NCBI RefSeq assembly: GCF_005844085.1
Contig: NZ_VCDI01000001.1
Location: forward strand, 372,001-436,000
Direction: 5' to 3'
Source: Lichenicoccus roseus
GTDB lineage: Bacteria; Pseudomonadota; Alphaproteobacteria; Acetobacterales; Acetobacteraceae
Length of the DNA: 64,000 nt
Within the stretch, counting starts at the first letter, position 1. Every line of letters begins with the position of its first letter. Below are positions 1-64,000 of this stretch, piece after piece. Made by a program: the position numbers and the translations under genes. A model generated the notes under the pieces. The model saw only the letters and a list, made by a program, of their open reading frames with translations, made no database searches and was not told where the DNA came from.

Positions 1-2
1 GC

Positions 3-1391
3 AGCACCAACACCCTGGCGCTTGGGGCCGACAACGCCTCCATCGCCAGCAACGGCAGCGACACCATCGAGATGGGCTCCGGTACCCTGGCGGTCACGGT
101 AACCGGCGCTGCCTCGATCATCGGCGGCAGCGGCAATGCCACCATCGATGCCACCGGCCGCGCGATCTCCGTCACCGGCGGCACCGGCAACATCTTGATC
201 TCCGGCAGTGCCGATGCGGTCATCGACGCCGGCACCAGCAAGAACGTCACCTATTCCGGCACCGGCCGGGTCAGCTTCACCAGCTCGGCACCGGGCGCCC
301 AGCTCACGCTGGACGTCACCACCGGGGGCACCATCACGACGGCCGCCGGCGGCGATACCACGGTCAACCTCGGGGCCGGAACCGCCGCGGTGAACGCACA
401 GGGCGCCGACACCATCAACGCTGCTTCCGGCGCTTCCACGATCACCGGGAGTGGCACCAGCCTGACGGTGCATGGCTCGTCGGGCAGCTTGGTGGTAGGC
501 GATAGCGGTGGCCCGCTGACCTTCCTGGGTGGCTCGGGCAGCACGACCGTGACGGGCGGGTCCGCCTCGGCCGTCATCCTCGGGGGGGCGGCAGGCGGCA
601 TACTGCTGGGCGGCACCGCCGGCGACAACGTGCTGGTGGCTAACAACAATGCCGGAACATCAACGACGGTCCAGGGCGCCGGTGGCGGCGACCGGATCTT
701 CGGCTCGGATGCAGGCACGGACGTGCTCGTGGTCGGCTCCGGCCGCTCCTCGGTGCTGGGCGGCGGCGGCGCCACCACCATCAACGGCGGCGCCACCGGC
801 GGCGTGATCTTCACCGGCGCCGGCCCCACCCTGGTGAATGCCGGGTCCGGCGGCCAGGACACCATCGTCGGTGGCGCGGGGGCGCTCAACCTCATGGCCC
901 AGCACGGCGAAGCGGTGTTCGGCGGCAGCGGCGGCCTCAACGTCTTCGGCAGCACCGTCGGGGCAGACTCGATCATCGGCGGCAGCGGCGCGCTCGACGT
1001 GACAGGCCGGGGCGGCAACATGCTGGTGGTAGCCGGAACCGGAAACTCGGGGATCCAGACCGGCAACGGGGCCAGCCTGATCTTCGCGGAGTCCGGCAAC
1101 GTGTCCCTCACCGGCGGTACCGGCTCGATGCAGGTGGTCGTGGGCAGCGGCACCGCCACCATCGGCGAAGGTAGCGGTCCGACAAGCTACGACGTGGTCA
1201 ACGGCTCGGCTGGCGGCACCGCGATCATTTCGGGCTTCAAGGTAGGGACCGACACCATCAGCCTGTTCAACTACCAGTCCTCGCAGGTGAACATCGCATC
1301 AAGCGGCGGCAACAGCATCGTGCAGCTTGGCGACGGCACCAGGATCGAGCTGCTCGGGGTCACCAACCCCAACGGCAGCATAATCGGGTAG
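3..1391 (+). CDS. Repeat-rich secreted/surface protein, RTX-like C-terminal end (5' partial)
   Basis: The reading frame is open from the first complete codon, so the gene begins outside the window; 462 residues are visible. The chain is almost entirely Gly, Ser, Thr, Ala, Asn and Asp, built from irregular units such as GGSG, GGTG and GxGxDTI, as in parallel beta-roll or beta-helix proteins. The last ~60 residues (GFKVGTDTISLF, later LGDGTRIELLGV) resemble the closing segment of calcium-binding proteins exported by type I secretion. That points to an extracellular or cell-surface protein. No enzymatic domain is seen. The adhesin or RTX assignment is inferred from composition and the C-terminal pattern; strict nonapeptide GGxGxDxUx repeats are few. 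Confidence 0.7.
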   Translation, partial: STNTLALGADNASIASNGSDTIEMGSGTLAVTVTGAASIIGGSGNATIDATGRAISVTGGTGNILISGSADAVIDAGTSKNVTYSGTGRVSFTSSAPGAQLTLDVTTGGTITTAAGGDTTVNLGAGTAAVNAQGADTINAASGASTITGSGTSLTVHGSSGSLVVGDSGGPLTFLGGSGSTTVTGGSASAVILGGAAGGILLGGTAGDNVLVANNNAGTSTTVQGAGGGDRIFGSDAGTDVLVVGSGRSSVLGGGGATTINGGATGGVIFTGAGPTLVNAGSGGQDTIVGGAGALNLMAQHGEAVFGGSGGLNVFGSTVGADSIIGGSGALDVTGRGGNMLVVAGTGNSGIQTGNGASLIFAESGNVSLTGGTGSMQVVVGSGTATIGEGSGPTSYDVVNGSAGGTAIISGFKVGTDTISLFNYQSSQVNIASSGGNSIVQLGDGTRIELLGVTNPNGSIIG

Positions 1392-1398
1392 CGGTGGC

Positions 1399-1827
1399 AT
1401 GGCCGTGTTCCAGCGCCGGACTGCATCGGGCCGGCCTGCCCGGAATGTCCGCAATCCGGTCATCCTCATCGTGGAGGATGAGGACATGATCCGCGCGGTG
1501 GCGGTAGCAATCTTCCGCTCGGCCGATTTCGAAGTGCTGGAAGCCGGTTCCGGGATGGCGGCGCTGATGATCCTGCAGCACCGGGTCGATGTGGATGCCG
1601 CCTTCCTCGATGTGGTGATGCCAAGCGTGCCAGACGGCTTCACGCTCGCAAGGTTCATCGAGGCGACGACACCGGCCTGCGCGATCCTGCTGACTTCGGG
1701 CACCGCCTGCCCGATGGCGTCCACGCTGAGCACACGAACTCGGTTCATCGGCAAGCCATACGATGCACGCCAGGTCGTCGCCCTGGTCAACGACATGATC
1801 CGCAGCGCGACACTCCTGTCGAACTAG
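1399..1827 (+). CDS. Single-domain response regulator (CheY-like receiver)
   Basis: This 142-residue protein is one receiver domain with an N-terminal tail of about 20 residues. The conserved features are in place: acidic pair E26/D27, phospho-acceptor D71 in the string LDVVMP, S100 in LLTSG, and K119 in FIGKPY. There is no DNA-binding or enzymatic output domain, so it probably relays phosphoryl groups or acts by protein contact. It starts 8 nt after the repeat protein stops, so the two may be co-transcribed. No sensor kinase is adjacent. Start ATG lacks a convincing ribosome binding site, so the exact N-terminus is uncertain. Confidence 0.85.
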   Translation: MAVFQRRTASGRPARNVRNPVILIVEDEDMIRAVAVAIFRSADFEVLEAGSGMAALMILQHRVDVDAAFLDVVMPSVPDGFTLARFIEATTPACAILLTSGTACPMASTLSTRTRFIGKPYDARQVVALVNDMIRSATLLSN

Positions 1828-1877
1828 GCAGGACAGGCGCGGGTCAAATTGCGTGCATCACGGCGGCATCGATGCGA

Positions 1878-2069
1878 TCAGGCGGCGGCCGATGCCGGGG
1901 CGTCGCGCTGCAGCGGCAGGGCCTTACCCCAGCGGGACGGGTTCGCCCTGTCCGGATCGGGCTTGTTGTCGATCGGACCGCGATAGGCGCTGCAGCCGGC
2001 GAGACACAGACCAAGAACGACGATCACGCCGCAGCGGACGATCACGCAATCTCCTCTCATCGTCGGCAT
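1878..2069 (-). CDS. Small lipoprotein
   Basis: This 63-residue protein starts with a short basic segment and a hydrophobic stretch ending in the lipobox LCLAGC (Cys about position 26). A short polar tail rich in Pro, Asp and Arg follows. It should be exported by Sec, lipidated on that Cys and anchored in a membrane. The start at 2069 is chosen because GGGGAG lies about 5 nt upstream; an internal Met (60-residue version) also fits. It is divergent from the lipoprotein at 2180 with about 110 bp between. Function unknown. Confidence 0.65.
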   Translation of the reverse strand: MPTMRGDCVIVRCGVIVVLGLCLAGCSAYRGPIDNKPDPDRANPSRWGKALPLQRDAPASAAA

Positions 2070-2179
2070 CGAACTCCCCCCGGAGCTGTTGCGGCGGCTT
2101 GCCATATCTGACGAGGTCGACATCCTGTGTATCCCATGGGGCCGCGTCATGCGCTGTCCTGGTGCTGGAGGAGAATGGT

Positions 2180-2509
2180 ATGGAGCGTGCGAGACGGTCG
2201 GCCACGGCGAGTGATGGCCGCCAACCATCGATGCGGCCGCGTGCCATCGTCGGCCTTCTGCTTCCCCTTGCGGCCTGCTCCGCCCCGCCGCCCACGACAC
2301 ACACCGATCCCTTCTATGTCGCGCCGGCCATGTCCCCCGGCGCTTCGGCCCCTGCACCCAGCCCAGGCCCGCGCGGCGGCGGCGGCGGCGCACATGGCGG
2401 CGGCGCATCCGGTGCGGGCATCGGCCAGCTACCGGGGCCGGATCAGCCCGGAAGCAACCTGCCGAACGGGTCCGGCTCGATGTCGATCGGCGGCGGCCAG
2501 GGCCTGTAG
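2180..2509 (+). CDS. Glycine/proline-rich lipoprotein
   Basis: This 109-residue protein has a basic N-region, a hydrophobic core and the lipobox LPLAAC (Cys near residue 34). A low-complexity tail rich in Pro, Ala, Gly and Ser follows. The start is supported by GGAGGAG six bases upstream of the ATG. A shorter in-frame Met just before the hydrophobic core (sequence MRPRAIVG) would also give a signal peptide. No catalytic motif is visible. Small proline/glycine-rich lipoproteins of this type are common in Acetobacteraceae and usually uncharacterised. It is divergent from the other small lipoprotein, so the two may share a promoter region. Confidence 0.6.
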   Translation: MERARRSATASDGRQPSMRPRAIVGLLLPLAACSAPPPTTHTDPFYVAPAMSPGASAPAPSPGPRGGGGGAHGGGASGAGIGQLPGPDQPGSNLPNGSGSMSIGGGQGL

Positions 2510-2565
2510 GCCGCAGCCGCTACGTTGCAAGGCAACCTTGCGGCCGGCTCGGCCCTTACGGGGCT

Positions 2566-3135
2566 ATGCGAGAAACCGCCACGGACTTTATCGAAGACGC
2601 GCTTTCCCGCCTCGGCCGGGCTGTACGCGAGCACGGCTCGGACCTGCGCAACGTGCAACTCGCGACCGTTTCGGCATCGGGATCGCCGGAGATCAGGACG
2701 CTGGTGCTGCGCGGCTTCGAATGGCCGCCGGCACAGGCGGAGATGCATACCGACGTGCGTGCCGCCAAGGCACATGCGATCGCCGCTACGGACCGTGTCG
2801 CGCTGCTGGCCTGGTCGGCCACCGAGCGGTTGCAGTTGCGGCTCGGCGGAGTAGCGACCCTGCACGTCGACGATACGGTGGCCCGCGGCCGCTGGAAAGA
2901 TCTGTCGGACAACGCCCGATCCGCCTATGGCAGCGTCGCGAACCCTGGGGATGCCATTGCAGATCCGGAGGATCGAAGCTTGCTGCCGCCCGACATCCAG
3001 TTCCGGCAGTTCGGCGTGCTGTTCATCGCGGTCGATACGATCGATGTGCTGCGCCTTGGCGCGGAGGGCCGCCAGACCCGGGCTGCCGGCCGCATCGATC
3101 GGGATCGGCTGCAAGCCGGATGGGTTGCTGCCTGA
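2566..3135 (+). CDS. Pyridoxamine 5'-phosphate oxidase-like FMN-binding protein
   Basis: This 189-residue protein has the split-barrel layout of the PNPOx superfamily. The N-terminal segment LRNVQLATVSASGSPEIRTL is the typical start of the FMN-binding beta barrel, followed by a strand resembling substrate/FMN contacts (VALLAWSATERLQLRL). It most resembles the general pyridoxamine-phosphate-oxidase-family flavoproteins of the Alr4036 type rather than the biosynthetic PdxH. The C-terminal IDVLRLG segment suits that group. Probable cytosolic flavin-dependent oxidoreductase or flavin-binding protein; substrate unknown. It stands alone between a lipoprotein gene and a DUF892 gene. Confidence 0.75.
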   Translation: MRETATDFIEDALSRLGRAVREHGSDLRNVQLATVSASGSPEIRTLVLRGFEWPPAQAEMHTDVRAAKAHAIAATDRVALLAWSATERLQLRLGGVATLHVDDTVARGRWKDLSDNARSAYGSVANPGDAIADPEDRSLLPPDIQFRQFGVLFIAVDTIDVLRLGAEGRQTRAAGRIDRDRLQAGWVAA

Positions 3136-3232
3136 GCCGGTTAAAGACGGGAACACAAAACCGTCGAGCCTCCGGTCGTGAGGATCTTTCGTGCAACGCC
3201 ACGTTCCAGTCGTAGCGTCAATGGAGTGCATC

Positions 3233-3736
3233 ATGAGTGGATCTACGGATTACAAGGATATCTACGTGACCGGGCTGAAGAACCAGCACGCCGTCGAAAC
3301 CCAGGCGATCGGCACCATCCAGAACGAACTGCCCCGGATGGAGCCCTATCCGGAACTGCATGCGCGCATGCAGATGGAACATCAGCGCTCGACCATCCAG
3401 GCCGCCCGGCTCGATGACCTGCTGGCGAGACAGGGCACCAGCAAGTCGATCGCCAAGGAAGCGGTTTCCGGCGCTGTCGCCACCGTTGCAGGCTTTGTCC
3501 ACGCTGCTTCAGGTGACGAAGTGCTCAAGAACGTGCTCGCAGCCGTCGGTTTCAAGTCGTACGAGGCGGCTTCCTACAAGGTGCTGATTGCCCTGGCCGA
3601 CGCGGCCGGCGCCACCGCGGACAGGACGGTGCTCGAGATGTCGCTGCATGAGGAAGAGGAAATGGGTACCTGGTTGCACGACCACCTGGCTGGCTTCGTG
3701 CAGGCCTACCTGGAGCGGTCGGCGACGAAGGGCTGA
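3233..3736 (+). CDS. Ferritin-like DUF892 (YciE/YciF family) protein
   Basis: About 167 residues, mostly alpha-helical. The opening motif DIYVTGLKNQHAVE and the pattern of Glu/His (MEPYPELHARMQMEHQRS, later MSLHEEEEMGTWL) match the DUF892 ferritin-like family, whose members carry a di-iron four-helix bundle and are often stress-induced. The start at 3233 follows GGAG with 6-nt spacing; an upstream in-frame Met at 3191 would add a basic segment unlike the family. About 225 bp separate it from the convergent gyrB, with only a 9-bp stem and a long loop near 3777-3823 in between. Confidence 0.8.
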   Translation: MSGSTDYKDIYVTGLKNQHAVETQAIGTIQNELPRMEPYPELHARMQMEHQRSTIQAARLDDLLARQGTSKSIAKEAVSGAVATVAGFVHAASGDEVLKNVLAAVGFKSYEAASYKVLIALADAAGATADRTVLEMSLHEEEEMGTWLHDHLAGFVQAYLERSATKG

Positions 3737-3961
3737 AGCTTCCGCGGACGATGCGCGGCCGAGGTTGAAGCAAGTACCGCCGCGAGGGGATCTTCCTTAG
3801 AGGGATTGGTCCTTTCGCGGCGGGAACGGTGCATCCTGCCCGGCAATCCAAGATCGTGACGTACCCAGTTGCGATCGTGCAGCGGTGCGTCCGGTGTGCG
3901 CGAGCCGGGATTGCCTGAAGCAGCCGCCGGCAATTCCCGCCGAGTTGCAGACACGAACCCG

Positions 3962-6535
<2,574 letters not shown>

Positions 6536-6542
6536 CTATAGA

Positions 6543-7754
6543 CTATACGCGCTCTGCAGCGGGCGGGCCAGGATACTCGCTGCCGAAAGCCGAGTCGGGG
6601 CGCAGTTTCCCCTCCCCGGCACGCCAGAATCCGGCCTGCCCGCGCAGTGGCGCGAACGGCTCCGGATCGGTGCCGGTCAGCAGCGCTGGCGCCGGCAGCC
6701 GCAGCAGCGCCGCGAACAGCGCCTCCCGCCGGGTGGTGTCCAGATGCACCAGCGGCTCGTCGAGCAGCAGCAGCGGCGCCTCGCCGCGCACCTCGGCGAT
6801 CAGCGCCGCATGCGCCAGCAGGATGCCGATCAGCAGCGCCTTCTGCTGGCCGGTGCTGCCCAGGGAGGCCGGCCTGGCGGTGGCACGGTCGCTCAGCAGC
6901 AGGTCGGCACGATGGCCACCCAGGGACGCGCCCCCGGCCGCAGCATCGGATGCGCGGCGGCGCCCGAGCTGGTCGCGCAGCCAGTCCTCCACCACCAGCG
7001 CCGGATGGGCCATCAGCTGGGTGGTGATCTCGCAGGCCAGCTCGAGGGTGGCGGCGGGAAAGCCGGTCTCCGGTGCGTCCTGCGGAGCGCCGTTCAGCCG
7101 GCCCACCAGGCTACGCCGGGCAGCGCAGACCGCCACCGCGTGGCGGGCCATCGAACTCTCCTGCGCGGCCAGCCAGGCCGGATCGGTGCGCGGGTTCTGC
7201 AGCAGCCGGTTGCGGCCCTGCATGGCCTCGTCGTGTGCCGCCACTTCGCGCGCGTGCTCCGGCTCCAGCGCCAGCACCAGCCGGTCCAGGAAACGCCGCC
7301 GCCCGGAAGGTCCCTCGATGAACAGCCGGTCCATCTGCGGCGTCAGCCAGACCGCGCACAGACGCTCGGCGACCGCGGCCCGGTTGCGCGCCGGCTCGCC
7401 ATCCAGCCGGAACACCCGCCGCCCTCCCGAAGACGCACCAACGGTTGCACCACCCGCCACGCCGGCTTCGGTGGTCAGGCCGGTGCCGATCTCGAACGCC
7501 TCGCCATCCTGCGCCAGACGAGCCGCCACCGCCCAGCCCGCAGCCCCCAGACGCTGCACGTCGGCGAGCCGGGCGCCGCGCAGCCCCCGCCCCGGCACCA
7601 GCATCGACAGAGCCTCCAGCAGGTTGGTCTTGCCGCTGCCGTTGGCGCCGGTCAGCACGCTGACGCGCCCGTCGGTGCCGGCCTGATCGGGACGCCAGAC
7701 CAGCTGCTGGTAGTTCCGGTAGTCGGTGAGCGTCAGCCGCGACAGGCTGAGCAT
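6543..7754 (-). CDS. recF: DNA replication/repair protein RecF
   Basis: SMC-like ATPase that loads RecA at gaps with RecO and RecR. The 403-residue protein shows Walker A GANGSGKTN (residues 36-44), the signature region STGQQKALLIG, and Walker B LLLLDEPLVHLD. The opening SRLTLTDYRNY is typical of RecF. It lies between dnaN and gyrB in the order expected for this block and is probably co-transcribed with them (gaps of 51 and 43 bp). Confidence 0.97.
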   Translation of the reverse strand: MLSLSRLTLTDYRNYQQLVWRPDQAGTDGRVSVLTGANGSGKTNLLEALSMLVPGRGLRGARLADVQRLGAAGWAVAARLAQDGEAFEIGTGLTTEAGVAGGATVGASSGGRRVFRLDGEPARNRAAVAERLCAVWLTPQMDRLFIEGPSGRRRFLDRLVLALEPEHAREVAAHDEAMQGRNRLLQNPRTDPAWLAAQESSMARHAVAVCAARRSLVGRLNGAPQDAPETGFPAATLELACEITTQLMAHPALVVEDWLRDQLGRRRASDAAAGGASLGGHRADLLLSDRATARPASLGSTGQQKALLIGILLAHAALIAEVRGEAPLLLLDEPLVHLDTTRREALFAALLRLPAPALLTGTDPEPFAPLRGQAGFWRAGEGKLRPDSAFGSEYPGPPAAERV

Positions 7755-7805
7755 GCTGCCGCCGTCAGGATGATTGCAGGACGGCCGGACTTCGGTAGCG
7801 TCGCC

Positions 7806-8939
7806 TCAGACGCGCATCGGCATGAGCACATACAACGCCGACGGGCTGTCCACGTCGCGCACCACCGTCGGCGCCGCGCTGTCCGAGAAAGCGAACTCGA
7901 CATCCTTCTCGATCTGGTCGGTGATGTCGTTCAGGTAGCGCGCCTGGAAGCCGATCTCGAGTGGCGTGGAATCGTAGCTGACGCGGCCCTCGTCGAGTTC
8001 CTCCTTGGCGGTGCCCTGGTCCGGGCTTGCAGCCGACAGGATCAGCAGGTTGCGGTCGATCGACAGCTTGACCGGACGCGAACGCTCCTGGCTGATCGCG
8101 GCCACGCGCGCCACCGCATCGGAGAAATCCTTCTTGCCGACACGCAGGATCTTGTCGTTGTCGCGCGGAATGACGCGCTCGTATTCCGGGAACGTGCCGT
8201 CGATCAGCTTGCTGGTTAGCATCACCGAACCGACGGTGAACTGGATGCGGGTTTCCGACAGCGCCACCTCGACATCGTCCGCCGCCTCGTCGAGCAGCTT
8301 GCGCAATTCGTTGATGGTCTTGCGCGGCACGATCACACCCGGCATCCCGGCCGCCCCCGGGGGCAACTCGGTCTGCACGCGCGCCAGGCGATGCCCGTCG
8401 GTCGCCACCGCGCGCAGCATCGGCCCCGCCTCGCCGGCGGCCGCCTCGGCGACATGCAGGTAGATGCCGTTCAGATAGTAGCGGGTCTCCTCCGTGGAGA
8501 TCGCAAACCGGGTGCGGTCGATCAGTCCACGCAGCACCGGCGCCGGGATGCGGAAGGAATGCGGCAGGCTGCCGGTGGTCATGGAGGGAAAATCATCGAC
8601 GGCGAGCACGTTCAGGCTGGTCGCATAACGCCCGGCCCGCAACGCCAGCGGCGCGTCGCCACCGGAATGGTCCAGCTCCACCTCGGCACCATCCGGCAGC
8701 TTGCGGACGATCTCGTAGAGGACCGCCGCCGGCGCCGTGGTCGCGCCGTCACGCACCGCGCCGGACGCGATCTGCTCGACGACGGCGATCTCCATGTCGG
8801 TAGCGGTCAGGCTGAGCCGCCCCTCCTTCACCACGATCAGCACGTTGGCCAGGATGGGGATCGTGTTGCGCTTCTCGGCCACGCTCTGGATGTGGGCGAG
8901 CGCCTTCAGCAGCGTCGCGCGATCGGCCTTCAGCTTCAT
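7806..8939 (-). CDS. dnaN: DNA polymerase III beta sliding clamp
   Basis: Ring-shaped processivity clamp for DNA polymerase III. The 377-residue length and sequence agree with the family. The start MKLKADRATLLKALAHIQSVAEKRNTIPI lies in domain I (cited here as the segments LLKALAHIQ and RNTIPILANV), and the end has the characteristic PMRV tail that contributes to the protein-binding pocket. It follows dnaA on the minus strand after 108 bp, as in most bacteria with the dnaA-dnaN-recF-gyrB order. Confidence 0.98.
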   Translation of the reverse strand: MKLKADRATLLKALAHIQSVAEKRNTIPILANVLIVVKEGRLSLTATDMEIAVVEQIASGAVRDGATTAPAAVLYEIVRKLPDGAEVELDHSGGDAPLALRAGRYATSLNVLAVDDFPSMTTGSLPHSFRIPAPVLRGLIDRTRFAISTEETRYYLNGIYLHVAEAAAGEAGPMLRAVATDGHRLARVQTELPPGAAGMPGVIVPRKTINELRKLLDEAADDVEVALSETRIQFTVGSVMLTSKLIDGTFPEYERVIPRDNDKILRVGKKDFSDAVARVAAISQERSRPVKLSIDRNLLILSAASPDQGTAKEELDEGRVSYDSTPLEIGFQARYLNDITDQIEKDVEFAFSDSAAPTVVRDVDSPSALYVLMPMRV

Positions 8940-9047
8940 CTCAGTCGGGTCCTCATGCGCCGGAATACCGATCCGGGGCGATAGCCTAGCAGCAGCGTCG
9001 AGGCTCGCAAATGGGTGAGCCCGTCCGGGGATGCGCTGCGCGGAAAA

Positions 9048-10595
9048 TCAGCTTTCCAGCATGCGGCGGAGCAGTTCCACGTCCTCGGCGAAGGCGGTGT
9101 CGCGCTCCATCAGCTCGGCGACGCGGCTGACCGCATGCATCACCGTGGTGTGGTCGCGGTTGCCGAACTTGCGGCCGATCTCGGGCAGCGAGCGGCTGGT
9201 CAGCTGCTTGGCGAGGAACATCGCCACCTGCCGCGGCCGCGCGACCGCACGGGCGCGCCGGGCGGACGACATGTCGGTCAGGCGGATATTCCAGTGCTCG
9301 GCGACCTTGCGCTGGATCTCCTCGATGGTGACACGCCGGTCGTGCGCCTTGAGGATGTCGTGCAGGACCTCCTGGGTCGCCTCCAGCGTGACCGGGCGGC
9401 CGAACAGGTTGGCATGCGCGATCAGCCGGTTCAGCGCGCCCTCGAGCTCGCGCACGTTGGTGGTGATCTTGTGCGCCAGGAACTCCAGCACCTTGGGCGG
9501 CACCGCCACTCCGGAGGCGGCGGCCTTGGCCTCGAGGATGGAGATGCGAAGCTCGAACGTGGTGGCATGCAGATCGGCCACCATGCCGCAGCCCAGGCGG
9601 GTGCGCAGGCGATCCTCGAGGCCGGACAGGTCCGACGGCGACTTGTCGGCGCTCACCACGATCTGCTTGCCGGCATCCACCAGCGCATTGAAGGTGTGGA
9701 AGAATTCCTCCTGCGTGTTGTCCTTGCCGATCAGGAACTGCAGGTCGTCGATCATCAGCACGTCAACGGAACGCAGCTGCTCCTTGAACTCCATCGTCGA
9801 TTGCGAGCGGATCGCCGCGATGAAGCGGTACATGAATTTCTCGGCCGACATGTATGCAACCGTGGTGGTGCGCTCGCCGCGCGCCAGCTCGAGACCGATC
9901 GCATGCATCAGATGCGTCTTGCCGAGACCCACGCCGCCATACAGGAACAGCGGATTGAAGCCCGGGCTCGACGGCCGCTCGGCAACCCTCCTGGCGCAGG
10001 CATGCGCGAACTCGTTCGGCTTGCCAACCACGAAGCTGTCGAAACTGAAGCGCGGATCGAGTGGCGCGGCGAGTTCGCCCCGTGCGATGCCGGGCTCTGC
10101 CGGTGGGGCAGCATGGCCTGGCTTGACGCCACCGGCGGATGCCACCACGACAACGGGCGCGCTGCCCGCCGGCACCGCATGATCCGCTGCGGCCGGACGC
10201 TCGCGCGCCTCCTCGGCCGCCAGCTGCAGTTCCACCCGGCGGATGTGCGGGACCTCGGCATGCCAGAGCGTGCTCAGACGGTCGCCATACTGGCTTCGAA
10301 CCCAGTCACGCAGGAAGCGCGTCGGCAACAGCAGGGTGATCTCGTCTGCCTCGACCTCGCCGAGCCGGATCTGGCGCAGCCAGGTGCGGTACTCGACCTC
10401 GCCCACCTCGACCTGCATGCGCGCACGGATGCGTCCCCAATGCCGCTCGAATGGATGTCCGCTCTCGCCCCCGGTCAGGCCGGAGCCGTCGTCCGGCTTG
10501 GATCTGTCGCTGTGGTGACCGTGGCTGTCGGCGATGTCGTCAACGACGAGCTCGGAGGCTGCTCCGACCCCCTGATTGCCCTGGTCCACTCTCAC
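9048..10595 (-). CDS. dnaA: Chromosomal replication initiator DnaA
   Basis: AAA+ initiator that opens the replication origin. Visible parts are an N-terminal domain (ERHWGRIRARMQVEVGEVEY region), a variable Pro/Ala linker, the AAA+ core with Walker A GGVGLGKTHLM, Walker B VLMIDDLQF and an arginine-finger region DRLRTRLG, then domain IV with the DnaA-box-binding signature GNRDHTTVMHAV. The frame is open from an ATG at 10724, but that start lacks a ribosome binding site. A GTG at 10595 is preceded by GGGAG with 8-nt spacing and gives a more usual 515 residues, so it is preferred here. First gene of the dnaA-dnaN-recF-gyrB run. Confidence 0.95.
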   Translation of the reverse strand: MRVDQGNQGVGAASELVVDDIADSHGHHSDRSKPDDGSGLTGGESGHPFERHWGRIRARMQVEVGEVEYRTWLRQIRLGEVEADEITLLLPTRFLRDWVRSQYGDRLSTLWHAEVPHIRRVELQLAAEEARERPAAADHAVPAGSAPVVVVASAGGVKPGHAAPPAEPGIARGELAAPLDPRFSFDSFVVGKPNEFAHACARRVAERPSSPGFNPLFLYGGVGLGKTHLMHAIGLELARGERTTTVAYMSAEKFMYRFIAAIRSQSTMEFKEQLRSVDVLMIDDLQFLIGKDNTQEEFFHTFNALVDAGKQIVVSADKSPSDLSGLEDRLRTRLGCGMVADLHATTFELRISILEAKAAASGVAVPPKVLEFLAHKITTNVRELEGALNRLIAHANLFGRPVTLEATQEVLHDILKAHDRRVTIEEIQRKVAEHWNIRLTDMSSARRARAVARPRQVAMFLAKQLTSRSLPEIGRKFGNRDHTTVMHAVSRVAELMERDTAFAEDVELLRRMLES

Positions 10596-11153
10596 CAAAC
10601 CTGCTCCCGCATCACTGTGACCGTCTCGCCCGGCAGGGACGCCTGTTCCAGCGGCCGGCAAGCCGCTGGTCCAACACCCACTGCCCGCCAGCCCCCTGCT
10701 CCCCGATGAAGGGTCATGGGTCATGGCCAGCCAGACGGCGCAACGATCGCTCCCGGCGGCAGGCGTCGAAACAGCCCCCGCAGATGCAGGGCGTTCAGCG
10801 AATACCGATGTGGGAACTTCGTCTGTTACATTTTGCGGTCAACGTCGCGACCGTGCCGGACAGTAAATCAGCCGCCGCCGGGGTCGCAATGGGAATCTAG
10901 CCCATCGGGCAACAAGACAAAAATGAGCGCCTGTCAAGTAACGAGGCGGATATTGGGACCGGACAAAACGGGAACTAATTGTCTCGTGAACTGTGCGTTG
11001 GGTCAAGATTGCGTCGACAAGCCGATCCGAGGCGCAAAAAGTAAACGGCCCGCCTTGCAGCGGGCCGTCACTATAGTATTACGGGAACCATGCAATAACG
11101 TGGGCTGGCTTACCCGGAGACCGAACTCCGTCGTCCACCGGCCAACGGCAGGC
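10596..11153. other. Intergenic region between rpsT and dnaA
   Basis: This 558-bp stretch (429 bp if dnaA starts at 10724) is the upstream region of dnaA and the downstream region of rpsT. The part from about 10800 to 11100 is less GC-rich than its surroundings and has several A/T runs. It contains the rpsT terminator. I searched by eye for DnaA boxes (TTATNCACA and its complement) and found none, so there is no sequence support here for calling it oriC. No small gene with a ribosome binding site was seen. The dnaA promoter must lie here but was not pinpointed. Confidence 0.6.
11036..11068 (-). terminator. Rho-independent terminator of rpsT
   Basis: A perfect 9-bp GC-rich stem (ACGGCCCGC at 11045-11053 paired with GCGGGCCGT at 11060-11068) closes a 6-nt loop. 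Read on the minus strand, the stem is followed by TTTACTTTTT, a classic U tract. It lies 86 nt after the rpsT stop and before dnaA, so it should separate rpsT transcription from dnaA. Confidence 0.85.
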
Positions 11154-11423
11154 TCACTTGCCGGCGATCGCCTTGATGCGTGCAGACAGGCGCGAGATCT
11201 TGCGCGACACCGTGTTGGCGTGGGCGATACCCTTGCCGACCGCGCGCTGCATTTCCGGCTGCGCCGCGCGCAGGGCGCTCACCGCCAGTTCCTTGTCCCC
11301 GGCCGCGATCGCCGTCTCGACCTTCTTCACGAAGGTGCGGACACGCGAGCGGCGCGCGACATTGCGCGCGGTGCGGACTTCGGTCTGCCGGATGCGCTTG
11401 CGCGCCGATGCGGTGTTCGCCAT
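11154..11423 (-). CDS. rpsT: 30S ribosomal protein S20
   Basis: Small, very basic 89-residue protein that binds 16S rRNA in the body of the 30S subunit. The start [20 protein letters not shown] and the helical Arg/Lys/Ala-rich body are typical of S20. It has its own terminator downstream and sits directly upstream of dnaA, a conserved arrangement in several alphaproteobacterial groups. Confidence 0.97.
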
Positions 11424-11541
11424 GGGCCTCTGTTCAACCAGTCTTCGACATGCATAAAGGGCGCGGTCGCAAGGACGCAGCCGGACCCGACAAGGGAGCG
11501 GGTTCTAGATCACCGTGGGCGGAGGAGTCAAGGCGACCGGC

Positions 11542-12390
11542 CTAGCGCTGCAGGCGCGCGCAGAAGAAGCTGCTGCGCCCGGACTGCACGATGCGGCCGA
11601 TGCCGTGGCAGATGGGTTTCCCCGGACACTCCGGACAGGGCTCGCCCTCGCGGCCGTAGACCCGCCAGGCATGCTGGAAGTAGCCGAGTTCGCCATCCGG
11701 CTGGACATAATCACGCAGGCTGGAACCACCGGCCGCGATCGCCTCGCCAAGCACTGCCCGGATCGCCTCGACCAGCCGCCGGATCGCGGCCCGGGAGAGG
11801 CTGCCACTCTCGCGCCGTGGCGACAGCCGGGCGCGATACAGCGCTTCGCACACATAGATATTGCCGAGGCCCGCCACCACGCCCTGGTCGAGCAGGGACG
11901 CCTTGATCGAGGTGCGACGACCGTGCAGTCCGCTGGCCAGCACGCCAGCATCGAAGCCGGCCTCCAGGGGTTCCGGACCGAGCGGCGCGAGCAACCGGTG
12001 GCTCTCCTCGGCATCGGTGGGCACCAGATCGACGAAACCGAAACGTCGCGGGTCCACCAGGCCGAAGCGGCAGCCCTCCTCGCTCTCGATCACCAGATGC
12101 TCGTGCAGGGTGACCCCGACCGGCACGGACGGATCGAGGCGGGTGAGGTTGACGCGGCCGGACATGCCGAGATGCAGCAGCATGCTCACCCCGCCCGCCA
12201 GTCGCATCAGGATGTACTTGCCGCGCCGCCGGAAGCCCTCCACCCGCGCGCCGCGCAGGCGCTCGGCGAGATTGGGCGGCATGGCCCAGCGCAGATCCGC
12301 GCGGCGCATCTCGGCGTGCACGATCGTATGACCCTCAAGATGCGCGCGCATGCCGCGCATCACGGTCTCGACTTCAGGCAGTTCCGGCAT
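11542..12390 (-). CDS. mutM: Formamidopyrimidine-DNA glycosylase (Fpg/MutM)
   Basis: Bifunctional glycosylase/AP lyase that removes 8-oxoguanine and formamidopyrimidines. The 282-residue protein begins [10 protein letters not shown], giving the catalytic Pro2 and Glu3, with the conserved Lys near residue 58 (RRGKYIL). The central part keeps [15 protein letters not shown]. The C-terminal zinc-finger region begins PCPEC and ends with [10 protein letters not shown], where Leu stands at the position normally held by the last zinc-binding Cys (usual form CxxCQ). An extra Cys-His occurs in PICHG. It is divergent from ubiE with only 29 bp between starts. Confidence 0.95.
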
Positions 12391-12419
12391 GCAGGGTCGG
12401 CACGCTATACCTGCCCGCC

Positions 12420-13220
12420 ATGAGCGACAACATCGACAGCCGGCCCTCCACCCCCCAGCAGACCGCCGGATCCGGCTACCGGCCCGGCGCGAGCGCCGAC
12501 TTCGGTTACCGCAGCGTGCCGCGAGAGGCCAAGAAGCCGATGGTGCGCGCGGTCTTCGACAGCGTGGCGCCGAAATACGACCTGATGAACGACCTGATGT
12601 CGCTCGGCATCCACCGTGCCTGGAAGCGCATCTTCGTCTCCGCCCTCGGCCCGCGCCCGCACCTCTCGCTGCTCGACCTCGCCGGCGGCACCGGCGATAT
12701 CAGCTTCGGCTGGCTGCGCGGCGGCGGCGGTCCTGCCATCCTGTCCGACATCAACGAGAGCATGCTCGGCGTCGGCCGCGAGCGCGCGCTCGGCAACGCG
12801 ATGGTTGCGAAGCTCGGCTTCGTGGTGGCCGATGCCGAGCGCCTCCCGGTGCCGGACCGCAGCGTCGACCGGGTGTCGATCGCCTTCGGGCTGCGCAACT
12901 GCACCGACAAGGACGCGGTGCTGGCCGAGGCCCGTCGCGTATTGCGCCCGGGCGGCCGGTTCCTGTGCCTGGAGTTCTCCCGCGTGCAGGTCGCCGCCCT
13001 CACCCCGCTCTACGACGCCTGGTCGTTCAGGGTGCTGCCGCGGCTGGGCAGCATGATCGCCGGCGATGCCGCCAGCTACCAGTATCTTGCCGAGAGCATA
13101 CGCACCTTTCCCGACCAGGAACGGCTCGCCGGCATGCTGCGCGACGCCGGCTTCGCGCGCGTCGGCGTGCGCAACCTCTCCGGCGGGATCGCCGCGATCC
13201 ATTCCGGCTGGCGCCTCTGA
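12420..13220 (+). CDS. ubiE: Ubiquinone/menaquinone biosynthesis C-methyltransferase UbiE
   Basis: SAM-dependent methyltransferase of quinone biosynthesis (2-polyprenyl-6-methoxy-1,4-benzoquinol methylase). The 266-residue chain has the family opening [20 protein letters not shown], the SAM-binding motif [10 protein letters not shown], the [20 protein letters not shown] motif and the [10 protein letters not shown] ending. The first ~35 residues are a variable tail. It is 2 nt from coaBC and forms an operon with coaBC and dut. Confidence 0.96.
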
Positions 13221-13222
13221 GC

Positions 13223-14494
13223 ATGGATGCCGCGACCGGCTGCAGCCCGGCCGACCTCGCCGGCAGGCGGGTGCTGCTCGTCGTCAGCGGCGGTATCGCG
13301 GCCTACAAGTCGCTCGAGCTGATCCGCCTGCTGGCTGCGCGTGACTGTGCGGTCTCCTGCATCCTGACGGCGGGCGGCGCGGAGTTCGTGACCGCGCTCA
13401 GCCTGCAGGCGCTGACCGGCAAGCCGGTGCATGCCGGGCTGTTCTCGCTGACCGAGGAGAGCGAGATGGGCCATATCGCCCTGTCGCGCTCCGCCGACCT
13501 GATCGTGGTGTGTCCGGCCTCCGCCAACATCCTCGCGGCGATGGCAGCCGGGCTGTCGCACGACCTCGCCACCACCCTGCTGCTCGCCACCGATGCGCCG
13601 GTGCTGGTGGCACCGGCGATGAACGTGCGCATGTGGGACCACCCCGCGACCCGCGCCAACCTCTCCCTGCTGCGCTCGCGCGGCATCCATGTGGTGGGGC
13701 CGGAGGAAGGGGTGATGGCCTGCAACGAGTTCGGCTACGGCCGCCTCGCCGAACCGCCGGCGATCCTGGCCGCCATCGCCGGCCTGCTGTCGCCGCCCGA
13801 TGAAGCGCATCCCGGCCTGCTCGCCGGCCGGCACGCCTTGGTCACCGCCGGGCCGACGCACGAGCCGATCGATGCGGTGCGCTACATCGCCAACGTCTCG
13901 AGCGGCAAGCAGGGCTACGCCATCGCCGGCGCGCTGGCAGCCCTCGGCGCACGCGTCACCCTCGTCAGTGGACCGGTGGCGCTGCCCGCACCGGCAGGCT
14001 GCCAGCGGATCATGGTCGACACCGCGGAGGCCATGCGGGCAGCCTGCGAGGCGGCGCTCCCTGCCGACATCGCGGTCCTGGCCGCCGCCGTCGGCGACTG
14101 GCGCGTGGAGAGCGTGGCGGCATCCAAGTTGAAGAAGCGACCGGGCGAGCCGCCGCCGACCCTGAAGCTGGTCGCCAACCCGGATATACTGGCCCTGCTG
14201 TCGCAACCCGGCCCGCGCCGGCCACGGCTGGTGGTGGGCTTCGCCGCCGAGACCACCGACGTGGTGGCCGAGGCGATCGCCAAGCGGCAGCGCAAGGGCT
14301 GCGACTGGATACTCGCCAACGACGTCTCGGAAGCGACCGGCATCATGGGTGGCGACGAGAACGAGATCCACCTGATCACCGGTGCGGATATCGAGGCATG
14401 GCCACTCCTGCCCAAGAAGGCGGTGGCGGAACGCCTGGCGCTGCGGATCGCCACCGAGATCGAGCATCACCAGCGCACGGAGCCGAAGCCATGA
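13223..14494 (+). CDS. coaBC: Bifunctional phosphopantothenoylcysteine decarboxylase / phosphopantothenate-cysteine ligase
   Basis: Catalyses two steps of coenzyme A synthesis. The CoaC half (about residues 1-190) has the flavoprotein opening [19 protein letters not shown] and the APAMNVRMW motif. The CoaB half (about 205-423) has [20 protein letters not shown] and SKLKK. The 423-residue length suits the fused enzyme. The ATG at 13223 comes 2 nt after the ubiE stop. The stop overlaps the dut start (ATGA), indicating coupled translation. Confidence 0.96.
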
Positions 14495-14949
14495 CCGCCC
14501 CCATCGCACGCATCGCGGTCCGGCGCCTGCCGCACGGCGCCGACCTGCCGCTGCCCGCCTACGCGACCTCCGGGGCCGCCGGGATGGACCTGCTCGCGGC
14601 CGTCGATGCGCCGGTCACCATCGAGCCCGGCGGCCGTGCGCTGATCCCGACCGGCCTCGCCGTCGCCCTGCCGCCCGGCCACGAGCTGCAGATCCGGCCG
14701 CGCTCCGGGCTCGCCCTGCGCCACGGCATCGTGCTGCCGAACAGTCCCGGCACCATCGACGAGGATTATCGCGGCGAGATCGGCGTCATCGTGCTCAATG
14801 CCGGCAGCGAAGCCTTCGTGGTCGAGCGCGGCATGCGCATCGCCCAGGCCATACTGTCGCCTGTATTGCGCGCCGAGTGGGACGAGACGGCCACGCTGGA
14901 CGAAACGGCCCGCGCCTCAGGCGGCTTCGGCAGCACCGGCAGGCACTGA
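14491..14949 (+). CDS. dut: Deoxyuridine 5'-triphosphate nucleotidohydrolase (dUTPase)
   Basis: Trimeric all-beta enzyme that hydrolyses dUTP to dUMP, keeping uracil out of DNA and supplying dTMP synthesis. The 152-residue protein carries all five family motifs: [47 protein letters not shown] and the C-terminal GGFGSTG. It starts inside the coaBC stop (ATGA overlap). The coaBC-dut pairing is common in proteobacteria. A short GGCGGC/GCCGCC stem follows the stop around 14990-15010 without a U tract. Confidence 0.97.
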
Positions 14950-15106
14950 TCGGGGCGCCAAACCGCCACTTCTGCGCCGCCGGAACAGGCTGGCGGCGCA
15001 AGGCCGCCTGGGCTAAAGCAGCAACGCCGTCGGCCCGTCCGCGGAATGTTGCACATTTGTGAGCATCGTCATTGCGTTAGCGTAGAGGTCGAGACGGGAT
15101 GCCCCC

Positions 15107-16831
15107 ATGCTGAAGGACCGCCTCCCGGTCAATATCGCGGCGCGCACGGCGCCCAACCTGTTCGACATCGCCGCCATCGTCTGCATGCTCGGCCTGGCTG
15201 TCGCGGTCGGCACCATCGCACGGCACACGTTCGGGCCGCTGACCGCGCCCAACGCGACCACCATTCATCTCGACCCGAGCTACCTGCCCGGCTACGCGAT
15301 GCGCACCACGCTGCGCATGTTCGCGGCCCTGGTGTTCTCGCTGCTGTTCACCTTCACCTATCCGGTATGGGCGGCGAAATCGCGGCGGGCCGGCGTCATC
15401 CTGGTGCCGGTGCTGGACATCCTGCAGTCGATCCCGATCCTGGGGTTCCTGACCTTCACGGTCACCTTCTTCATGAACCTGTTCCCCGGCCGCGTGCTGG
15501 GCGCGGAGCTTGCCGCGATCTTCGTGATCTTCACCAGCCAGGCCTGGAACATGGCGTTCAGCATGTACCAGTCGCTGAAGACGGTGCCGACCGACCTCGA
15601 GGAGGTCACCCGCTCCTTCGGATTGTCCTCGTGGCAGAAGTTCTGGCGCCTGGAGGTGCCGTTCGCGATGCCCGGCCTGGTCTGGAACACCATGATGTCG
15701 ATGTCGGGCGGCTGGTTCATGGTGGTCGCCTCGGAGACCGTCTCCGTCGGCTCCACCAATGTCGTGCTGCCGGGCATCGGCTCCTATGTCGGCGTCGCGG
15801 TGGCGCATCGCGACATCGTCGCGGTGCTGTATGCGATCCTGACCATGCTGGTGGTGATCCTGCTGTACGACCAGCTGCTGTTTCGCCCGCTGGTGGCGTG
15901 GTCGGCGCGCTTCCGCTTCGAGACCACGCAAGGTGCCGTAGCCAAGGATCCCTGGATGCTGTCGCTGCTGCGGCGCACGCATCTGCTCAACCAGACCAGC
16001 CGCACCTTCGGCGACTTCCTGACCCGCATCGGTGGCCTGCAGATCGGGCGAAGGCCGGACGCGCCGCGCCGCCCGGTGCTGCCGCCACGTATCATGGACG
16101 GGGTCTGGATCGGGATCCTGGTCGCCGTGGTGGGCCTGGCGCTCTGGCAGGTCGTTCTCTATGCGGCCGGTAGCTTGTCGCTGCGCGAGGTCGGCCATGT
16201 CGCGCTGCTGGGCTGCTACACCATGATACGCGTGGTGGTGATGATCACTCTGGCATCGATGGTCTGGGTTCCGGTCGGCGTCTGGCTTGGCCTGCGTCCG
16301 GCCTGGGCACGCCGGGCGCAGCCGGTGGCGCAGTTCCTGGCGGCGTTCCCGGCGAACCTGTTCTTTCCGATCTTCGTCGTCGTGATCGTGCACTACTCGC
16401 TGAACGTGAATGTCTGGCTGACGCCGCTGATGATCCTCGGCACGCAGTGGTACATCCTGTTCAACGTCATCGCCGGTGCCGCGGCGTTTCCCGCCGACCT
16501 CCTGGAGGTCGCGGACAATTTCCGTCTCGGCGGCTGGCGCTGGTGGGTACGGGTGATCTTGCCCGGCATCTTCCCGTACTACGTGACCGGCGGCCTGACC
16601 GCATCGGGAGGCGCCTGGAATGCCTCGATCCTGTCCGAGGTCGCCTCCTGGGGCAGCACCACGCTCACCGCCCAGGGCCTCGGCAGCTATATCGCCCAGG
16701 CCACCGCGGCCGGGGCGACCGCACGCGTGGCGCTCGGAATTACGATGATGGCGGCGTTCGTGATCGCCTTCAACCGCATCCTCTGGCGCCCGCTCTACAG
16801 CTTTGCGCAGAGACGCCTCACCTTCGCCTAG
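15107..16831 (+). CDS. NitT/TauT-type ABC transporter permease, two fused permease domains
   Basis: A 574-residue inner-membrane protein with two successive binding-protein-dependent permease domains (about residues 60-280 and 350-570), each with several hydrophobic segments and an EAA-like loop (VTRSFGLSSWQKFWRLEVP in the first, VADNFRLGGWRWWVRVILP in the second). Families of this shape import nitrate, taurine, sulfonate or similar anions. The gene is followed after 54 bp by its ATPase. No periplasmic binding protein is present nearby, so the substrate cannot be inferred. Confidence 0.9.
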   Translation: MLKDRLPVNIAARTAPNLFDIAAIVCMLGLAVAVGTIARHTFGPLTAPNATTIHLDPSYLPGYAMRTTLRMFAALVFSLLFTFTYPVWAAKSRRAGVILVPVLDILQSIPILGFLTFTVTFFMNLFPGRVLGAELAAIFVIFTSQAWNMAFSMYQSLKTVPTDLEEVTRSFGLSSWQKFWRLEVPFAMPGLVWNTMMSMSGGWFMVVASETVSVGSTNVVLPGIGSYVGVAVAHRDIVAVLYAILTMLVVILLYDQLLFRPLVAWSARFRFETTQGAVAKDPWMLSLLRRTHLLNQTSRTFGDFLTRIGGLQIGRRPDAPRRPVLPPRIMDGVWIGILVAVVGLALWQVVLYAAGSLSLREVGHVALLGCYTMIRVVVMITLASMVWVPVGVWLGLRPAWARRAQPVAQFLAAFPANLFFPIFVVVIVHYSLNVNVWLTPLMILGTQWYILFNVIAGAAAFPADLLEVADNFRLGGWRWWVRVILPGIFPYYVTGGLTASGGAWNASILSEVASWGSTTLTAQGLGSYIAQATAAGATARVALGITMMAAFVIAFNRILWRPLYSFAQRRLTFA

Positions 16832-16885
16832 GGCGCAGCGTCGCCTGGCCTTCGCCTGATATCGCCCCCCCTGGAGGATCGACGC

Positions 16886-18244
16886 ATGGACACCTTGCAG
16901 GACGCCCCGGCTCGCCCGGCCGACGGACGCGCCGAAGAGCTGGTCCGCATCCGCAACTGCCGCCAGGCGTACCACAAGGACAGCTCCGTCGACCTGGTGG
17001 TGCTGGATAACGTCGAGCTCACCTTGCATTCCGGCGAGATCGTCGGCCTGCTCGGGCGTTCCGGCTCGGGCAAGTCGACGCTGCTGCGCATCGTGTCCGG
17101 CCTGCTGGCGCCGACCTCGGGCGAGGTGTCGTGGCGCGGCAAGCCGCTGCGCGGTCCGGCGCCGGGGGTCGCGATGGTGTTCCAGTCCTTCGCGCTGTTC
17201 CCGTGGCTGACGGTGCAGGCCAACGTGGAACTCGGGCTGGAGGCCAAGGGGGTCGGTCGTGCCGAGCGCGAGCGGCTCGCCGAGGAGGCGATCGAGCTGA
17301 TCGGCCTCGGCGGCTACGAGAACGCCTATCCGAAGGAGCTGTCCGGCGGCATGCGCCAGCGTGTCGGCCTGGCACGCGGGCTGGTGGTGCATCCCGACCT
17401 GCTGCTGATGGACGAGCCGTTCTCGGCACTCGATGTGCTGACGGCGGAGAACCTGCGCACCGATTTGATCGAGCTGTGGGCCGAGAAGCGGCTGCCGGTG
17501 AAGTCGCTGCTGATCGTGACGCACAACATCGAGGAGGCGGTGCTGATGTGCGACCGCATCCTGGTGTTCTCGTCGAATCCGGGCCGCGTCGCGCACGAAC
17601 TCAAGGTACCGTTCGCGCATCCGCGCAACCGTCACGACTTCGCTTTCCGGCAGTTCGTCGACCGCATCTACGGGCTGATGACCAAGCGCGTGCAGGAGCC
17701 GACCCAGCCCGATCTCGCACCGGACAGCGCGGCCCAGCTCGCCAAGAAGTTCCAGGCGCTGCCGATGCTGCCGACAAACCTGATGGCTGGCCTGATGGAG
17801 ACGATCCTGGCCGAGCCATACCGGGGCCGCGCCGACCTGCCGCTGCTGGCGACATCGCTGCAGCTTGAACTCGACGAGCTGCTGCCGCTCGGCGAGACCA
17901 TGCAGCTGCTGCGCTTTGCCGAGCTGGAGGAAGGCGACATCCGGCTGACCGAGGCCGGCACCGCCTTCGTGCTGGCCGATCTCGACCAGCGCAAGCTGAT
18001 CCTGCGCGACACGCTGCGCGTGAACATCCCGCTGGTCGCCGACATCCGCGCCGTGCTGGACGATCGGTGGAACCATCGTGCCCGTGCCGAGCGCTTCCGC
18101 GACGAGCTCGAGGACCACATGTCGCCTGACTATGCGCGCGAGACGCTGCAGACGATCATCGGCTGGGGTCGCTACGCCGAGCTGTTCGACTACGACGAGG
18201 AAGCCGACCAGTTCTTCCTCGACGAGGACGACACGCCAGCCTGA
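16886..18244 (+). CDS. NitT/TauT-type ABC transporter ATPase with C-terminal AAA-associated domain
   Basis: A 452-residue protein. The first ~270 residues are a canonical ABC ATPase: Walker A GRSGSGKSTLLR, Q-loop VFQSFALFPW, signature LSGGMRQRVGLARGL, Walker B LLLMDEPFSAL and the switch His in VTHNIEEAV. The remaining ~170 residues form the AAA-associated extension seen in part of the nitrate/sulfonate/bicarbonate ATPase family, rich in acidic residues at the end. GGAGGA precedes the ATG with 7-nt spacing. It pairs with the double permease just upstream. Confidence 0.92.
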   Translation: MDTLQDAPARPADGRAEELVRIRNCRQAYHKDSSVDLVVLDNVELTLHSGEIVGLLGRSGSGKSTLLRIVSGLLAPTSGEVSWRGKPLRGPAPGVAMVFQSFALFPWLTVQANVELGLEAKGVGRAERERLAEEAIELIGLGGYENAYPKELSGGMRQRVGLARGLVVHPDLLLMDEPFSALDVLTAENLRTDLIELWAEKRLPVKSLLIVTHNIEEAVLMCDRILVFSSNPGRVAHELKVPFAHPRNRHDFAFRQFVDRIYGLMTKRVQEPTQPDLAPDSAAQLAKKFQALPMLPTNLMAGLMETILAEPYRGRADLPLLATSLQLELDELLPLGETMQLLRFAELEEGDIRLTEAGTAFVLADLDQRKLILRDTLRVNIPLVADIRAVLDDRWNHRARAERFRDELEDHMSPDYARETLQTIIGWGRYAELFDYDEEADQFFLDEDDTPA

Positions 18245-18252
18245 TCGCCGGC

Positions 18253-19293
18253 CTACTCCGGACCGGTGCCGACGGTGGCGAGGCGGGCCTCCTCGAAATG
18301 CCGGGGGAGTTCGCGCTTCGGCGCTGGCGGCTCCGATGCAACGCCAGGGGCGCCCAGCTTGCGCGACTCCGCCGCGCGCTTCGGGCCGCGTTCCCACCAG
18401 CCGCCGCGGCGGACGATGCTGAAGGCGCGCCACAGCCGGCGGGGCAGCCAGACGGAGCTTGCCAGCGCCATCAGCGCGTAGCGCCTGGCTTCCTCGTGCG
18501 AGGGGTCGTCCTTGCTCAGGAACTCGAGCTTGATCAGGTCCTCGGTCCTGGCGTCGATCGCCATCTCGCGCGCGTAGTGGTTGACCAGGCTGCGAACCCG
18601 GTAGCGCCGCAGGAACCGCTGCTCGCTGGTCCTGGAATGCCACCAATGGTTGGTGGCATGGATCCGGTAGTGCACCATGCCGGTCGGAAGGTAGCGCTTG
18701 TGGGCACCCTGCAGGCTGCTGCCGTAGACCAGGCAGGTATCGGCGGACAGTCTCCAGGTCTCCTGCAGGTTGGCTGGCAGGTTCAACGCCCGCTCCGCCC
18801 ACTCGCGCCGCATCGTCAAGGCGCTTGTCGCTTCCCCGTACCACCAGCCGGTCATCCAGGCGCTCAGGGCGGTATAGCCCAGATCGACGGCGCGATCGGC
18901 ATACGCCTCGCGGCCATGCTCCTTGCCGGTCAGGATGCAGTCGCTGAACACGAAGTCGGTGCCGGCATGCTCTTCGTAGACCGCGACCATCGCCTCCAGG
19001 TAGCCGAGGTCCCAGAAATCATCCGCATCGAGGAAAGCCACGACCTGTCCGGTGGCGTGGTCCAGGGCGTGACGGAAAGCTCCAAGCTGACCCCGGTTCG
19101 ATCCGGTCAGCAGGGTGACGCGGGCGTCCCCGCCATAGCGGGAGCGCAGGCGCTCCGCGGAACCGTCGGTCGAGCCGTCATCCACCACGATGACCTGGGC
19201 CGCCGCCCGGGTCTGCGACAACGCGCTCTCCACGGCGTCGATGACGAACGCGCCGTAGTTGTAGTTGGTGACGATGACGCTGACTGAGGTCAT
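18253..19293 (-). CDS. Family 2 glycosyltransferase
   Basis: A 346-residue GT-A-fold transferase. The N-terminal domain shows VSVIVTNYNYGAFVIDAVES, the nucleotide-sugar site VVDDGSTDGS and the metal-binding AFLDADDFWD. The C-terminal third is basic and aromatic-rich (WHSRTSEQRFLRRYRVRSL). Such enzymes decorate surface polysaccharides; the acceptor is unknown. The start at 19293 follows GGAAGGG with 6-nt spacing; the frame is open further upstream, but that part looks non-coding. It converges with the ABC ATPase gene (8-bp gap). Confidence 0.88.
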   Translation of the reverse strand: MTSVSVIVTNYNYGAFVIDAVESALSQTRAAAQVIVVDDGSTDGSAERLRSRYGGDARVTLLTGSNRGQLGAFRHALDHATGQVVAFLDADDFWDLGYLEAMVAVYEEHAGTDFVFSDCILTGKEHGREAYADRAVDLGYTALSAWMTGWWYGEATSALTMRREWAERALNLPANLQETWRLSADTCLVYGSSLQGAHKRYLPTGMVHYRIHATNHWWHSRTSEQRFLRRYRVRSLVNHYAREMAIDARTEDLIKLEFLSKDDPSHEEARRYALMALASSVWLPRRLWRAFSIVRRGGWWERGPKRAAESRKLGAPGVASEPPAPKRELPRHFEEARLATVGTGPE

Positions 19294-19620
19294 CCGTATC
19301 CCTTCCGCACCGGTTCCGAATCCGTCGATTAACCACGTGGACCGGATAAAACAGTTATCGTCCGCGTTCCAGGAAGGATGCAGGATCCCCGAAAAGTCAA
19401 AGCGGGCATGCCGGACAGTAGCCAACCCGGCGGACGACGCCACTACAGGCGTGTGAACTTTTGTTCAATCTAAAAAAATATGGAGGCAGGCGACGATACA
19501 GTGGATCGCGCGGCTTTGTAGTCCCGCGCGCTCGAGGTTGTCCGCCTTGAGCGATGCCTCGTCGCGAACCCGTCACCCGGCGTCGCGTTGGGGCGCGCGT
19601 ATCAACCACAGGAGGGCCGC
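19294..19620. promoter_or_regulatory. Divergent promoter region with TGAAC-N4-GTTCA palindrome
   Basis: This 327-bp gap separates the divergent glycosyltransferase and short-chain dehydrogenase genes and must hold both promoters. It has an AT-rich core near 19450-19490. Within it is a perfect interrupted palindrome, TGAACTTTTGTTCA at 19454-19467, followed by a run of seven A residues. This resembles a small operator, but no regulator gene is adjacent. No coding sequence with a ribosome binding site was found. Confidence 0.4.
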
Positions 19621-20490
19621 ATGGTCCAGGACGCTCCAGAGACCGGAACCCCCGTCTGGCTGATCACCGGATGCTCCACCGGCTTCGGCCGGGAACTGGC
19701 GAAGCTGGTGCTGGCGCGTGGCTGGCGCGCCGTGGTCACCGCGCGTGACGCCGCCAAGGTCGCCGACCTGGTCCAGGGCCACGAGGACCGCGCGCTGGCG
19801 CTGGCGCTCGATGTCGACCAGCCGGCCCAGGTGCGAAGCGTCGTGCAGCAGGCAGAGGACCGCTTCGGCGCCATCGACGTGCTGGTGAACAACGCCGGCT
19901 ACGGCTACCTCGCGGCGATCGAGGAGGGCGAGGATGCGGAGGTCCGGGCGATGTTCGAGACCAACGTGTTCGGCCTGATCACGGCGACCCAGGCGGTACT
20001 GCCCGGCATGCGCGCCCGCCGTCGTGGCCACATCGTCAACATCTCCTCGATCGGCGGCATCACCGCGTTCGCCGCGACCGGCTACTACCACGCGACCAAG
20101 TTCGCGGTGGAAGGCCTGTCCGAGAGCCTGGCCATCGAGGTGGCGCCGCTCGGCATCAAGGTGACCATCGTCGAGCCGGGGCCGTTCCGCACCGACTGGG
20201 CCGGCCGCTCGATCAAGCAGTCCGCGACCCGCATCGGCGACTACGAGCAGACCGCCGGCGAGCGTCGCCGGCAGACCGGGGAGCGCAGCGGCAACCAGCC
20301 GGGCGATCCGGTGCGCGCGGCGGAGGCGATCATCACCGCCTACGAGGCCGCCGAGCCGCCGCTGCACCTGGTGCTGGGCAAGCCGGCGCTCGGCCTCGCC
20401 CGCAAGAAGATCGAGAGCCTGTCGGCCGAACTGGACAAGTGGGAAAAGACGACGCTCGGCGCCGACTATCCCGAGTTCCAGGATCGCTGA
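19621..20490 (+). CDS. Short-chain dehydrogenase/reductase (classical SDR)
   Basis: A 289-residue NAD(P)-dependent oxidoreductase. It has the cofactor motif TGCSTGFG near the N-terminus, LVNNAGYGY, the catalytic Ser in NISSIGG and the YHATK catalytic Tyr/Lys, followed by VEPGPFRTDW. Proteins with this TGCSTGFGR start are often annotated as general oxidoreductases or hydroxysteroid-dehydrogenase-like; the real substrate is unknown. The start at 19621 follows GGAGG with about 5-nt spacing. It converges with kdpE (6-bp gap). Confidence 0.92.
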   Translation: MVQDAPETGTPVWLITGCSTGFGRELAKLVLARGWRAVVTARDAAKVADLVQGHEDRALALALDVDQPAQVRSVVQQAEDRFGAIDVLVNNAGYGYLAAIEEGEDAEVRAMFETNVFGLITATQAVLPGMRARRRGHIVNISSIGGITAFAATGYYHATKFAVEGLSESLAIEVAPLGIKVTIVEPGPFRTDWAGRSIKQSATRIGDYEQTAGERRRQTGERSGNQPGDPVRAAEAIITAYEAAEPPLHLVLGKPALGLARKKIESLSAELDKWEKTTLGADYPEFQDR

Positions 20491-20496
20491 AGCAGC

Positions 20497-21216
20497 TCAG
20501 CCCGGCTCGGCGACCAGCCGGTAGCCGATACCGGGCTCGGTGGTTATCATTCGCGCGGCAGCGCCCAGCTTCTGCCGCAGGTGCCCGATATAGACGCGCA
20601 GATACTGCACGTCGTCGGCATGCGCCGGCCCCCAGACGGTGGTCAGCAGTTGCCGGTGCGTCACCAGCCGGCCGGCATGGCGCATCAGCATCGCCAGCAG
20701 CTGGAACTCGCGCGGGCTGAGCGTCACCGGTTCCCCCGCGAGCAGCAGCCGGTGCGCCGGGATGTCGAGCGCGAGGGGACCGGCTTCCAGCATGCCGTCG
20801 GCACCCGGCGGCGGCGCCAGCCCATCCCGCCGGCGCAGGGCGGTGCGTATGCGGGCCAGCAGCTCGCCGAGCGAGAACGGTTTCTCCACGTAGTCGTCGG
20901 CGCCGCCGTCGAGCGCCGCGATCTTCTCGGTCTCGCGGTCACGTGCCGACAGGATGATCACCGGCACCTGCGAGAAGGCGCGCAGCCGCCCAAGCGCCTG
21001 CTTGCCGTCCATGTCCGGCAGGCCAAGGTCGAGCAGCACCATGTCGGGCGGATGCTGCACCGCCTCGCGCAGACCCTCGGCGGCGGTGGCGGCGCTGGCG
21101 ACCGCATAGCCGGCGGCTTCCAGCGCCGGCCGCAGGAAGCGGTGGATCTGCGCCTCGTCGTCGATCACCAGCACATGGCGCCTGCCATCCGGCCGCCCGG
21201 TATCGATCCCGCTCAT
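20497..21216 (-). CDS. kdpE: Response regulator KdpE
   Basis: A 239-residue OmpR-family response regulator controlling the kdp operon. The receiver domain has the acidic pocket VLVIDDEAQ, phospho-acceptor Asp in LLDLGLPDMDG and the Lys in YVEKPFSLGE. The C-terminal winged helix contains LSPREFQLLAMLMRHAG and the HLRQKLG recognition region. Its start overlaps the kdpD stop by 4 nt, so translation is coupled. It is the last gene of the potassium operon. Confidence 0.95.
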   Translation of the reverse strand: MSGIDTGRPDGRRHVLVIDDEAQIHRFLRPALEAAGYAVASAATAAEGLREAVQHPPDMVLLDLGLPDMDGKQALGRLRAFSQVPVIILSARDRETEKIAALDGGADDYVEKPFSLGELLARIRTALRRRDGLAPPPGADGMLEAGPLALDIPAHRLLLAGEPVTLSPREFQLLAMLMRHAGRLVTHRQLLTTVWGPAHADDVQYLRVYIGHLRQKLGAAARMITTEPGIGYRLVAEPG

Positions 21217-23954
21217 CGCGTTGCCGTCAGGGTCATCGCCATCCGCGTGCCGGGGTGTCCGGGCCTCGCGCCCGGCCGTGGGCTGATCGCCTCCAGGCGG
21301 CCCCCCATGACCTCGACCAGACCGCGCGCGATGGCGAGGCCAAGGCCGGTGCCGACGCCGCCGGCGGCACGGTCGCCGGACGACGCGGCAGTGCTCGACC
21401 TGTAGAAGCTTTCGAACACGTGCGGCAGGTCGATCGCCGCGATGCCCGGCCCGTCATCGTCGACCTGCAGCGCGACATCCTGGCCGCGCATCAGGATCGA
21501 CACCTGCACCGGCGATCCCGGTGCATATTTCAGCGCGTTGTCGAGCAGGTTGAAGATCACCTGCTCGAGCAGCAGCGGATCGGCCAGCACCATCGGCAGC
21601 CGGTCCTGCGCCGTCACGGTGATGCGGCCATCATGCGGCAGTCGGGCCAGCACCGCCTCCGTCAGGTCGGAAGGGTGCACGCGGGCCATGCGCGGCGCGA
21701 CCGCGCCGCTTTCCAGCCGGGTGATCTCGGTGATGTTTGCGAGAAACCGCGTCATGCGGCCGGTATCCTCCTCGATCGATGCCAGCAGGTCGGCGCGCAC
21801 CGCCGGTGACAGGCTGTCCCAGGCCGAGCGCAACGTCTCGGCGCTGCCGCGTATGCCGGTCAGCGGGGTGCGCAGGTCGTGCGACAGCGAGTTCAGCAGC
21901 GCCGCCAGCAGCTTCTGGGTCTCGTCGCGTGCCGCCTCGCGCGCCATGCTGCCGGTCAGGATGATGCGTTCCAGCGCCACGGCGGCCTGATCGGCCAGCG
22001 TCTCCAGCGTCTGCAGGGTCGGCGGGTCGAGCGGCGCCGCCGGCTGCACTCCCAGCAGCCCGAGCACGCGCGCCTCCGTCCGGACCCGGTCCTCGCCCGC
22101 CACGCCGTCGCCCACCGCATCGTCGCGCCGGGCGATGCGCAGCGGCAGGAACCGCCAGGCCGCGAACGGCAGGGTGGTCGTGCCGCGCCCGGTCGGCTCG
22201 CCGCGGCTGAACGCCCGGTTCGCTGCCGCCCAGCTGCCCTCGTCCATGGTATCGGCCGGCGGATAGGCGCTGCGTATGTCGAGCAGGTCCTGCGCATCGC
22301 CCTGGCCGCGCGTCCCCTCGGTCCGGGAAATCGTGGCGCTGGTGGACAGGAAGATCGCAGCCCCGGCGATCACCGCGCCCTGGCGCACGATCTCCTCGCT
22401 CAGGTCGGCCTCGGTGCGCGCCATGCCGAACGCCCTGCTGAACGCACCGATCCGGCGCAGCCCCTCGATCCGGCTCTGCGCCGCATGCGCCGCGGCTCGC
22501 AGCCGGCTCGCCAGGATGCCGGTGATGGAGGCAACGCCGGCGAACACCACGATCGCGATGGCATCGCGCGGCTCGTAGACAGTGAGCTTGTAGATCGGCG
22601 GGATGAACAGGAAATTCCACGACAGGAACGAGATCGTCGCGGTGAACAGCGCGATGCGCAGGCCGTACAGGCTGGCGGCGCCGACCACGGCTGCGAGGAA
22701 CAGCATGCCGAGCGCCTCGTGCTCCAGCCAGGCGCTGAACACCTCGCCGAGCGCGATGACGGCGCCGGCCAGCCCGGTCGAGACCGCCCAGGGCAGCCAG
22801 CCAAGCGCCCGCGCCGGCAGGCGACGGAGGCGGGCCGGCGCCGTCGGCACCACATGCAGGGTATAGTCCGGCGCCAGCCGCAGCAGCGCGGTCGCGAGGT
22901 CGCGGTGCAGCAGGCGCGCCAGCGCCGCCTTCGGTGCCGGGGAGCGGCCGGTGACGATCTGGCTGACGTTGCGCGACCGGCTCAGCTCCAGGGCGGCGCG
23001 CGCGATCCCCTCGCCGCCCCGGCTCTCGATCTCGGCACCCAGCTCGGCGGCCAGCACCAGCGCCTGCTGCTCCTCGCCCGACACCCCGGCGCCTTCGACA
23101 TGCAGCGCGATCCACGGCGCGCGCAGGGCGTCGGCGAGGCGCTTGGCATGGCGCACCACCGCCTTGCCGCCGTTCGGACCGACCAGGGCGAGGATGCGCT
23201 CGCCCGCCGGCCACGGTCCGCTGATGGAGTTCAGGCGCATGTAGTCGAGCAGCCCGGCATCGACATGCTGGGCGGCGCGACGCAGCGCGATCTCGCGCAA
23301 CGCCTGCAGGTTGCCCTCGCGGAAGAAGCCGTCGAGCGCGCGCTTCGCCATGTCCGGGCGATAGACCTGGCCGCCCGCGAGCCTTGCGCGCAGGTCGCCC
23401 GGGGAGAGATCCACCAGCTCGATCTCGTCGGCGAGGTCGAGCACGTGGTCGGGCAGCGTCTCGCTCACCCGCACCCCGGTGATGCGCGCGACGCTGTCGT
23501 TGAGGCTTTCCAGGTGCTGGATGTTGAGCGTGGTCCAGACCGGGATGCCGGCGGCGAGCAGTTCGGCGACATCCTCCCAGCGCCGGGCATGCCGGCTGCC
23601 GGGCGCATTGCGGTGCGCCAGTTCGTCGACCAGCAGCAGCGCCGGTCGCCGCGCCAGCGCGGCATCGAGGTCGAACTCCTCCAGCGTCTGGCCGCGATAC
23701 GGCACGACCCGGCGGGGCAGCACGGTGAGCGTGCCGATCTGCGACTCCGTCTCGACGCGCCCGTGCGTCTCGATATAGCCGGCGACGACGTCCAGCCCCT
23801 CGCCCTGCCGGCGCCGTGCCTGCACCAGCATCTCGTAGGTCTTGCCGACGCCGGGAGCGGCGCCGAGGAAGATCTTCAGCCGTGCACGGGCTTCGCGCAG
23901 CGAAGCCCGTGCCAGAGCATCCGGGTCAGGCCGGTCGTCGGTTGCGAGAGGCAT
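21213..23954 (-). CDS. kdpD: Sensor histidine kinase KdpD
   Basis: A 913-residue membrane sensor for potassium limitation. The N-terminal cytoplasmic KdpD domain has the regulatory Walker A GAAPGVGKTY (about 31-40) and the LVDELAHRNAPGSRH motif. A Usp-like segment, four closely spaced transmembrane helices (DUF4118 region, about 390-490) and a GAF-like region follow, then the HisKA box SHDLRTPLTGI and the HATPase motifs NLLDNALKYAP and DDGPGI. It overlaps kdpE by 4 nt and follows kdpC after 27 bp. Confidence 0.96.
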   Translation of the reverse strand: MPLATDDRPDPDALARASLREARARLKIFLGAAPGVGKTYEMLVQARRRQGEGLDVVAGYIETHGRVETESQIGTLTVLPRRVVPYRGQTLEEFDLDAALARRPALLLVDELAHRNAPGSRHARRWEDVAELLAAGIPVWTTLNIQHLESLNDSVARITGVRVSETLPDHVLDLADEIELVDLSPGDLRARLAGGQVYRPDMAKRALDGFFREGNLQALREIALRRAAQHVDAGLLDYMRLNSISGPWPAGERILALVGPNGGKAVVRHAKRLADALRAPWIALHVEGAGVSGEEQQALVLAAELGAEIESRGGEGIARAALELSRSRNVSQIVTGRSPAPKAALARLLHRDLATALLRLAPDYTLHVVPTAPARLRRLPARALGWLPWAVSTGLAGAVIALGEVFSAWLEHEALGMLFLAAVVGAASLYGLRIALFTATISFLSWNFLFIPPIYKLTVYEPRDAIAIVVFAGVASITGILASRLRAAAHAAQSRIEGLRRIGAFSRAFGMARTEADLSEEIVRQGAVIAGAAIFLSTSATISRTEGTRGQGDAQDLLDIRSAYPPADTMDEGSWAAANRAFSRGEPTGRGTTTLPFAAWRFLPLRIARRDDAVGDGVAGEDRVRTEARVLGLLGVQPAAPLDPPTLQTLETLADQAAVALERIILTGSMAREAARDETQKLLAALLNSLSHDLRTPLTGIRGSAETLRSAWDSLSPAVRADLLASIEEDTGRMTRFLANITEITRLESGAVAPRMARVHPSDLTEAVLARLPHDGRITVTAQDRLPMVLADPLLLEQVIFNLLDNALKYAPGSPVQVSILMRGQDVALQVDDDGPGIAAIDLPHVFESFYRSSTAASSGDRAAGGVGTGLGLAIARGLVEVMGGRLEAISPRPGARPGHPGTRMAMTLTATR

Positions 23955-23981
23955 GGGCCAAGCATAACCCGCGGTGGGGCG

Positions 23982-24638
23982 TCAGCGCACCACGCCGGCG
24001 ACCTGGCCGGGGGTGCCGCGATGCGCGCCGGGCGGCAGCCGGTCGAGCGCAAGGTTGACCCGCAGCACGTTGACATGCGGCTCGCCGAACAGGCCGAAGG
24101 TGCGCGGCTGCGTCTCGGTGGCGATGATGTCGCGCACGCTGGCCTCGGCGATGCCGCGGGCGGACGCCACCGGGCGCGCCTGCATCAACGCGTAGTCCGG
24201 CGAGATGTCGGCATCGAGGCCCGACCCCGACGCGGTGATCGCGTCCACCGGCACCGCGCCGCCCGCCGTTTCCCCTGCCCCGAGGCCGCGCTTGCCGAGG
24301 GCGGCGAGATCGGTGGCGATGCGGTCGTGCAGCGCCTTGGAGGTCGGCGCCAGGTTGGACGCGAGCGAGGTGCTGGCGTCGTACGGCGCCGGGATGGTCG
24401 CACCCTTGGCGTCGGTGCCGGTGATCGCCGACGGCCTGCCATGGATGTAGCGCGGGCTGGCGAAGTTCTGGCCGATCAGCGCGGAGCCGACCGCATGGCC
24501 GTCACGCATCACCAGGCTGCCTTCCGCGCGGTTCGGCGCCACGTGGCCGGCGGCGACGAAGGCGAGCGGACAGGCGAGGCCGAGGACGACGGTGGACAGC
24601 GCCACCAGGGAAACGGCCGGACGCAGATGCTCGAGCAT
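23982..24638 (-). CDS. kdpC: Potassium-transporting ATPase subunit KdpC
   Basis: A 218-residue single-pass subunit that stabilises the KdpFABC complex and helps ATP binding to KdpB. One transmembrane segment lies near the N-terminus (VALSTVVLGLACPLAFVAA), followed by the periplasmic/peripheral domain with SALIGQNFASPRYIHGRPS, SGSGLDADISPDYA and VNVLRVNLALD, all typical of KdpC. GAGGAG precedes the ATG with 6-nt spacing. The 70-nt gap to kdpB contains strong hairpins. Confidence 0.96.
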   Translation of the reverse strand: MLEHLRPAVSLVALSTVVLGLACPLAFVAAGHVAPNRAEGSLVMRDGHAVGSALIGQNFASPRYIHGRPSAITGTDAKGATIPAPYDASTSLASNLAPTSKALHDRIATDLAALGKRGLGAGETAGGAVPVDAITASGSGLDADISPDYALMQARPVASARGIAEASVRDIIATETQPRTFGLFGEPHVNVLRVNLALDRLPPGAHRGTPGQVAGVVR

Positions 24639-24650
24639 GTCGAACTCCTC

Positions 24651-24696
24651 GGAGCCTGATCTGATCGATCAGGCTCCCCTTGTTGTTGTGGGGAGC
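24651..24696 (-). promoter_or_regulatory. Mutually exclusive hairpins between kdpB and kdpC
   Basis: Two inverted repeats share the same bases. The first is an 11-bp perfect stem (24651-24661 with 24667-24677, 5-nt loop). The second is a 7-bp stem, GCTCCCC at 24673-24679 with GGGGAGC at 24690-24696. Positions 24673-24677 belong to both, so only one can form at a time. On the transcript the 11-bp hairpin ends just before the kdpC ribosome binding site. It could tune kdpC expression or stabilise the upstream mRNA; this is inference. Confidence 0.55.
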
Positions 24697-24708
24697 AGCG
24701 CTGGCTGC

Positions 24709-26784
24709 TCAGGCGAAGATATGCAGGGCGGTGAGCAGCAGGTCGATCGCCTTGATGCCCACGAAAGGCACCACCAGGCCGCCGAGCCCATAGACCAGCA
24801 GGTTGCGGCGCAGCAGTTGCGTCGCACTCACCGGGCGGAACTTCACGCCACGCAGGGCGAGTGGCACCAGGGCGACGATCACGACCGCATTGAAGATGAC
24901 CGCCGACATGATGGCGCTCTGCGGCGTCGACAGGTGCATGATGTTGAGCACGCCGAGCCCGGGATAGGTCGCCACGAAGATTGCCGGCAGGATCGCGAAG
25001 TATTTCGAGATGTCGTTGGCGATGGAAAACGTGGTCAGCGAGCCGCGCGTGATCAGCAGCTGCTTGCCGATTTCCACCACCTCGATGAGCTTGGTCGGAT
25101 CGCTGTCCAGGTCTACCATGTTGGCCGCCTCGCGCGCCGCCTGGGTGCCGGTCTGCATCGCGACGCCGACATCCGCCTGCGCCAGCGCCGGCGCGTCGTT
25201 GGTGCCGTCGCCGCACATCGCCACCATGCGGCCCTCGGCCTGCGCGCTGCGTATGTAGCCGAGCTTGTCCTGCGGGGTGGCTTCCGCGATGAAGTCGTCC
25301 ACCCCCGCCTCGCCGGCGATGGCGGCCGCGGTGACGCGGTTGTCGCCGGTCACCATCACGGTGCGGATACCCATCTGGCGCAGCTGCGCGAAGCGCTCGC
25401 GTATGCCCGGCTTGACCACGTCCTTCAGCTCAACCACGCCGAGCAGGCTGCCATCCTCGGTCACCGCCAGCGGCGTTCCGCCGGCACGCGCGATGCGGTC
25501 CACCGCGGCGTTGAAGGCGGCCGGCGGATTGGTCTCGCCGATCATGCGCAGCACGCTCTCCACCGCGCCCTTGCGCCAGGCACGGCCGTCCGCATCCAGT
25601 CCGGACAGGCGGGTGTTGGCGCTGAACGGCACCGTCACCGCATCGTTGGGGGTGAACGGACGGATACCGTGGCGGTCGGCGACGAAGGCATGGATCGAGC
25701 GGCCCTCCGGGGTGTCGTCGCCCAGGGACGCCATCACCGCAGCCTCCGCCAGCCGGCGCTCGTCGATGCCGGGCACCGGATACAGGCCGGCCGCCATGCG
25801 GTTGCCGAAGGTTATGGTGCCGGTCTTGTCGAGCAGCAGCGTGTCGACGTCGCCCGCGGCCTCGACCGCGCGGCCGGAGGTCGCGATCACGTTGAAGCGG
25901 ATCAGGCGGTCCATGCCGGCGATGCCGATCGCCGACAGCAGCCCGCCGATGGTGGTCGGGATCAGCGTCACCAGCAGCGCCGCCAGGATCGGCACCGGCA
26001 GCAGCGTGTTGGAATAGTGCCCGAAGCCGACCAGCGTGGTGACCGCGAACAGGAACACGATGGTGAGGCCGGCGAGCAGGATGTCGAGCGCGATCTCGTT
26101 CGGCGTCTTGCGACGTTCGGCGCCTTCCACCAGGCGGATCATGCGGTCGATGAAGGTCTGGCCCGGATCGGCGGTGACGCGCACCACCAGGAAGTCCGAC
26201 ACCACCTGGGTGCCGCCGGTCACCGCCGACCGGTCGCCGCCGGCCTCGCGTATCACCGGCGCGCTCTCGCCGGTGATCGCGCTCTCGTTCACCGAGGCGA
26301 TGCCCTGGATGATCTCGCCGTCGAGCGGGATCAGATCGTTGGTCTCCACCAGCACCACGTCGCCGCGACGCAGGTCCGACGCCGGACGCTGCCGCCAGAT
26401 CGCCGGATCCTCCGGGTTCGGCAGGTGCTTTGCGGTCATCTCGGTACGCGAGCGGCGCAGGCTCTCGGCGCGCGCCCGTCCCCGGCCTTCGGCGACCGCT
26501 TCCGCGAAGGTCGCGAACAGCACCGTCAGCCACAGCCAGGCGGCGATCGCCAGTGCGAACGAGGCCGGGTTGCCCGGGATGTGCACGAACAGGTCGCGCA
26601 CGCCGAGGATGGTGGTGAGGATCGCGACCATCTCGGTCACGAAGATCACCGGGTTGCGCATCAGCTGGCGCGGGTTGAGCTTGCCGAAGGCGTCGCGGGC
26701 TGCCCGGGTGATGATGGCGCCGTCGAACAGCTTGATGGCGTCGTTGGAGTTGCCGCCGAGAGGATTGCTCGTGGTTGTGGACAT
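24709..26784 (-). CDS. kdpB: Potassium-transporting ATPase ATP-binding subunit KdpB
   Basis: The P-type ATPase subunit (691 residues) that energises K+ uptake by KdpFABC. It has the phosphorylation motif DKTGTIT, the TGES actuator motif (AITGESAPV), the nucleotide-binding KGAVES region, and the hinge motif [20 protein letters not shown]. Multiple transmembrane segments are present. It lies 11 bp after kdpA in the operon. Confidence 0.98.
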
Positions 26785-26795
26785 TTTCTATGACC

Positions 26796-28511
26796 TCAAT
26801 AGGTCGCGCCGGCGCGCATTGCGAAATGTTCCGCAAGCGGCCCGAGCGCATCGGCCGGCATGAACTGCAGGCCGCCCAGGATGATGATGACGCCGATCAG
26901 CAGCCCGATGAACAGCGGGCCGGTGGTCGGGAAGGTGCCCGACGTGGCCTGGAGCTTCGGCTTCAGGGCGATCGAGCCGGCGATCGCCAGCACCGGCACC
27001 AGCACGGCGAAGCGGCCGAACAGCATCGCGAAGGCCATGCCGTAGGCGAGCAGCGGACCAGACGAAGTGATGCCCGCCATCGCCGAGCCGTTGTTCTGCG
27101 TGGCCGAGGTCCAGGCGTACAGCATCTCGCTCAGGCCATGCGGTCCGGCGTTGGCCAGTGCCCCGAGGCCGGCCGGCAGCAGCAGCGACACCGCAGCACC
27201 CGACAGGATCCAGGCGGTCAGGATCAGCAGCGCCAGCATGGCGAGCTTCACCTCCTTCGCCTGCACCTTCTTGCCGAGATATTCCGGCGTGCGTCCCGCC
27301 ATCAGCCCGGCGACGAACACCGCGAGCAGCGCGAACACGATCATGGTGTAGAGGCCCGAGCCGATACCGCCGGGAGTGACTTCGCCAAGCTGCATCAGGA
27401 ACAGCGGGATCAGGCCGCCGAGCGGTGTGAAGCTGTCGGTGAAGCCGGCGACGGCGCCGGTCGAGGTGCCGGTCGCGCCGACGTTGAACAGCGTGGTGAG
27501 CGCGTTGCCGAAGCGCAGTTCGCGGCCTTCCATGTTGCCGAGCGCCTGGTTGACGCCGAGGGCGTGCAGCATCGGCGTGCCGGCCATTTCGGCGGCGTAG
27601 CAGCCCAGCGCGCCAAGACCGAGGATCAGCCCCATCGCCCACAGCAGCGCGCGGCCCTGTGCCGGATGGCCGACCATGCGGCCGAAGGTCGCGGTCAGCG
27701 AGAACGGGATCAGCAGGAACATGATGGTCTCGATCGCGCAGGTCAGCGCGGTCGGGTTCTCGAACGGATGCGCGCTGTTGGCATTGAAGAAGCCGCCGCC
27801 ATTGGTGCCGAGCAGCTTGATCGCCTCCTGGAAGGCGACCGGTCCGCGCGCGATGGTCTGGGTGGCCCCTTCCAGGGTGGTGACCTGGGCGTTGGCGAGC
27901 AGCGTCTGCGGGACGCCGCTTGCCATCAGGATGATCGTGAACAGCACCGTCAGCGGCAGCAGCACGTAGAGCATCGCGCGGGTGATGTCGGCCCAGGCAT
28001 TGCCGAGCGTCTGCACCCCGCCGGCGGCGAAGGCGCGGATCACGGCGGCAGCGACCGCGACGCCGGTGGCGGCGGAGACGAACATGTGCACCGTCAGGCC
28101 CAGCATCTGCGCACCGTTGGAGATGCCGCCTTCCGGGGTGTAGGCCTGCCAGTTCGTGTTGGTGACGAACGAGACCGCGGTGTTGAACGCAAGGGCCGAC
28201 GGCATGCCGGCGACACCACCCGGGTTGAACGGCAGGTAGAACTGCAGCCGCAGGATCGCGTAGAGCAGCGCGAAGTGCACCGCGTTCAGCAGCAGCAGCG
28301 CGGAGACGTAGCTGCGCCAGCCCATGCCCTTCGCGGGGTCGATGCCGAGGATGGCATAGGTGCCGCGTTCGACCGGGGCGAGGACGGGGGTGAGAAAGGT
28401 TCGCTCGCCACTCAGGATGGCGGCGATATACCGGCCGACCGGGCCCGCGAGTGCGAGCACGATCGCCAGCACAAGCGCGATCTGCGCCAGGCCGATGATC
28501 GTCATGTGCAT
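26796..28511 (-). CDS. kdpA: Potassium-transporting ATPase K+-binding subunit KdpA
   Basis: A 571-residue, roughly ten-helix membrane protein of the superfamily of K+ transporters that binds and translocates K+. Selectivity-filter-like Gly-rich loops are visible, for example FVTNTNWQAY, GTNGGGFFNANSAHP, GATGTSTGAVAG and TSATQNNGSAMAG. ATG at 28511 is followed by a second in-frame ATG at 28505, either of which could be used. It starts 6 nt after the kdpF stop. Confidence 0.98.
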   Translation of the reverse strand: MHMTIIGLAQIALVLAIVLALAGPVGRYIAAILSGERTFLTPVLAPVERGTYAILGIDPAKGMGWRSYVSALLLLNAVHFALLYAILRLQFYLPFNPGGVAGMPSALAFNTAVSFVTNTNWQAYTPEGGISNGAQMLGLTVHMFVSAATGVAVAAAVIRAFAAGGVQTLGNAWADITRAMLYVLLPLTVLFTIILMASGVPQTLLANAQVTTLEGATQTIARGPVAFQEAIKLLGTNGGGFFNANSAHPFENPTALTCAIETIMFLLIPFSLTATFGRMVGHPAQGRALLWAMGLILGLGALGCYAAEMAGTPMLHALGVNQALGNMEGRELRFGNALTTLFNVGATGTSTGAVAGFTDSFTPLGGLIPLFLMQLGEVTPGGIGSGLYTMIVFALLAVFVAGLMAGRTPEYLGKKVQAKEVKLAMLALLILTAWILSGAAVSLLLPAGLGALANAGPHGLSEMLYAWTSATQNNGSAMAGITSSGPLLAYGMAFAMLFGRFAVLVPVLAIAGSIALKPKLQATSGTFPTTGPLFIGLLIGVIIILGGLQFMPADALGPLAEHFAMRAGATY

Positions 28512-28517
28512 AATTTC

Positions 28518-28607
28518 CTAGAAATCTTCGGGACGGATCAGCGCCCAGACCAGGTAGCCGAGCAGGCCCAGCGAGGTGACGGCGCCGAGCAGCAGATCGA
28601 GTGTCAT
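28518..28607 (-). CDS. kdpF: Small potassium-ATPase subunit KdpF
   Basis: A 29-residue single-helix membrane peptide. The sequence opens MTLDLLLGAVTSLGLLGYL and ends ALIRPEDF, matching the KdpF family (hydrophobic helix ending in a hinge-like LIRPEKF/DF tail). KdpF stabilises the KdpABC complex. It starts 4 nt after the stop of the preceding 27-residue frame and ends 6 nt before kdpA. No strong ribosome binding site is seen, so it probably relies on translational coupling. Confidence 0.88.
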   Translation of the reverse strand: MTLDLLLGAVTSLGLLGYLVWALIRPEDF

Positions 28608-28611
28608 GGGC

Positions 28612-28695
28612 TCAGATCCGCGCGCAGAGGGACGCGTAGCCGTCCATCAGTAGGATGCAGCCGGCTCCGAGGAGCAGCAGCAGGATGTCGAACAT
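28612..28695 (-). CDS. 27-residue hydrophobic peptide upstream of kdpF
   Basis: A short frame begins MFDILLLLLGAGCILLMDGY and ends with a small cytoplasmic-like tail. GGAAAG lies about 10 nt upstream of the ATG. It has one predicted transmembrane segment with polar ends and is packed against kdpF (4-nt gap), so it is probably translated. Similar tiny hydrophobic frames precede kdpF in other proteobacteria. Its role is unknown: leader peptide, accessory subunit or coupling device. Confidence 0.55.
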   Translation of the reverse strand: MFDILLLLLGAGCILLMDGYASLCARI

Positions 28696-28779
28696 GGGTG
28701 CTGTCTTTCCAGCAGGGATAAGCTGGAAAGTGGTAGGCCCGCGCCGCGTAAAGGCGCCATGCGGGCCAGCCACCGGGAG

Positions 28780-28796
28780 CATAAAGGTGGTATAAA
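28780..28796 (-). promoter_or_regulatory. KdpE-box-like operator of the kdp operon
   Basis: On the minus strand the sequence TTTATA-N5-TTTATG occurs about 85 nt upstream of the first kdp frame. It closely matches the arrangement of the E. coli KdpE site (TTTATA, five bases, TTTACA). It lies between the kdp operon and the 3' end of cfa. Its position and spacing suggest activation of kdp by phosphorylated KdpE. Confidence 0.6.
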
Positions 28797-28813
28797 GACC
28801 CCGGCTGCCTGGG

Positions 28814-30058
28814 TCAGTCTCCGGCCGCCTCCGTCATGCGTTCCGCCGCGACACCGTGCAGGCGTTCCGCATCGAACATGTAGTCGCGTGTCAGCGGTAC
28901 TGCGGTCGGGTCGCGCGTGAGCTGGATCTGGAAGTTGATCTGCCCCTGCCGGCGGAAGGCGAGTTCCGCCGAGACCAGGTAGAGCTCGAACATGCGGCAG
29001 AAGCGCTCGTCGTAGAGCGACGCGATGATGGTGCGGTTGGCGGCGAAGCGGCGGCTCCAGTGCGCCAGCGTCTTTGCATAATGCAGGCGCAGGATCTCGA
29101 TGTCGGTGATCCACAGCCCCGACTGCTCGATGGCGGCGGTGGTCTCGCTCAGGGCCGGCGAGTAGCCCCCCGGGAAGATGTATTTCGCGATCCACGCATT
29201 GGTGGCGCCGGGCCCGTCGGCGCGTCCGATCGAGTGTATCAGCGCCACCCCGTCCTCGGCGAGGCAGTCACGCAGCCGCGCGAAGAACTCGCCGTAGTGC
29301 GAAATGCCGACATGCTCGAACATGCCGACCGAGACGATGCGGTCGTAGCGCTGGTTCAGGTCGCGATAATCGACAAGTTCGAAGCTCACGCGGTCATCCA
29401 GTCCCTCGGCCACCGCCCGCGCCCGCGCCGCCTCGAGCTGCTCCGTCGACAGCGTGATGCCGGTGACGCGGGCGCCATAGTCGCGTGCCAGGGTCAGCGC
29501 CATGCCACCCCAGCCGCAACCGATGTCCAGGACGCGCAGCCCGGGCCGGTCCAGCTTCAGCTTGGCGGCGATATGGTGCTTCTTGGCTTCCTGCGCCTCG
29601 TCCAGGCTTTCGTCGCCCTGGGCGAAGTAGGCGCAGGAATATTGCCGGTCGCGGTCCAGGAACAGCGAATACAAGCGTCCGCTGAGGTCGTAGTGATGTG
29701 CCACGTTGCGACGCGACCGTGGCGCCGGATTGGACTGCGACCACGCCCGCCGCAGGCGCCGCATCCTCGCGACGACCTGCATCGCCGGATGCGCCGGGTT
29801 CTGCACGTTCATCATCAGCACTTCCATGAGGGCATACAGGCTGCACCCCATCGGACGCAGGCCGCCCTCCATGTAGGCTTCGGGCATCAGCAGGCCCGGG
29901 TTGACGATCAACCCAAGCTCCGCACGACGGGTCTCGAGCCACAGCCCCGCCTGCGGGCCGTGCGTCCCGTAGCGGCGCGTCCTGCCATCGGGGTAGCGGA
30001 CATCGAGGATGCCACGCCGGATGAAGCGCCTCATGATGACGTCGAGCATGACCGACAT
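28814..30058 (-). CDS. cfa: Cyclopropane-fatty-acyl-phospholipid synthase family protein
   Basis: A 414-residue SAM-dependent enzyme that adds a methylene bridge to unsaturated acyl chains of membrane phospholipids. It shows the SAM motif VLDIGCGWGGMALTLA, the VGMFEHVG motif, the YSCAYF segment near the substrate pocket and the IAKYIFPGGYSPAL motif. The N-terminal domain (about 1-100) is the lipid-binding part. Other members of the family methylate fatty acids differently, so the exact product is not certain. It is a single gene with about 165 bp upstream. Confidence 0.92.
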   Translation of the reverse strand: MSVMLDVIMRRFIRRGILDVRYPDGRTRRYGTHGPQAGLWLETRRAELGLIVNPGLLMPEAYMEGGLRPMGCSLYALMEVLMMNVQNPAHPAMQVVARMRRLRRAWSQSNPAPRSRRNVAHHYDLSGRLYSLFLDRDRQYSCAYFAQGDESLDEAQEAKKHHIAAKLKLDRPGLRVLDIGCGWGGMALTLARDYGARVTGITLSTEQLEAARARAVAEGLDDRVSFELVDYRDLNQRYDRIVSVGMFEHVGISHYGEFFARLRDCLAEDGVALIHSIGRADGPGATNAWIAKYIFPGGYSPALSETTAAIEQSGLWITDIEILRLHYAKTLAHWSRRFAANRTIIASLYDERFCRMFELYLVSAELAFRRQGQINFQIQLTRDPTAVPLTRDYMFDAERLHGVAAERMTEAAGD

Positions 30059-30135
30059 TGCGTGAAGGCCTCCCCAGTGCGTTCCCGAAGCTATCGCCCA
30101 GCAGAATGAAAGCCCTACAACCCGTTGTCCTATAA

Positions 30136-30149
30136 CGATCAGCTGATCG
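30136..30149. promoter_or_regulatory. 14-bp palindrome upstream of cfa
   Basis: The perfect palindrome CGATCAGCTGATCG lies about 80 nt upstream of the cfa start, in the gap between cfa and the rplI terminator. Its size and location suit a dimeric regulator site. No matching regulator is recognised nearby, so the role is only a suggestion. Confidence 0.35.
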
Positions 30150-30165
30150 CATGCGTCTGCACACG

Positions 30166-30197
30166 AAAAAGGCCCCGGAGCAGCGCCCCGGGGCCTT
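30166..30197 (-). terminator. Rho-independent terminator of rpsF-rpsR-rplI
   Basis: A perfect 10-bp stem (AAGGCCCCGG at 30169-30178 with CCGGGGCCTT at 30188-30197) closes a 9-nt loop. On the minus strand it is followed by a run of five U residues. It lies 26 nt after the rplI stop and ends the ribosomal protein operon. Confidence 0.9.
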
Positions 30198-30223
30198 GGT
30201 CGGCGGTGTCGGTTTAGCCCTGA

Positions 30224-30790
30224 TCAGGCGGTCGGATCGAACCCGCCAGCCTCGGGGGACTCGATCTCCTCGACCTCGTCCTCGTCGTCCTGGTCACGGC
30301 CGACCCGCTCGCCACGAGCCTGTCGCTCGGCCTCCTCGGGGGAGCGGGCAACATTGACGTTGATGCGGATCACCACCTCGGGATGCAGCACCACCCGGAC
30401 CTCGGACAGGCCGAGGGTCTTGATCGGGTTGTCGAGCTGCACCTGCTGGCGGTCGACCGACAGGCCACCCTCGGTGGTGGCGACCGCGATGTCGCGCGGC
30501 GTCACCGAGCCGTACAGGCTGCCGCTGTCACCGGCCTGGCGGATGATGACGACCGTCATGCCGCCCACCCGCTCGGCGAGCCTCTCGGCCTCCTCGCGGC
30601 GCTTGATGTTCTGTGCCTCGAGCTGCACCCGCTCGCGCTCGAAGCGCTCGCGGTTATGGGTGTTGGCGCGGATCGCCTTGCCCTCGGGCAGCAGATAGTT
30701 GCGGGCGAAGCCGGGCTTCACCTTCACGATCTCGCCCATCTGGCCCAGCTTCTCGACGCGCTGGAGCAGGATGACTTCGGTTGCGGCCAT
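30224..30790 (-). CDS. rplI: 50S ribosomal protein L9
   Basis: L9 binds 23S rRNA and protrudes from the 50S subunit. The 188-residue protein has the conserved N-terminal domain [19 protein letters not shown] followed by GFARNYLLP, then the long connecting helix and the C-terminal domain. A 30-residue acidic tail ([13 protein letters not shown]) extends it, as in several alphaproteobacteria. Last gene of rpsF-rpsR-rplI. Confidence 0.97.
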
Positions 30791-30802
30791 GGGCCTTCTC
30801 CC

Positions 30803-31078
30803 TCAGCTCAGGATGTACGGCAGCAGGGCCAGGAAGCGGGCGCGCTTGATCGCCTGCGCCAGCTCGCGCTGCTTCTTGGCCGAGACGGCGGTGATGCGGC
30901 TCGGCACGATCTTGCCACGCTCCGAGAGGAAGCGGGACAGCAGGCGCACGTCCTTGTAGTCGATCTTCGGCGCGTTCGGGCCGGAGAACGGGCAGGACTT
31001 GCGACGGCGGTAGAACGGCCGGCGGGCGCCGACGGCGGTGCGCCGCTGCGACGGGTTGACGTCTGTGGTATCCGACAT
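30803..31078 (-). CDS. rpsR: 30S ribosomal protein S18
   Basis: A 91-residue basic protein that pairs with S6 on the 30S platform. The motifs [28 protein letters not shown] and [21 protein letters not shown] are typical. It is 6 nt after rpsF and 12 nt before rplI, the standard operon order. Confidence 0.98.
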
Positions 31079-31084
31079 CGGTGC

Positions 31085-31552
31085 TTACTCCCCTTCCGCC
31101 ATCTCGGGGCGTCCACGCGGACCTTCGTCCCGTGCGCGGAATTCCTCGCGGTCGTCGTAGCCGCGCTTGCGGCCGCTATCGAAGCGCCCGGCCGGCTTGG
31201 GCCCGCGGAAGCCACGTTCGCGGTCGTCGCTCTTGCGGCTCAGGATCGCCGACGGCGCCTCCTCGATCTCCTCGATGCGGATGGTCATGAAGCGCAGCAC
31301 GTCCTCGTTGAGGTTGAGCTGGCGCTCCATCTCGTTGATCGAGGCGGGCTTCGCATCGAGGCCGAGGAGCATGTAGTGCCCCTTGCGGTTCTTCTTGATG
31401 CGGTAGGCCAGGCTGCGCAGGCCCCAGTATTCGCGCTTCTGGATGCTGCCGCCGTCGCCTTCGAGCTGGGTGGCGACGATATCGGCGATACCCTCGACCT
31501 GCTGCTGCGTGACGTCGTTGCGTGCGATCAGCACGCACTCGTAAAATGGCAT
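31085..31552 (-). CDS. rpsF: 30S ribosomal protein S6
   Basis: A 155-residue protein with the S6 ferredoxin-like fold: MPFYECVLIARNDVT at the start, then WGLRSLAYRIKKNRKGHYML and FMTIRIEEIEE. A C-terminal tail of about 50 basic and acidic residues follows, longer than in E. coli and common in alphaproteobacteria. It partners S18, encoded next. The ribosome binding site GGGAG lies 6 nt upstream. Confidence 0.97.
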   Translation of the reverse strand: MPFYECVLIARNDVTQQQVEGIADIVATQLEGDGGSIQKREYWGLRSLAYRIKKNRKGHYMLLGLDAKPASINEMERQLNLNEDVLRFMTIRIEEIEEAPSAILSRKSDDRERGFRGPKPAGRFDSGRKRGYDDREEFRARDEGPRGRPEMAEGE

Positions 31553-31579
31553 GGTTGCTCCCTTCGGATGTGTTCAACC
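31553..31579 (-). promoter_or_regulatory. Hairpin leader of rpsF, possible S6:S18 autoregulatory site
   Basis: Directly before the rpsF ATG, GGTTG (31575-31579) can pair with CAACC (31553-31557). The loop holds a CCGAAGG string and the ribosome binding site. A CCG-containing hairpin just upstream of rpsF is the known form of the S6:S18-binding regulatory motif. The stem here is short, so assignment is tentative. Confidence 0.35.
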
Positions 31580-31630
31580 CGAGCCGGGAGCGGACCTCCG
31601 CTTCCTGCCGTCCAATCGGACATGGGTATA

Positions 31631-31654
31631 GCCGGAGCGATGCCACGCTCCGGC
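31631..31654 (-). terminator. Hairpin after the ABC permease-protease gene, possible terminator
   Basis: A perfect 9-bp GC-rich stem (31631-31639 with 31646-31654) around a 6-nt loop lies 14 nt after the stop at 31669, read on the minus strand. There is no U tract, so it may be a weak or Rho-assisted terminator, or an mRNA-stabilising element, separating this gene from rpsF. Confidence 0.5.
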
Positions 31655-31668
31655 AGGGAAGGCGGGGC

Positions 31669-34290
31669 TTAGAGCACAGGCGGCGATGCGGTGCAACCGG
31701 TGCGCCTGCGCTGCCGGCTCAGGCCAGCACCACCGCGTTGTAGAACCATGTGCAGCAGCACCGCCGGCGCAAGGCGCCCGGTACGCTTGAACAGCAGGGC
31801 GTTGACGGCGCCGAGCGTGGCGACCGGCAGCCAGGACAGCACCGGATGGTAGATGGCAAAGAAGACCGCACTGCCGGCGATCGCCCGCCATCCGCCCCAC
31901 TCCCGGTCGAGCGCCCGGAACAGCAGGCCCCTGAACAGGTATTCCTCCGCGGGCGGAGCGATCAGCACGGCAAGGACGAGATAGGCGTCGTGCAGATGCG
32001 GCACGGAGGCGATGCGGTCGCGCTCGTGCTGCAGCAGGTCGTGCACCCAGGGGATCCGCTGCAGGCCGTCGAGATAGAGCCGTGCGAGCAGGCCCAGCGC
32101 CACCCCCAGCAGGGCCGCCACCGCCAGGGCCGCAATCCATGCGCGCAAGCTGGCGGTCCCAGGATTGGCGGGCGTGCGGTTGTCAGGCGTGGAGCCGCGG
32201 GTCCAGCACCAGACTGCGCGCGCCGGCACGTCGCGGCGGGCCAGGAACCGCGCCACGCCCAGGGCAACGCCTGTCGCAGCCAGTCCGTAGCCGAGGGTCC
32301 AGGCGATGGCGGCGAAGCCGGTGCCGGCGAGCGCCAGGGCGATGCCGCCCAGCACTGCGCCGATCTCGACCAGCAGCGTGATGGCGATCATGGCGTGCAT
32401 CAGGGTCGGCGGCGTCGGCGGACGGGCCGACCAGGGATCATGGAGATAGGGCAGCCGCGCCCGGAAATTCTGCCACATCGCCGCCGCCGACAGCGTGGAG
32501 AACACGATGCCGGTGAACGCCACCTGCCATTGCTGCGTCTGCACGCCGGTGGCGAAGGTCAGGGTGCCAAGGTACACGGCATAGCGACGCCCGGCCGGAA
32601 TGCGTTCCGCCTCGCCGGACGGGCCTTGCACGGAGGCCAGGGTAACCGCCTTGCGCGCCATGCTGCGGGCAAATGGCAACCAGCCGGCGGCGACCAGCAG
32701 GATCGCGCCGCGGTCGTCCGGGAAACGCCAGGCGGCGTAGGCGAGAACCGCCGCCACCATGATCGAGGACAGCACCGTCCATAGCCGCGCCTTGGTCTTC
32801 AGAAGGCTCTCCAGGCCGCGTGGCCAGGTCAGCGCGATCCAGAGCGCCGTCCCCTCGGAGGCAAGCGAGCGCGGGCCGAGCACGGCCAGGAAGTAGGTTC
32901 CGAACAGGATGGCGGCGCAGCAGCAGGTGTTCCAGCCATCACCCGCCCCGGCCGCCAGCCCCCTGAGGTTGAACATTTGCAGCCCGGCCATGCTGCCGGG
33001 GATCAGCACCGCCTGTACCAGCGCGCCACGGTCTCGCGCGAACCACAGCAGCTCCTTGCGTATGAGCGGATCGCGGCCGAACCGGATCGGACGTGCCAGC
33101 AGGCGGGACGAGACCAGCGCATGCGGCTCCGGCGGCGCCGACAGGCCCCTGCGGGCGCTCCAGGTCGCAAATCCGAGCGAGGCTACGATCAACAGGCCGG
33201 AAAGACCGTCGCATGCCAGTACGCCGGCGCCGAAGGAGAAGCCGCCGTCGCCGCGATAGCCCAGCATCAGGCCGAGGGCCGGCCATGGCAGAGCCGCCAG
33301 TCCGCGCAGCGGGCCGGCCAGCGCGGTCGCGATCGGCACGGTGGCACCCCAGCCCACGAAGACCACGGTGAACGCCAGGGTCCCGAGCCAGCCCAGCAGC
33401 CCGGCGACGCCACCGCGTGTCCGCATCCTCAGCCGCAGCACGACGCCGATTTCCAGCGCCTTGCCGAGGCAGGCGGCGGCGACGGTAAGCGGCACGCCCA
33501 CTACCAGCCCGGCCAGCACCGCCAGCATCGGATCGTAGACCATGCCGTACAGCACCGCAGGCAGCAGGGGCGCCGCCCAGAACATCGGGTTGGCGGCGAT
33601 CGGAGCCAGCATCTCGGCGGCGAACACGGAGCCGGGTGCGACCGGATGGCTCAGCAGCCATTCCCACATCGGGTGGCGGCGCTGCTGTGCATCCAGCTCC
33701 AGCCCCTCGCCCTGCAGCACCAGCGCCAGCAGCCAGACCAGCAGGACGATTGTCGCAAGCAGCGCCGGGTAGCCGGCATAGGCGCGCGAGGATGCCAGTC
33801 CGGGCATCGCCCTGCTGCGGGCGACGAGGCGCCCGTTGAAGGCCGCGTGTCGCAGCCGTCGCTCGATGGCGGCGGCATCGCCGTGTGTCTCCCCGGCGAT
33901 GCTGCTGGCCTCGGACCGGTATGGCAGCGGAGGCGGGCCATCGACGCGGGACCAGCTGCTGGACTCGCCGAGCACCCTGAGATGGATATCGATCGCCTGG
34001 CGAAGAAAATCGTCGTCGACCACCATCCGGCCGTGCCGCTCGGCCTCGACACGCTGCCCGGCGAGCACGACGTCGCGCACCGCCAGGGCGGCGACGAGGT
34101 TGAACGCCATCATCAACGCCATGACGAACAGGATCGCGAAGCCGCCCAGGCCGCTCGATCGGCCGGATGTCGTCACCCGGGCAATCTGTCTCGCGCGTGC
34201 CCTGCGGCCCTGGCCACGCCGCCAAGCATTGGCCAGCAGCAGGCGCACGACGGCGACCGCGCCGGGCCCCGCTCGCGAGCCCGGTCTCAT
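31669..34290 (-). CDS. ABC transporter permease fused to a CPBP-family intramembrane protease domain
   Basis: An 873-residue polytopic membrane protein. The N-terminal ~600 residues are a permease with many hydrophobic segments and long polar loops, of the ABC-2-like exporter type. The last ~160 residues are a CPBP (CAAX protease/bacteriocin-processing) domain with the EEYLFRGLLFRAL motif, FFAIYHP carrying the conserved His, and NALLFKRTGRLAPAVLLHM. The ATG at 34290 overlaps the stop of the upstream ATPase gene (ATGA), so both are translated together. Permease-CPBP fusions are known in some exporters, but their substrates are mostly unknown. Confidence 0.85.
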   Translation of the reverse strand: MRPGSRAGPGAVAVVRLLLANAWRRGQGRRARARQIARVTTSGRSSGLGGFAILFVMALMMAFNLVAALAVRDVVLAGQRVEAERHGRMVVDDDFLRQAIDIHLRVLGESSSWSRVDGPPPLPYRSEASSIAGETHGDAAAIERRLRHAAFNGRLVARSRAMPGLASSRAYAGYPALLATIVLLVWLLALVLQGEGLELDAQQRRHPMWEWLLSHPVAPGSVFAAEMLAPIAANPMFWAAPLLPAVLYGMVYDPMLAVLAGLVVGVPLTVAAACLGKALEIGVVLRLRMRTRGGVAGLLGWLGTLAFTVVFVGWGATVPIATALAGPLRGLAALPWPALGLMLGYRGDGGFSFGAGVLACDGLSGLLIVASLGFATWSARRGLSAPPEPHALVSSRLLARPIRFGRDPLIRKELLWFARDRGALVQAVLIPGSMAGLQMFNLRGLAAGAGDGWNTCCCAAILFGTYFLAVLGPRSLASEGTALWIALTWPRGLESLLKTKARLWTVLSSIMVAAVLAYAAWRFPDDRGAILLVAAGWLPFARSMARKAVTLASVQGPSGEAERIPAGRRYAVYLGTLTFATGVQTQQWQVAFTGIVFSTLSAAAMWQNFRARLPYLHDPWSARPPTPPTLMHAMIAITLLVEIGAVLGGIALALAGTGFAAIAWTLGYGLAATGVALGVARFLARRDVPARAVWCWTRGSTPDNRTPANPGTASLRAWIAALAVAALLGVALGLLARLYLDGLQRIPWVHDLLQHERDRIASVPHLHDAYLVLAVLIAPPAEEYLFRGLLFRALDREWGGWRAIAGSAVFFAIYHPVLSWLPVATLGAVNALLFKRTGRLAPAVLLHMVLQRGGAGLSRQRRRTGCTASPPVL

Positions 34291-35078
34291 GCTTCCTGCG
34301 GCGGCCGCTGCGTCAGGCGCAGGAACATGTCCTCCAGGGTGGCATCGCCGTGCCCCGCCTGCAGCGCCTGCAGCGACCCGGCGGCCACCACCCGCCCCTC
34401 GTTGATGATCACCGCGTGCGAGCAAAGGCGGGCGACGTGGTCCATCAGGTGGGTCGAGAACAGGATGGTGGTGCCCGACGCGGCCTGCTCGCGGATCAAC
34501 GCATAGAACAGGTGGGTGGATTCGACGTCCAGGCCGTTGGTCGGCTCGTCGAGCACCAGCAGCCGGGGCTGGTGCAGCAGCGCCAGCAAAAGCCCGAGCT
34601 TCTTCTTGGTGCCGCGTGAATACTCCTCGGCATAGGCATCGAGCTGGTCGGCCATGCGCAGGCGCGCCACCGTCGGTGCCAGCCGCGCCATGGTGGCGGC
34701 GACGTCGAGGCCATGCATGGCTGCGCTGAGCTGCAGCAGCTCGCGTCCTGACAGGTAGGCGTAGAACACCGGCTCGTCGGGCAGGAAGCCGAGCTGGCGC
34801 ATCACGGAGACACGGTCCTCGAAGGCATCCAGCCCGGCAACCCGCACCCGGCCCGAGGTCACCTTCAGCACGCCCATCAGGAGACGGAACAGCGTGGTCT
34901 TGCCGGCGCCGTTCGGACCGAGCAGGCCGCAGACCTGCCCGGCGGGGACCGTGAACGAGATCCCGGCCAGCGCCTGCCTCGCACCGAAGCTCTTGGTGAC
35001 GTCGGCGAGCTGCACGAGCGGGGTGTCGCCGCCGGCGGGAGCCAGGTCGTCCGGCGCTGCTGCAGGTAGGTCCGTCAC
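34287..35078 (-). CDS. ABC transporter ATP-binding protein (exporter type)
   Basis: A 263-residue ATPase of the NatA/CcmA-like class. It has Walker A GPNGAGKTTLFRLLMG, the variant signature YSRGTKKKLGLLLALL (in place of LSGGQ), Walker B LLVLDEPTNGLD and the switch His in STHLMDH. The C-terminal DATLEDMFLRLT is typical of drug/polysaccharide/sodium exporters. Its stop overlaps the start of the permease-protease gene. It begins 23 bp after the sugar isomerase stop and may belong to the same operon. Confidence 0.93.
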   Translation of the reverse strand: MTDLPAAAPDDLAPAGGDTPLVQLADVTKSFGARQALAGISFTVPAGQVCGLLGPNGAGKTTLFRLLMGVLKVTSGRVRVAGLDAFEDRVSVMRQLGFLPDEPVFYAYLSGRELLQLSAAMHGLDVAATMARLAPTVARLRMADQLDAYAEEYSRGTKKKLGLLLALLHQPRLLVLDEPTNGLDVESTHLFYALIREQAASGTTILFSTHLMDHVARLCSHAVIINEGRVVAAGSLQALQAGHGDATLEDMFLRLTQRPPQEA

Positions 35079-35101
35079 GCGAAAAGCCTAGATCGGTTGC
35101 G

Positions 35102-35935
35102 TTACGACCGGCAAGCGCTCCGGCGGCCACCCACCGCCGCGGCGAAGGCAAGTGCGGTGGCGACGTCATCCTCGCAGGCGGCGCCGGCGGCCAGCATCTC
35201 GATGACCACCCATCCGGTGTAGCCCGCTTCGTCCAGCGCCCGCGCCACCGCCGCATGATCGAGTACCGGCGCCGCGAAACCGCCGAGCCGGGGCTCCGAC
35301 ATGTGGTAGTGCGCGAGCAACGGTCCGGCCGCCGCTATGGCTGCGACGGGATCGTCGCCGGCGAGCGCCACGCAGGCGGTGTCGAGATGCACCCTCAGGC
35401 CGGGATGGCCGACGCGGCTGACCATCCCGATCACCTCGCCGGCGCGCTCGAGAAAGTCGGCGCCGTAGACGGCGGGAACCGGTTCGAGGCCCAGCACCAC
35501 ACCGCCGGCGCCAGCCAGCTCCGCCAGTTGCCACAGCCGGTCGGATGCAAGATCGGTCGCGGCCGAGAGCGTCAGCGCGCCCCGGCTGCGATAGGCCGGC
35601 GCGCCGAACACCGCGACCGGCGCCCCGAGGCCCGTGGCGATACCAGCCAGGCGCCGCACCTGCTCCCGCATGGACGCGAATTCGGCGTCGCCCGCGAGCA
35701 ACGCCATCCCCGTGCAGCCGTAGAAGATCGCCTGCAGCGAGCTGACCGACAGCCCCTCGCCCCGGCAGGCGTCGCGAAAGCCCTGCAGCCGCGACGGGGT
35801 GATCTCGTTCCAGGGCGCAAGGCGGGTTGGCGCGACCTCGACCCCCGACGCGCCGCCGCGTGCAAGCATCGCCAGCATCCGTGCGTCCGGGACGAGCGCG
35901 GGGTCCCAGGCGAGGTTGGAGACCGCTAGGCGCAT
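35102..35935 (-). CDS. Sugar phosphate isomerase/epimerase-like TIM-barrel protein
   Basis: A 277-residue protein of the xylose-isomerase-like TIM-barrel superfamily (AP endonuclease 2 family). Visible elements are MRLAVSNLAWD at the start, GVEVAPTRLAPW, LGLEPVPAVYGADF with the metal-binding Glu, LRVHLDTACVAL with Asp, LLAHYHMSEP with His, and the C-terminal TGWVVIEML with Glu. Together these suggest a metal-dependent sugar isomerase or epimerase. The ATG at 35935 overlaps the upstream SDR gene by 10 nt. Confidence 0.85.
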   Translation of the reverse strand: MRLAVSNLAWDPALVPDARMLAMLARGGASGVEVAPTRLAPWNEITPSRLQGFRDACRGEGLSVSSLQAIFYGCTGMALLAGDAEFASMREQVRRLAGIATGLGAPVAVFGAPAYRSRGALTLSAATDLASDRLWQLAELAGAGGVVLGLEPVPAVYGADFLERAGEVIGMVSRVGHPGLRVHLDTACVALAGDDPVAAIAAAGPLLAHYHMSEPRLGGFAAPVLDHAAVARALDEAGYTGWVVIEMLAAGAACEDDVATALAFAAAVGGRRSACRS

Positions 35936-36705
35936 GCCACGAAGCGCGCGAGCGCCGCCAGCACGGCGTCCGCGTCCATGAGCACACCACCGGCGCCTCC
36001 GAAGGCGTCGTCGTGCCTGGTGCGCATGTCGTAGATCGCGGGCGTTCCCGAAACTCCGGCGCCGATCACGGCGTCGGGGAACAGCCGGCCGCACAATGTC
36101 GCCATCGCGATCGGCGCGGTTGCCAGGTTGAGCCGGGACAGGCCGAGCCGGCGTGCGCGGGCGAGATCGTCGGCCAGCCGGTCCAGCGGGTACCACTGCA
36201 ACCTCGATGCCGGGTCGATGCCGCCCAGCCGTTCCCCATGCATGAGATCATGGATGGCGTTCTTCTTCAGCCCGGGTCCGAACAGGCCCGGCAGCCGCAC
36301 GACGAGATGGTCGGCGAAGCGGTCCACGACATGGCGTTCGAGCATGAGCCGGTTGCGGCCATACGGGTGCAGACGGTCCGGCGAAGGTTCGTCATCCTCG
36401 TCGACGCCGACGGGCGTGTCGTAGACATCGACCGTCGAGACAAGGGTGAAGTGGCTGGCCTCGATGGTGTCGAGATGGCGCATCAGCCCCTCGATCCGGA
36501 CGCGATCCTCGCCTGGGTTCTGGTTCGCCCACCATTTCACCCCGGCGGCGCCGGCGCACACCACCGCGTCGAAGCGCCGGCCATCGATGTCGCCGATGCT
36601 GCTCGAATTGTAGGTCGCGTCGAAGTCGCGCCGGCGCAGCAGGTTCGAGCCGACGAAGCCGGTATGGCCGATCAGGGCGTCGCCGGTGCCATCGTCAGAC
36701 CGCAT
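35926..36705 (-). CDS. NAD-dependent epimerase/dehydratase-like SDR (YxxxR variant)
   Basis: A 259-residue extended-SDR-like protein. It has the cofactor motif LIGHTGFVGSNLL (about 11-23), then VVCAGAAGVKWWA, the catalytic Ser region LVSTVDVYDTP and the catalytic Tyr in HPYGRNRL (Tyr115). The Lys normally four residues after the Tyr is Arg here. Such proteins act on nucleotide-sugars or related substrates. The start at 36705 overlaps the 3' end of the FAD oxidoreductase gene; the 3' end overlaps the isomerase gene. Confidence 0.82.
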   Translation of the reverse strand: MRSDDGTGDALIGHTGFVGSNLLRRRDFDATYNSSSIGDIDGRRFDAVVCAGAAGVKWWANQNPGEDRVRIEGLMRHLDTIEASHFTLVSTVDVYDTPVGVDEDDEPSPDRLHPYGRNRLMLERHVVDRFADHLVVRLPGLFGPGLKKNAIHDLMHGERLGGIDPASRLQWYPLDRLADDLARARRLGLSRLNLATAPIAMATLCGRLFPDAVIGAGVSGTPAIYDMRTRHDDAFGGAGGVLMDADAVLAALARFVACA

Positions 36706-37798
36706 GCGTGACCAGGCCGCGATCGAGGATGTCCTGTCGCAGCGGGCTCTGCAACGGCGCCACCGCGGGCGATTGCGACGCCTCCAGGAACGAGAGGATG
36801 CGTTCCATCGCAAAGAAGATGGTGTCTATCTTGCCGGACATGACATGGAACACGCGCCCGCGCCGGATCACCGAGCAGGACCGGTCGTCGAAACTGCCGA
36901 CCGGCTTTGTCTTGATCGAGAGCTGCGGCCCGACGAACCGGAAACTCTCCTCGAAGTCCGGCAGGTAGCGTGCGATCTGCGCCTCCATCGCGCACCGCCG
37001 CGCGTCGACGGTCTCCGCCGTGACACTGTCGCGCAGATGCCGCGCGCGCGCCGGATCGGTGGCGTGCCCGAGCGGCGTGTGCGGCACCGAGGAGAGCGTG
37101 TAGATGCTCGGATCCTCGGTCGGATAGACCGAGCAGAGCGGGCCGTCGACCAGGGTCACCGCCGGAAACGGCCGGTCGGTCTCGTAGTACAGCAGCATGG
37201 TCGGCTCGTAGAAGAAGCCGGGCGGCAGCCCGTCCTGCTGGCCCCAGCTTGCATTCACCAGCAGGTCGAACGGCTGGCCCTCGACACGCACGCAGCCCGG
37301 CTCGTGCTCGATGCTGCCGACATGATGGCCGAGCACCAGGCTGCCTGCGAGCTGTGCGATGAAGTAGCGCCGCGCCTGCTCGATCAGCAGCACCCGTTCG
37401 CCGGTGCGGATCAGTCCCGCCACCCCCGCGATCGGCACGCTGCAGCCGCCGACCTCGCGATACTCGATTCCGGACGACGTCATGATCAGCCGGTAGGTCG
37501 CGAAATCGATCAGGCTCTCCAGGCTCGGCACCGCATAGATGTTCTCCGTCACCTCGCGGCTGAGATACGGGTAGCGCTCCATGAATCGCATGAAGCCGTC
37601 GCGCGACTGCACCCGCGTCTGGTGATGCCGCGGATAATGAAAGCCGAGATGCAGGCGGAACTGGTTGTTGCCGGACGCCTCGTGCAGCGGCCGCGCATGC
37701 TGCTCGAACACGGTAACGTCGAACCCGAGCAGCTTGAGCGACGTGCCGATATGACAGCCGTACCAGCCCGCGCCGATGATCGCGATACGCGAAACCAT
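36695..37798 (-). CDS. FAD-dependent oxidoreductase (DAO-like)
   Basis: A 367-residue flavoprotein. It opens with the Rossmann dinucleotide motif IAIIGAGWYGCHIG and a VFEQHARPL stretch that contacts the ribose, followed by the characteristic string NNQFRLHLGFHYPRHH. The C-terminal part has VFHVMSGKIDTIF, and the overall shape resembles amino-acid/amino-sugar oxidases. The ATG at 37798 lies 35 nt after the stop of the 665-residue gene. It belongs to a tight group with the SDR and isomerase. Substrate unknown. Confidence 0.85.
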   Translation of the reverse strand: MVSRIAIIGAGWYGCHIGTSLKLLGFDVTVFEQHARPLHEASGNNQFRLHLGFHYPRHHQTRVQSRDGFMRFMERYPYLSREVTENIYAVPSLESLIDFATYRLIMTSSGIEYREVGGCSVPIAGVAGLIRTGERVLLIEQARRYFIAQLAGSLVLGHHVGSIEHEPGCVRVEGQPFDLLVNASWGQQDGLPPGFFYEPTMLLYYETDRPFPAVTLVDGPLCSVYPTEDPSIYTLSSVPHTPLGHATDPARARHLRDSVTAETVDARRCAMEAQIARYLPDFEESFRFVGPQLSIKTKPVGSFDDRSCSVIRRGRVFHVMSGKIDTIFFAMERILSFLEASQSPAVAPLQSPLRQDILDRGLVTHAV

Positions 37799-37833
37799 GG
37801 AACGCTTGCACCCGGCATTGCCTGGACGCGAAG

Positions 37834-39831
37834 CTAGCTGGTTACGCGGCCGGACGCATTGTTTGTCGTGTTCATCAAGGCTTCGACGAGAACCCCGAAC
37901 TGCGCGAGTACCCTCGGGTGATCCACACGGAAGTTGGCGAAATGCGGATCGTTCTCTGCCGAGGACACCGCCACCAGCCGCGGCGCCCCGGCATCGTCCT
38001 CGACGGCGTCTGGATCGATGAACAGCAGCCTGCTCGGACGCTCGATGGTGCGCGGCGCGTCGTAGATGTGCAGGTCGTCGCGCCCGAGCAGGTTGGCCCG
38101 GCTGGTCAACACCAGCCCCGGCTTGTTGCAGGCCCAGCGATACTTGGCGAGGCTGGCGCCCCAGATCGACAGGAAGCCATCGCACAGCTGCGTCCAGGCA
38201 AGGCTGTGCTGCAGCGTCGCCCCCAGCGTGTCGACGATGGCGATATCGAGGCCGGCGGCGGCTTCGCGCAGCCCTGCCGCGATGCCGCGCTCGACCAGCA
38301 GCGGCGGCGTTGCGGCGAGCCACTCGCCATGGCTCTGGATGGTGCCGGCGGCGCTGTTCGCATCCCAGCTGTTGTGACCGTCGATCACCACCGTCGCCCC
38401 CGGCCAGCGCTGCGCGATCATGGCGATGGCCTCGGCCATGAAGTCGCCGAGATCCACCAGCGTGCGGTTCTCCACCCGCAGCCCGAGCACGATCACCGGT
38501 GCGCCCCGGCGGCGGCTTTCGGCGGCCATCGCGCGGGCAGCGGGATAGCCGGCATCGTTGCGGGCGAGGCGCTGCAGCCTCCGGCGCAGCTTCTCCGAGA
38601 CACACTCGCCGGTCAGCCGTACCGCGCAGACGCCCTCGCGGTAGAGATAGGGCCGCACCTCGCGCCCGTGTGTGAAATCGCGCCGGACATGGTGGCGCAG
38701 TTCGGGAAACACCCGGTCGGTGGCGCCCCAGAGTTCGATCGCCCGGCACGGTCCGGGCACGATCCACTCCGGCAGCAACGGCCCGGGATGGCGGTCGAGC
38801 AGATGCTCGATCCCGGACAGCTCGTTCCAGAGCTGGTGGCCGAGATGCGTACCGGGCGTGCCGCGCAGCACGCTGGCGACGCGCTGTGCGCCGCGGGCGA
38901 GATACGGCACCAGATCCGCCGCCTCGTTCGCCGCATGGACCAGCAGAAGCTGCTGCACGCCGGGCGCGAAATAGGTCCCCAGCAGGTGTCTCGTCCAGGC
39001 ATCCGGCACCACCAGCAGGTCGAGCGCCGGCAGATAGACCGCGATAGCCCGGAAACGATGGTCCGAGGCAACGACGTAGAAGGCGAGGCCGGCGGAGATG
39101 TCGGCATAGCGGTAGGCGATGCGAAAATCGTCCAGGTAGAGGCTGCCCTGGCAGCGCAACGGTCGTCCGTCGATCGGGCTGGGATACCGCAGCATGCCAT
39201 CCGTGGTCGCAGCCAGGACGCGATCCTCGAACGGCACCGACAGCCCGGCCTCGAGATGGGCGCGCGAGAGCGGCTCCCCGGCGGGAGGTGCGGCTTCATC
39301 CGGCCACATCGTCTCCGCCATGTCGGCTACCGACACGATCCCGGGGGCGAGCAGCGCGTCCGCCGCCGCCAGGTCGACGAGCTGCCGCCGCAGCGCCTGG
39401 TTGATCGAGGCGAAGGCCTGCGCCTCGCGCGACAGCAGCGGGATCGCCAGCATCAGCACGTCGCGCGCGATCCGCCGCAGCACCGGCACGACCGCCTCGC
39501 TCAGCGCATCCACCTGATCGGCGTCGAGATCCTCGATGCAGTCGCCGAGCCTGCGCAAACGCGCGTCGAGCAGCCAGGCAACCCGCAAGCCGTCGAGATT
39601 ACGGAACTCGAGGACCAGGAAAGGTGGCAGGCCCGCGTAGAGCAGGCTCGGTGTCCAGCCCTGGACGAACCGTTCGAACTGCAATCCCGCCCCGTCCAGC
39701 AGCGGATGCAAGCCGCCGTCGGAAGCACGCAGATACTGACGGCCATCCTGCTCGACGACCGGATCCGCCAGCAGGAGCGGAAATGCCATGCCCATCGCCG
39801 ACACAAGCGGCGCGGCGCGGTGAAGAGTCAA
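37834..39831 (-). CDS. Unrecognised 665-residue protein, possible glycosyltransferase
   Basis: I do not recognise this family. The 665-residue chain is soluble-looking, with no signal peptide and no long transmembrane helix. The N-terminal ~350 residues are Leu/Ala/Asp-rich. The middle holds the string GTHLGHQLWNELSGIEHLL, reminiscent of conserved His/Asn motifs in some glycosyltransferases. The C-terminal ~250 residues (VIVLGLRVENRTLVDLGDF, VVIDGHNSW, LSIWGASLAKYRWACNKPG) look like a GT-B-type domain with a C-terminal donor-binding fold. It heads the FAD oxidoreductase-SDR-isomerase group, which supports a sugar-linked role; this is inference. Confidence 0.6.
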   Translation of the reverse strand: MTLHRAAPLVSAMGMAFPLLLADPVVEQDGRQYLRASDGGLHPLLDGAGLQFERFVQGWTPSLLYAGLPPFLVLEFRNLDGLRVAWLLDARLRRLGDCIEDLDADQVDALSEAVVPVLRRIARDVLMLAIPLLSREAQAFASINQALRRQLVDLAAADALLAPGIVSVADMAETMWPDEAAPPAGEPLSRAHLEAGLSVPFEDRVLAATTDGMLRYPSPIDGRPLRCQGSLYLDDFRIAYRYADISAGLAFYVVASDHRFRAIAVYLPALDLLVVPDAWTRHLLGTYFAPGVQQLLLVHAANEAADLVPYLARGAQRVASVLRGTPGTHLGHQLWNELSGIEHLLDRHPGPLLPEWIVPGPCRAIELWGATDRVFPELRHHVRRDFTHGREVRPYLYREGVCAVRLTGECVSEKLRRRLQRLARNDAGYPAARAMAAESRRRGAPVIVLGLRVENRTLVDLGDFMAEAIAMIAQRWPGATVVIDGHNSWDANSAAGTIQSHGEWLAATPPLLVERGIAAGLREAAAGLDIAIVDTLGATLQHSLAWTQLCDGFLSIWGASLAKYRWACNKPGLVLTSRANLLGRDDLHIYDAPRTIERPSRLLFIDPDAVEDDAGAPRLVAVSSAENDPHFANFRVDHPRVLAQFGVLVEALMNTTNNASGRVTS

Positions 39832-39870
39832 ACTTCGCCGGCCCTCGAAACAGCCTCGCCGGGCAGGGTG

Positions 39871-40689
39871 CTAGTGGTTGCGGTCTATGCTGAAGTGGTA
39901 GGCCTCGCGCATCTCGGAGGCGACCGGAACGCCACCCTGGATCGCCGGCTGGAAATGCCACGAGGCAACCGCATTGCGTGCCGCCCGGTCGAGATCGGCG
40001 TAGCCCGAGCTCTGCACGATGGTGACGCTGGACGCATGACCATCCGGCGCCACCTCGGTCACCAGATAGACGGTGCCTTCCTCGCCACGCAGGCCGGCGG
40101 CACGCGGATAGGCGGCCGGCTTGTTGATGTAGTGGTCGTCTGGCTTGGCCGGAATGGTGCGCTGGTCCACCAGTCCCCATCCGGGCTGGCCGTCGATGTC
40201 GAGATTGACCTGCGCCATCTGCGCGGGCGGGGCCGGCGGCGGCGTCACTTGGCTCGCGGTGCCGGCCTTGTCGGCACCCTGCTGCATATCGGGAGATGGC
40301 GCGGGTGGCGGCACCGCCGGCCCGTCGGGAGCATTCATCGCCTGCATGCCGCCGCCCGCCTTCGGCTGCTCCGGGGCCGCCTTCGGGGATGGCGGGGGCG
40401 CCTTCTGCGGCGGCGGCGTGCCGCCCACCGTGGGCGTGTCCTGCTTCACCATCACGATGTCGGCTTCGGGCGGCGGGGGTGGTGGCGGCGGCGGTGCCCC
40501 TCGCAGGGCACGCGGGATCAGCGCCGGCGCCTCCACGATCGCGCCGACCATCATGACGTGGAACAGCACCGCGATGGCGCCGGCGCCGGCCAGCATCTCG
40601 CGCCGGCGACGTCCCCCCCAGGCCGCCGACGGCACGAACAGGCGCACCCGCTGGCGTCCTGGCCCGACACCGGCGGCGGGCGCGGCCAT
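39871..40689 (-). CDS. TonB-family energy transducer
   Basis: A 272-residue protein. A basic N-region precedes one transmembrane segment (MLAGAGAIAVLFHVMMVGAI), a proline-rich periplasmic linker with a run of nine Pro, and a C-terminal TonB domain (YPRAAGLRGEEGTVYLVTEV, then SSVTIVQSSGYADLDRAA and NAVASWHFQPA). It couples the proton motive force, through ExbB/ExbD, to outer-membrane receptors. No exbB/exbD or receptor is in this window. The ATG at 40689 is chosen for length; upstream in-frame starts exist. Confidence 0.85.
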   Translation of the reverse strand: MAAPAAGVGPGRQRVRLFVPSAAWGGRRRREMLAGAGAIAVLFHVMMVGAIVEAPALIPRALRGAPPPPPPPPPEADIVMVKQDTPTVGGTPPPQKAPPPSPKAAPEQPKAGGGMQAMNAPDGPAVPPPAPSPDMQQGADKAGTASQVTPPPAPPAQMAQVNLDIDGQPGWGLVDQRTIPAKPDDHYINKPAAYPRAAGLRGEEGTVYLVTEVAPDGHASSVTIVQSSGYADLDRAARNAVASWHFQPAIQGGVPVASEMREAYHFSIDRNH

Positions 40690-40804
40690 CGAAGGCTCGA
40701 TACGGGCGCTCCTGGCCTTGGGTGAGGACACCGCGGCCGGCCCGGTCAGGGGTCGGCCCGGCACAGGGACGACGCGCCCAGGACGACACGCAGGAGGAGC
40801 ACCG

Positions 40805-41416
40805 CTACACGCGCAGGCGGGCGGGGATCGGCAATCCCAGCCGATCCGGGATGTCCCAGACCTCGTGCACCGTGCGAACCGGGACGAAGCCGGCCCGGAC
40901 ATACGTCCCGAGCGCACGCGGATGGTCAGCCGTGCAGGTATTGACGCGTATGGCGGCACCGGGACGCAGGCCGGTCCGGCGCCATGCCTCGGCGATCGCC
41001 GCATGCAGGAAGGCGGACCCGACGCCCTGCCCGACCAGATGCGGCATCAGGCCGAAATAGCCGATATTCACCTCGTTGCCCTGCCGTGCGTCGAGCTCGA
41101 AGAAGCCGCCGGGCTCACCCTGGTGATACAGCACGTGCAGCGAGATGCGCGGGTGCGACAGCAGCGCAGCCAGTTCGGCGTCCGGAGCCATCCGCCGCAG
41201 CCACCAGCAGTAGTCCTGGCCCACCGACGCATACAGGTAGCGATAGAAACCCACCGTCGGGGACGGGACGGTCACCACCTGGAAGCCGTCCGGGAGGGCG
41301 GGCGGCGGCTCGGTCGGGGGACGCATCATGCGCAGGAACGTCACGTCGACGCCGATGCGGGTGCTGGATGGCGGTGGCGATCTCAAGGATGGAGCGGCGT
41401 GGATCTGCTGGGCCAT
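40805..41416 (-). CDS. GNAT-family N-acetyltransferase
   Basis: About 203 residues. The acetyl-CoA-binding region is [18 protein letters not shown] followed by [12 protein letters not shown], with the later motif [15 protein letters not shown] typical of GNAT domains. The N-terminal ~40 residues are variable and Pro/Ser-rich. The start is uncertain (GTG at 41449, ATG at 41416 or a later Met near 41329). Substrate unknown. It stands between rpoD and tonB, reading the same way. Confidence 0.8.
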
Positions 41417-41456
41417 GACAGGCGGGTTCCCAAGGACGACGGCGGGCACGGCTAGG

Positions 41457-41484
41457 CCGGCTGGCAGGATCGTATGCCAGCCGG
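41457..41484 (-). terminator. Hairpin downstream of rpoD, possible terminator
   Basis: A perfect 10-bp stem (CCGGCTGGCA at 41457-41466 with TGCCAGCCGG at 41475-41484) closes an 8-nt loop 16 nt after the rpoD stop. There is no U tract on the minus strand, so it may be Rho-assisted termination or a stabilising structure at the 3' end of the rpoD mRNA. Confidence 0.55.
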
Positions 41485-41500
41485 TTGAGCCGCCAGTTCC

Positions 41501-43441
<1,941 letters not shown>

Positions 43442-43549
43442 CGCCTAACCAACTCCACAGTCTGACGCACTGCCCCGGAGATCCGGGGGGCAGGCCGTTA
43501 ACGCTTCAATGCCGTGGGATCGCGGTCAGCGGCGACCGATCCCCCTACT

Positions 43550-45496
43550 CTAGCTGTCTTCATCCGCCTGCTCGCCAACCCGCAAGGCCGAACAGGCTTC
43601 CGAGAGTGCGCGCAGGCGGCGATGGGACGGCTCGTCGTTGCGCTCGACCCACTGGCGCAACGCGGCCTGCATCTCCTGCTCCAGCCGCTCGAAGTTGAGC
43701 AGACCGAAATAGTGCCACCAACGTGCCTCGACCTCGGCCGGCATATCGCCTGCATCGACCTGCTCCGCGAGAGGCAAGGGTTGCCGGCCAAGAACCGCGT
43801 CGAGCTGTGTCGACAATCCGGCTAGCGTCAGGTGGTCGATCAGAGCTTGCGAGTCAAGAGCCGGTGCGCCCACCCCGGGGCCCGGCGCGTCGTCATCGCC
43901 GCCGATGGTGCTGGCCCAGGCGATCACGTGTTCCCGCACCTGACGCAACCCGTCCGGCAGTTCCAGCCCGCAATACGCCTCCTCGACGTCGTGCAGCAAC
44001 TCCGGATGGCGCAGCAGGATGGCGGTCAGGATGCGGCTGCGTTCGGCGCGCACCCCCGAACCGTCGACCGGCCGGCGGATCGCCACCATGCCCGCGGCAC
44101 CCGCGCCCGGACCGGGGCGGCCGCCGGACATCCTGCCCAGGCCGGCCGGCGACGCCCCGCCCTGTCCCGAACCGCGGCCGCCGGCGCTGCCGTTCTGGTC
44201 CGTCCGGCGTCGGCGGAAGGTCTCGAAGAACCGGTCCAGCAGCGTGCGCCGGTACTCGGCGGCCAGCGTCTTGTTGCCGATCCGGCCGGCGGCATCGACC
44301 AGCCGCGCGTGCAGGGCGGCGCGCTGCTCCGGGCCGGGATCGTGCACGCCCTCGGAGAGCAGCTCGAACAGCACGTCGCCGATCGGACGCGCGGCTGCGA
44401 GCACGGCGCGCATCGTGCCCGCGCCCTGCGCCCGCATCAGGCTATCCGGATCCTCGCCGTCGGGCAGGCGGCAGAAGCGCAGGGTGCGTTCCATGTCGAG
44501 CAGCGGCAGCGCGGTCTCGGCGGCCTTGATGGCGGCGCGACGGCCCGCCGCATCGCCGTCGAAGCACAGCACCGGCTGCGGCGAGGCACGCCACAGCGCC
44601 TCGAGCTGCTCGATGGTCAGCGCCGTTCCGAGCGGCGCCACGGCGCCCCGGATGCCGGCCTGGTGCAGCGCGATCACGTCCATGTAGCCCTCGACCACCA
44701 CCAGCGGCTCCGGCGCCGCGGCCTTGCCGGACGGGGACACCGCCCGCAGCGCCTCCTGGGCGCGGTCGAGGGCGAACAGGGTGCGTCGCTTCGAGAACAG
44801 CGCGGTTTCCGGGCCGTTCAGGTATTTCGGCTGGCCGTCGCCGAGGATGCGGCCGCCGAAGCTCACCAGGCTGCCGCGCCGGTCGCGGATCGGGAAGGTG
44901 ATGCGGTTGAAGAACAGCTCGCCTTTCGGACGCCCGGCCTCGTCGAGGCGCATCAGCCCTGCCTCCGCCATCAGGGAGGCTTCGATGCCCTGCTCGTGCA
45001 GCTGCGCGGCCAGGTTGCCGCGCCCATCCCCCGACCAGCCCAGGCCGAATGCCGCAATGGTCGCCTCGCCCAGGCCGCGTTTCCGCAGGTAGGCAAGGCC
45101 CTCCCGCCCCTCGGGGGTGGACAGCCGACGCACGAAGCTGCGCTGCGCCGCCTCCAGCGCCTCTGCCAGCGTCCTGGCACGGGCCGCGGCACCGCGCGCG
45201 GCCTCGGTCTGCCGCGGCACCTCGAGACCCGCCTCGGCGGCCAGAGCGTTCACGGTTTCCAGGAAGGACTGCCCGCCGCTCTGCATGGCGAACGAGATCA
45301 CGTCGCCATGGGCGCCGCAGCCGAAGCAGTGGAAATGGTCGTCATAGACATAGAAGGACGGCGTCTTCTCGCCGTGGAAGGGGCAGCACGCCTTCCAGTT
45401 GCGCCCCGACCGGGTCAGCCGGGCACGCCGTCCGATCACCGCCGCGATCGGGGTGCGCGCCCTGAGCTCGTCCAGGAAGGCGGGATCGAACGCCAT
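43550..45496 (-). CDS. dnaG: DNA primase
   Basis: A 648-residue primase that makes RNA primers for replication. It has the N-terminal CHC2-type zinc-binding domain (CCPFHGEKTPSFYVY with HCFGCGAHGDV), the RNA polymerase core/TOPRIM with VVEGYMDVIALHQAG and LCFDGDAAGRRAA, and a variable C-terminal helicase-binding region preceded by a Gly/Ala-rich linker around residue 450. It lies between the yqeY-like gene and rpoD. Confidence 0.97.
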   Translation of the reverse strand: MAFDPAFLDELRARTPIAAVIGRRARLTRSGRNWKACCPFHGEKTPSFYVYDDHFHCFGCGAHGDVISFAMQSGGQSFLETVNALAAEAGLEVPRQTEAARGAAARARTLAEALEAAQRSFVRRLSTPEGREGLAYLRKRGLGEATIAAFGLGWSGDGRGNLAAQLHEQGIEASLMAEAGLMRLDEAGRPKGELFFNRITFPIRDRRGSLVSFGGRILGDGQPKYLNGPETALFSKRRTLFALDRAQEALRAVSPSGKAAAPEPLVVVEGYMDVIALHQAGIRGAVAPLGTALTIEQLEALWRASPQPVLCFDGDAAGRRAAIKAAETALPLLDMERTLRFCRLPDGEDPDSLMRAQGAGTMRAVLAAARPIGDVLFELLSEGVHDPGPEQRAALHARLVDAAGRIGNKTLAAEYRRTLLDRFFETFRRRRTDQNGSAGGRGSGQGGASPAGLGRMSGGRPGPGAGAAGMVAIRRPVDGSGVRAERSRILTAILLRHPELLHDVEEAYCGLELPDGLRQVREHVIAWASTIGGDDDAPGPGVGAPALDSQALIDHLTLAGLSTQLDAVLGRQPLPLAEQVDAGDMPAEVEARWWHYFGLLNFERLEQEMQAALRQWVERNDEPSHRRLRALSEACSALRVGEQADEDS

Positions 45497-45521
45497 CGCT
45501 ACGCCGGGCCGCGCGGCGGGA

Positions 45522-45977
45522 TCAGGACAGCCTTGCCTTCACCAGCGCGTTGGCGCGCGCCATGTCGAGGCCGGCGCCGTGCGCTGCCTTCAGCACCGCC
45601 ATGACGCGGCCCATGTCCCGCATCCCCGTGGCGCCGGTCCCGGCCACTGCCGCATCCACCGCGGCTTCGAGGGCGGCGCTGTCCATCGGCGCCGGCAGGT
45701 AGGCCTCCAGGATGACGATCTCCGCATCCTCCTTGGCGGCCAGCTCGCCGCGGCCACCCTGCAGGTAGAGCGACGCCGCCTCGGAGCGCTGCTTGACCAT
45801 GTTGCGGAGCGCCGAGACGATCTCGTCGTCGCCGATGCCCTCGACACCCTTCGGCCGCGCCGCGATGTCGAGATCCTTCACCCGGGCCAGCACCATGCGC
45901 AGCGTCGAGAGCTTGGCGGCATCGCCCGCCTTCATCGCCAGCTTCATGTCGTCGGTGAAGCGTGCTCGCAGCGTCAT
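45522..45977 (-). CDS. GatB/YqeY domain-containing protein
   Basis: A 151-residue protein with the YqeY fold, a homologue of the tail of GatB, the tRNA-dependent amidotransferase subunit. Conserved strings are DMKLAMKAGDAAKLSTLRMV, EIVSALRNMVKQR and EIVILEAYLPAPM. It probably binds tRNA or helps charge it, but the function of stand-alone YqeY is unclear. It is upstream of dnaG (25-bp gap), the usual neighbour order yqeY-dnaG-rpoD. It diverges from carA. Confidence 0.88.
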   Translation of the reverse strand: MTLRARFTDDMKLAMKAGDAAKLSTLRMVLARVKDLDIAARPKGVEGIGDDEIVSALRNMVKQRSEAASLYLQGGRGELAAKEDAEIVILEAYLPAPMDSAALEAAVDAAVAGTGATGMRDMGRVMAVLKAAHGAGLDMARANALVKARLS

Positions 45978-46070
45978 GGATGGAACCTCCGGACAATCAG
46001 GGAAGTTTTCTCCCAGCTAAGTCAGGCCCCCGCAAGGTTGAGAAAATAATTCCCAGCCATGCTGCCGGGT

Positions 46071-46086
46071 CGCTTCAATCGAAGCG
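46071..46086. promoter_or_regulatory. Palindrome upstream of carA
   Basis: CGCTTCAATCGAAGCG is a perfect interrupted palindrome (6-bp arms, 4-bp centre), 48 bp before the carA start, in the 157-bp divergent region shared with the yqeY-like gene. It could be an operator. Because CarA itself carries a helix-turn-helix domain here, self-binding is a testable idea only. Confidence 0.4.
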
Positions 46087-46134
46087 GCGACCTTGGTAGG
46101 ACATAGCCTCCGTCACCAGCGCCGGGGAAGCATC

Positions 46135-47511
46135 ATGGCGATCAGCGTCGAGACCATCATCGAGAAGCTGGGCGGACCGCAGGGTGCTGCGAGCCTGACC
46201 GGCGTCGGTCTCGAGGCGATACGCAAGTGGCGGCAGGCGCGTGCCATTCCGCCGAAGCACTGGAGCGCGGTCAGCAAGGCGACCGGACTCGGGCTGGCCG
46301 ACCTGCAGCTGCAGGCGGAGGACGCACCGTCCGGGTTGAACGCCGCTCCGGATGGCGCCACCGCCGTCCTGGTGCTCGCCGACGGCAGCGTGCTGTGGGG
46401 ACGCGGCTTCGGCGCGCAGACCGGTCCGGGGGGTTCCGGGATCGGCGAGATCTGCTTCTCGACCGGCATGACCGGCTACCAGGAGACCCTGACCGATCCG
46501 TCGTTCGCCGGCCAGATCATCACCTTCACCTTCCCGCATGTCGGCAATGTCGGCACCACCGCCGAGGACGAGGAGGCGATCAACGTCGCCGCCCGGGGGC
46601 TGGTGGTGAAGCAGGACCTGACCGAGCCGTCGAACTGGCGGGCGAGCCAGACCCTGGACGCCTGGCTCCGGCAGCGCGGCATTCCCGGCATCAGCGGCGT
46701 CGACACGCGGGCGCTCACGCTGCGCATCAGAGAGCATGGTCCGCAGACCGGCGTGCTGTCCTATCCGCAGGACGGGCAGTTCGACATCGCCGGCCTGCTC
46801 GGGCAGGCACGCGCCTGGCCGGGACTGGAGGGCATGGACCTCGCCCGCGAGGTGTCCTGCACGCAGAGCTACGAGTGGACCCAGGGCGTCTGGAACTGGG
46901 GTGGCGGCGACGTCGCCGCCGCGACCGGGCCGCGCCGCGTCGTGGCGGTCGACTACGGCGCCAAGCGCAACATATTGCGTTGCCTGGTGACCGCGGGTTG
47001 CCAGGTCACCGTGGTGCCGGCGACCGCCACCGCCGCGGAGATCCTGGCGCATCGGCCGGACGGCGTGTTCCTGTCCAATGGCCCGGGCGACCCCGCGGCC
47101 ACGGCGGAGTATGCGGTGCCGGCGATCAAGGGGGTGCTCGATGCCGGCACCCCGGTGTTCGGCATCTGCCTGGGACACCAGTTGCTGGCGCTGGCCCTCG
47201 GCGCCTCGACCTTCAAGCTGGAGCAGGGCCATCGCGGCGCCAACCAGCCGGTGCGCGACCTGGCCACCGGACGCGTCGAGATCACCAGCCAGAACCATGG
47301 CTTCGCGGTCGACGACAAGAGCCTGCCAGCCGACGTGCGGGTGACGCATCTGAGCCTGTTCGACGGCAGCAACGAGGGCATCGCCAGCGACCGGCTGCCG
47401 GCCTTCTCGGTGCAGTACCATCCGGAGGCGAGCCCTGGCCCATCCGACAGCTTCTACCTGTTCGAGCGCTTCGTGGCGCTGATGGACACCCACCGCCGCG
47501 ACCCGGTCTGA
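46135..47511 (+). CDS. carA: Carbamoyl-phosphate synthase small subunit with N-terminal HTH domain
   Basis: The glutaminase subunit that releases ammonia for carbamoyl phosphate (arginine and pyrimidine synthesis). Residues ~1-60 form an extra Cro/YdaS-like helix-turn-helix domain ([18 protein letters not shown], then [16 protein letters not shown]) not present in standard CarA. The canonical CarA follows: [36 protein letters not shown], the glutaminase Cys in [10 protein letters not shown], and His/Glu in [10 protein letters not shown]. The start at 46135 follows GGGGAAG. It ends 10 nt before carB. Confidence 0.95.
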
Positions 47512-47521
47512 GGAGATTTCC

Positions 47522-50779
<3,258 letters not shown>

Positions 50780-50877
50780 GCAGCACCGCCGGGATCGGAC
50801 CCCTGCTTCCTGGAGGCGTGGGATCCGGTGCCGGCGGGCGAAGCTGTCGGTGGTCAGCTTTCCTTTGGGGATCGGCT

Positions 50878-51351
50878 TTGCAGAAATTTCCGATGACGGG
50901 CCGCGGCCTGCAGCGGCTTGAAGATGAGTTGCGGCGCCTGAAGGGGGAGGAACGCCCGGCGATCATCCGCGCCATCGCCGAGGCGCGCAGCCATGGCGAT
51001 CTGTCCGAGAACGCCGAATACCACGCGGCGCGGGAGCGGCAGTCGTTCGTCGAGGGCCGGATCCAGGAGCTCGAGGAGATCGTGTCGTCGGTCGAGGTGA
51101 TCGAGCCGCACACGCTGTCCGGCGACCACGTGAAGTTCGGCGCCCATGTCAGCCTGGTCGACGAGGAGACCGAAAAGGAGGCGACCTACCAGATCGTCGG
51201 CGTCTACGAGGCCGACATCAAGTCGGGCCTGCTGTCGGTGTCGTCGCCGCTGGCGAAGTCGCTGATCGGCAAGAAGAAGGGCGACAGCATCTCGGTCCCG
51301 GCTCCCGGCGGCGACCGCAGCTACGAGATCCTGAGCATCAGCTACGGTTGA
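50878..51351 (+). CDS. greA: Transcription elongation factor GreA
   Basis: Rescues stalled RNA polymerase by stimulating transcript cleavage. The 157-residue protein has the N-terminal coiled coil with acidic tip ([34 protein letters not shown]) and the C-terminal globular domain. The true start is a TTG at 50878: it is preceded by GGGGA with 6-nt spacing and gives the canonical opening MQKFPMT; a GTG-initiated upstream frame from 50818 is less likely. Its stop overlaps the next gene's start. Confidence 0.95.
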
Positions 51352-52547
51352 TGATCGAGTTCGACGACGTCGTCGCGGCCGCCGGGCGGATCGGCGGCAA
51401 CATCCTTCGCACGCCGACCATCGTGTCGGAGGCGCTGTCGCGGGCGACCGGCGCGCACGTCACCCTCAAGCTCGACAACCTGCAGGCGATCGGCTCCTTC
51501 AAGGAGCGTGGGGCAGCCAACAAGCTCGCCCTGCTGACGGATGACGAACGCCGTCGCGGGGTGATCGCGGTCTCCGCCGGCAACCACGCCCAGGGCGTCG
51601 CCCGCCATGCCAGCCTGCTCGGCATCGACGCGGTGATCGTGATGCCGCGCTTCACGCCGGCAGCCAAGGTCACCCGCACCGCCCAGTGGGGCGCCCGCGT
51701 GGTGCTGCACGGCAACGACTTCACCGAGGCGATGGCGCATGCGGACGCGCTGTGCGCGACCGAAGGACGGGTGTTCGTCCACCCCTACGACGACCCCGCG
51801 GTGATGGCTGGCCAGGGAACGCTGGGTCTCGAATTGCTCGAGGATGCCGGGCCGCTCGACTGCCTGGTCATACCGGTCGGCGGCGGCGGGCTGATCGCCG
51901 GCTGCGCCACGGTGGCCGCCGCGATGCGCCCGGGCCTCGAGGTGGTCGGCGTGCAGGTCGAGAGCCATGCCTCTCTGAGCCTGCATCCGGCCGACGAGAT
52001 CGCCGCGACGGGTGGTTCGACTATCGCCGAGGGCATCGCGGTCATGCGGGTCGGACGGCATCCGCTGGAGGTGATCCGGGCACGCGTCGACGGCATGCTG
52101 GTGGTGCCCGAGCGTGCCGTGGAGGATGCCATCACGCTGCTGGCGGAAACCGCCAAGCTGGTCGCGGAAGGGGCTGGTGCGGCGGCGGTCGCGGCCTTGC
52201 TGACCGAGCCGGAGCGCTTCCGGGGCCGGCGCGTCGCGATCCCGATCTGCGGCGGCAACATCGACAGCCGCATCCTGGCCAACACCCTGCTGCGTTCGCT
52301 GCTGCGCGACGGCCGGCTGCTTAGGCTGCTGATGGAAATCCCGGACCGGCCCGGGGTGCTCGCCGACATCGCCACCCGGATCGGCGAGATCGGCGGCAAC
52401 ATCATCGAGGTCTCGCATCAGCGGCTGTTCGCCGCCCCGAGCGTGCAGGCGGCAGAGCTCGAGGTGATGGTCGAGGCCCGCGATCCCGCGCATGCCGAGC
52501 AGATCGCCGCCGCCCTGCGCACCACCTATACCGTGCGCAGGGTCTGA
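51351..52547 (+). CDS. Threonine ammonia-lyase (threonine/serine dehydratase), ACT-domain form
   Basis: A PLP enzyme converting threonine to 2-oxobutanoate and ammonia, feeding isoleucine synthesis or catabolism. The 398-residue chain has the PLP Lys in AIGSFKERGAANKL, the SAGNHAQGVA asparagine loop and the glycine loop PVGGGGLIAG. The C-terminal ~75 residues form an ACT-like domain (LRLLMEIPDRPGVLADIATR). The ATG overlaps the greA stop (TGATG). It could be ilvA-like or tdcB-like; length and the single ACT domain favour the shorter catabolic-type form. Confidence 0.93.
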   Translation: MIEFDDVVAAAGRIGGNILRTPTIVSEALSRATGAHVTLKLDNLQAIGSFKERGAANKLALLTDDERRRGVIAVSAGNHAQGVARHASLLGIDAVIVMPRFTPAAKVTRTAQWGARVVLHGNDFTEAMAHADALCATEGRVFVHPYDDPAVMAGQGTLGLELLEDAGPLDCLVIPVGGGGLIAGCATVAAAMRPGLEVVGVQVESHASLSLHPADEIAATGGSTIAEGIAVMRVGRHPLEVIRARVDGMLVVPERAVEDAITLLAETAKLVAEGAGAAAVAALLTEPERFRGRRVAIPICGGNIDSRILANTLLRSLLRDGRLLRLLMEIPDRPGVLADIATRIGEIGGNIIEVSHQRLFAAPSVQAAELEVMVEARDPAHAEQIAAALRTTYTVRRV

Positions 52548-52565
52548 GACGTCAGGCCACTCGTA

Positions 52566-52796
52566 TCAGGGCTGCAGGTGGACGTTCTCGTCCTCGACCG
52601 AGAAGCCGACCTTGAGGGTCACCTGGTAGTGGCTGAGCTTGTTGTTCTCGATATGGCCGCGGGTCTCGATCACCTCGAACCAGCGCATGTGGCGCACCGT
52701 GTTGGACGCCTTGCTGATCGCGGCCTGGATCGCCGCCTCGATGCTGGTTTCGGAAGAGCCGACCAGTTCGGTCACTCGGTAGACATGGTCCGCCAT
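52566..52796 (-). CDS. Dodecin family flavin-binding protein
   Basis: A 76-residue protein opening MADHVYRVTELVGSSETSIE and containing AIQAAISKASNTVRHMRWFEV and KLSHYQVTLKVGF, the hallmarks of dodecins. These assemble into dodecamers that store or buffer riboflavin and related flavins. A GAGG-type ribosome binding site lies about 9 nt upstream of the ATG at 52796. It is convergent with the threonine ammonia-lyase gene. Confidence 0.93.
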   Translation of the reverse strand: MADHVYRVTELVGSSETSIEAAIQAAISKASNTVRHMRWFEVIETRGHIENNKLSHYQVTLKVGFSVEDENVHLQP

Positions 52797-52869
52797 GACA
52801 TTCGCCTCACGTTGCTGTCGGCGCACAACGGAGCCGGCGCGGGCCGGTTGCGACCGGATCAGGCACTCG

Positions 52870-53106
52870 TCAGTTCAGGATCCTGCCGCAGGGCGGCTCG
52901 CGGCCAAGGTCGGCAATCGACTTCGCCCGTGCCAGCCTGAGCCGCAGCCATTTCAGGTCCGGCTCCACGCCGAGCGCCGCAGCCTGCCGCTTCGTCGCGG
53001 TGATCGCCGCCAGCCAGAAATAGATCGCACCGGTGACGTCGCCCTCGGCTTCGCTCCGGTACGCCTTTTCCCGCCAGTAGGCAGGGTCGTCGAGAGGTTC
53101 TGCCAT
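52870..53106 (-). CDS. Small hypothetical helical protein
   Basis: A 78-residue frame beginning MAEPLDDPAYWREKAYRSEA. It looks like a genuine soluble helical protein (WREKAYRSEAEGDVTGAIYF, then ATKRQAAALGVEPDLKWLRL) and may adopt a TPR-like helical hairpin. No family is recognised. The ribosome binding site is weak (GCGGA close to the ATG). It lies between dodecin and upp on the same strand. Confidence 0.55.
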   Translation of the reverse strand: MAEPLDDPAYWREKAYRSEAEGDVTGAIYFWLAAITATKRQAAALGVEPDLKWLRLRLARAKSIADLGREPPCGRILN

Positions 53107-53210
53107 TCCGCGACATAGGCGGCCGGCGCGTTGTGGAACAATACTGCTCGGTTCACGAACACAAACCGAACGAAGGTTTAACGCGGAAACCTTGCAATGC
53201 TGCTTGGTTG

Positions 53211-53861
53211 TTACTTCGTTCCAAACAATCTGTCACCCGCATCGCCTAATCCGGGCCGGATGTAGCCGTTGGAGTCCAGCTCGCGGTCGATCGCCGCGGT
53301 GATCAGCTTGACGTCCGGGTGCCTCGCATGGAAGCGCTCGACACCCTCGGGCGCCGCGAGCAGGCAGACGAAACTGATCTGCCGGGCGCCGGCGGCCTTG
53401 AGCCGGTCGACGGCGGCGATCGCGCTATGGCCGGTCGCCAGCATCGGGTCGACGACGATGCACAGCCGCTCACCCATGTCGTCCGGCAGCTTGAGGTAGT
53501 ACTGCACCGGCTCCAGCGTGACGTGGTCGCGGTAGAGCCCGACATGACCCACCCGCGCCGCCGGAACCAGGTCGAGCATGCCGTCGAGGATGCCGTTGCC
53601 GGCGCGCAGGATCGAGACGAAGCAGAGCTTCTTGCCGGACAGCAGCCGGCCGGTGGTGCGCTCCAGCGGCGTCTCGATCTCGACCTCCTCGAGCGGCAGG
53701 TCCCGCGTCGCCTCGTAGGCCATCAGCAGGCTGATCTCGCGCGCCAGCCGCCGGAACCCGGCGGTGGAGGTGGTGGACTGGCGCAGGCGGGTGAGCTTGT
53801 GCTGGACCAGGGGATGATCCAGCACCACGAGCCTTCCCGGGAGCTTCTCTGATGGCGTCAT
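53211..53861 (-). CDS. upp: Uracil phosphoribosyltransferase
   Basis: Pyrimidine salvage enzyme forming UMP from uracil and PRPP. The 216-residue protein has [17 protein letters not shown] at the start, the [14 protein letters not shown] segment and the PRPP-binding motif [19 protein letters not shown], with the C-terminal uracil-binding [13 protein letters not shown]. It stands 9 bp upstream of the stop of msrB, both on the minus strand. Confidence 0.97.
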
Positions 53862-53870
53862 GCCGGCAGG

Positions 53871-54284
53871 CTATTTGGCCGCGGGCTCGAAATCCAGCGC
53901 CAGGCCGTTCATGCAGTAGCGCTCGCCGGTCGGCTGCGGTCCATCCGGGAAGACATGGCCAAGATGGCTCTTGCACTGCGCGCACTGCACCTCGATGCGG
54001 CGCATGAACAGGCTGTTGTCGGCCCGCGTCTCCACCGCGCCCTCGACCGGGGCATAGAAGGACGGCCAGCCACTGCCGCTCTCGTACTTGGTGTCCGACC
54101 TGAACAGCGCGTTGCCACAGGCGGCGCAGTGATACTGACCGTCGCGCTTCTCGTAGTTGAGCGGGCTGGTGCCGGCGCGCTCGGTGCCGTGTTCGCGCAG
54201 GATGCGGAACTGCTCCGGCGTCAGCTTGTCGCGGAACGACTGCTCGCCGGCCCCGACACCGTCCTGCTTCGAATGGCTGCTCAT
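53871..54284 (-). CDS. msrB: Peptide-methionine (R)-S-oxide reductase MsrB
   Basis: Repairs methionine-R-sulfoxide. The 137-residue protein has LTPEQFRILREHGTERAG at the start, two zinc-binding CxxC pairs (HCAACG and VQCAQCKSHLGH), GSGWPSFYAP, and the catalytic Cys in RYCMNGLALDF. AGGAGA precedes the ATG at 54284. It is followed downstream by upp, with only a 9-bp gap. Confidence 0.97.
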   Translation of the reverse strand: MSSHSKQDGVGAGEQSFRDKLTPEQFRILREHGTERAGTSPLNYEKRDGQYHCAACGNALFRSDTKYESGSGWPSFYAPVEGAVETRADNSLFMRRIEVQCAQCKSHLGHVFPDGPQPTGERYCMNGLALDFEPAAK

Positions 54285-54391
54285 GGTTAATCTCCTGTCC
54301 GGTTCGTGCTTCCTGTGACATGGGATCGACCACACCGAAACCCACCCCACCCCGGCCGGCTTGAACCGGTCGAACCTGGGAGAACAGCAAC

Positions 54392-54541
54392 ATGTCCGAC
54401 ACCACCAGCACGCCGGAACCAGCGACACCCGGGCCTGACCCGATCGACGAGGACGAGAAGGTCGACGTCGGCGTGGACGATACCTTTCCGGCAAGCGACC
54501 CGCCCTCGATCGGCGGCAGCACCGGGCCGAACGATCCCTGA
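54392..54541 (+). CDS. Small acidic protein with DTFPASDPPS motif
   Basis: A 49-residue acidic protein, MSDTTSTPEPATPGPDPIDE at the start, ending STGPNDP. The short motif DDTFPASDPPS recurs in small uncharacterised proteins of many alphaproteobacteria. GGGAGA lies about 8 nt upstream of the ATG. It stands alone between msrB and gpmI. The stop codon lies inside the first unit of a 28-bp tandem repeat. No function is known; likely a disordered stress-related or regulatory peptide. Confidence 0.7.
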   Translation: MSDTTSTPEPATPGPDPIDEDEKVDVGVDDTFPASDPPSIGGSTGPNDP

Positions 54542-54643
54542 CGGCGGAGCCGGACCGGACGATCCCTGACGGCGGAGCCGGACCGGACGATCCCTGACGG
54601 CGGAGCCGGGTTGGACGATCCCTGACGGCGGAGCCGGGCGGCT
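54532..54643. repeat. 28-bp tandem repeat, four units
   Basis: Four head-to-tail units of 28 bp start at 54532, 54560, 54588 and 54616, each beginning CGATCCCTGACGGCGGAGCC. The first two are identical; the last two differ only near the 3' end. It begins inside the stop region of the small DTFPASDPPS gene and ends 63 bp before gpmI. No hairpin inside the unit is strong. It could be a variable-number repeat. Confidence 0.9.
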
Positions 54644-54706
54644 GCCTGACAAGCCGCCTGGTTGATGGCATGCTCCGCCCTCCCCGAGGCCAACCAGGAG
54701 CAAGCC

Positions 54707-56254
54707 ATGTCCGCGCAGCAACGACGTCCGGTCATGCTGGTGATCCTGGACGGCTTCGGCTGGCGCGAGGACGCCAGCAACAACGCGGTGCAGCTGGCCG
54801 ATACGCCGACCTTCGACCGGCTCGCTGCCTCCGGCCCGATGTCCTTCCTGCGGACCTGCGGCCGCGATGTCGGCCTGCCGGACGGGCAGATGGGCAACTC
54901 CGAGGTCGGGCACCTGAATATCGGTGCCGGCCGGGTGGTCATGCAGGAGCTGCCGCGCGTGTTCGCCGCCATCGAGGATGGCAGCCTCGCCACCAACCAG
55001 GCCATGCGCACGCTGATCGACGCCCTGAAGCGAACCGGGGGTGCCTGCCACCTGCTCGGGCTGGTCTCGCCGGGGGGCGTGCACGCACACCAGGACCACG
55101 CCGCCGCGATGGCGCGCATCCTCACCGGTGCCGGGGTGCCGGTGGTGGTGCACGCCTTCACCGATGGCCGCGATACCCCGCCTCGCTCCGGCCGCGACGA
55201 TCTCGTCCGGCTTCGTGCGGCATTGCCGCCGTCGGTGCCGATCGTCACCGTTTCGGGCCGCTACTACGCGATGGACCGCGATCATCGCTGGGAGCGCGTG
55301 CAGAAGGCCTACGACGCAATCGTCTCCGGCACCGGGCCCCGCGCCCACGATCCCGACGCGGTGCTGGTGCGGGCCTACGAAGCCGACATCACCGACGAGT
55401 TCGTCGAGCCGACGGTGATCGGCGCCTATGGCGGCATGCGCGACGGCGATGCGGTGCTGTCGTTCAATTTCCGCGCCGACCGCATCCGGCAGCTCTACGA
55501 CGCCCTGCTCGACCCGGACTTCCAGGGCTTCGTCCGCAGCCGGCGCCCGGCGCTCGCCCTGGCGGTCGGCACCACCCGCTACAGCGACCACCTTGCCGAC
55601 CGGATCGAGGTGCTGTTCCCGCCGCAGAGCCTGGACGACCTGCTCGGCGACGTGGTGGCGGCCGCCGGGCGGCGCCAGCTGCGCATGGCCGAGACGGAGA
55701 AATATCCGCACGTCACCTACTTCCTCAACGGCGGCCGCGAGGCGGTGCTGGAGGGCGAGGACCGCATCATGGTGCCGTCGCCGAAGGTTGCGACCTACGA
55801 CCTGCAACCGGAGATGTCGGCACCGGAACTCACCGACCGCGCAGTCGAGGCGATCGCATCGGGGCAGTACGACCTCATCGTGCTGAACTTCGCCAATCCG
55901 GACATGGTCGGCCATACCGGCGATCTCGCCGCCGCCATCCGCGCGGTCGAGACCGTCGATGCCGGCCTCGGCCGCATCGCGCAGGCAATCGGGCAGGCCG
56001 GCGGCGTGCTGCTGGCGACCGCCGACCATGGCAACTGCGAGATGATGCGCGATCCCGAGACCGGCGGCCCGCATACCGCACATACCCTGAACAAGGTGCC
56101 GCTGGTGGGGTTCGGGATGCCGGCCGGCCAGCGTCTGGCAGACGGCAGGCTTGCCGATCTCGCGCCCACGCTGCTGGCGCTGATGGGCCTCGGGCAGCCG
56201 GCGCTGATGACCGGGCGCTCGCTGCTCGCACCGGCGGAGACCAGGGCAGCCTGA
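54707..56254 (+). CDS. gpmI: 2,3-bisphosphoglycerate-independent phosphoglycerate mutase
   Basis: Interconverts 3- and 2-phosphoglycerate in glycolysis, Mn-dependent. The 515-residue protein shows the metal-binding VILDGFGWRE, the phospho-Ser in GQMGNSEVGHLNIGAGR, the segment FTDGRDTPP, MVGHTGDLAAAI and TADHGNCEMM. AGGAG precedes the ATG at 54707 with 6-nt spacing. First gene of a run with the EnvC-like factor, ctpA, the deacetylase-like protein and rppH. Confidence 0.97.
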   Translation: MSAQQRRPVMLVILDGFGWREDASNNAVQLADTPTFDRLAASGPMSFLRTCGRDVGLPDGQMGNSEVGHLNIGAGRVVMQELPRVFAAIEDGSLATNQAMRTLIDALKRTGGACHLLGLVSPGGVHAHQDHAAAMARILTGAGVPVVVHAFTDGRDTPPRSGRDDLVRLRAALPPSVPIVTVSGRYYAMDRDHRWERVQKAYDAIVSGTGPRAHDPDAVLVRAYEADITDEFVEPTVIGAYGGMRDGDAVLSFNFRADRIRQLYDALLDPDFQGFVRSRRPALALAVGTTRYSDHLADRIEVLFPPQSLDDLLGDVVAAAGRRQLRMAETEKYPHVTYFLNGGREAVLEGEDRIMVPSPKVATYDLQPEMSAPELTDRAVEAIASGQYDLIVLNFANPDMVGHTGDLAAAIRAVETVDAGLGRIAQAIGQAGGVLLATADHGNCEMMRDPETGGPHTAHTLNKVPLVGFGMPAGQRLADGRLADLAPTLLALMGLGQPALMTGRSLLAPAETRAA

Positions 56255-56265
56255 TCCGCCCGCGC

Positions 56266-57627
56266 CTGACCGGGAGCGCCCCGGTCGCCCGCCTTGTCCG
56301 CTGCCTGATCGCCGCCGGCTTCCTGCTGACGGCCGTGTCTGCCCAGGCCGCCGGTGCAACGCGCCATGTGCGCCACCCGGCACGACACCGGGATATGCCC
56401 GGGCCGGCGATCCGGAGCGCGTCGACACGGGCGCGCCTCGCGGCCCAGGCTGCCCGCGCGGCAGCGGCTGCGACGCAGGCGGCGGCCCGGCTCAGGGCGG
56501 CGGAGGCGGCGCACCGTGCGTCCGCCGCCGGGCAGCAGGCGGCGGCCAGGCAGGCACAGGCGGACCAGGAGCGGGCGATCGCGCTATCGGCGCAGTCCCG
56601 CCAGGTGGCGTCGCGGCTTCGGCAGACCGAGCAGCAGGTGGTGGAGACGCAGGCGCGCATCGACGCGCTCGGCGAGCAGCGCCGGCTGCTGGAAGCGTCG
56701 TTGCGGCAGCAGGCGGCCGCCCTGGCGCCGATGCTGCCGCTGATCGAGCGGCTGTCGCTGTATCCGGCCGAAACCCTGCTCGCCTCGCCGGCCCGGCCGG
56801 AGGATGCGCTCGCCGGCCTGCTGGTGCTGCGCGGCCTGGGCGCCCAGCTGGAGCGCCGGGCGGAGCAGATCCGGGCCGGCCAGGCACAGCTCGATCAGCT
56901 CGGTGCGGCGCTCGGCAGCCAGAACGAGAACCTGGCCGGCCTGCGTCGCGAGCAGCTGGCGCGCGACGCGGAGGTCTCGGCGCAGGCAGCGCAGGCGCTC
57001 GCCACCCAGCGCGCTTCCGCCCAGGCCGCAGACATCGCGGCACGCCAGGCCGCCGCCGCCGCGTCGCACGCCGCTGGTCTGCAGGATGCGGTTGCCGCTC
57101 TCGAGACTGCCCAGGCAGCCGCGGTGCAGCGCTACCGCCGCGAGGCCGAGGCCGACGAACGCCAGCGCCGGTCCGACGATGCCCGCGCCGCCCGCGCCCG
57201 CGCCGCCTCGGTGGCGGTGGAGGCCGGGCCGGGCCTTGCACCCGACGCGGGGGCGGCCCCGGTGGCCGGTCGCATCGTGCAGGGCTGGGGAGCTGCCACC
57301 GACGCCGGACCGGCCACCGGCGTCAGCTACGCGCCGCCGTCGCTGGCTTCGGTCAGCGCGCCGTGCGACGGACGCGTCGATTTCGCCGGGCCGTTCCGGT
57401 CGTACGGCCAGATGCTGATCGTGGATTGCGGCCATGGCTACCGCTTCGTGCTCGCCGGCCTGCAGCAGCTCGATGTCGCGGTCGGGCAGCGCCTGGCGCA
57501 CGGCGTGGCGCTCGGCAGCATGCCCGCCGTCGCTGGGGCAGGCCACGCCCGGCCGCTGCTCTACGTGCAGCTCCGGCACGGCACCCAGGCGGTCGATCCG
57601 GCCGGCTTCCTGCGTGGGCACGACTGA
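56266..57627 (+). CDS. EnvC-like murein hydrolase activator (degenerate LytM/M23 domain)
   Basis: About 453 residues. A signal-peptide-like segment (LVRCLIAAGFLLTAVSAQA) precedes a long Ala/Gln/Arg-rich coiled coil (about 60-300) and a C-terminal LytM-like domain (VSAPCDGRVDFAGPFRSYGQ, IVDCGHGYRFVLAGL). The metal-binding His/Asp residues of active M23 peptidases are missing, as in EnvC, which activates amidases rather than cutting peptidoglycan. No ATG/GTG/TTG precedes the signal peptide; a CTG at 56266 is the best fit, otherwise GTG 56335 or ATG 56395. It follows gpmI directly. Confidence 0.8.
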   Translation: MTGSAPVARLVRCLIAAGFLLTAVSAQAAGATRHVRHPARHRDMPGPAIRSASTRARLAAQAARAAAAATQAAARLRAAEAAHRASAAGQQAAARQAQADQERAIALSAQSRQVASRLRQTEQQVVETQARIDALGEQRRLLEASLRQQAAALAPMLPLIERLSLYPAETLLASPARPEDALAGLLVLRGLGAQLERRAEQIRAGQAQLDQLGAALGSQNENLAGLRREQLARDAEVSAQAAQALATQRASAQAADIAARQAAAAASHAAGLQDAVAALETAQAAAVQRYRREAEADERQRRSDDARAARARAASVAVEAGPGLAPDAGAAPVAGRIVQGWGAATDAGPATGVSYAPPSLASVSAPCDGRVDFAGPFRSYGQMLIVDCGHGYRFVLAGLQQLDVAVGQRLAHGVALGSMPAVAGAGHARPLLYVQLRHGTQAVDPAGFLRGHD

Positions 57628-57743
57628 GAAGCGTTCACAGCGCTTCTCATGCGTGTAATCTCGTGGCGATACGCCGGCGCGGTGCCTTGTGGCATGCTGG
57701 CGCCTTGCTGCCGGTCCAGGCGGCGATCAGGAGTGTCTACGGT

Positions 57744-59156
57744 ATGAAGTTGCGCACTGGCCTGCTGCTCGGCTCCGCGTTCGCCGCGGGCGTCGTGGCC
57801 GGTCCCGATCTCGGAAGGCTGGTCACGCATCATGGCCTCGGCATGACCATGGCCGCCCTTGCGCCGACCGCGCTGGCGGACGAGGCGCCGACGCAGAACC
57901 ACGCCGAGACCTACCGGCTGCTGACGCTGTTCGGCGACGTGTTCGAGCGGGTCCGCGCCGACTATGTCGAACCGGTCACCGATCGCGACCTGATCACCAA
58001 CGCGCTGAACGGCATGCTGTCGGGCCTCGATCCGCACAGCGCCTACATGACCGAGAAGCAGTTCGCCGACATGCAGGTGCAGACCAAGGGCGAGTTCGGC
58101 GGCCTGGGCCTCGAGGTCACCGGCGAGGACGGTCTGGTCAAGGTGATCTCGCCGATGGACGGCACCCCGGCCGCGCGTGCCGGCATGAAATCCGGCGACC
58201 TGATCCTGACGATCAACTCCAAGAGCATGGACGGCATCTCGCTCAACGATGCGGTCGAGCGCATGCGTGGCGAGCCGGGCTCGAAGATCACGCTGGGCAT
58301 CAAGCGTCCCGGCGTCGACAAGCCGTACGACGTGACGATGACGCGCGAGGTCATCCACATCCAGGTCATCAAGTCGGCGCTGTATGGCAAGGTCGGCTAC
58401 ATCCGGGTCTCGCAGTTCAACGAGGAGACCGATCCCGGCCTGCGCGCGGCCTACGACAAGCTGACCAAGCAGGCAGGCGGCCATCTGTCGGGCCTGATCC
58501 TCGACCTACGCAACAACCCGGGCGGCCTGCTGGAGCAGGCGGTCGATGTCTGCGACGACTTCATCTCGTCCGGGGAAGTGGTGTCGACGCGGGCGCGGCA
58601 TCCCGAGGACAGCCAGCGCATGAATGCGCACGGCACCGACATCACCAACGGCGAGCCGCTGCTGGTGCTGATCAACCAGGGTTCGGCATCCGCCAGCGAG
58701 ATCGTCGCAGGCGCGCTGCAGGACCACCAGCGCTCGGTCACGCTGGGCGAGCGCTCGTTCGGCAAGGGCTCGGTGCAGACCGTGATCCCGATCCCCGGCA
58801 ACGGCGCCATCCGGCTCACCACGGCGCGCTACTACACGCCGTCCGGCCGCTCGATCCAGGGTCTCGGCATAACGCCCGACATCCCCGTGCAGGAGGATCG
58901 CGAGGACCTGTCGCGTTTCATGCCGCGCGAGGCCGATCTCGACCACATCATCAAGAACCAGGGCGGCAGCCAGGTGAAGCCGCCGCCGCGCAACGACCTG
59001 CCGGCGGTCGCCAAGACCATCCCCGACAAGCCGCCGGCGAACTGGCCGAAGTTCGACCTCACCAAGCCCTCGACCGACTTCCAGCTGCAGCAGGGCCTGA
59101 AGGTGATCCAGGCGATGATCGCCGACCAGCCGACCCAGCACGCCAGCGCACCCTAG
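57744..59156 (+). CDS. ctpA: C-terminal processing peptidase, S41 family
   Basis: A 470-residue periplasmic serine protease. A signal-anchor-like N-terminus (KLRTGLLLGSAFAAGVVAG) is followed by a PDZ domain (EFGGLGLEVTGEDGLVKVIS, AGMKSGDLI) and the S41 catalytic core with the Ser in NQGSASASEIVAGAL and Lys in RSFGKGSVQT. It trims envelope proteins, in other species including peptidoglycan hydrolase factors, which suits its place next to the EnvC-like gene. The extra C-terminal tail is Pro/Lys-rich. Confidence 0.96.
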   Translation: MKLRTGLLLGSAFAAGVVAGPDLGRLVTHHGLGMTMAALAPTALADEAPTQNHAETYRLLTLFGDVFERVRADYVEPVTDRDLITNALNGMLSGLDPHSAYMTEKQFADMQVQTKGEFGGLGLEVTGEDGLVKVISPMDGTPAARAGMKSGDLILTINSKSMDGISLNDAVERMRGEPGSKITLGIKRPGVDKPYDVTMTREVIHIQVIKSALYGKVGYIRVSQFNEETDPGLRAAYDKLTKQAGGHLSGLILDLRNNPGGLLEQAVDVCDDFISSGEVVSTRARHPEDSQRMNAHGTDITNGEPLLVLINQGSASASEIVAGALQDHQRSVTLGERSFGKGSVQTVIPIPGNGAIRLTTARYYTPSGRSIQGLGITPDIPVQEDREDLSRFMPREADLDHIIKNQGGSQVKPPPRNDLPAVAKTIPDKPPANWPKFDLTKPSTDFQLQQGLKVIQAMIADQPTQHASAP

Positions 59157-59180
59157 GGGATCGGCCGGCAGGGATGCGGG

Positions 59181-60287
59181 ATGCGGCTCACCCCCAGGCT
59201 CATCGCGTCCCGGTTGCTCACCTTGCGCCTGGCAACCTCGCGCAGGGTGACCGCGCGCCTTCCTGGCTCCCGCACCGGCCGGGCCCTGGTGGTGTTCTGG
59301 ACGGCACTGCTGCTCGCCGGCGGCATCGCCGCGCTGACCCTGCAATGGCTCGGCCCGATCAGGCCGCCGCCCGCCGTGCGGCAGGTGGCCGCCCTGACGC
59401 CCCGCCCCGCCATCCGCATCCGGCCGGTGCCACCGGCGCCTGAGCCGGCACGGCCGATCGCGACTCCGGATGACGCGCTGCTGGAGGCGGCACCCGACTA
59501 TGACGGGTTCGAGCTGCCGCGCATCGCGGCCGACGGACGGCAGGCGCGCCTCGTCTATGCCGGCCGGCCACCCAGGCCCTCTGTCCCGCCGCACCCGGTC
59601 ATCGGCATCCTGCTCGAGGGGCTCGGCCTGTCCGCCGCCGACAGCGCCGATGCGATCGGCAGCCTGCCCGCACCGGTCAGCCTGGCCGTGTCGCCCTACG
59701 CGCCCGACCTCGAGCCGCTGCTGGCGGAGGCCCGCCGGCAGGGCCACGAGCTGCTGGTGTCGCTGCCGATGGAGCCGCTGCACGCACCGAACGACGACGA
59801 GGGTCCGCAACAGCTGACCGACGACCTCGATACCGACCAGAACCAGCGCCGCCTGGAATGGGCGCTGTCGCGGCTGCAGGGGTATGCGGGGGTCACCAAT
59901 GCCCTGTCCGGCCTGGCCGGCGAGGGCTTCGCCAGGCTGCCGGCGTTCGCGCCGATCGCACGCGGAATGGGCGCGCGCGGGCTGTTCTACCTCAATGCCA
60001 CCCCGGGCGCGGACCGCCCTCTTGGCGTCTGGAGCGCCACCGCCGACGTGCGGCTCGACGAGACCCAGGACGCCGCCGCGATCGATGCGAGGCTGCTGCT
60101 GCTCGAGCAGACGGCATCGCGCAACGGCCATGCCATCGGGGTTGCGGGACCGCTCTATCCTGTCACGGTGGCGCGGATCGCCGAATGGAGTCGCGGACTG
60201 GCGGCGCGCGGGATGATCCTGGTGCCGGTAAGCAGCCTTGCCACCGCGCCGGAGGATGCCGGCCCGGCCCCACGCGGCGGCCGCTGA
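59181..60287 (+). CDS. Divergent polysaccharide deacetylase family protein (YibQ-like)
   Basis: A 368-residue protein with one N-terminal membrane segment (ALVVFWTALLLAGGIAALTL), a proline-rich linker, and a C-terminal catalytic-type domain of the divergent polysaccharide deacetylase family (VIGILLEGLGLSAADSADAI; LVSLPMEPLHAPNDD; GVTNALSG). Family members act on envelope polysaccharide or murein, but activity is unproven. It begins 24 bp after ctpA, in the common order EnvC-CtpA-YibQ-RppH. Confidence 0.9.
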   Translation: MRLTPRLIASRLLTLRLATSRRVTARLPGSRTGRALVVFWTALLLAGGIAALTLQWLGPIRPPPAVRQVAALTPRPAIRIRPVPPAPEPARPIATPDDALLEAAPDYDGFELPRIAADGRQARLVYAGRPPRPSVPPHPVIGILLEGLGLSAADSADAIGSLPAPVSLAVSPYAPDLEPLLAEARRQGHELLVSLPMEPLHAPNDDEGPQQLTDDLDTDQNQRRLEWALSRLQGYAGVTNALSGLAGEGFARLPAFAPIARGMGARGLFYLNATPGADRPLGVWSATADVRLDETQDAAAIDARLLLLEQTASRNGHAIGVAGPLYPVTVARIAEWSRGLAARGMILVPVSSLATAPEDAGPAPRGGR

Positions 60288-60332
60288 CCAGTGCGCGACG
60301 CGAGCGAACGCAACCATGAACCGGAGCGACCC

Positions 60333-60842
60333 TTGACCAACCCCGATCATGCCGCCCTCCCCTATCGGCCGAATGTCGGTGCCGTGCTGTTCAACCGCGA
60401 CGGGCTGGTGCTGGTGGCGCGTCGGGCCGACCTGCCCAATGCCGAGGGACGAGCCGGCGTGTGGCAGCTGCCGCAGGGCGGTATCGACGAGGGCGAGGAC
60501 CCGCGCGTGGCCGTGTTGCGCGAGTTGCGCGAGGAGATCGGCACCGACCGCGCCGAGATCATCGCCGAGCATCCCGACTGGCTGTCGTACGACCTGCCGC
60601 CCGAACTGATCGGTCGCGCGCTGGGCGGCCGGTATCGTGGCCAGCGGCAGCGCTGGTTCGCGCTGCGGTTTCTCGGCGAGGAAAGCGACATCCGCCTCGA
60701 CCTCGATCCGCACCCCGAATTCGACGCCTGGAAATGGCTGCCGATCGACGAGCTGCCGCTGCAGGAGGTCGGCTTCAAGCGCGCGACCTACGCCATCCTT
60801 GCGGTCGCCTTCGCGCCGTATGCGCGTCCGGCCGGTTCCTGA
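60333..60842 (+). CDS. rppH: RNA pyrophosphohydrolase (Nudix)
   Basis: Removes pyrophosphate from 5' triphosphorylated mRNA and starts decay. The Nudix box is GGIDEGEDPRVAVLRELREE followed by IG. The N-terminal PYRPNVGAVLFNRDGLVLVARR and FKRATYAIL ending are typical. TTG at 60333 follows GGAG with 7-nt spacing and gives 169 residues, close to the family; GTG at 60291 would add 14 residues. Downstream of the deacetylase-like gene. Confidence 0.94.
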   Translation: MTNPDHAALPYRPNVGAVLFNRDGLVLVARRADLPNAEGRAGVWQLPQGGIDEGEDPRVAVLRELREEIGTDRAEIIAEHPDWLSYDLPPELIGRALGGRYRGQRQRWFALRFLGEESDIRLDLDPHPEFDAWKWLPIDELPLQEVGFKRATYAILAVAFAPYARPAGS

Positions 60843-60877
60843 GCCGGAACGGGCCAGGCTCCGCCCGGCAGCATCCG

Positions 60878-61816
60878 GTGTCGACCCTGGAGACACGCGC
60901 CCGCCCGGCCGCGGCGACCGGCACCCGGGCCGCCGGGACGGCGCCGCCCCGGTCGCTGGCCGCGGTGCCGATGCTGGTCGGCGGCATCGCGTCGTTCCAG
61001 CTCGGCGCCTCGATCGCCAAGTCGCTGTTCCCGGTGTTCGGCGCCACCGGCATGGTGGGGCTGCGCATCGGCCTGTCCTGCCTGCTGCTGCTGGTGCTCT
61101 GGCGTCCGTGGCGAGAGCCGGTCTCACGCCGGCTGCTGACGGCGATCGTGCCGTACGGGCTGTCGCTCGGCCTGATGAACCTGCTGTTCTATCTCAGCCT
61201 GGCGCGGCTTCCGCTGGGTGCCGCGGTGGCGATCGAGTTCACCGGCCCGCTGGCGCTGGCCTTCCTGGGATCGCGCAGGCTCACCGACCTGGTCTGGGCG
61301 GCCCTGGTCGTCGCCGGGCTGCTGCTGCTGCTCGATCCCCGCAGGGCACTGCACGCGGTCGATCCCCTGGGCGTGCTGTTCGCGTTCGGAGCGGGCGTGT
61401 TCTGGGCGCTCTACATCGTGTTCGGCCAACGCGTGAGCCGGATTTCGAGCGGTCCGCGCTCGACCGCGCTCGGCCTGCTGGTGGCGGCGGTCGCCATCGT
61501 CCCGCTCTGCCTGCCGGCGATGACCCCGGCGCTGCACGATCCCGGCCACCTGGCGCAGGCCGCCGCCGTCGCAGTGCTGTCGAGCGCGCTACCCTATTCG
61601 TTGGAGATGGCGGCGATGCGCCACCTCACCACGCGCTCGTTCGGCATCCTGATGAGCCTCGATCCGGCGCTGGCGGCGCTGGCCGGGCTGGCCCTGCTGC
61701 ACGAGCATCTGGCGGCACTGCGCTGGCTCGGGATCCTGTGCATCGTGGCGGCCTCGGCCGGAAGTGCGCTGTCGAGCCGGAAGGACGAGCCGGCCGCGCT
61801 GATCACCGACGCCTGA
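60878..61816 (+). CDS. EamA-family transporter (RhtA-like)
   Basis: A 312-residue, ten-helix membrane protein of the drug/metabolite transporter superfamily. It has paired EamA domains (AVPMLVGGIASFQLGASIAK; LGVLFAFGAGVFWALYIVFG) and the internal motif SSALPYSLEMAAMRHLTTRS, like RhtA, the threonine/homoserine exporter. The start (GTG at 60878) is the best in-frame candidate but has no clear ribosome binding site. It is convergent with mntR (10-bp gap). Confidence 0.88.
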   Translation: MSTLETRARPAAATGTRAAGTAPPRSLAAVPMLVGGIASFQLGASIAKSLFPVFGATGMVGLRIGLSCLLLLVLWRPWREPVSRRLLTAIVPYGLSLGLMNLLFYLSLARLPLGAAVAIEFTGPLALAFLGSRRLTDLVWAALVVAGLLLLLDPRRALHAVDPLGVLFAFGAGVFWALYIVFGQRVSRISSGPRSTALGLLVAAVAIVPLCLPAMTPALHDPGHLAQAAAVAVLSSALPYSLEMAAMRHLTTRSFGILMSLDPALAALAGLALLHEHLAALRWLGILCIVAASAGSALSSRKDEPAALITDA

Positions 61817-61826
61817 GGCGCCCCGA

Positions 61827-62288
61827 CTACGCGCGTCTGGCGAGGAAGCGGGCAAATGCCTCCAGCGACGCCGCCGAGGCGTAGTGCTCCATTCCCTCGG
61901 CATCGGCCTCGGCGACATCGGCCGGCACCCCCACCGCCATCAGCAGCTCGACCATGAGCCGGTGCCGGGCCCGCACCCGGGTCGCGAGCGCCAGGCCCGC
62001 CTCGGTCAGGAACACGCCGCGATACGGGCGCGCCATCGCCAGGCCCTCGCGCTTCAGCCGGTCGATGCTCTTGAGCGCGGTCGGGTGCGTCACCCCGAGC
62101 CGCTTGGCGATCTCGCTGGCGCGCGCCTCGCCGTGGGCGGCATGCAGGTCGGCGATCAGCTCGACGTAATCCTCCAGCAGCGCCGCCGAGCGGGCCGCAC
62201 GGGTCTTGCCGAAGCGAAGTGCCTGGGTCGGCTCCTCGGGCATTTCCACGCCGGGGGCTGCGGGCTGAGCTGCGACCGGAGCGGTCAC
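61827..62288 (-). CDS. mntR: Manganese-dependent transcriptional regulator MntR (DtxR family)
   Basis: A 153-residue metalloregulator. It has the winged-helix region SEIAKRLGVTHPTALKSIDR, metal-ligand-type residues in EDYVELIADL, the His in RVRARHRLMVELL, and the Glu/His of AEGMEHYAS. These fit MntR/DtxR-type Mn sensing. The GTG start at 62288 is chosen because GGGGAG precedes it with about 7-nt spacing; an ATG at 62243 lacks one. It is divergent from mntH, which it probably represses when Mn is plentiful. Confidence 0.92.
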   Translation of the reverse strand: MTAPVAAQPAAPGVEMPEEPTQALRFGKTRAARSAALLEDYVELIADLHAAHGEARASEIAKRLGVTHPTALKSIDRLKREGLAMARPYRGVFLTEAGLALATRVRARHRLMVELLMAVGVPADVAEADAEGMEHYASAASLEAFARFLARRA

Positions 62289-62387
62289 GCCCGCTCCCCG
62301 TCGCGGCCTTCTGGCCGATCCGTCAGCCCGGCTTCGTTCGTCTCCTCGAGCATTCACCGCCCTTGTTCCACGTCGATGGCGGCCGAA

Positions 62388-62400
62388 CCTGTAGCACAGG
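62388..62400. promoter_or_regulatory. Imperfect second MntR-type site
   Basis: CCTGTAGCACAGG is an inverted repeat (CCTGT/ACAGG) sharing TGTAGCA-YAGG with the stronger site at 62478. It lies 100 nt upstream of mntR, nearer to mntR than to mntH. It could extend regulation to mntR, but the right half of the full palindrome is missing. Confidence 0.3.
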
Positions 62401-62477
62401 ATGGCGTTGTCGCATTCTTGTGACGGCTTGGCACACACTCTCAGCCAATGCCAGAACGTTTTGCTTGGCGCCAACTC

Positions 62478-62493
62478 TGTAGCATAGGCTACA
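62478..62493. promoter_or_regulatory. MntR-box-like palindrome upstream of mntH
   Basis: TGTAGCATAGGCTACA is a nearly perfect palindrome (6-bp arms, 4-bp centre) 24 nt before the mntH ATG. It has the same layout as known MntR boxes (ATAGC, four bases, GCTAT). Its position is suited to repression of mntH by Mn-loaded MntR. Confidence 0.65.
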
Positions 62494-62517
62494 TCCGGGG
62501 CTCTGGCGCGGGATGGG

Positions 62518-63831
62518 ATGATGACGGACGCCTTGGCGCGACAGGGGCTTACCGAGCGCACCAATGCCGCCATCGGCGAGGTCCTGGCCGGCCGGCGCAG
62601 CGGTGGGCGTTCCGCCCTGCTGTTCGCAGGACCCGCCGTCGTCGCCTCGATCGCCTATATCGACCCGGGCAATTTCGCCACCAACATCCAGGCCGGGGCC
62701 GCCTACGGCTACACGCTGCTCTGGGTGGTGCTGGTCGCGAACCTGATCGCGATGCTGTTCCAGGCGCTCTCCGCCAAGGTCGGCATCGTCACCGGCCGCA
62801 ACCTCGCCGAACTCTGCCGCGAGCGGTTCTCGCCGCCTGTGGTGTATGCGATGTGGGCTGCCAGCGAGGTCGCCGCGATGGCCACCGACCTCGCCGAGTT
62901 CCTCGGCGGCGCGATCGGGCTGTCGCTGTTGTTCCACCTGCCGCTGCTGGCCGGCATGGTGGCGACCGCAATCATCACCTACGGCCTGCTGATGATCCAG
63001 GGACGCGGCTTCCGGCCGATGGAGATGGTGATCGGCGCTTTGGTTGCGCTGATCGGCATCTGCTACCTGGTCGAGATGTTCCTGGCGCCGGTCGCCTGGG
63101 GCCAGGCCGGGCTGCACGCCATCCTGCCGCAGATGCCCGATGCGGCGGCGCTGACCATCTCGGTCGGCATCATCGGCGCGACCGTGATGCCGCATGCGCT
63201 CTACCTGCATTCCGGCCTGACGCAGGACCGCGCGCCGGGCGCCGACCTGCAGGGGCGGCGGATGCTGCTGCGCTACTCCAACCGCGAATGCATCGCAGCC
63301 CTCGCCGCGGCCGGGGCGATCAACATGGCAATGGTGATCATGGCGTCGGCCGCCTTCCATGCCGGCCACAGGGACGTCTCCGAGATCCAGACCGCCTACC
63401 ACACGCTGACGCCGCTGCTCGGCTACGGCGCCGCCGGCGTGTTCCTGGTGTCGCTGATGGCGTCCGGGATCTCGAGCTCGACCGTCGGCACCATGGCCGG
63501 CCAGATGATCATGCAGGGCTTCGTCGGCTTCCGCATACCGGTCTGGCTGCGCCGGCTGGTCACCATGGCGCCGGCCTTCGTGGTGATCGGCATGGGGGTG
63601 AATGCGACCTATGCGCTGGTGCTCAGCCAGGTCGTGCTGTCGTTCGCGCTGCCGATCCCGATGATCGCGCTGGTGCTGTTCACCCGCTCGCGCGCCGTGA
63701 TGGGTCCGTTCGCCAACAACCGGCTGACCGATATCGCCGCGATCGGCGGCTCCGTCATCATCCTGTTCCTCAACGCGGTGCTGCTGCTGCAGACCTTCGG
63801 GGTGCCGATCCCGGGGCTGCCGGCGTCCTGA
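62518..63831 (+). CDS. mntH: Nramp-family manganese/divalent metal transporter
   Basis: A 437-residue inner-membrane proton-coupled Mn2+ importer. Helix 1 has the metal-binding motif YIDPGNFATN, and helix 6 has VMPHALYLHSGL with the conserved Met-Pro-His. About eleven transmembrane segments are visible. An ATG pair occurs at 62518 and 62521. It is divergent from mntR; the intervening 229 bp contains the MntR-box-like site. Confidence 0.96.
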   Translation: MMTDALARQGLTERTNAAIGEVLAGRRSGGRSALLFAGPAVVASIAYIDPGNFATNIQAGAAYGYTLLWVVLVANLIAMLFQALSAKVGIVTGRNLAELCRERFSPPVVYAMWAASEVAAMATDLAEFLGGAIGLSLLFHLPLLAGMVATAIITYGLLMIQGRGFRPMEMVIGALVALIGICYLVEMFLAPVAWGQAGLHAILPQMPDAAALTISVGIIGATVMPHALYLHSGLTQDRAPGADLQGRRMLLRYSNRECIAALAAAGAINMAMVIMASAAFHAGHRDVSEIQTAYHTLTPLLGYGAAGVFLVSLMASGISSSTVGTMAGQMIMQGFVGFRIPVWLRRLVTMAPAFVVIGMGVNATYALVLSQVVLSFALPIPMIALVLFTRSRAVMGPFANNRLTDIAAIGGSVIILFLNAVLLLQTFGVPIPGLPAS

Positions 63832-63922
63832 TCCGGGATCTCCCAGTGTCAGGGGTGCAGGCACGATGGCGTTCCGCTGCACGAGATGCGAGGTAGGACG
63901 GACAACCGGGAGGCAGAAGCTC

Positions 63923-64000
63923 GTGCTTCACGCAGTCTCAATCTGGATCCTCGCCGTCGCCTTGCTCGGCGCCGGCCTGTTCAACGCGATCGGCACCCGG
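63923..64000 (+). CDS. Start of a small membrane protein (3' partial)
   Basis: A GTG at 63923 opens a frame of 26 complete codons that runs off the window end. The visible part (VLHAVSIWILAVALLGAGLF and on) is one hydrophobic segment ending in NAIGTR. GGGAGG lies about 9 nt upstream. Too little is visible to name a family; it could be a small integral membrane protein. Confidence 0.5.
   Translation, partial: MLHAVSIWILAVALLGAGLFNAIGTR

Follow-up and report, generated by a model that had tools for sequence, protein, structure and literature searches.

Which compounds are handled by an ABC-type permease whose chain continues into a CPBP intramembrane protease domain, and does this domain still cut them? 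The question is raised by a locus of Lichenicoccus roseus (Alphaproteobacteria, Acetobacteraceae) lying in a stretch of 64,000 nucleotides (contig NZ_VCDI01000001.1, positions 372,001 to 436,000), which is called the window below. A frame of 873 codons on the (-) strand opens here with ATG at 34290 and closes with the stop at 31669. Its product consists of about 620 residues of permease followed by an Rce1-like CPBP domain, in which the motifs EEYLFRG (residues 782-788) and FFAIYHP (residues 810-816) are found. The CPBP family PF02517 matches chain residues 770-849 (E 6.3e-17; 62.1 bits versus a gathering score of 22.4), and no other Pfam family matches the chain at E <= 1. This chain is also the only PF02517 match in the L. 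roseus genome. An ABC ATPase frame (35078-34287, (-) strand) overlaps the fusion frame by 4 bp (ATGA). The features of the locus are collected in Table 1.

Table 1. Features of the ATPase and fusion genes; positions refer to the window, residues to the 873-residue chain.
Feature	Position	Strand	Basis
ABC ATPase, 263 aa, GTG start	34287..35078	(-)	Translation; PF00005, E 2.9e-25
ATPase motifs: Walker A GPNGAGKT, signature YSRGTKKK, Walker B LLVLDEP, H-loop STH			Motif reading
Permease-CPBP chain, 873 residues, ATGA overlap with the ATPase	31669..34290	(-)	18 other intact homologues
Predicted permease module 1, residues 11-384	33139..34260	(-)	AlphaFold2 model and structural matches
Non-membrane insert, residues 86-172, between the first two long helices of module 1	33775..34035	(-)	Alignment, hydropathy, model helices
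Predicted permease module 2, residues 408-616, starting with the RKE..RDR..LIP stretch	32443..33069	(-)	NatB-type similarity and structural matches
CPBP (Rce1-like) domain, residues 630-849 in the relatives' frame	31744..32403	(-)	PF02517; structural match to 4cad_L (MmRce1) over model residues 632-861
CPBP motif 1 EExxxR, E782 E783 R787	31930..31947	(-)	Invariant in 19/19 aligned and 23/23 distinct intact fusions
CPBP motif 2 FxxxH, H815	31846..31860	(-)	His in 19/19 aligned; 21/23 with L092 and three distant fusions
CPBP motif 4 HxxxN, H847 kept, N851 changed to Q by frameshift	31738..31752	(-)	N851 in 18/19 aligned, the window being the sole exception
Frameshifted tail, residues 850-873 and stop	31669..31743	(-)	Relatives' frame stops at 31721-31719

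Upstream, an AP_endonuc_2-type isomerase gene lies 23 bp before the ATPase gene. It belongs to a run of same-strand frames (35102-39831, (-) strand), including an isomerase-like TIM barrel and an epimerase, that may share one transcript with the ATPase; in the neighbour comparison these frames were not common to the relatives' loci. Genes for ribosomal proteins S6 and L9 are found downstream of the fusion, and the gene between them presumably encodes S18. A terminator scan gave 2 sites versus a shuffle mean of 1.7, that is, no excess. GC content and third-position GC of the ATPase and fusion genes match those of the surrounding genes, so base composition in the window gives no sign of a recent acquisition.

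Relatives were collected by a peptide-pattern scan of an 84,980-species collection, which gave 18 loci; two more came from a whole genome of the same family (G010) and from a Sphingomonas plasmid (L024). Two of these 20 relatives are broken (L006 and L019) and were excluded, and the other 18 together with the window chain form a 19-row alignment (A1). The 18 intact homologues are 39-50% identical to the window chain and align over both the permease and the CPBP part, which excludes a fusion by chance. PF02517 matches all 19 proteins at E <= 0.1, and EExxxR, FxxxH and the last His are kept in all 18 relatives. Their hosts belong to Acidobacteriota, Alphaproteobacteria, Kiritimatiellota, Bdellovibrionota, and Myxococcota. 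An earlier note, made from the letters of the DNA, had described one 873-residue chain joining a permease to a CPBP domain, with a translationally coupled ATPase. The first statement is upheld by the frame, the motifs, the PF02517 match and the 18 intact homologues, and the second by the ATGA overlap of 35078-34287 with 34290-31669; the homologous fusions that the note had proposed to look for are these 18, each with an adjoining ATPase.

The permease-CPBP family is rare, sparse, and scattered across bacteria. Of 72,556 plasmid records, the Sphingomonas plasmid alone has a match. Among 59 genomes near that of L. roseus, at least one has a full-length match (G010) and at least one a match through the CPBP part only (G042). 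Among 398 genomes of Pseudomonadota, L. roseus alone was found, in agreement with a permease profile search, and among 247 genomes of the phylum of G060 the centre genome alone had a match to the main family; since a limited number of candidates per genome is scored in such whole-genome searches, these genome counts are lower bounds. In the tree, four of the five alphaproteobacterial copies group together across a supported branch. The Sphingomonas plasmid copy stands apart from them, among Acidobacteriota, with its fork drawn open, and a single clade of all five was recovered in 14% of 200 bootstrap trees.

The permease part does not reveal its class through Pfam: none of the 19 members matches a Pfam permease family, ABC2_membrane included, at E <= 0.1. 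By comparison, 12 of 12 NF041647/NatB-type proteins match the ABC2_membrane profiles. At the sequence level, similarity to NatB-type permeases is confined to 33-34 residues in the RKE..RDR..LIP stretch with which module 2 opens (two profile comparisons, E 8e-4 and 2e-4, probability 25% and 47%). No internal duplication between modules 1 and 2 was detected by profile comparison at the sequence level. A search for solved structures by sequence gave no match with the single protein, and one match at chance level (E 0.87) with the alignment.

Models were therefore of interest for both parts of the chain. The whole-chain AlphaFold2 model (17 rows) has a mean pLDDT of 76.6 and a pTM of 0.67; modelled alone, residues 1-625 reach 75.9 and 0.70, with similar helices. 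The main helices of module 1 cover residues 11-41, 48-85, 173-192, 254-286, 289-324, and 353-384, with shorter ones between 207 and 251. In one natural copy (L014, 4156-6537) most of the insert of about 80 residues in module 1 is missing. In the whole-chain model, residues 9-616 match a mycobacterial efflux pump (8k1m; Z 10.8, rmsd 6.9, 398 aligned), residues 632-861 match MmRce1 (4cad; Z 10.0, rmsd 5.0, 187 aligned), and MATE transporters reach Z <=9.5 over 139-163 residues. For the permease-alone model MATE transporters rank at the top (Z up to 10.6, 138-209 aligned), followed by NosY (Z 9.8, 199 aligned) and then by ABCG, ABCA7, Wzm, and the mycobacterial pump (Z 7.7-8.4, 323-417 aligned). 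Foldseek gave no match at E <= 0.001 for either model, the permease E values being above 0.05; for both models, a Z below about 13 in helical proteins may reflect a common arrangement only.

A secondary transporter of the MATE type was considered and rejected, because the MATE matches span only 138-209 residues, an ATPase always adjoins, and the two folds are treated as related in ECOD. There the MATE and ABC2 folds are classed as distant homologues (PMC6588880), so a mixed list of matches is expected of an ABC-2 fold. The permease is likely a tandem two-module ABC-2 (type V) exporter, an assignment based on the ATPase partner, one short sequence stretch and the predicted structure. The 'ABC-2-like permease' of the earlier note is thus likely by the same three lines, although Pfam recognizes it in 0/19 members.

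An ABC ATPase adjoins all 23 intact fusions examined, and Walker A, signature, Walker B, and H-loop were all found in 22 of these ATPases; in L005 the Walker A motif is cut by the contig end. Identities of ATPase and permease correlate across the 19 aligned loci (r 0.77 for 171 pairs, which are not independent of each other). The ATPase is the sole neighbour common to the family across these loci. In the window all frames of at least 60 aa were compared, and no further common neighbour was found except between the two Pontiellaceae loci (L012 and L016), which have several neighbours in common, for a second ABC ATPase in L017, and for weak matches of 23-32% identity (among L006, L019, and L017, and between L014 and window 20497-21216). 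Ten neighbours of relatives were chosen for annotation. Three have no family, and the others are mutually unrelated: a relaxase, a histidine kinase, a purine permease, a formyl transferase, a beta-lactamase-fold protein, an A-macroglobulin fragment, and an Ig-like/beta-helix protein. A histidine kinase is also found beside L060. Relaxase genes occur near two copies, at a distance of 0.6 kb in L009 (1855-4605) and of 3.6 kb in L024 (1368-3581), the Sphingomonas plasmid. No biosynthetic neighbour common to the compared loci was found among the selected neighbours that were annotated. In Bradyrhizobium sp. SSBR45G (L013), a 237-aa ORF without a Pfam family (8355-9068, (+) strand) overlaps the fusion gene by 4 bp.

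Small ORFs of 25-150 aa were compared in flanks of up to 4 kb, and common ones occur only within two pairs of near relatives; for 7 of the 19 loci this comparison covers less than 1 kb on one or both sides, and it would have picked up a conserved precursor only. The earlier note had likewise reported no precursor peptide gene nearby, and for ORFs of 25-150 aa within these flanks its statement stands. Its proposed cargo, a peptide or release factor, was not borne out, as neither small ORFs nor neighbours other than the ATPase are common to the loci, barring near relatives and weak matches.

More distant fusions were found with profiles of the permease. A search of 247 genomes gave one genome (G131) besides the centre genome, and a profile including it led to long fused frames in G119, G724, and G744. 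The same profile found again G131, the members in G061, G064, and G067, and G928, with the same protein as L014; the remaining matches concern the CPBP part only. The fusions of G131, G119, and G724 (L060, L091, and L090, respectively) are 18-20% identical to the window chain, their alignment with the main clade crosses the boundary between permease and CPBP parts, and an ATPase adjoins each. L060 and L091 were reached through the phylum of G060. All CPBP motifs are kept in L090. In L091 (3243-5624, (+) strand) the motif-2 His is replaced by Gln, and L060 (4822-7239, (-) strand) lacks the motif-2 His and has Asn in place of the motif-4 His. In total, 23 distinct intact fusions were counted, namely the 19 aligned ones, L092, L090, L091, and L060; L093, equal to L014, and the broken L006 and L019 were dropped. 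The EE pair and the Arg are present in all 23, the motif-2 His in 21, the motif-4 His in 22, and the motif-4 Asn in 22, the window being its sole loss. Six long CPBP-bearing frames (L094-L099) match through the CPBP part alone and were excluded from the counts. No adjoining ATPase was found for them by the motif test; five of the six have EExxxR near the C-terminus, and they are possibly other CPBP fusions.

The window copy itself departs from its relatives at the end of the chain. In the 18 other rows of the alignment, the chain ends a few residues past HMVYNAVVL or a close variant. In the window H847-M848-V849 is followed by LQRGGAGLSRQRRRTGCTASPPVL, 24 residues unrelated to that ending. The relatives' frame is still present in the window DNA, where a three-frame view gives FYNAVVLA and a stop at 31721-31719, and the window frame continues to 31669. 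Thus E782, E783, R787, H815, and H847 are kept and N851 is lost, all six being present in the 18 other close homologues. The motif-4 Asn corresponds to N227 of MrtX as described in PMC11980579 and to N231 of MmRce1 as described in PMC10811503; in DidK, the latter source reports, Ala at the matching N278 (printed as H278 in its sentence) cost more than half of the activity, not all of it. As the shift falls within the last catalytic motif, the CPBP part of the window copy appears not to be intact. The window deviates at 7 of the 134 columns that do not vary among the other rows, and 3 of these 7 belong to the shifted tail (the corresponding counts of the other rows are 0-10). With so few changes at invariant columns outside the tail, the gene seems otherwise maintained, and either a recent event or an error would explain the shift. 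With its last catalytic motif broken, the window copy probably exports with reduced or no hydrolysis, is decaying, or carries a sequencing error. The CPBP domain of the earlier note is therefore present with both of its motifs, EEYLFRG and FFAIYHP, but is not intact, its last 24 residues being frameshifted and N851 lost. The conservation of its catalytic residues, to which that note had tied its proposal, extends to Glu, Arg, and His in the 18 close homologues and does not extend to N851 of the window or to the motif-2 His of two of the three distant fusions.

For the function of the pair, our tentative choice, possible though far from assured, is a mobile efflux or detoxification cassette that would export and cleave a peptidic or lipidated compound. 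An ATPase homodimer would drive a single-chain permease of two ABC-2-type modules, to which an Rce1-like intramembrane glutamic hydrolase, complete in its modelled fold, is covalently joined. The pump may extract from the inner membrane a compound of peptidic or lipidated nature that partitions into membranes, and an amide or ester bond of this compound may be hydrolysed by the CPBP domain, either ahead of export or in the course of it. Efflux, detoxification, or self-protection would probably be the main use, and not maturation of a peptide of the cell itself, since the pair seems to travel between genomes alone, without cargo genes. An exporter and an intramembrane hydrolase in one chain argue for one substrate seen by both. 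The coupled pair, the scarcity of anything else common around it, the scattered spread and the relaxase genes near two copies are consistent with such a cassette; against it, a housekeeping lipid exporter would also appear as a lone pair. CPBP enzymes acting on nonribosomal peptides are described for DidK, which cleaves a didemnin prodrug (PMC10811503), and for MlrA, which opens cyclic microcystin (PMC9505733). A role as bacteriocin immunity genes is likewise ascribed to CPBP (CAAX) proteases (PMC4860687), and ABC transporters are described as able to confer bacteriocin cross-resistance (PMC8306556). A sharper version, which we hold to be rather unlikely in its full detail, is an ATP-driven extract-and-cleave machine: a tandem ABC exporter and a hydrolase that would inactivate a membrane-seeking peptide or lipopeptide during its expulsion, forming a mobile two-gene immunity or detoxification cassette that would spread among unrelated bacteria, with the hydrolase dulled and the export left in some lineages.

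Maturation remains the obvious competitor, in that the CPBP domain could cleave a lipidated peptide, lipopeptide prodrug or lipoprotein of the same cell during export, similarly to DidK but fused to the transporter. The conservation of the CPBP residues in 18 of 18 other close homologues speaks for it, as does DidK, described as a prodrug-cleaving enzyme whose gene cluster encodes transporters as well (PMC10811503). It is nevertheless doubtful given that common small ORFs are confined to two near-relative pairs, that the loci have no biosynthetic neighbour in common, that the distribution is scattered, and that the window copy lacks N851. The same loss bears on another reading, in which the CPBP part would be a structural or regulatory module of the permease and not an active hydrolase, comparable to the role proposed for LnsB and for APH-1 and to the one inferred for SpdC. 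CPBP members without catalytic residues exist and a noncatalytic role has been suggested for them (PMC7387801). Two distant fusions, L091 and L060, have lost the motif-2 His, and L060 the motif-4 His as well, with fusion and ATPase retained; together with the window copy they add weight to a noncatalytic module and suggest that hydrolysis is not needed in every fusion. We still regard such a module as unlikely, because EE and Arg in 23/23, the motif-2 His in 21/23, and the motif-4 His and Asn in 22/23 each stand against it, and such retention of known catalytic residues favours catalysis in the main clade. Quite improbable, finally, is that the window copy is merely a decaying gene or a 3'-end sequencing error and says little on function. 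The frameshift does strike a motif kept by all 18 other aligned copies, and other broken copies exist, namely L019 of Edaphobacter modestus, with internal stops, and L006, without the N-terminus and without an adjoining ATPase; yet only 4 of the 134 invariant columns are changed besides the tail, which points to constraint on the remainder. The broken copy of L019, with an open 3' part, lies at 5995-7170, and the copy in L006 at 5612-7864.

That pump and intramembrane hydrolase are covalently joined hints directly at an action of some CPBP enzymes on molecules that are exported. A testable expectation follows, namely that the substrate of the enzyme should be the compound which the pump exports. 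The loss of catalytic residues in distant fusions is a natural test of catalysis versus scaffolding. In full-text searches of open-access papers, no paper on the function or substrate of an ABC permease-CPBP fusion was found.

Single chains in which an ABC permease is followed C-terminally by a CPBP domain are, as such, already a named family, NF041647, and judged by profile matches the present fusion differs in its permease. One member of that family (L045) likewise adjoins an ABC ATPase frame. Its permease matches ABC2_membrane_2 and _3, unlike that of the window. Against the NF041647 profile the window chain scores 51.1 bits (cut-off 435), and only profile positions 492-625, the CPBP part, are matched; for intact fusions from whole genomes, 10 of 10 matches start at profile position 420 or later and 0 of 10 pass the cut-off. 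Membership was rejected on the unmatched permease part, and the failed cut-off and the different permease suggest that the window fusion is a variant apart from NF041647. Of 12 strong NF041647 matches from the phylum of G061, 11 (L046-L056) end at profile position 401-436. Pfam detects no CPBP domain in these 11 proteins, which are NatB-type permeases; of the 12, L045 alone passes the cut-off and has one.

Other known systems resemble one part of the chain each. The mycobacterial efflux pump (PDB 8k1m-8k1p), which we take to be Rv1217c-Rv1218c, gives the longest structural match of the window permease. Its chains of 509-530 residues leave no room for a CPBP domain, however, and identity in the aligned part is 9-11%. 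MmRce1 (PDB 4cad) shares the fold over window residues 632-861, and the spacing from E140 to H173 (numbering as in PMC10811503), 33 residues, equals that from E782 to H815 in the window; it differs in being a stand-alone prenyl-protein protease, and the window lacks the equivalent of its N231. DidK of Tistrella is likewise described as a CPBP hydrolase tied to peptide export, but as an 8-TM enzyme that stands alone, has esterase activity and belongs to a biosynthetic cluster (PMC10811503). The myxosortase MrtX is described as a prokaryotic CPBP protease with E146, E147, H223, and N227, in contrast a stand-alone protein of 239 aa acting on MYXO-CTERM proteins (PMC11980579).
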